DNA of 22,028 bases, taken from positions 1 through 22,028 of the IMG/VR virus record IMGVR_UViG_3300048883_000085; one strand, written 5' to 3'. Both the position numbers and the translations under genes were made by a program. The DNA comes from a virus. Every line of letters starts with the position of its first letter. Within the stretch, counting starts at the first letter, position 1. Shown here in pieces: positions 1 through 22,028 of this stretch. The notes beneath the pieces are model-generated. The model ran no database searches and was not told the DNA's origin. It was given only the letters and a program-made list of their open reading frames with translations.

Positions 1-3000
1 CAGATGTCTCTATTCTAACCAGAGTATCATCTGTTGGGTCGTATCCGTCTATCTCTGAAATACTATAATTATATATAGTTTTTCCAGTAGTACTTACTTC
101 AGATCCACTACTGTAATTATTCTTATTTATACGATTCGAATGGATATATCTTTTAGGATCGTTGTGATTTATCCCAAGTGGAGATGGTGATATATCATCA
201 AGATTGATAGTAAATGATCTTGACTTCTCCCAATATTCCACAGAATCAAACGTATAGATTAATGTATTAGTCTCCGTATCAACTGAATAGTATTCTATAG
301 AACAATCAACATTATTTGATGAATCTTTGTTGTTGATATCTGCTTCACTTAACTTATATTCTGCCCAGTTATAATTGCCGGATTCTGTATGGTCGAATTT
401 GTGTTCTTTCCAATACTTACCTTGTCCCAGTACATTTTTCTTATTTAAAGTTCCGGTAGAGTTAGACTTTGAGGTCTTAAGTCCTAATCCCGCAATTGAT
501 TTGTATTCAGCGTCATGCCATACAATATCATTGAATTTTATCTGCTCCCCAACTCTATAACCATCAATATGATCTGGGTTTGTTGTCCGTACATCCCATG
601 ATATTAACTCATTTCTTCCCTCATATTCCCCACCGGTTTCATTAATTTCATTAGAGTGGATAGAGATGACATCATTAGATACCTCAACAAACGACCCAAA
701 ATCTATGTTATGTATAGACTCAGTTCCCTCGGGATATGAATAGTTGACTACACGGTGTTCTAATTTATTGTCAGAGTTCAGTATTTCCTTTGTTTTTGTG
801 AACTTAGTTGAGTTCTCAAGTGCGATGAACTCTTTAGAGAACACGACAGGTAGACCACGCATAGAACCATCATAGTTGACAATGGTATATTCTATAGTAT
901 ATACACCTTCATGTTTCCAGTTAATAAAGATCTCCTTACTATTACCATCCACTTGTAGTCCGGGCTGATCCGTAGGAATATCCATATTCTCATCATATAT
1001 GAACGTTGTTTCTCCGAAGAATTTAAATCCTGCAGGATGTAGTAATTTAGTAAATGTTGGTTCCCATGTTTCAATCTGGGATGCAGTTCTTAACACATAT
1101 GAGAAAGTCTGATAAAAGAATGAATCTTGTATCTTATCTGTAGCACTCAGAAAACCATCATTAGATGAATACGACCCTACATCATACACCTTATATGATA
1201 AAAAGTTCTTTACATTCTCTGCGTTAACACCATCTTTATACTTAATACCCCCATCTAGATCTGACGACATAAATGGTAATACTGATTTTTCATTTTCACC
1301 GAAACCATATTTGAGATTATATCGTGCAACAATTGCGTCCCAATCCGATACGTATACATTGGAAACAGTCGCATCAATTGTAGAGTCTGCAGATTTAGAT
1401 GTAGGAGTATTGGTGACAATTAAAGGTAAAATGTTATACGGCAAATCGTCAGGAATTGTATACTCAGGTACTACTTGTGCCTCATCGGAGTCAGAAATGT
1501 TGCGAAATCTGACACCACATGATCGTGCTATGATTGGATGATCGATATTTTCTAGAACATACTTATCAATCACAGTTAGAGCTCTCTCAGTACTTGGAAT
1601 AACAGTTGCCTTATTATCCCACATTGAGTTGTTTATCCAATAGAGTTCCATTACTTTATAATCATCAGATATTCGGATCTCAGGATCAATCGTCCCTTTA
1701 TTCATCCTACCATCAATAATGTACTTTCTTTTAGTTGCGTATGAATGATTTTTAATCTCAGCTGGTCTATTAGACGGTTCGGTCGTTACTGATGTAGTAG
1801 TGGAGTTTTCACCATTATAAGGGAGAAATGACGTTCTATGGTCACCCTTATAAAGTTCATCCCACATGTCATCCCCTCGGGTATCTGCAACCAATACTGA
1901 CAGTTCATCTTTGAGTCTCGTAGGGTATTGACATGCGCGATCATCATTCAACGACATGAGATTACTCACCCCACGACCTATATCGGTATAAAGGAATTTA
2001 TCTGATGGAAGAGTATACTGTACTGCGAGTTCCAATTTCAATAAGTCAGATACTGAAAACTGTTTAATACTGTGAGATAGGTCTTTTGCTAACGTGATCG
2101 ACACTACATCAGATAATGCGTCATAAACATTATCACTTATGGGATTTCCCATCACATTCAATGTGGGTGGATAAGCGTTCCAGTGTTCCGATGTGGCATG
2201 CTCGTATGTATCAGAGATCAATGCGAGTGTCATTAATGATGGATTGAGAATGTGTAGAAGATAATCGATTAATCGTTTAGATGCTAAAGATGAATGATAT
2301 TTCTTAATAATCCAATGCTCATCTGAGAGATCACATGTAGTAAGTTTTGACCAAGCATCAGCCCGTTTCTCTATTTTATGATCGCGGATATCCTCTAATT
2401 CATAATAATATCTATGTAGATGAAAATTAAGCGATCCGTCATCGGTTTTCCGAGAACCAAGAACCTTGGTGGTACGGGATTTGTCTATGGATACAATGGA
2501 TATAACATCTTGTGATGTTACAGTTGATCCGTCAAGTAATAGAGATTTGAAGTAGTCAGATCCATCAGATTCTGAATATAACCATACAGTATCGAATTCG
2601 AGATATACATTTCCGCTTGTATCGTCCTTTTTTAATTCATAAATATTAGTGGTCTCGTCACCTATTACATGTTCATGAGGTACAATTTTATTATTGATAT
2701 ACACCATGACATGATTCTTCTCTTCATCTACATCAACCATATAGTTATATGTATACTCAATCATAGGTATATCGTAAGTCCATTCATCGAGTGCTATACC
2801 AGTAAAGTTATAGAACAATGATTGTGCGTCTACCGAGATATTCCATAGATCTGTGGGTACCATAACCTCATCGTTCACCGCATTTTCGTATGCATTAGAT
2901 ACGTCTACGGATAAAATGATGTCGTCACCCGATAGAGCTCTACCATCATCATCCAGTGTGGGCAATATTACCCCTGATTTACCTTGAGTACCGTGTATCC

Positions 3001-3559
3001 GTAGATTTGATCTATATGCTTCAGTAGGTGTTACGAATTGTGCATGATCATTATACCACTCTACTGTAGAATGGGAGTATGTATGTTTAGGTGTAAAGTC
3101 AGATATATTCTCAAAATGTTGTTGTCTTGCATTAAACCATTTACCATCAGAGGGTTTAAGCATATCCACTTTAGGATAATGCACTTCCAATTTATCCCCT
3201 GAGTGGAATATTCTAAAATAGGCATGCATTGCTTCAGCAGTCCCTTTAGATTTATATAGGTCTAATATATTTTTATATACCAATGCATCATCAGATTCTG
3301 TATACTGTGATGGGATGAACTTACCAATATCGGTCTTAATTAATTCGAGTAGATGTAAATCGGTGGTGTCGATATCTCTAGAATCAATCACATTATTTAG
3401 ATAATATGCAGATTTATTCTCTACTTCCAGATAGGTAAGAAATGTTTCTAATAATTTCACCATCTCCGGTGCATTATCTCTCACATGAGGTGGTATCACA
3501 GATTGTGTTATTTCCGATGATACATCATATCTTCTATGTTGTCGTCTACCTAAACTCAT
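1..3559 (-). CDS. 7: Baseplate wedge protein gp7-like (3' end beyond left edge)
   Basis: The reading frame is open from ATG at 3559 to the first bases of the window (1186 codons, no stop seen), so the C-terminus lies outside. It starts MSLGRRQHRRYDV, five bases after the gp6 stop, and the tail of gp6 (AAAGGGTAA) offers a Shine-Dalgarno. The N-terminal ~120 residues contain a segment of the type YKNILDLYKSKGTAEAMHAY followed by FRIFHSGDKLEVHYP, which resembles the N-terminal domain of baseplate wedge and tail proteins of marine T4-like phages. In T4, gp7 (1032 aa) follows gp6 and builds the wedge with gp10, gp8, gp6, gp53 and gp25. Position and size fit gp7, but this protein is longer than T4 gp7. 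The assignment rests mainly on synteny and the N-terminus; the rest is low-complexity beta-rich sequence I do not recognise. Confidence 0.75.
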   Translation of the reverse strand, partial: MSLGRRQHRRYDVSSEITQSVIPPHVRDNAPEMVKLLETFLTYLEVENKSAYYLNNVIDSRDIDTTDLHLLELIKTDIGKFIPSQYTESDDALVYKNILDLYKSKGTAEAMHAYFRIFHSGDKLEVHYPKVDMLKPSDGKWFNARQQHFENISDFTPKHTYSHSTVEWYNDHAQFVTPTEAYRSNLRIHGTQGKSGVILPTLDDDGRALSGDDIILSVDVSNAYENAVNDEVMVPTDLWNISVDAQSLFYNFTGIALDEWTYDIPMIEYTYNYMVDVDEEKNHVMVYINNKIVPHEHVIGDETTNIYELKKDDTSGNVYLEFDTVWLYSESDGSDYFKSLLLDGSTVTSQDVISIVSIDKSRTTKVLGSRKTDDGSLNFHLHRYYYELEDIRDHKIEKRADAWSKLTTCDLSDEHWIIKKYHSSLASKRLIDYLLHILNPSLMTLALISDTYEHATSEHWNAYPPTLNVMGNPISDNVYDALSDVVSITLAKDLSHSIKQFSVSDLLKLELAVQYTLPSDKFLYTDIGRGVSNLMSLNDDRACQYPTRLKDELSVLVADTRGDDMWDELYKGDHRTSFLPYNGENSTTTSVTTEPSNRPAEIKNHSYATKRKYIIDGRMNKGTIDPEIRISDDYKVMELYWINNSMWDNKATVIPSTERALTVIDKYVLENIDHPIIARSCGVRFRNISDSDEAQVVPEYTIPDDLPYNILPLIVTNTPTSKSADSTIDATVSNVYVSDWDAIVARYNLKYGFGENEKSVLPFMSSDLDGGIKYKDGVNAENVKNFLSYKVYDVGSYSSNDGFLSATDKIQDSFFYQTFSYVLRTASQIETWEPTFTKLLHPAGFKFFGETTFIYDENMDIPTDQPGLQVDGNSKEIFINWKHEGVYTIEYTIVNYDGSMRGLPVVFSKEFIALENSTKFTKTKEILNSDNKLEHRVVNYSYPEGTESIHNIDFGSFVEVSNDVISIHSNEINETGGEYEGRNELISWDVRTTNPDHIDGYRVGEQIKFNDIVWHDAEYKSIAGLGLKTSKSNSTGTLNKKNVLGQGKYWKEHKFDHTESGNYNWAEYKLSEADINNKDSSNNVDCSIEYYSVDTETNTLIYTFDSVEYWEKSRSFTINLDDISPSPLGINHNDPKRYIHSNRINKNNYSSGSEVSTTGKTIYNYSISEIDGYDPTDDTLVRIETS

Positions 3560-3564
3560 GTTAC

Positions 3565-5541
3565 TTACCCTTTAGCAATTGTTGTGTACCCTATACCAGC
3601 AGACGTTCCACCGGTAGCCATCGTATCTACATGACCGTTTATTGTTGCCTCAGTATGTAGGATATTTAATAACTCGGATTTTAATGGTGAAATATCATTC
3701 GATCTTGGTGATGCTGATATTTCAATATAAGATTTAGATTTATCCGAGAACCCAGCAACATTAAGGTTCGTGATATATACTGTACCCTTATCTTCATCGA
3801 TATAACCAATATTAGACATTGATGGTACGAGATTATTACCCTTATATCCTTGTAGTCTTCTAACACCATCATCACCAAGGTAATCTTTAATATAGATTTC
3901 AGTCTCTATCAATGTCTGATTACCGTCAGAATCTACTTCTGATAATACTTGAACATTAAACGCGTTAGATTGAACAATAGGTTCTGGCGAAAATGATTTA
4001 TATAATGGAGATGCATATTCTACCGTATACGCTGATTCTTTTTTGAATATCGGGTATATCCGTTTCTTAAGATGTACTGAGACGGTAGAAGATATAATAG
4101 AATTATCTGCTTCATCAACAGACTTTAAGAATTGTGAATATCGGAATACCCCATCAAAGGTTTTAAGTTCAGTATCTTGATATATTTCGGCTGCCCGTCT
4201 TACTTTAGATGATATAGTGTATACGTCATCATTAGTGATAGTAGGATTGTACTTATAATCGACTGTAAGTGAAATGTAAGTATATGTCGGATCCACAATA
4301 ATTGCTTCAATAGATACTAAATTCTTAGGATTAATATAGTCATTTATAATCTTAGTCTTTTCAGTGAAAGTCAACTTCTCTTTATCATTAGGTGCAATGC
4401 AAATAAACACTTTACCGTACTGTGGAGGTTCATTATCTTCACCACCCCAGACAGAGAGTGCGCGAACATTACCATAATTTGCACGAACAATTGCCCTATA
4501 ATCATCAGGTGTTACTGCGCGATTCTGTGATGCGAATGAAAGTGGTGCGTTAAATTTAATAGATTTTATACTTTCCTTATCAACTCCACCTGTTGCAGTG
4601 TTATTAGTCGAGACTTTAACTATTGAATGAAATATACCATTGAGTGAACCATCATTGATTCTCAACGTATTTTCAAAGGTGAATGACCTACATCCATTAG
4701 CATCCCCATTATTAGTCGATATATAGTCTACTGATACAATAGACCCATTATCAAGGGCTTTGCCACTAATACCATCACCAAAATAGAGTTCATATCTTTC
4801 ATCTAAAGACTCTTGTATCCAGTACACCTTCGACTGCTCGTTCAGAGAAACCAAATTATCAGCAGAGGTATATACATCATAGTCTATACCAGTTGCAAAG
4901 TCCGCATATGAGTTATAGATTTTAACGACAATCGACTCCCGCACAACATTAGGATGACGAAGTACATACTTTTCATCTGAATATCTGTCATACACATATT
5001 TTACGGTTTTCTGTGAACCCTCGACTATTCTAACATTATCAAAGACATATTCATTCGATGCATTAGGCATTACAGTACGAGACTCGGTATTAGTAAAGGT
5101 ATATGAGTCATTACCAAGTAATGATTTGAATTTAGAACCAGCCTTCAATGTGATTGGATGATATCCGACTATATCACCATCTTCATTACGAATCTGATGA
5201 CCTGTGTTATTAGTAAGTCCAGTGACCTGAATGTCGATATTAGCAACTGGATAATATGATGATCTGGGAGTATACCCTAACAATTTAGCATGAGAAACCA
5301 CTGAAGATCTGAGTTGAGCAGTATCTATGAATGATTCGTTAATACTCATATTAGCATTAAATGCATTATAATGAGTGGTATATGCCAGAAGGTCAAGTAC
5401 TACACCCATAGCAGACCCATCATAATCATAGTCAGTTAATTCGGATTGGTTTTTCAGATAAGTTTTTAAATCATCTCTTATTTCAGCAAAATCTAATTCA
5501 CTGACATTAAGATTTGACGTATTGTGGGCAAGCTCTGTCAT
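3565..5541 (-). CDS. 6: Baseplate wedge subunit gp6
   Basis: This 658-aa protein is almost the length of T4 gp6 (660 aa). The N-terminus is typical of gp6/baseplate-J proteins: LDFAEIRDDLKTYLKNQSEL, then a YDYDGSAMGVVLDLLAYTTHY segment and NMSINESFIDTAQLRSSVVS, ending in a KLLGYTPR turn. A second conserved stretch (ALDNGSIVSVDYISTNNGDANG) matches the J-like core, and VTPDDYRAIVRANYGNVRAL near residue 345 is also characteristic. In the virion gp6 dimers form the continuous inner ring of the baseplate and clamp the gp25-gp53 core bundle. A strong ribosome site (AAAAGGA, six bases before ATG) sets the start. It sits between gp25 and gp7 as in T4. Confidence 0.95.
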   Translation of the reverse strand: MTELAHNTSNLNVSELDFAEIRDDLKTYLKNQSELTDYDYDGSAMGVVLDLLAYTTHYNAFNANMSINESFIDTAQLRSSVVSHAKLLGYTPRSSYYPVANIDIQVTGLTNNTGHQIRNEDGDIVGYHPITLKAGSKFKSLLGNDSYTFTNTESRTVMPNASNEYVFDNVRIVEGSQKTVKYVYDRYSDEKYVLRHPNVVRESIVVKIYNSYADFATGIDYDVYTSADNLVSLNEQSKVYWIQESLDERYELYFGDGISGKALDNGSIVSVDYISTNNGDANGCRSFTFENTLRINDGSLNGIFHSIVKVSTNNTATGGVDKESIKSIKFNAPLSFASQNRAVTPDDYRAIVRANYGNVRALSVWGGEDNEPPQYGKVFICIAPNDKEKLTFTEKTKIINDYINPKNLVSIEAIIVDPTYTYISLTVDYKYNPTITNDDVYTISSKVRRAAEIYQDTELKTFDGVFRYSQFLKSVDEADNSIISSTVSVHLKKRIYPIFKKESAYTVEYASPLYKSFSPEPIVQSNAFNVQVLSEVDSDGNQTLIETEIYIKDYLGDDGVRRLQGYKGNNLVPSMSNIGYIDEDKGTVYITNLNVAGFSDKSKSYIEISASPRSNDISPLKSELLNILHTEATINGHVDTMATGGTSAGIGYTTIAKG

Positions 5542-5555
5542 CGGGGTTCCTTTTA

Positions 5556-5990
5556 TTACCTTAATCTTTCTACAGTGAAATTGACTGTATGTGTTGTTTG
5601 TTCTGATATCGACTTAATCAATATCTCCATATGTATCGATAGTTCACCATCCTGTGTTGATGCATTTTCTACATCTGAGACCTCTATGCTGATGACTTCG
5701 ACTCTAGGTTCGTAATTATTCAACGTAGATATAATTCTGGACTTTATCGCATGCGCGGTGATGTCATCGAAATATTCGAATAGATAACTCCTAAGATCTC
5801 CACCAAAGTATGGTGAAAATACACGTTCATTCGAATTAGTCAGCAGTATATTAATGACCGACTGTTTGACGGCTTCAACATCATGCTTTTTATTTAAATC
5901 ATGTGTATTTGGTCTCTGTCTAAACATTATGTCTAAGTCAGTATACTGTTCGGTTCTCGAGTTTATCAGAGAAATATTTTGTGTTGGCAT
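5556..5990 (-). CDS. 25: Baseplate wedge subunit gp25
   Basis: 144 aa against 132 in T4. The protein carries the family hallmark EPR motif (NNYEPRVEVISIEV, E94-P95-R96), a preceding SPYFGGDLRSYLFEYFDD segment, and N-terminal DLDIMFRQRP. gp25 is a trigger-unit core-bundle protein of the wedge and is homologous to TssE of type VI secretion systems; the EPR hairpin contacts gp6 and sheath elements. A Shine-Dalgarno-like AGGAT precedes the ATG. It lies ten bases after the PAAR gene and upstream of gp6. Confidence 0.95.
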   Translation of the reverse strand: MPTQNISLINSRTEQYTDLDIMFRQRPNTHDLNKKHDVEAVKQSVINILLTNSNERVFSPYFGGDLRSYLFEYFDDITAHAIKSRIISTLNNYEPRVEVISIEVSDVENASTQDGELSIHMEILIKSISEQTTHTVNFTVERLR

Positions 5991-6000
5991 CGTTATAATC

Positions 6001-6294
6001 CTATCCGAATAGCACGTTAATTGATCCCATTCCTGCCATAGTACATGACATTAATGGGTCTAAGGTACGTCCGGCGGGCATACCACCGATAAGTACTGTA
6101 GATGTTGCAATTATCTGACCACCCCCGCATGGGATACAAATAGGCCACGCAGGTTGCAGATGAAATGTATTAGTCATTAATAAAGACACCACTGGCAATT
6201 TCCCTACAAGTACTGTAGGATTTCCGATCATTCGTACCATTGGGGTGCAATGGGGAATATCAGCATCTGTCATTCGTACTACTGGCAATCCCAT
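6001..6294 (-). CDS. 5.4: PAAR-repeat spike-tip protein (gp5.4-like)
   Basis: 97 aa, identical to T4 gp5.4 in length class. The sequence is rich in PAAR-type turns: MGLPVVRMTDADIPHCTP at the start, NPTVLVGKLPV, PICIPCGGGQI, STVLIGGMPAGRTLDPL. H15, C16 and two cysteines (PICIPC) plausibly provide the metal-binding residues at the tip, as histidine and cysteine do in known PAAR proteins; this placement is inferred. PAAR proteins cap the trimeric gp5 needle and pierce the outer membrane. The gene is separated from gp5 by two unknown genes, whereas PAAR usually follows the spike closely. Confidence 0.9.
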   Translation of the reverse strand: MGLPVVRMTDADIPHCTPMVRMIGNPTVLVGKLPVVSLLMTNTFHLQPAWPICIPCGGGQIIATSTVLIGGMPAGRTLDPLMSCTMAGMGSINVLFG

Positions 6295-6297
6295 GTT

Positions 6298-7320
6298 CTA
6301 TGATTCCAAAAATATTTTTAATTCATCAACGTAAGGTTGATTTGTGGTGTTATTCAACTTAATTTTAAAGTCAATATCCTCTTCATGGATATCCTTGTTT
6401 TCTAAATCCTTAAATTGGTACCTTACGGTAACAATAAAGTCTTTAGAATGACGTTCATCGAGTTTAATGTTATTTATACGTTTCATGTGGGGATTTGTAG
6501 GAGGCCACTCAGTTTTAATGTTTTGAGCATTATAATTCTTAACCTCGGTAGATAACGTCTGATGTCCCTGTATTAACTTCCTTGCTTCACCCTTTATCTT
6601 AGTAGAGGTTTCTGGATCTATTATAAATACGGTTCCCATTGATACCGGATTCGAGAGATCAACTTTAATATTAATACTCTTCTTAGTACCTTCTTCAGTT
6701 ATGATATCGAAAGAATCCCATACGGAGTCCGGTGACCTATAATCTGCAGTATATACCCAAACCCCAGACTCATGTACGATATAAGAACCATACTGGGTTT
6801 TTTCAGAAACAATTTTAGATACAATGTGTTCTTCATTATATGACAGATCCTGAGGTTTCGAATACTGAGTCGCAACTGTACAGACCTCCGTCATATGAGG
6901 GGCTTTGTAGGTTTTCCCTTCATCAACTTCTGCTTGGGTAACATCCCTTAAAACTGAGTAGGTATATTCAATGTTAGGAAATGCATATTTATTGATCTTA
7001 CCGGTCAGTATCACCTTTTCAGTCCGTAGGTCGGTATCAGATATAGCACAGTTTAGTTCCGTATAGTCAGTTGACTCCGAGTTATTACCCCATTCAAATA
7101 CAGTAGTTGATCCGTCTTTTATTATAACGTTCTGTACATGAGACGAATCTGATGTAGGGAAATATCTATTCTCACTGGTGAATGAAACACCATGAGTATA
7201 AGTTTCACTTAATAGGCGTGTATATGCGGTCTCATCATTTGGATCAAACGTTAGACTTAGTGTCTGTTCGGTATCTATAGTCTGGGTGGTTTTACCCGTC
7301 AAATTATTTAGTATACTCAT
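6298..7320 (-). CDS. Unknown tail protein with a VCBS/cadherin-like segment
   Basis: I do not recognise this 340-aa protein as a T4 gene. It is beta-rich, almost without cysteine, and has no signal peptide or membrane segment. Residues about 176-222 (QYGSYIVHESGVWVYTADYR, then a DSFDIITEEGTKKSINIKVD strand) read like one VCBS/cadherin-type Ig-like unit, whose usual pattern is YG-hydrophobic-G-x-W-x-YT...DSF-x(4)-DGT...V. The C-terminal 100 residues are charged. Its ATG overlaps the stop of the upstream 318-aa gene by four bases (ATGA), so translation is probably coupled. The next gene, PAAR, starts three bases after its stop. The position suggests a baseplate or hub-associated virion protein, perhaps an adhesin-like or spacer component; this is inference. 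Confidence 0.75.
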   Translation of the reverse strand: MSILNNLTGKTTQTIDTEQTLSLTFDPNDETAYTRLLSETYTHGVSFTSENRYFPTSDSSHVQNVIIKDGSTTVFEWGNNSESTDYTELNCAISDTDLRTEKVILTGKINKYAFPNIEYTYSVLRDVTQAEVDEGKTYKAPHMTEVCTVATQYSKPQDLSYNEEHIVSKIVSEKTQYGSYIVHESGVWVYTADYRSPDSVWDSFDIITEEGTKKSINIKVDLSNPVSMGTVFIIDPETSTKIKGEARKLIQGHQTLSTEVKNYNAQNIKTEWPPTNPHMKRINNIKLDERHSKDFIVTVRYQFKDLENKDIHEEDIDFKIKLNNTTNQPYVDELKIFLES

Positions 7321-8273
7321 GATTTCAAATTGTCCATTAGGGATTGAGGTGTCAAGAGATCGCGAGCTGCAGACATCTCAGCATTTGCCATTTTAAAGAT
7401 ATCATCATCTATCAGGTCTAAGTCTAATGCAGAAATGTTTGAAATATCTGGAAGACTCGACAAAACTCCGTCAAACTTATCGGTCAACTTAAATGCAGAA
7501 AGTGCATTTTCAAATGCAGACGATTGCATAGACTCAAGTTCCCCAGATGCGGCTCCGAGTTGAGAAGTTAACGATGCATATTCTGATGTTAAAGAACTTA
7601 TTCCCAGAGGGATTAGTGCAGGTACATCAAATGTCGGAAATGAAATAGGAAACGTTGGTACCGATGGCATCATATCCATAATACCAGAACCATCTATTGA
7701 TATATTAGGTATATTCGAACAATCACCAAGAACTGAATCTAATGCACCATCAAGTGATTCACCCAAGTCACCTAAACCTGTCGATATCGCATCAGAGACA
7801 CCACCCAACATATCATCAATGTCAGTGCCATATTCTGATACTGCGTCTCCCCATTTACCTTTAAAGTTGACGGTCAACTCTTTTGCCTCTCGGGTCAATT
7901 TAGATACTTCAGTACCCTCAATACCATCAGCCGCCAACTTAGTTTGTATCCCCGTTAGATCAGACGCAAAATCTCCGAGTTCGGAAGATAATGTTCCGAC
8001 AACTGCATCAAGTCCAGAATTGACCAGACCCGTTGCGGCATTAACTAGACCTACCGCATCATTGATTGCCCCCTGTACTGCAGATGCAGCCATATTAACC
8101 CAAGTCGCAGCTTCCTCAACCATCCCGATGACACGCTTAACCATCATAGCAGTTTCAACTATCGCAGGAATTTCAATTCCGGTTACTGATTCTATGGTTG
8201 CCATATCCATCATCTCTGTAACGGACTCAAGACCTTCATCTATTAATCCGCAAACTCCACCACCTTCTGCCAT
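7317..8273 (-). CDS. Unknown acidic, helix-rich protein next to the spike gene
   Basis: 318 aa, rich in Ala, Gly, Ser, Asp and Met, with no tryptophan-rich or catalytic motif I can name. The first ~110 residues are a run of amphipathic to hydrophobic helices (ETAMMVKRVIGMVEEAATWV, then NMAASAVQGAINDAVGLVNA). The middle (about 125-190) is Gly/Asp-rich with repeating DxxxGxLxD-like spacing (DDMLGGVSDAISTGLGDLGE). The C-terminal half alternates short helices (LTSEYASLTSQLGAASGELE). A clear Shine-Dalgarno (AAGGAA) lies upstream, just after the gp5 stop. Found between the spike and PAAR genes, it may be a virion protein held in the hub or spike, but no function can be assigned from sequence alone. 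Confidence 0.7.
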   Translation of the reverse strand: MAEGGGVCGLIDEGLESVTEMMDMATIESVTGIEIPAIVETAMMVKRVIGMVEEAATWVNMAASAVQGAINDAVGLVNAATGLVNSGLDAVVGTLSSELGDFASDLTGIQTKLAADGIEGTEVSKLTREAKELTVNFKGKWGDAVSEYGTDIDDMLGGVSDAISTGLGDLGESLDGALDSVLGDCSNIPNISIDGSGIMDMMPSVPTFPISFPTFDVPALIPLGISSLTSEYASLTSQLGAASGELESMQSSAFENALSAFKLTDKFDGVLSSLPDISNISALDLDLIDDDIFKMANAEMSAARDLLTPQSLMDNLKS

Positions 8274-8290
8274 TTTATATTCCTTTTCTT

Positions 8291-9727
8291 TTAGTTTAAC
8301 ATTATTACAGGAGCATCACCACGAATAACTACGTTTGATGATAAATTTAGAATACCATTCGCAGAAATGTTATTAACTCCTACTGATGAAACATTCATAA
8401 TAGTTCCTGCGGTATGAGTAGAGGCTAATACCGATGTTGTGGATAACATACCACCTGCACCCATCGACAGATTTCCGACTGCATATCCAGATATTGATGT
8501 GGATGCATACATATTAATGAGACCGGTTTCTGTTCTAATATCAACTAATGCCCCTGCATTAATATAAGTTTTACCCAGTGACTTAACTGCTGTTGTTACT
8601 ACTGATTTAATAGCAGTAGATAGTATAGCCTCAATAGTCACATTAAGGTTAGAGTATAGTGATAAATTGCCCAGTATTGTTGATACTGAATAGTTAGTAC
8701 CTGTTGTGAGAGAAGAAGATGTGAGAATCCTACCGGTAAATGAATTAGAAACTCTTAGATCTGCTTTAGTTATTATTTTATTTAAGTGACCAGATATCTC
8801 AACAGAATGATTACCCCTACCGGAACCCCCAATCTTTTGTGCCTTATTCCTACCGATTTTCTCATAGTATGAACCACCGACTTCTAAGATGTAATCTTTT
8901 TTAATAAGTGTTCTCATATTACCATTAATAGTCATATTACAATCACCATTAATAAAGATAGAATTGTCCCCTAATATAATTTCGTAGGAATCTTTTACTA
9001 TCTTAGTAACTTTCTTTCCATCCGGATGTATTTCTTCAAAGGTACCTGATGTATGTTGAGTCATCAATCTTGGTGCTTTCGGTGAATCATCGACTTCTAT
9101 CACATGACCAGCTTCTGATTCAAATACATGATTATAAGGATATTGAGAAAACCCACCAGTTGGGCCCGGCACCGGTTCTTTCCAAAAGGTTCTATCTTGA
9201 CTTGCGGATGCTCCTGTTGCTTCCATATTAGGTTTAGATGCAATAGGAGAACCACCTTCATCCCCACCTTCATTGAATTTAGTGGCAGATGATAAACGTT
9301 TCTTTAAAGACCAATGTTTAGATGCATAAAGACCACGACCTAATCTATTATAATCTGGTTCATCTACATATCGTGGATATTTTTCCTCTGGATTGACGTT
9401 TTCGCGTAGGTCACCAAACCCTCTAGTCGGATCATGATCCCCACCTAATACGGAGGGCATTGAACCTATAGACCCAAGTACAATAGGGTCTTGCATATAC
9501 TCATCATTAAATGCGACCACTACCCACGATCCCTCAACCAAGAATTGTGTATGACCTAATCCTGATACTGAAGGTGATGTGGTAGGTAACATTACTGTAG
9601 CCCAAGGTAAAGATTCGGTTGGGATTTCGTTCAAGTCTGACGAATGTCGTCCTATTATACGAACCCGAACTCGACCCATTTGTTCCGGATCTTTTCTATC
9701 TTCTACTACTCCTAACTCAACCTTCAT
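8291..9727 (-). CDS. 5: Baseplate central spike gp5-like, without lysozyme domain
   Basis: From ATG at 9727 the protein is 478 aa (T4 gp5: 575). Residues 1-~90 are the gp5 OB-fold: KVELGVVEDRKDPEQMGRVR, LPWATVMLPTTSPSVSGLGH, VEGSWVVVAFNDEYMQDPIV. The middle (about 90-230) is a linker with KYPRYVDEPDYNRLGRGLYA and a GHVIEVDDSP strand. From about 235 to the end the sequence forms short repeats rich in N, I, S, T and G (DNSIFINGDCNMTINGNMRT), fitting the triple-stranded beta-helix needle. The T4 lysozyme domain, normally between OB-fold and needle, is absent. A start nine codons upstream (9754) is possible, but 9727 has GGAG ten bases before it and overlaps the hub gene by only 11 bases. Confidence 0.9.
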   Translation of the reverse strand: MKVELGVVEDRKDPEQMGRVRVRIIGRHSSDLNEIPTESLPWATVMLPTTSPSVSGLGHTQFLVEGSWVVVAFNDEYMQDPIVLGSIGSMPSVLGGDHDPTRGFGDLRENVNPEEKYPRYVDEPDYNRLGRGLYASKHWSLKKRLSSATKFNEGGDEGGSPIASKPNMEATGASASQDRTFWKEPVPGPTGGFSQYPYNHVFESEAGHVIEVDDSPKAPRLMTQHTSGTFEEIHPDGKKVTKIVKDSYEIILGDNSIFINGDCNMTINGNMRTLIKKDYILEVGGSYYEKIGRNKAQKIGGSGRGNHSVEISGHLNKIITKADLRVSNSFTGRILTSSSLTTGTNYSVSTILGNLSLYSNLNVTIEAILSTAIKSVVTTAVKSLGKTYINAGALVDIRTETGLINMYASTSISGYAVGNLSMGAGGMLSTTSVLASTHTAGTIMNVSSVGVNNISANGILNLSSNVVIRGDAPVIMLN

Positions 9728-11216
9728 TTTTCTTATACTCCATACCAATACCATCTCTTATTAATTCAATAGACTGATTATATTTACCCGCATCCCATGC
9801 ATGTTTTATTGCTGACACTAAATATTTGCCCGATGTTAAAGGATCCACGTTCATCTTATCTGTCAATTCTGCTTTAGAGGATTTAAGTTCTAACTCAATA
9901 ATATCCCCACACATTAATCCCGCAATAGGATCACATGTGATTTCAATTTTTACTGCATCATATCTCGATAAGTTCGAAGAATACGACATTAATGCCATCG
10001 GATCCACCGTGGATATATTCTTTTGGAGATCGTCAGACCCAAATGCCATTGAGTTAGACGGTATATATCTATGGTCGGGTGATCTATCCTGCGATAAAAT
10101 TTTACCTACATCAGCTGACGAACTTTGAAACCTCGGACTAACAAACTCATTCGTATTCGATTTAGTAGACTTATTATCGTTATATCTATACTGATAATCC
10201 TCAACGGTTTTATGTGATATATTAGATATAGTAGAATTTGCAGAATATGCCCCAGAATTAGTCAAACCTAATGTGTTGTACCCGTTGGTCATTGTCCAGT
10301 CAGTCAATCTACCTGCCATTCCTTTGACATTATCAAGAAGGTTTTTACCATCTACATTAGATGCAGTCGCGTGTATTGCTCTTTCACGGATAATCCTTGG
10401 TGGTTTATACCTGTTGTTCCATAGTTCATCAACAGAAACCAATCTATGAGCCTTAAACAATGTTTCAAATAATAAGACAGGGGAATTCTTAGAGGTGTAT
10501 GAACGTTGGAGCAGTTGACTTACCGCATCTAATGGTTTGATATAAGGGAATACTATAGTTATATTTTCAGAAGATTGTGTACCAGCATATTCTACCTCGT
10601 CAGTGTAATCGTTACTAATTTCGTGGTTGAGATATGTTTTAAATATATTTCTAATAATATCAGTGCATGTTCCCGAAAATGATCGAGATAATATATTTTG
10701 AGCATCCAACACATCTACAGTAGAGGTAAGTCGGACTTTAAATGCTGAGGTATCCTTACCAGTTTTAATTACATTAAAAACTTCAGTAATATACATTACA
10801 AGTGCGATCTGCTGACCTTTGTTTGGTGTAAGGACAACCGATACAAGCTCTTGTCCTAAAACAGGTATACCTGCTAATAACCCAGAATCATCTTTGAATG
10901 TTATTTCACCGGTCATATTCAAGGAATCTATTGCTTCCCATAGAGTGATGTTATGAATAGCATCCGCAACTTCCAGACCTTCGATATTGTCAGGTGTCTG
11001 AATTCGAATGGATATATGAGAAAACGATGATCCAAGTAAATTGCCTCGATTGTCCGGTAAGTCCTCTGTGGATCCAGTACCATTTGCTAATGGTGGTACA
11101 TTAGATTGGGGAGACGCAGTAACCAACATATACCCATCATTTAACTGATTTGACGGTTTTGGACTACTTCCTTGTGTTTGATTTTTACTGGGATTTACCT
11201 CTAACGAATGTGTCAT
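9717..11216 (-). CDS. 27: Baseplate hub protein gp27-like
   Basis: 499 aa (T4 gp27: 391). The N-terminal ~60 residues are a polar, probably disordered extension. It is followed by beta-rich hub domains (HNITLWEAIDSLNMTGEITF, GIPVLGQELVSVVLTPNKGQ, LVMYITEVFNVIKTGKDTSA) and by ITIVFPYIKPLDAVSQLLQR, typical of gp27/gpD/VgrG hub proteins. The C-terminus shows the common closing strand pattern SGKYLVSAIKHAWDAGKYNQ-SIELIRDG. The trimeric hub joins tube and spike; the neighbours gp53 upstream and gp5 downstream support this. A Shine-Dalgarno AAGGG precedes the ATG, and the 3' end overlaps the gp5 start. Confidence 0.87.
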   Translation of the reverse strand: MTHSLEVNPSKNQTQGSSPKPSNQLNDGYMLVTASPQSNVPPLANGTGSTEDLPDNRGNLLGSSFSHISIRIQTPDNIEGLEVADAIHNITLWEAIDSLNMTGEITFKDDSGLLAGIPVLGQELVSVVLTPNKGQQIALVMYITEVFNVIKTGKDTSAFKVRLTSTVDVLDAQNILSRSFSGTCTDIIRNIFKTYLNHEISNDYTDEVEYAGTQSSENITIVFPYIKPLDAVSQLLQRSYTSKNSPVLLFETLFKAHRLVSVDELWNNRYKPPRIIRERAIHATASNVDGKNLLDNVKGMAGRLTDWTMTNGYNTLGLTNSGAYSANSTISNISHKTVEDYQYRYNDNKSTKSNTNEFVSPRFQSSSADVGKILSQDRSPDHRYIPSNSMAFGSDDLQKNISTVDPMALMSYSSNLSRYDAVKIEITCDPIAGLMCGDIIELELKSSKAELTDKMNVDPLTSGKYLVSAIKHAWDAGKYNQSIELIRDGIGMEYKKNEG

Positions 11217-11222
11217 TATATA

Positions 11223-11999
11223 TTAACCCTTACTCTGTAATTCTTTATTGTAGGCATCAGCAAATGTTTGTATATGCTCTGGTTTAATTATGCGTATATC
11301 AGAATTTGATATCAATACGTCTCTTTCATATTCCATGTTAGAAACTGCACCATAACCATATGAAGAGTCATCATCCCAATCATTAAAATGATGTGGCATA
11401 TCGTATGTAGGTTTCACATCACCTATATAGATAGTTGATCCTCCACGTTCAAAGGTATCCCCCTGTATTCCAGATCCTGAGGTATTGTTAAGGATATCAC
11501 CTGCGGTAAATGTCACACCTTCATCAGGTAATATTTGTATGTACCCTAATGTAGGAAATACCCCGAGTACAGTAGCATGTTTATTAGGAGATCCGATGGA
11601 TGTGACTATATCACCTCTTCTAAACTTATCATGCATGGTATTAGTACCCCATGTCCTGACACCTGTTACGGATGAATCTATAGCATTAACGACACCCACC
11701 CCACGATATTTTGATTTGAGATACTTAAGTAATGCAACTTCATGCATAGGCCAATCAGTCCACGCATTATTAAGATGTTCATTGATTAAGAAAAATGTCC
11801 AGTAATACTCAGGAGTACCATACAGATCTTGTGATACATTATCAGGTCGCCATCCATTAGGTATGGTGTACTTTGCATAAAAACTAACGTCATCAAGAGA
11901 GGATCCATCAATTGCTACTCTCTGTGTAATATTCTTTACGTTATATGTGCGTCCACCTGATTGATAATCAACAATATTAAACTTATTAAAATAACTCAT
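11223..11999 (-). CDS. 53: Baseplate wedge subunit gp53
   Basis: 258 aa (T4 gp53: 196). The conserved gp53 core is clear: RPDNVSQDLYGTPEYYWTFF-LINEHLNN followed by WTDWPMHEVALLKYLKSKYR; T4 has the equivalent YGNPQLYWVLL block. Residues ~115-170 form an additional small beta domain (RRGDIVTSIGSPNKHATVLG) that looks SH3-like, and the C-terminal part ends with NMEYERDVLISNSDIRIIKP. gp53 is part of the wedge core bundle and helps join wedges into the ring. It begins two bases after the gp48 stop, with GAGGAT before the start. Confidence 0.93.
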   Translation of the reverse strand: MSYFNKFNIVDYQSGGRTYNVKNITQRVAIDGSSLDDVSFYAKYTIPNGWRPDNVSQDLYGTPEYYWTFFLINEHLNNAWTDWPMHEVALLKYLKSKYRGVGVVNAIDSSVTGVRTWGTNTMHDKFRRGDIVTSIGSPNKHATVLGVFPTLGYIQILPDEGVTFTAGDILNNTSGSGIQGDTFERGGSTIYIGDVKPTYDMPHHFNDWDDDSSYGYGAVSNMEYERDVLISNSDIRIIKPEHIQTFADAYNKELQSKG

Positions 12000-12001
12000 C
12001 C

Positions 12002-12910
12002 TTAGAATCCTCGGGCAATGTCATGTCTATATATCGGTACCATCTCTTGAAATGTTAAATCCATAGCAATTTGCACCGGAGAACCTTCTGCATCATTAAA
12101 GAATGAAGAAGAATTTTTATTATAACTGATTGCACAATCTTTTAATATCACTGAGGGCATGTAAGGGAAAGATGCATTGAGAAATGTAATATCAAACACT
12201 TCTGGGAATTGTAACGTAGGTGATCCGGGCTGTTGTTCAGGATACATTGCCATTCTAAATCGTTTAACAATCTTGCGGACTGACACAGACTCTTCTGCAG
12301 ATGAAGGTAGGAAGTTCCATTGGAAACTCCACGACCTAATACCTACACCAGAAAACATTTGGAATGGGTTGCGATTAAGTACTGCTCCAGTTTGTTTAGC
12401 ATGTTCATCTAATGCACCTTGAAGACCCAAACCACCCGCTGCGAGAGCAGTAGATCCGGTTGCAAGTTTAATGACACCCGCTAAATACGTTGCGGAGTTT
12501 GCTGAAGTTGACATACCTCGTACCATATCTGAACCAAACTCTCCAGCATCTTGAGCAATACCTTTACCAGTTACCGGTTTACCATCACTGTATTCCTTCA
12601 CCTTATTATATATCGATCCAGCCATACCGGTTTCTCTTTGGTCATATGCGATATTATCTGAAAATGACAAGCCCGGTACCATTGATAGTGCAATACTATC
12701 CTTCATATTCAATATGTGTGAATTACCTACACCGCCGGTGGTCTTTAAGTTATCATAATCCATTTTCTTCGCATTGAAAATAATACATGGGACTTTGTGT
12801 GTTGCGTCACCTATGTATGTCGGATAACGCAGAATCTTCTCACGACCTTCACTAGACTCACTCATTGCCGCACGGCCTGCACCACCGACTGGATGTTTTG
12901 AATTACTCAT
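12002..12910 (-). CDS. 48: Tail tube cap / baseplate-tube junction protein gp48-like
   Basis: 302 aa (T4 gp48: 364). After a polar N-terminus and a Gly/Ala-rich middle (about 135-175), residues ~195-295 match the gp48 tube-fold pattern: RSWSFQWNFLPSSAEESVSV-RKIVKRFRMAMYPE, FPEVFDITFL, YMPSVILKDCAISYNKNSSS, PVQIAMDLTFQEMVPIYRHD. T4 gp48 has F-TWDLTPRSTEDL, FGPCQIQSIRF and FTLEITMREI at corresponding places. gp48 sits on the hub and, with gp54, nucleates tube polymerisation. First gene of the leftward late operon; AAGGT lies ten bases upstream of ATG, preceded by tandem late promoter boxes. Confidence 0.85.
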   Translation of the reverse strand: MSNSKHPVGGAGRAAMSESSEGREKILRYPTYIGDATHKVPCIIFNAKKMDYDNLKTTGGVGNSHILNMKDSIALSMVPGLSFSDNIAYDQRETGMAGSIYNKVKEYSDGKPVTGKGIAQDAGEFGSDMVRGMSTSANSATYLAGVIKLATGSTALAAGGLGLQGALDEHAKQTGAVLNRNPFQMFSGVGIRSWSFQWNFLPSSAEESVSVRKIVKRFRMAMYPEQQPGSPTLQFPEVFDITFLNASFPYMPSVILKDCAISYNKNSSSFFNDAEGSPVQIAMDLTFQEMVPIYRHDIARGF

Positions 12911-12922
12911 TTATACTTACCT

Positions 12923-12930
12923 TATAAATA
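12923..12930 (+). promoter_or_regulatory. T4-type late promoter -10 box for gp4
   Basis: Exact TATAAATA on the plus strand, the box recognised by the T4-type late sigma gp55 with gp33 and the clamp. It ends 30 bases before the gp4 ATG; the start of transcription would fall near 12936. The opposing promoter boxes for gp48 lie 14 bases to the right. Confidence 0.75.
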
Positions 12931-12944
12931 TGATTATTATTACT

Positions 12945-12960
12945 TATTTATATATTTATA
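12945..12960 (-). promoter_or_regulatory. Tandem late promoter -10 boxes for the gp48-gp7 operon
   Basis: Read on the minus strand this is TATAAATATATAAATA: two exact late boxes in direct, abutting repeat (12960-12953 and 12952-12945). The proximal one is 34 bases upstream of the gp48 ATG, a normal distance. It is the only good promoter signal seen ahead of the long leftward baseplate operon. Confidence 0.75.
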
Positions 12961-13482
12961 ATGAAAACATACAAAGGAAAGTTCACCCCTAAGAATTTAA
13001 AAAAATATAAAGGGGACTATACTAAGATAACATATCGATCTCTATGGGAAAGACAAACGTTTAGATGGATTGATTCTAACCCCTCTATTATTGAATGGAA
13101 CTCTGAAGAAGTTATTATACCATATAGATGTGGTACTGATGGTAAGATGCATAGATATTTCATTGATGTATTCTTTAAGACTAAAGATGGTAAGAAGTAT
13201 TTGATTGAGATTAAACCTGATAAACAAACAAGACCTCCTACCGGAACTAAGAAGACTAGACGATTTATTACTGAATCATTAACATATATAAAGAATCAGT
13301 CTAAGTGGGAAGCTGCTAATAAGTTCGCATCAGATAATAACTGTTACTTTCAAATATGGACTGAACATACATTAGAAGGATTAGGTATTAAACTCCTGAT
13401 GAATAAAAAACCTAAAGGTAAGATATTAAAACCATTAGTACGTAAGAAACGTAAACCTACAGTGAAGAAGAAGAAAGATTAG
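12961..13482 (+). CDS. 4: Head completion protein gp4 (nuclease fold)
   Basis: 173 aa (T4 gp4: 150). The conserved core is evident: TYRSLWERQTFRWIDSNPSI, IEWNSEEVIIPYRCGTDGKM, HRYFIDVFFKTKDGKKYLIE, IKPDKQTRPP. This is the TnsA/restriction-endonuclease-like pattern with W-E at 29-30, D69, and E83-x-K85 as probable catalytic residues. gp4 finishes the filled head (with gp50/gp65 in T4) before tail joining. The C-terminal 25 residues are a lysine/arginine tail (KKPKGKILKPLVRKKRKPTV) likely to bind DNA. The leader is almost pure A/T with no Shine-Dalgarno, so initiation may depend on an unstructured leader. Confidence 0.92.
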   Translation: MKTYKGKFTPKNLKKYKGDYTKITYRSLWERQTFRWIDSNPSIIEWNSEEVIIPYRCGTDGKMHRYFIDVFFKTKDGKKYLIEIKPDKQTRPPTGTKKTRRFITESLTYIKNQSKWEAANKFASDNNCYFQIWTEHTLEGLGIKLLMNKKPKGKILKPLVRKKRKPTVKKKKD

Positions 13483-13513
13483 TACTCATCCCTTTCCCCC
13501 ATAACTAAGTTAT

Positions 13514-13542
13514 ATTATACCACGAATACATAGAATTGTCAA
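13514..13542 (-). promoter_or_regulatory. Consensus sigma70-type promoter, antisense to gp4
   Basis: On the minus strand: CTTGACA (13543-13537), 17-base spacer, TATAAT (13519-13514). It matches the consensus exactly in both hexamers and points left into the 3' end of gp4, which is on the other strand. No minus-strand gene begins between here and gp48. Confidence 0.6.
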
Positions 13543-13552
13543 GTGATATATA

Positions 13553-13560
13553 TATAAATA
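13553..13560 (+). promoter_or_regulatory. Late promoter -10 box upstream of the 198-aa gene
   Basis: Exact TATAAATA, 30 bases before the ATG at 13591, the same spacing as the gp4 box. A second exact TATAAATA at 13575-13582 is only eight bases from the ATG and would give a transcript with almost no leader. Confidence 0.7.
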
Positions 13561-13590
13561 AAACATATATCTGATATAAATAATACCATT

Positions 13591-14187
13591 ATGCCAAGAG
13601 AAAGTAAGTCCCTATTTGACACATTAGAGAGAGAAGCATTTCGTTCTGGAATACAAGCAAGAACTAAAGATTCATCTAAATGGTTTAGAACTAAGGTGCA
13701 AGAATTAGGAAGACAGAACCCACATTCTATGATGAGAGATCAGGCCTTGATAAAGAAAAGAGGGTTTCAAACTGGGTCAATGTATATGTTTATGTATGAT
13801 CCTAAACATAGGAAGACATTACCGTACTATGATTCATTCCCTTTAATCATTGCAGTAGAAAGAGCAAAGGGTGGATTCTATGGGTTGAACTTACATTACC
13901 TCTCACCGGTATTAAGAGCAAGATTTTTAGACAAGTTGATGGAGAATACTAACAATCGTAAGTTCGATGACACAACAAGAATTACAATTAACTATTCTAT
14001 GTTAAAGTCCGTTGCGAAGATGAAAGAATTTCAACCATGTTTTAAACATTACTTAACTAAGCACGTTGATTCGAATATCGTTATGGTAGAATCTCCTGAA
14101 TGGGAAATAGCAATATTCCTTAAAACTGAATCATTTAAAAAGAAATCAAAATCCCATGTATGGGGACAATCAAGAAGGTCGTATTAA
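13591..14187 (+). CDS. Conserved T4-superfamily protein, possibly gp2-like DNA end protector
   Basis: 198 aa, basic, without signal or membrane segment. The notable block is MYMFMYDPKHRKTLPYYDSF followed by PLIIAVERAKGGFYGLNLHY and LSPVLRARFLDKL, then FQPCFKHYLTKHVDSNIVMV and EWEIAIFLKTESF; it ends VWGQSRRSY. I recall this pattern as a conserved protein of marine T4-like phages. In T4, gene 2 (DNA end protector) lies directly beside gene 4, so gp2 is a reasonable candidate; the residues alone do not prove it. The start has no obvious Shine-Dalgarno. The stop overlaps the next ATG by one base (TAATG). Confidence 0.8.
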   Translation: MPRESKSLFDTLEREAFRSGIQARTKDSSKWFRTKVQELGRQNPHSMMRDQALIKKRGFQTGSMYMFMYDPKHRKTLPYYDSFPLIIAVERAKGGFYGLNLHYLSPVLRARFLDKLMENTNNRKFDDTTRITINYSMLKSVAKMKEFQPCFKHYLTKHVDSNIVMVESPEWEIAIFLKTESFKKKSKSHVWGQSRRSY

Positions 14188-14906
14188 TGAGTATATTCAA
14201 TGACAGCTCAATAGATACCTTAAAGGGTTCTATCTCTAGAAGAGGGGGACTCTCGCAGGGAAACCGATTTGCAATTATGATGTCCAATCCATCAGGTCAA
14301 AATATCTTCAATGGTGGAGCAGGTAATGGTCTTGCCAACGTTGGTGCTACTATGGTGGGTAAATTAATCTCAGGTGGTACCGATAACTTTAAATACTCGG
14401 ATCTTGGTTCATTTGTCAACGACCCAAGAGATATGTATCTATTAGCAGAATCATGCTCGCTCCCAGGCCGTGCAATTATAACAGAAGAACGACCAGTTGG
14501 GGACTTTGGTTATACCACTGCTAAAATGCCTTATGGGTATACTACCGATGATGTTACTTTCACTTTCCTTGTGACTAATGATTTCTATACAGTACGATAC
14601 TTAAACTCTTGGATGGACGTAATCTTACCTCAAGACACAGATGGGTCTGGTATGAGAGTGAATTATAAAGGAGCTTACTCGAGAGATATCACAATACAAC
14701 ATATTGGAGCATCAGGGTTTGTTCCTACGTACTCTATCAAATTGATTCAAGCATATCCTGTAGCAATTAATTCAATCGAGTTATCTAATCAATCATCCGA
14801 CATCCTTAAAGTCACGGTAACAATGACATATGATAATTGGATAAAAGAAGATATTGTCCCTTCTGCTGTCAATTCGGTGAAAACTCATATATCCAATATA
14901 TTTTAA
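14187..14906 (+). CDS. 54: Tail-tube-fold protein, probably baseplate tube initiator gp54
   Basis: From ATG at 14187 (AAGAAGG eight bases upstream; overlaps the previous TAA) the protein is 239 aa. After a Gly-rich N-terminal part (residues 25-75), the rest follows the tube-protein pattern: SCSLPGRAIITEERPVGDFG, AKMPYGYTTDDVTFTFLVTN, YLNSWMDVILP, and a closing strand ILKVTVTMTYDNW. This is the fold shared by gp19, gp54 and gp48. Length and N-terminal extension favour gp54 (T4: 320 aa) over the major tube gp19 (163 aa), and gp48 is nearby though on the other strand. gp19 itself cannot be excluded. An in-frame ATG at 14160 is possible but would overlap the upstream gene by 28 bases. Confidence 0.75.
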   Translation: MSIFNDSSIDTLKGSISRRGGLSQGNRFAIMMSNPSGQNIFNGGAGNGLANVGATMVGKLISGGTDNFKYSDLGSFVNDPRDMYLLAESCSLPGRAIITEERPVGDFGYTTAKMPYGYTTDDVTFTFLVTNDFYTVRYLNSWMDVILPQDTDGSGMRVNYKGAYSRDITIQHIGASGFVPTYSIKLIQAYPVAINSIELSNQSSDILKVTVTMTYDNWIKEDIVPSAVNSVKTHISNIF

Positions 14907-14964
14907 TATATATACAACCCCCTAAATAGAAGTACTATTATCATAATAATAAAGGTGAATTGAT

Positions 14965-15681
14965 ATGTCATTACCAAAATTAGCAATACCGAAATACGCA
15001 TTAACTATACCGTCAACAGGTGTAGAAATAGAATATAGACCCTACTTGGTCGGAGAAGAAAAGATATTAATGATTGCATCAGAGTCTAAAGATGAGTCTG
15101 AAATCATCATGGCACTACAGAACGTTATAGAACGATGTATTGTAACTCAAGGAGTGTCCGTCAAGAACCTTAAAATGTTCGATCTTGAATATATCTTTAT
15201 TAAACTGAGAAGTAAGTCAGTAGGGGAAACTTCAGATCTGGTGTTCACTTGTACTAAATGTTCGAAAGAAAATAAGGTTAAGATTAATTTAGAGAGTCAG
15301 TTGACTGTAACATCCCCCGATTCAGCTGCCGGTGATGGAGAGGTATTAAAGATTGCATTAACTGATGATATTGGGATCATGCTGAAATATCCAAATGTTG
15401 GTACTACAGTTAAACTTAATAAAACTACAGATGTTATAGAAAAGATCGCACTTTGCATTGACTATATCTATGAAGGGGATACTATCTATGACTCCGGTTC
15501 TTCAACACTTGCCGAACTCGCATTATTTTTAGAATCATTGACTACAGTACAATTCGATAAATTTACTCAGTATTTCGACACAATGCCTAAAGTAACATTG
15601 TCTACGGAGTTCACTTGCTCTAACACAGAATGTGGACATGTCAATGTATCAGTGATGGAAGGTATCCAAGATTTTTTGTAA
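14965..15681 (+). CDS. 26: Baseplate hub assembly protein gp26-like (zero-frame product)
   Basis: 238 aa (T4 gp26: 208). The N-terminus (MSLPKLAIPKYALTIPSTGV, EIEYRPYLVGEEKILMIASE) and the middle (LKMFDLEYIFIKLRSKSVGE) match the T4 gp26/T4_baseplate family. Cysteine pairs C96-x2-C99 (CTKC) and C218-x4-C223 (CSNTEC) suggest a zinc ribbon. In T4, gp26 is needed for hub assembly. Here the gene lies directly before the tape-measure candidate, where the lambda G/T-type tail chaperones lie. A clear Shine-Dalgarno (AAAGGTG) precedes ATG. The last codons GAT TTT TTG TAA form a -1 slippery site, so a longer product is likely. Confidence 0.88.
   Translation: MSLPKLAIPKYALTIPSTGVEIEYRPYLVGEEKILMIASESKDESEIIMALQNVIERCIVTQGVSVKNLKMFDLEYIFIKLRSKSVGETSDLVFTCTKCSKENKVKINLESQLTVTSPDSAAGDGEVLKIALTDDIGIMLKYPNVGTTVKLNKTTDVIEKIALCIDYIYEGDTIYDSGSSTLAELALFLESLTTVQFDKFTQYFDTMPKVTLSTEFTCSNTECGHVNVSVMEGIQDFL
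15672..15678 (+). promoter_or_regulatory. Probable -1 ribosomal frameshift site T TTT TTG
   Basis: Six T and a G in the X XXY YYZ arrangement relative to the gp26 frame (GAT TTT TTG), directly followed by the TAA stop. After tandem slippage by one base the next codon is GTA at 15678, opening 59 further codons to the stop at 15857. The resulting fusion would be 297 aa. Confidence 0.65.
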
Positions 15682-15857
15682 TCTGCCTTTCCCATACAAA
15701 CCTAATGACGTATTATGATACGTCATTTAATATGGTTCATCATTACAACTATTCATTAACTGAATTAGAGAATATGATACCTTGGGAAAGGGAAGTATAC
15801 ACACATTATATTATAGAACATATTAAAAACGAAAAAGAGCAATTAAATAGGAATTAA
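15678..15857 (+). CDS. -1 frame extension of gp26 (gpT/gp51-like segment)
   Basis: This frame continues from the slippery site for 59 codons: VICLSHTNLMTYYDTSFNMV, then HHYNYSLTELENMIPWEREV and a charged helix ending KNEKEQLNRN. The PWERE-x-Y segment is the kind of short conserved ORF seen after gp26 in other T4-like phages. Internal ATGs at 15705 and 15732 lack any Shine-Dalgarno, and the first lies inside a hairpin arm, so independent translation looks poor and frameshifting is favoured. Its stop is only four bases before the tape-measure ATG. A separately initiated small protein remains the alternative. Confidence 0.65.
   Translation, partial: VICLSHTNLMTYYDTSFNMVHHYNYSLTELENMIPWEREVYTHYIIEHIKNEKEQLNRN
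15704..15727 (+). other. Perfect 10-bp hairpin downstream of the frameshift site
   Basis: AATGACGTAT and ATACGTCATT pair perfectly around a TATG loop. The stem starts 25 bases after the slippery heptamer, further than classical stimulators (about 5-9 bases). It contains the first internal ATG (15705) of the -1 frame. There is no T-run after it, so it is not a typical terminator. Confidence 0.6.
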
Positions 15858-15861
15858 TATA

Positions 15862-17634
15862 ATGGCCAAAAGACCTAAAAGATCCGGTTCTACCAGTGGT
15901 GGTAGTAAAAATCCAATGAAAGGGTTAGAGAAACTGACCGAGAAGTTGATTTCAACTACTACTCAAGAACTCACTAAAGTTCAAGATGCTATTCAAAATA
16001 CTGCTAACGCAGCCTCGTCTAGTCTCGGATCTCCTTCTCCATCCCCTACTGCATCTAAGTCGGGATTACTGGATAAGGCAATGTTGGTATTATCTTTCAA
16101 AAACATGGAAACCAACAGAGATAATACTACTCAGAACACATTGGAAGTTCAACAGGGTGAAGATGCATATAAACAAAAAGAGGGGATGTACTCACTAAGA
16201 GAGACATCTAATGCGATACAAACCTCTATGGATAGCACACTATTCAATATCTATGATCAAGGGGCGAAACTTTCTGGTATAGTCACTGCCCTTAGTAAAG
16301 ATTCGAAGGAACGGTTTTCTATTGATACTTCTGCGAGAAAAACCGCAGAGAAAAATAAAAAGTCCGCAGATAAAGAGTCTAAGATAGAACAGAACGCGTC
16401 TCTCCGTGCTATGATGGAAGGGTTTAAGAAACTTAAGTCTTCTGCTGTAGTTAAAGGTGATAAGGGGTTCATGGAAGGTGGTGGTTTACTCGGTGGTATA
16501 TTAAGAATTGGTATCGAACTGCTAGGTGTGTTGGGTAAAGGCATGTTGATGGCAGTATCACTTGGTGGTAGTATATTGAAAGGTGTGGGTACCTTACTAC
16601 TTAAGAGTGCAAATCCTTTTAGTAAAGGAAAAAAGGTTTCGAAAGGATTAAGAGGAAGCAAAGTATCTAAGAGTTTATCAAAGGTAAAAGATACAAGATT
16701 CATGAATATGGGTAAGAACGTAGTTACAAATACAAAACCCACAGGATTGTTATCTAAAATTCCGAAAATGTTTAATATGAAACTGCTGGGTCGTGCTTCC
16801 AAACTGATAAAAGTTGGTGGGCCGATTGCACTATTACTTGGTGGACTCGTTGCATTTGGTACCAAAGTCGCAGATGGTGGGTATGAGGAACAATTTACTC
16901 AACTGAGAGCAAAGTTTGCAAAACTACAACCCATATTTGATTCATTAGGTGAACTCTGGGATAATATAACCACAGGTTTTACGGATTACGTAATGCCGTC
17001 ATTGGATTGGATAGGTGAGGTAATTGGCAAGTTCTTCACCTTTTTAGGTGATGGTGTAATGACTGCCATCTCTTTGATTGGCAATCAAATCATGAATACG
17101 GTCTTGGGTATCTACCAAATATTTTCGGGAGATATCGTTAAGGGATTAAAAACTATCTTTATGGGTGAAGGTGGCCCTGTGGATATGATTTTAGGGTTTT
17201 TTAAAAAGATAGGAACATGGATCTCGGACATGTTAGGTAAAGCGTGGGAGACGATCAAGGATTTTAACCCTGTGGATGCAATATCCTCATGGTGGTCTGG
17301 TGATGATGATAAACAGAATAAGAATCTATCGACTGATGATACTCCTGCTAATTTGATCACCGTGGAGGAAGGAAACGCAATGGTAAAGGCTGCACTTGAT
17401 AAAATCAATGCAGAACGTGTCGATGCACCTCCGGTGAATAACCCAATATCTTCAGAACAAAAAGGATTACAGGACATGAAAGCCATTGCTGTAGCTTCTA
17501 TGGCAGGATCTGGTGGATCTGGAACTGCGGTGGTAACCAATAATTATATCACTACTGACAATTCAAGTCATAATCAATCTATTGGTCAGACAGGTGCTAA
17601 AGTTCAAGGTAAAACTAGACGACATGGGAGATGA
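15862..17634 (+). CDS. 29: Tail tape-measure candidate (gp29-like)
   Basis: 590 aa, the same length as T4 gp29. N-terminal 1-~200 is polar and helical (LTEKLISTTTQELTKVQDAI). Residues ~203-248 and ~312-333 are hydrophobic Gly-rich helices (LLGGILRIGIELLGVLGKGM; GGPIALLLGGLVAFGTK), and ~383-455 is another hydrophobic helical region with aromatic residues (GEVIGKFFTFLGDGVMTAIS). The C-terminus is Gly/Ser-rich with a TNNYITTDNSSHNQSI stretch. Helical length, buried hydrophobic segments and the place after a G/GT-like chaperone pair all fit a tape measure that sets tail length. I see no catalytic domain. AGGAATT precedes ATG. Confidence 0.78.
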   Translation: MAKRPKRSGSTSGGSKNPMKGLEKLTEKLISTTTQELTKVQDAIQNTANAASSSLGSPSPSPTASKSGLLDKAMLVLSFKNMETNRDNTTQNTLEVQQGEDAYKQKEGMYSLRETSNAIQTSMDSTLFNIYDQGAKLSGIVTALSKDSKERFSIDTSARKTAEKNKKSADKESKIEQNASLRAMMEGFKKLKSSAVVKGDKGFMEGGGLLGGILRIGIELLGVLGKGMLMAVSLGGSILKGVGTLLLKSANPFSKGKKVSKGLRGSKVSKSLSKVKDTRFMNMGKNVVTNTKPTGLLSKIPKMFNMKLLGRASKLIKVGGPIALLLGGLVAFGTKVADGGYEEQFTQLRAKFAKLQPIFDSLGELWDNITTGFTDYVMPSLDWIGEVIGKFFTFLGDGVMTAISLIGNQIMNTVLGIYQIFSGDIVKGLKTIFMGEGGPVDMILGFFKKIGTWISDMLGKAWETIKDFNPVDAISSWWSGDDDKQNKNLSTDDTPANLITVEEGNAMVKAALDKINAERVDAPPVNNPISSEQKGLQDMKAIAVASMAGSGGSGTAVVTNNYITTDNSSHNQSIGQTGAKVQGKTRRHGR

Positions 17635-17638
17635 TGGG

Positions 17639-17935
17639 ATGGAAATGTTTTCTAAATTTGACCTGAATGAAGATGGTAAGTTGACTAAGTCTGAACTGGA
17701 CAGACGCGAGAGGATAATCAATATAGAACGAAGAGAGTCTAGAATGGCATCTCAAAAGAAAATGGCATGGTTGAGCATGGCAACTATGACAGGATTTACT
17801 ATTATATTGTTTACACCTTTAGTACCGGTGGCTCGTGTTCTTGCATTATCTGAGTTGTTAGATCTATTTTATGTAGGTCAAGCATCAGTTGTTGGTGCTT
17901 ATATGGGATTCAGTGCATGGCAATCCGACAAATAG
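17639..17935 (+). CDS. Small membrane protein with an EF-hand
   Basis: 98 aa from ATG 17639, chosen because GGGAG lies eight bases upstream and the start follows the tape-measure stop by four bases; ATGs at 17624 and 17645 are alternatives. Residues 8-19 (DLNEDGKLTKSE) are a complete canonical EF-hand loop: D, N, D at positions 1, 3, 5, G at 6, L at 8 and E at 12. A charged helix follows (RRERIINIERRESRMASQKK), then two hydrophobic stretches (about 43-68 and 72-94; WLSMATMTGFTIILFTPLVP and LFYVGQASVVGAYMGFSAW) that look like transmembrane helices. I recall similar small proteins in marine T4-like phages. Holin, pore or virion roles are guesses. Last gene before the terminator. Confidence 0.8.
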   Translation: MEMFSKFDLNEDGKLTKSELDRRERIINIERRESRMASQKKMAWLSMATMTGFTIILFTPLVPVARVLALSELLDLFYVGQASVVGAYMGFSAWQSDK

Positions 17936-17946
17936 TACAGATCTAA

Positions 17947-17972
17947 AAAAGGGGACAATTAAGTCCCCTTTT
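17947..17972. terminator. Bidirectional intrinsic terminator
   Basis: AAAAGGGGAC and GTCCCCTTTT form a perfect 10-bp stem around AATTAA. A-run on one side and T-run on the other make it able to end transcription from both directions. It lies between the convergent EF-hand gene (ends 17935) and gp32 (ends 17996). Confidence 0.9.
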
Positions 17973-17995
17973 ATCTTTCTATGTATCTTTAATGA

Positions 17996-18910
17996 TTAAC
18001 CGTCCCGTGCCAATTTAGCAAAGTAGGATAAAGTATCATCAGTTTTTTCCTCTTCAAGAGGTACATCATACTGTGGTACTACTGGATCACCTTGACTTGG
18101 TAGTGAAGGTGCAGATACAACTTCATCTAACTCAACTGCTTCTGCGGTATTACGTGGAACCGAAGTACCAAGAACTCTGGTTAACTTAGTTTTAAGTTCT
18201 TCGTAAGTCTTATATTTCGAATCATCATTTTGCTCTTCTAATGAGAAAATGCCGTTATATAGTGTTTCAAGTTTAGAATCATCACCACCTAAGAACTCTG
18301 ATACAGGGCCAAATTCCGAACGATCATAGTTACGGTAACCTTCTACTTTACGAATCTTCAATTTAAAGTCAGCACCACCCCATAAATCGAATGGATTTAA
18401 TGGTGTATCATCTGGAAACTCAGGTTGCATTGCTTCATTCAACTTGTCAAAGATTTTCTTACCGTAAGTAAACATGAAAGTTTTACCTTCATTCGCAGGA
18501 TTCGCAGGATCTGATACGATGCAGATGTTAGACACATAATGCAGTCTGCGTTTACGTTGTCTTACTAATTCTTTATCAGAGTCTAGACCTGAATTCCATA
18601 ATACGGTATTTAATTCGGATAGTGGATCTGGTTTACCTTGTGAAGTTAAAGAACGTTCAATGTACCACATGCCGCCGGGGCCTTTAAAACCGTGATCCCA
18701 GTATCTGATCCAACAATTATCTTCTCCCTCTGGTGCAGGTAAGAAACGGAAAACTGCATAACCATTACCAGATTTATCGACAGTAGGTTTCCAGAATTTC
18801 TCTTTATCCTTATCCCAATCGTTGTTTTTGTTACCTGATACTGAGTCAGCTGCTTTTACTAGTGCGTCAATTTGAGATTGACGATTCTGTTTCAATGATG
18901 AAAAAGACAT
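17996..18910 (-). CDS. 32: Single-stranded DNA-binding protein gp32
   Basis: 304 aa (T4: 301). The N-terminal basic segment LKQNRQSQIDALVKA corresponds to the cooperativity domain. The core includes YAVFRFLPAP, WIRYWDHGFKGPGGMWYIER, KRRLHYVSNICIVSDPANPA, FMFTYGKKIFDKLNEAMQPE, FDLWGGADFKLKIRKVEGYR and NYDRSEFG. The C-terminal ~40 residues are acidic (VPLEEEKTDDTLSYFAKLA), the protein-interaction tail. T4 zinc ligands are not conserved: H73 and C66 remain nearby, but the CxxC-type residues are replaced (SLTSQGKPDPLSELN). gp32 coats ssDNA during replication, recombination and repair. AAGGAA precedes ATG; a consensus early promoter lies about 100 bases upstream. Confidence 0.95.
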   Translation of the reverse strand: MSFSSLKQNRQSQIDALVKAADSVSGNKNNDWDKDKEKFWKPTVDKSGNGYAVFRFLPAPEGEDNCWIRYWDHGFKGPGGMWYIERSLTSQGKPDPLSELNTVLWNSGLDSDKELVRQRKRRLHYVSNICIVSDPANPANEGKTFMFTYGKKIFDKLNEAMQPEFPDDTPLNPFDLWGGADFKLKIRKVEGYRNYDRSEFGPVSEFLGGDDSKLETLYNGIFSLEEQNDDSKYKTYEELKTKLTRVLGTSVPRNTAEAVELDEVVSAPSLPSQGDPVVPQYDVPLEEEKTDDTLSYFAKLARDG

Positions 18911-18935
18911 ATTTTATTCCTTATATAGTTAATAG

Positions 18936-18943
18936 TATTTACA
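18936..18943 (-). promoter_or_regulatory. Weak late-promoter-like box for gp32
   Basis: Minus-strand TGTAAATA differs from TATAAATA at one position and lies 26 bases upstream of the gp32 ATG. It could add late expression to the early promoter, but in such AT-rich DNA a chance match is quite possible. Confidence 0.3.
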
Positions 18944-18984
18944 ATGTATAGTCTATTTGATTAGAGTCAGAGTTAGACGAACTG

Positions 18985-19024
18985 ACTTTCTTTCCTTACT
19001 TTCTATACTGTGTATTATACAGTA
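18985..19024 (-). repeat. Promoter-associated direct repeat, copy at gp32
   Basis: Partner of 21244-21282: -10 box, AGTATAGAAAGTAAG and an AAAGT end, same orientation, with two or three substitutions and one extra base. Confidence 0.85.
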
Positions 19025-19042
19025 ATTAGAGTGTCATGTCAA
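19014..19042 (-). promoter_or_regulatory. Consensus sigma70-type early promoter for gp32
   Basis: Minus strand: TTGACA (19042-19037), 17 bases, TATAAT (19019-19014). Predicted start near 19007, giving a ~95-base gp32 leader. The -35 abuts the 3' end of gp59. The block 18985-19024 is repeated almost exactly at 21244-21282. Confidence 0.85.
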
Positions 19043-19045
19043 GAC

Positions 19046-19666
19046 TTATTTAAAAGAATTTAGAACTATTTTTTTATACTTACCGTTGATATCCTCCACA
19101 TCCATTAGATCGGTGTATCGTTTTATTCTAAACCCCATATTCTGAAATGTTGCATGTCTTGCTAATTCGGCTTCAGACCTATTTACAAACCCAGTCAACT
19201 TATTGAGTATAACAATAGACTCGATAGATATATCAGATACTTTAAGAATCTCAGGGACTACTATTTTCTTTCCCCATTTACCCGTGGATTCAGATTCTTT
19301 ACAATCTAACCACGCACCGAGTTCTTCATCACGATCTGATAATAGACTCATATCTTCCATGAAGGTATAGGTAAGTGCATCATGCACCTTTCTATGCTTA
19401 TCATAATTCTCAGTAGTCATATCACCTACCCAATTAACTCCCTCTACAAAGTTGTATGTATAGAATCCCTTTACATCATCTGAGTGATGTTTGATTGCAT
19501 AATTGTACTTGTACTTATCTTTTCGTTTAAAAAATCCTTTAGGTGTAACAGAGGTTTTAAAATTATACTTAACCGCATTATATGACTTAGACGTAAAGTG
19601 TAATTTGAGTGCTTGATATATCCTAAAGGAATTGTATACTGCTTCTGTTGAAAAGTCCTGCATCAT
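19046..19666 (-). CDS. 59: DNA helicase loader gp59
   Basis: 206 aa (T4: 217). Characteristic N-terminal region: EAVYNSFRIYQALKLHFTSK, SYNAVKYNFKTSVTPKGFFK, RKDKYKYNYAIKHH. The middle has FYTYNFVEGVNWVGDMTTEN, and the C-terminal domain ends YKKIVLNSFK. gp59 loads the gp41 helicase on gp32-coated forks and recombination intermediates. The ATG overlaps the gp33 stop (ATGA); a second ATG follows immediately. The order 33-59-32 is the T4 order. Confidence 0.93.
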   Translation of the reverse strand: MMQDFSTEAVYNSFRIYQALKLHFTSKSYNAVKYNFKTSVTPKGFFKRKDKYKYNYAIKHHSDDVKGFYTYNFVEGVNWVGDMTTENYDKHRKVHDALTYTFMEDMSLLSDRDEELGAWLDCKESESTGKWGKKIVVPEILKVSDISIESIVILNKLTGFVNRSEAELARHATFQNMGFRIKRYTDLMDVEDINGKYKKIVLNSFK

Positions 19667-19920
19667 ATAGGGAGTTGATTGCCTTTAGGGATCAATCTAC
19701 GATCAGCTGCATATGCCGTAAACTTCTCTTTTAATGGTTTAGATAGGAACTTAGAACAATCTGATGGATCAATCGCATGTTCGTCACATATTACTAGAAT
19801 AGCGTCAATAACATCACCACCATTAGCCATGATCGTCTTTTCTACAGAAAATGAGAAAATTTTCTGAGTAACTTGTTTAGTTTTTAGTTCTGCTTCGATA
19901 CTTAATCCTGATGTATTCAT
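19663..19920 (-). CDS. 33: Late transcription coactivator gp33
   Basis: 85 aa (T4: 112). The C-terminal half shows the gp33 pattern: VIDAILVICDEHAIDPSDCS followed by KFLSKPLKEKFTAYAADRRL. gp33 bridges RNA polymerase beta flap and the sliding clamp, enabling clamp-activated late transcription at TATAAATA promoters; those boxes are present in this window. Start and stop overlap both neighbours by four bases, implying translational coupling. It lacks a clear C-terminal hydrophobic clamp-binding motif like that of T4 gp33, ending instead in NQLPI. Confidence 0.85.
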   Translation of the reverse strand: MNTSGLSIEAELKTKQVTQKIFSFSVEKTIMANGGDVIDAILVICDEHAIDPSDCSKFLSKPLKEKFTAYAADRRLIPKGNQLPI

Positions 19921-20957
19921 ACAAATGCCTTTAATATAATAGTTGATGTATTGACCCTACCAGTACCTGATGTGGTCACTGTCTTTGCCATAGACTTAAA
20001 TTTCTTAATCCATTGACCCTTCCTTGACTTAGTCAATTCTACCAATTGTTTCTCCGGTTTTCTTAATCTTCTTTGTTCGGATGAATCAAAGAATTTAATA
20101 CTGGTACCTGAGATAGTCATACCACCTTCAGAGGTATAATATGTCAACATCTTTGTTGATGTATTATATAACCATATCTCTTTAGCACCAACCATAGACT
20201 CGGGTTTAATCGACTTAATTCCTAGTTCAGGGAATATCTCTAAGTACTTTAACTTCTCGACTAATTTAGATGCAGGAACTTTCTTTTTCTTCCTAACGGG
20301 TTTAACCGAGATACCATACGCAGATACTTGTTCAATCATCACATCAAAGAACTTAATGATTTTATTTTTCTCGGAGTTGGTGAAGTTAGAATATCCTTCT
20401 TTCATATCCTTATCAGTCTTAGACTCAATGAATTCCTCTCTAACACCTGAAGCCCATATAATAATATCTTTAGTATATGATGACTTAACATTCAATTTAG
20501 CAAGTGCTGATGTACTAGAATACTTCATTTTAAGACCAGAATCTAAAAAGTTTTCAAATGCGTTATCCAATTCAGTGATATACTCATTAAGTTTAATAGC
20601 AGTGAGTTGTTGAATAGTTAACACTTTCTTTTTAGTACTGGAAGTAGGAGTGACAACTTTTACCTCTAAACGGTCTACGAACCTATCCATCCACCCTTGT
20701 AGACGATAATCACCTTGTTTCCGTGATAATAACCTACATACTGCAGCTGCGGTTTGTTGTGATATATTAGAGGTTAATGTTTTATTTGACTTGATCGATT
20801 TAAGATAATCGTTTAAATACTTAGTGCTAGTTTTAGAATCGGTCATCGTGTTATACCAATTCAGTGCAACCAGTAAGTCAATTTGTTTGTAACCTTGATC
20901 TAATATAGGTTCAATTGACTCATTTGCCCATTTTGCACGAACTTTTGCTTTACTCAT
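19917..20957 (-). CDS. Conserved T4-like phage protein of unknown function
   Basis: 346 aa from ATG 20957, which has GAGGGG seven bases upstream; an upstream ATG at 20972 lacks one. The first ~130 residues are helical and basic. Residues ~220-260 contain a lysine-rich patch (SVKPVRKKKKVPASKLVEKL, KYLEIFPELGIKSIKPESM) followed by beta strands (GAKEIWLYNTSTKMLTYYTS, GGMTISGTSIKFFDSSEQRR, LRKPEKQL) and GRVNTSTIILKAF at the end. I recall similar C-terminal sequences in marine T4-like phages where they are unannotated. Located upstream of gp33-gp59, so probably expressed with replication and transcription genes; the basic patch suggests nucleic-acid contact, by inference only. Confidence 0.82.
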   Translation of the reverse strand: MSKAKVRAKWANESIEPILDQGYKQIDLLVALNWYNTMTDSKTSTKYLNDYLKSIKSNKTLTSNISQQTAAAVCRLLSRKQGDYRLQGWMDRFVDRLEVKVVTPTSSTKKKVLTIQQLTAIKLNEYITELDNAFENFLDSGLKMKYSSTSALAKLNVKSSYTKDIIIWASGVREEFIESKTDKDMKEGYSNFTNSEKNKIIKFFDVMIEQVSAYGISVKPVRKKKKVPASKLVEKLKYLEIFPELGIKSIKPESMVGAKEIWLYNTSTKMLTYYTSEGGMTISGTSIKFFDSSEQRRLRKPEKQLVELTKSRKGQWIKKFKSMAKTVTTSGTGRVNTSTIILKAFV

Positions 20958-20985
20958 AATGTAACCCCTCATAATATAATAACAT

Positions 20986-21062
20986 TGGCGGAGTGAACGA
21001 GACTCGAACTCGCGACCTCATGCGTGACAGGCATGCGTTCTAACCAACTGAACTACCACTCC
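20986..21062 (-). tRNA. tRNA-Asp (anticodon GTC)
   Basis: Complete cloverleaf of 77 bases: acceptor GGAGTGG with TCACTCC, discriminator G and encoded CCA, anticodon stem CATGC/GCATG with loop CTGTCAC, T-loop TTCGAGT. Anticodon at 21026-21028. Confidence 0.95.
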
Positions 21063-21068
21063 GGAACT

Positions 21069-21158
21069 TGGCGGAAAAGGTGGGATTCGAACCCACGGAA
21101 GGGATAAACCTTCGCTGGTTTTCAAGACCAGTTCTTTAAACCTCTCAGACACCTTTCC
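21069..21158 (-). tRNA. tRNA-Ser (anticodon TGA)
   Basis: 90-base tRNA with the long variable arm of class II tRNAs. Acceptor GGAAAGG pairs with CTTTTCC (one G-U), discriminator G, encoded CCA. Anticodon stem CTGGT/ACCAG, loop CTTGAAA. Confidence 0.95.
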
Positions 21159-21164
21159 ATAATT

Positions 21165-21239
21165 TGGCTCCTCAGGATGGGTTCGAACCACCGACATTTT
21201 GATTAACAGTCAAACGTTCTACCACTGAACTACTGAGGA
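21165..21239 (-). tRNA. tRNA-Asn (anticodon GTT)
   Basis: 75-base cloverleaf. Acceptor TCCTCAG/CTGAGGA, anticodon stem TTTGA/TCAAA with loop CTGTTAA, T-loop TTCGAAC, encoded CCA. First tRNA downstream of the promoter at 21272-21300. Confidence 0.95.
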
Positions 21240-21243
21240 ATAA

Positions 21244-21282
21244 ACTTTATTTCTTACTTTCTATACTATGTATTATACAGTA
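21244..21282 (-). repeat. Promoter-associated direct repeat, copy at tRNA genes
   Basis: Shares with 18985-19024 the minus-strand block TACTGTATAATACA, one variable base, AGTATAGAAAGTAAG, then an A-rich AAAGT end with one indel. The similarity covers the -10 box and the first ~25 transcribed bases; the -35 regions also share CTTGACAT. Confidence 0.85.
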
Positions 21283-21300
21283 TATCTTGAACTATGTCAA
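21272..21300 (-). promoter_or_regulatory. Consensus sigma70-type promoter for the tRNA run
   Basis: Minus strand: TTGACA (21300-21295), 17 bases, TATAAT (21277-21272). The start near 21265 is about 25 bases before tRNA-Asn. It probably reads through tRNA-Asn, tRNA-Ser and tRNA-Asp and on into the 346-aa gene, gp33 and gp59, since no terminator is seen. Confidence 0.85.
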
Positions 21301-21309
21301 GTCTTTATT

Positions 21310-21675
21310 TCATTGTTTCGAATTATATATACCACTTAACGTATAATCTATATCATCAGTACCTTCCAATATCTCCATATCTTCCAGTATCTTTAATATA
21401 TCGGATCTATTATTACATCCATATAGTTCTTTATAACATTTAAAGATTGATAATGTGGTATCTTTAAACTCATAATGATCATGTATTATACAATATGACA
21501 CGATCTCAGTAATAATGATGGGTTTAGGGCCATATCCATTAAATGGTCTAATGTTATCATTCTGCTCAAATCCGACAATGAGTTTGAAACTATCATCAGT
21601 ATCCTGAGCAACTAACCAGTTCTTCGGGGTATTTACCATATCCGGATCAGTTTGCCACCATTGCATGATTGCCAT
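21310..21675 (-). CDS. Unknown 121-aa protein between tRNA genes
   Basis: MAIMQWWQTDPDMVNTPKNW starts the protein; it continues with a short beta region (LIVGFEQNDNIRPFNGYGPK) and a helical, acidic C-terminal half (SDILKILEDMEILEGTDDID). No signal peptide, membrane segment or motif I recognise. It lies between tRNA-Thr and the promoter ahead of tRNA-Asn; its stop is ten bases from the promoter -35. A weak GAG precedes the ATG. Likely one of the small early accessory proteins typical of phage tRNA regions. Confidence 0.7.
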   Translation of the reverse strand: MAIMQWWQTDPDMVNTPKNWLVAQDTDDSFKLIVGFEQNDNIRPFNGYGPKPIIITEIVSYCIIHDHYEFKDTTLSIFKCYKELYGCNNRSDILKILEDMEILEGTDDIDYTLSGIYNSKQ

Positions 21676-21702
21676 AATTCTCGTTTCTATCTATAAGTGA
21701 AA

Positions 21703-21778
21703 TGGAGCTGATGATAGGAGTCGAACCTACGACCGGTTGATTACAAATCAACTGCTCTACCAACTGAGCTACATCAGC
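21703..21778 (-). tRNA. tRNA-Thr (anticodon TGT)
   Basis: 76-base cloverleaf: acceptor GCTGATG/CATCAGC, D-arm GCTC/GAGC, anticodon stem GTTGA/TCAAC with loop TTTGTAA, T-loop TTCGACT, discriminator T and encoded CCA. Confidence 0.95.
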
Positions 21779-21809
21779 CATCTACAATCTTACAACTCTA
21801 TATATACGA

Positions 21810-22028
21810 TTAAAAAGGAGTAGATATTTCATCAGAGATGATGGAGAACTTAAACACATTTTCCGGTCTGAATGATCTCCATCCTTCTGCGTTAATGTCC
21901 CATACCGCAATGTTCTTTAATGAAATTGAATGTCGTTCACCACCTTTAGGATGATGTTCAACCGGAATAATATCTTCATCTAAAGTACATGTCATGATAC
22001 GTTCATCCCCATTGATCTTGGTGAATGA
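21810..22028 (-). CDS. Small SH3-like phage protein (5' end beyond right edge)
   Basis: The frame stays open to the right edge, beyond the internal ATG at 21995, reading FTKINGDERIMTCTLDEDII before it continues. About 73 codons are visible. The pattern F-T-K-x-(D/N)-G-x-x-R-x-M-x-C-T-L ... VWDINAEGWRSFRPENV is shared with small conserved proteins of marine T4-like phages that are usually described as SH3-like or left unannotated. The upstream residues fit the family, so 21995 is not the real start. Function unknown. Confidence 0.75.
   Translation of the reverse strand, partial: SFTKINGDERIMTCTLDEDIIPVEHHPKGGERHSISLKNIAVWDINAEGWRSFRPENVFKFSIISDEISTPF

What the first reader, a model, noticed from the sequence alone, without database searches (positions are those of the whole stretch)
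15661..15857. Probable programmed -1 frameshift fusing gp26 to a downstream PWERE segment
The gp26 frame ends GAT TTT TTG TAA, an exact X XXY YYZ slippery heptamer placed directly at the stop. The -1 frame is open for 59 codons beyond it, carries a conserved-looking helix, and stops four bases before the tape-measure ATG. Neither internal ATG has a Shine-Dalgarno. Lambda G/GT and many other phages use this layout to make two tail chaperones before the tape measure; T4 itself is described with separate genes 26 and 51. This suggests that gp26 and its extension are the T4-type counterpart of the G/GT pair.
Basis: partly seen in the sequence, partly recalled or inferred. Interest (0 to 1): 0.85.

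Follow-up and report, generated by a model that had tools for sequence, protein, structure and literature searches.

The report
Frameshifted tail-chaperone gene of T4-type phage
The gene called gp26 in this T4-type phage ends in a ribosomal slip site that very probably lets a fraction of ribosomes read on and make a longer version of the same tail-assembly helper protein, as many other tailed phages do; the signal is conserved across distant relatives, but this kind of gene had already been described in T4-type phages.

Summary
T TTT TTG (15672-15678) sits in phase at the gp26 stop, and the -1 frame runs 59 more codons to 15857. Relatives turn it into a strong case. T TTT TTN occurs in phase near the gp26 end in 104 of 105 diverse loci. 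The -1 frame has no stop in 148 x 45 codons (684 and 638 in the other two frames). Its peptide is conserved from the slip site on, under purifying selection even where it lacks any start codon. A Shine-Dalgarno-like element lies upstream, and RNA structure is enriched just downstream. The predicted gp26 N-terminal domain resembles solved tail assembly chaperones (HK97 2OB9, YqbN). T4 gp51 matches the long form over its whole length and T4 gp26 the short form; T4 and five other Straboviridae with a separate gp51 lack the T-heptamer. So gp26 plus its extension are the short and long chaperones, the T4-type counterpart of lambda G/GT. This is not new in kind: Vladimirov, Gautam and Davidson (Virology 2022; known here only through citing papers) identified the T4-type chaperones, and a citing paper credits it with the poly-T signal. 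Frameshifting itself is inferred, not measured.

The parts
14965..15681 (+). gp26-type gene, short tail assembly chaperone (TAC-N), 238 aa
   Evidence: PF12322 T4_baseplate E 7e-57; phrog_150 E 2e-60, ending at profile position 232 of 282; predicted model pLDDT 92 with residues 1-95 matching tail assembly chaperone structures
15657..15663 (+). Shine-Dalgarno-like stretch GGAAGGT upstream of the slip site, a possible frameshift stimulator
   Evidence: best pairing to the 16S 3' end -6.8 kcal/mol in the window; mean over 104 loci -7.0 against -3.0 at random positions; GAG preferred at codon -5 in relatives
15672..15678 (+). slippery heptamer T TTT TTG, in phase, flush with the gp26 stop
   Evidence: T TTT TTN in 104 of 105 representatives
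15678..15857 (+). -1 frame extension (TAC-C), 59 codons plus stop; with gp26 gives a 297-aa long form
   Evidence: phrog_634 E 8e-21 and phrog_150 positions 231-279; conserved in A3; no stops, purifying selection
15692..15735 (+). RNA structure: 10-bp hairpin 15704-15727 inside outer stem 15692-15696/15731-15735; possible stimulator, also covers ATG 15705 and ATG 15732
   Evidence: MFE -13.4 kcal/mol, z -3.5; enrichment of structure at this place across loci
15862..17634 (+). next gene, probable tape measure protein (590 aa), the expected client
   Evidence: position only, plus a weak match to a Streptomyces phage tape measure (E 0.02); no PHROG hit
14160..14906 (+). tail tube gene immediately upstream
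   Evidence: phrog_45 E 2e-26; Phage_TTP_2 E 1e-9

Best explanation
The locus makes two tail assembly chaperones from one gene. Normal translation gives gp26 (238 aa). A fraction of ribosomes slip back one base on T TTT TTG just before the stop codon and continue for 59 codons, giving a 297-aa long form. The upstream Shine-Dalgarno-like element and the downstream hairpin probably raise the frequency. By analogy with lambda G and GT, the short form coats the tape measure protein and the helical extension of the long form recruits tail tube subunits; neither stays as part of the finished tail. Shown here: the sequence elements, their conservation, coding selection, predicted fold similarity and the T4 relation. 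Inferred: that slippage happens, its frequency, and the chaperone roles.
For: T TTT TTN in 104/105 representatives, within 0-9 codons of the gp26 stop. TTT at the first slip codon 104/104 (70.4 expected from each gene's own codon use) and T before it 104/104 (76.5 expected). No stop in the -1 frame over 148 x 45 codons against 684 and 638 in the other frames; synonymous:nonsynonymous single changes 81:40 (67% synonymous, neutral expectation 22%) in codons 3-14 of the extension in loci with no start codon in its first 14 codons. 47/104 representatives have no ATG/GTG/TTG in the -1 frame from the last upstream stop to extension codon 14. SD-like element and GAG preference 77% vs 26%. RNA structure mean z -1.65 only in the 65 nt after the slip site, elsewhere -0.04 to -0.45. 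T4 gp51 covers phrog_150 13-280/282 plus phrog_634, T4 gp26 only 14-235; T4 gene 26 spells the same Phe-Phe TTC TTT, and none of six Straboviridae gp26 genes with a separate gp51, T4 included, has the T-heptamer. Fold: top aligned solved structures are 3FGX, HK97 chaperone 2OB9 and YqbN 3KLU.
Against: No protein or ribosome-profiling data. A minority of relatives have an ATG in the -1 frame at or near the gp26 stop (S-PM2, P10VF, Cr30, W-14, Moby, V07), so reinitiation cannot be excluded there. Ackermannviridae (PC3, LIMEstone1) and Pseudomonas phage Cygsa01 lack the heptamer. In this window the structure starts 13 nt (outer stem) or 25 nt (inner stem) after the slip site, further than the usual 5-9 nt. 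Z-scores of the fold matches (7-8) are modest and their Foldseek E-values are not significant.
Confidence: 0.93

Rival explanations
1. The extension is a separate small gene ('gp51', baseplate hub assembly catalyst) translated from its own start codon in the -1 frame: 15705, 15732 or 15774 downstream of the slip site, or 15630 inside gp26, as most public annotations of relatives have it.
For: Public records annotate such genes, for example HTVC008M 45 aa, P-SSM7 31 aa, Melnitz-1 47 aa. phrog_634 is a separate family. In the window a 75-aa -1 frame ORF does begin with ATG at 15630.
Against: No Shine-Dalgarno before 15705 or 15732, and both lie in RNA stems. The peptide between slip site and first ATG is conserved and under purifying selection. 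47/104 representatives have no start codon in the -1 frame there or upstream of it, so 15630 has no conserved counterpart. T4 gp51 carries the extension fused in frame.
Confidence: 0.04
2. Termination-reinitiation: ribosomes stop at the gp26 stop and restart on an overlapping or adjacent ATG (TGATG/TAATG).
For: P10VF, Cr30, W-14, Moby and V07 have an in-frame ATG overlapping the gp26 stop; Ackermannviridae have TAATG without the heptamer, and Cygsa01 has an overlapping start without it.
Against: 74 of 104 representatives have no ATG in the -1 frame between the last upstream stop and extension codon 14. In the window the nearest ATG after the stop (15705) is 23 nt beyond it and buried in a stem. 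Phages with TGATG still keep the T-heptamer.
Confidence: 0.02
3. Transcriptional slippage on the T run makes some mRNAs with a shifted frame.
For: Some loci have runs of 8 T.
Against: This window has only 6 T in a row, short for polymerase slippage (general knowledge). The heptamer is always in the ribosomal phase, and the SD-like element and downstream structure fit a ribosomal signal.
Confidence: 0.01

Closest known systems
Phage lambda G / GT tail assembly chaperones (-1 frameshift)
   Same: Two proteins from one gene by -1 slippage near the 3' end, gene placed before the tape measure gene, short C-terminal extension in the -1 frame; gp26 N-terminal domain resembles the HK97 chaperone
   Different: Poly-T heptamer instead of the lambda one (G GGA AAG, from memory); longer N-terminal protein with an extra C-terminal part; no Pfam tail chaperone model matched above cut-off
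T4 gp26 and gp51 (hub assembly chaperones)
   Same: T4 gp26 is homologous to the short form, T4 gp51 to the long form over its full length
   Different: Two separate divergent genes on opposite strands; slip site absent from gene 26
T4-type tail assembly chaperones of Vladimirov, Gautam and Davidson 2022 (doi 10.1016/j.virol.2021.11.003)
   Same: By the account of PMC10885494 (short gene plus long fusion gene in some T4-like phages) and PMC12846349 (poly-T slip signal in TAC-N genes of T4-like phages), the same genes and signal
   Different: Paper not held, so the extent of overlap could not be checked; this contig is an additional member
Vandenendeviridae/Andersonviridae chaperone frameshift (phage Adele, PMC12846349)
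   Same: Conserved -1 poly-T (GTTTTT) slip site before the tape measure gene
   Different: Different phage families

Membership tests
T4 gp26 / PF12322 T4_baseplate | Profile match above curated cut-off over the full length | tested here: met
   193 bits against cut-off 24.5, profile 2-218/219
Frameshifted tail assembly chaperone pair (G/GT type) | In-phase slippery heptamer near the 3' end with an open -1 frame | tested here: met
Frameshifted tail assembly chaperone pair (G/GT type) | Slip site and -1 frame conserved in relatives | tested here: met
   104/105 loci; 0 stops in 6,660 codons
Frameshifted tail assembly chaperone pair (G/GT type) | Gene position between tail tube and tape measure genes | tested here: met
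   tail tube upstream; the downstream gene is the tape measure by position and a weak match only
Frameshifted tail assembly chaperone pair (G/GT type) | Short protein has the chaperone fold | tested here: met
   3FGX Z 8.2, 2OB9 Z 7.7, 3KLU Z 7.0 over residues 1-95, above unrelated rows; Z is modest, so supportive rather than proof
Frameshifted tail assembly chaperone pair (G/GT type) | Long form is actually made at low frequency | not testable with these tools
   needs mass spectrometry or a reporter
Frameshifted tail assembly chaperone pair (G/GT type) | Binds the tape measure and tail tube proteins and is absent from the virion | not testable with these tools
   For T4, gp51 is required for assembly but absent from the particle, and both gp26 and gp51 are listed as hub assembly chaperones (PMC3004832)

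The most novel reading that the evidence does not exclude
T4-type phages make the short and long tail chaperones in three interchangeable ways: a three-part frameshift signal (SD-like element, T TTT TTN, hairpin) in most lineages; gene duplication with loss of the slip site in the T4 branch of Straboviridae; and an overlapping start-stop without a slip site in Ackermannviridae and a W-14 relative, where the extension would be a separate protein. Phages carrying both the heptamer and TGATG may be intermediates.
Probability: 0.5. Interest if true: 0.45.

Novelty: new member of a known kind. Interest (0 to 1): 0.35.

Why it matters
[quoted passage not shown] The T4 branch, with two genes and no slip site, is a natural control for what the frameshift is for.

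Tried and rejected
Sequence search of gp26 against solved structures: nothing relevant. Pfam and NCBIfam with gp26 members gave no tail chaperone family above cut-off; only HTVC008M gp26 touched PF06896 Phage_TAC_3 at E 0.018. Direct phmmer of T4 gp51 against T4 gp26 found nothing; their relation rests on shared profiles. The extension model alone is of moderate confidence (pLDDT 79) and its fold matches are mostly to relatives, with weak ones to other tail chaperones. Vladimirov 2022 is not in the library. An overlapping gene from ATG 15630 in the -1 frame (75 aa) was considered and dropped: that frame is closed by stops 2-21 codons upstream of the extension in all but three representatives, often with no start codon in between.

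Full report
Observation. The gp26 frame 14965-15681 ends GAT TTT TTG TAA; T TTT TTG is 15672-15678, in phase and flush with the stop. The -1 frame stays open for 59 codons to TAA 15855-15857, four bases before the next ATG (15862), giving a 297-aa fusion. Among 6,822 codons of called genes in the window this is the only in-phase XXXYYYZ within two codons of a gene end and the only T6 one. The window is a 22-kb virus record from IMG/VR, probably a fragment.

What the parts are. gp26 matches PF12322 and phrog_150 up to position 232 of 282; the extension matches phrog_634 and also phrog_150 231-279, so some phrog_150 members carry both parts in one protein. The gene lies between a tail tube gene and a 590-aa gene that is the tape measure by position, with only a weak match to a known one.

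Relatives. 56 and 80 loci from IMG/VR and a panel of cultured phages were read mechanically. After removing near copies, 104 of 105 have T TTT TTN in phase, 0-9 codons before the gp26 stop; they include Kyanoviridae, Pootjesviridae, Delftia W-14, Stenotrophomonas Moby, Vibrio and Aeromonas Straboviridae, Cr30 and a sulfate-reducer phage. The exception in that set is an Ackermannviridae phage. The extension reads FF-x-x-LSHxSLxxYYxTNFAxMQHHKYSLTELENMxPWEREVY and is conserved from the slip site itself.

Tests. Zero stops occur in the -1 frame over 148 x 45 codons, against 684 and 638 in the other two frames. In loci with no ATG, GTG or TTG in the first 14 codons, single changes are 81 synonymous to 40 nonsynonymous (67% against a neutral 22%). 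47 of 104 representatives have no start codon in the -1 frame from the last upstream stop to codon 14, so their conserved peptide can hardly be started independently. At the slip site, codon 1 is TTT in 104/104 (70.4 expected from each gene's own Phe codons) and the base before it T in 104/104 (76.5 expected), including genes that otherwise prefer C. Loci are not independent, so these numbers are descriptive. Upstream, pairing to the 16S 3' end averages -7.0 kcal/mol against -3.0 at random places, with GAG 49 of 64 Glu codons at position -5 (background 26%). Downstream, only the 65 nt right after the slip site are unusually structured (mean z -1.65; elsewhere -0.04 to -0.45). In the window the structure is a 10-bp hairpin 15704-15727 within an outer stem, z -3.5; it also buries ATG 15705 and ATG 15732. 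Its spacing (13 nt to the outer stem) is longer than usual, so its stimulating role is less certain.

Function. The gp26 model is confident (pLDDT 92). Its best solved-structure alignments are 3FGX, the HK97 tail assembly chaperone 2OB9 and YqbN 3KLU, Z 8.2, 7.7 and 7.0 over residues 1-95; Foldseek alone gives 2OB9 the highest probability in its list (0.75) though not a significant E-value. In T4, gp51 (249 aa) aligns with the whole phrog_150 profile and phrog_634, gp26 (208 aa) with the short part only. T4 gene 26 and five other Straboviridae gp26 genes (KaAlpha, DLP3, E26, phiAS4, SJ_PmiM) that have a separate long gp51 have no T-heptamer. That is what one expects if duplication replaced the frameshift. 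T4 gp51 is required for assembly but absent from the particle (PMC3004832). The lambda mechanism (PMC5009743; that review notes the frameshift as widely conserved 'except T4') then gives the most likely roles.

Prior work. Vladimirov, Gautam and Davidson, Virology 2022, 566:9-15, identified the T4-type chaperones; it is not held. PMC10885494 cites it for T4-like phages with one short and one long fusion gene, PMC12846349 for poly-T slip sites in T4-like TAC-N genes. The finding is therefore right but not new in kind. What I could not find stated is the three-part signal and the survey of lineages, including those with an overlapping start and no slip site.

Limits. No experiment shows slippage here. 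Reinitiation may operate in relatives with TGATG or TAATG. Chaperone roles are by analogy.

Noticed in passing
L148, L149 (Ackermannviridae PC3, LIMEstone1) and L162 (Cygsa01), gp26 3' ends: These lack the T-heptamer. In PC3 and LIMEstone1 the -1 frame extension begins with an ATG overlapping the gp26 stop (TAATG); in Cygsa01 the next gene also overlaps the stop by one base. This suggests start-stop coupling instead of frameshifting.
   Followed up: partly
L153 (Synechococcus phage S-SCSM1) 1490-1690: The heptamer is present but the extension lies in the +1 frame (the -1 frame stops after 4 codons): a one-base difference, either a sequencing error or a different shift.
   Followed up: partly
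Records HTVC008M, P-SSM7, C48C1, Melnitz-1, S-CAM3 (L058, L154, L150, L151, L155): 'gp51 baseplate hub assembly catalyst' genes of about 31-47 aa are annotated from internal ATGs of the conserved extension.
   Followed up: partly
window 17582-17935 +: ORF with an EF-hand-like calcium-binding motif (EF-hand_5 E 2e-5, just under cut-off) and hydrophobic stretches, starting near the end of the probable tape measure gene; matches phrog_27150.
   Followed up: no
window 15862-17634 +: Probable tape measure protein with no detectable homologue in PHROGs or cultured phages apart from a weak match to a Streptomyces phage tape measure.
   Followed up: partly
window 20986-21778 -: Cluster of four tRNA genes (Asp, Ser, Asn, Thr).
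   Followed up: no
A2 alignment, gp26 around residues 88-112 and 216-227: Several gp26 members match zinc-ribbon models (Elf1, TFIIS), and T4 gp26 and gp51 have cysteine pairs there: the short chaperone may bind zinc.
   Followed up: no
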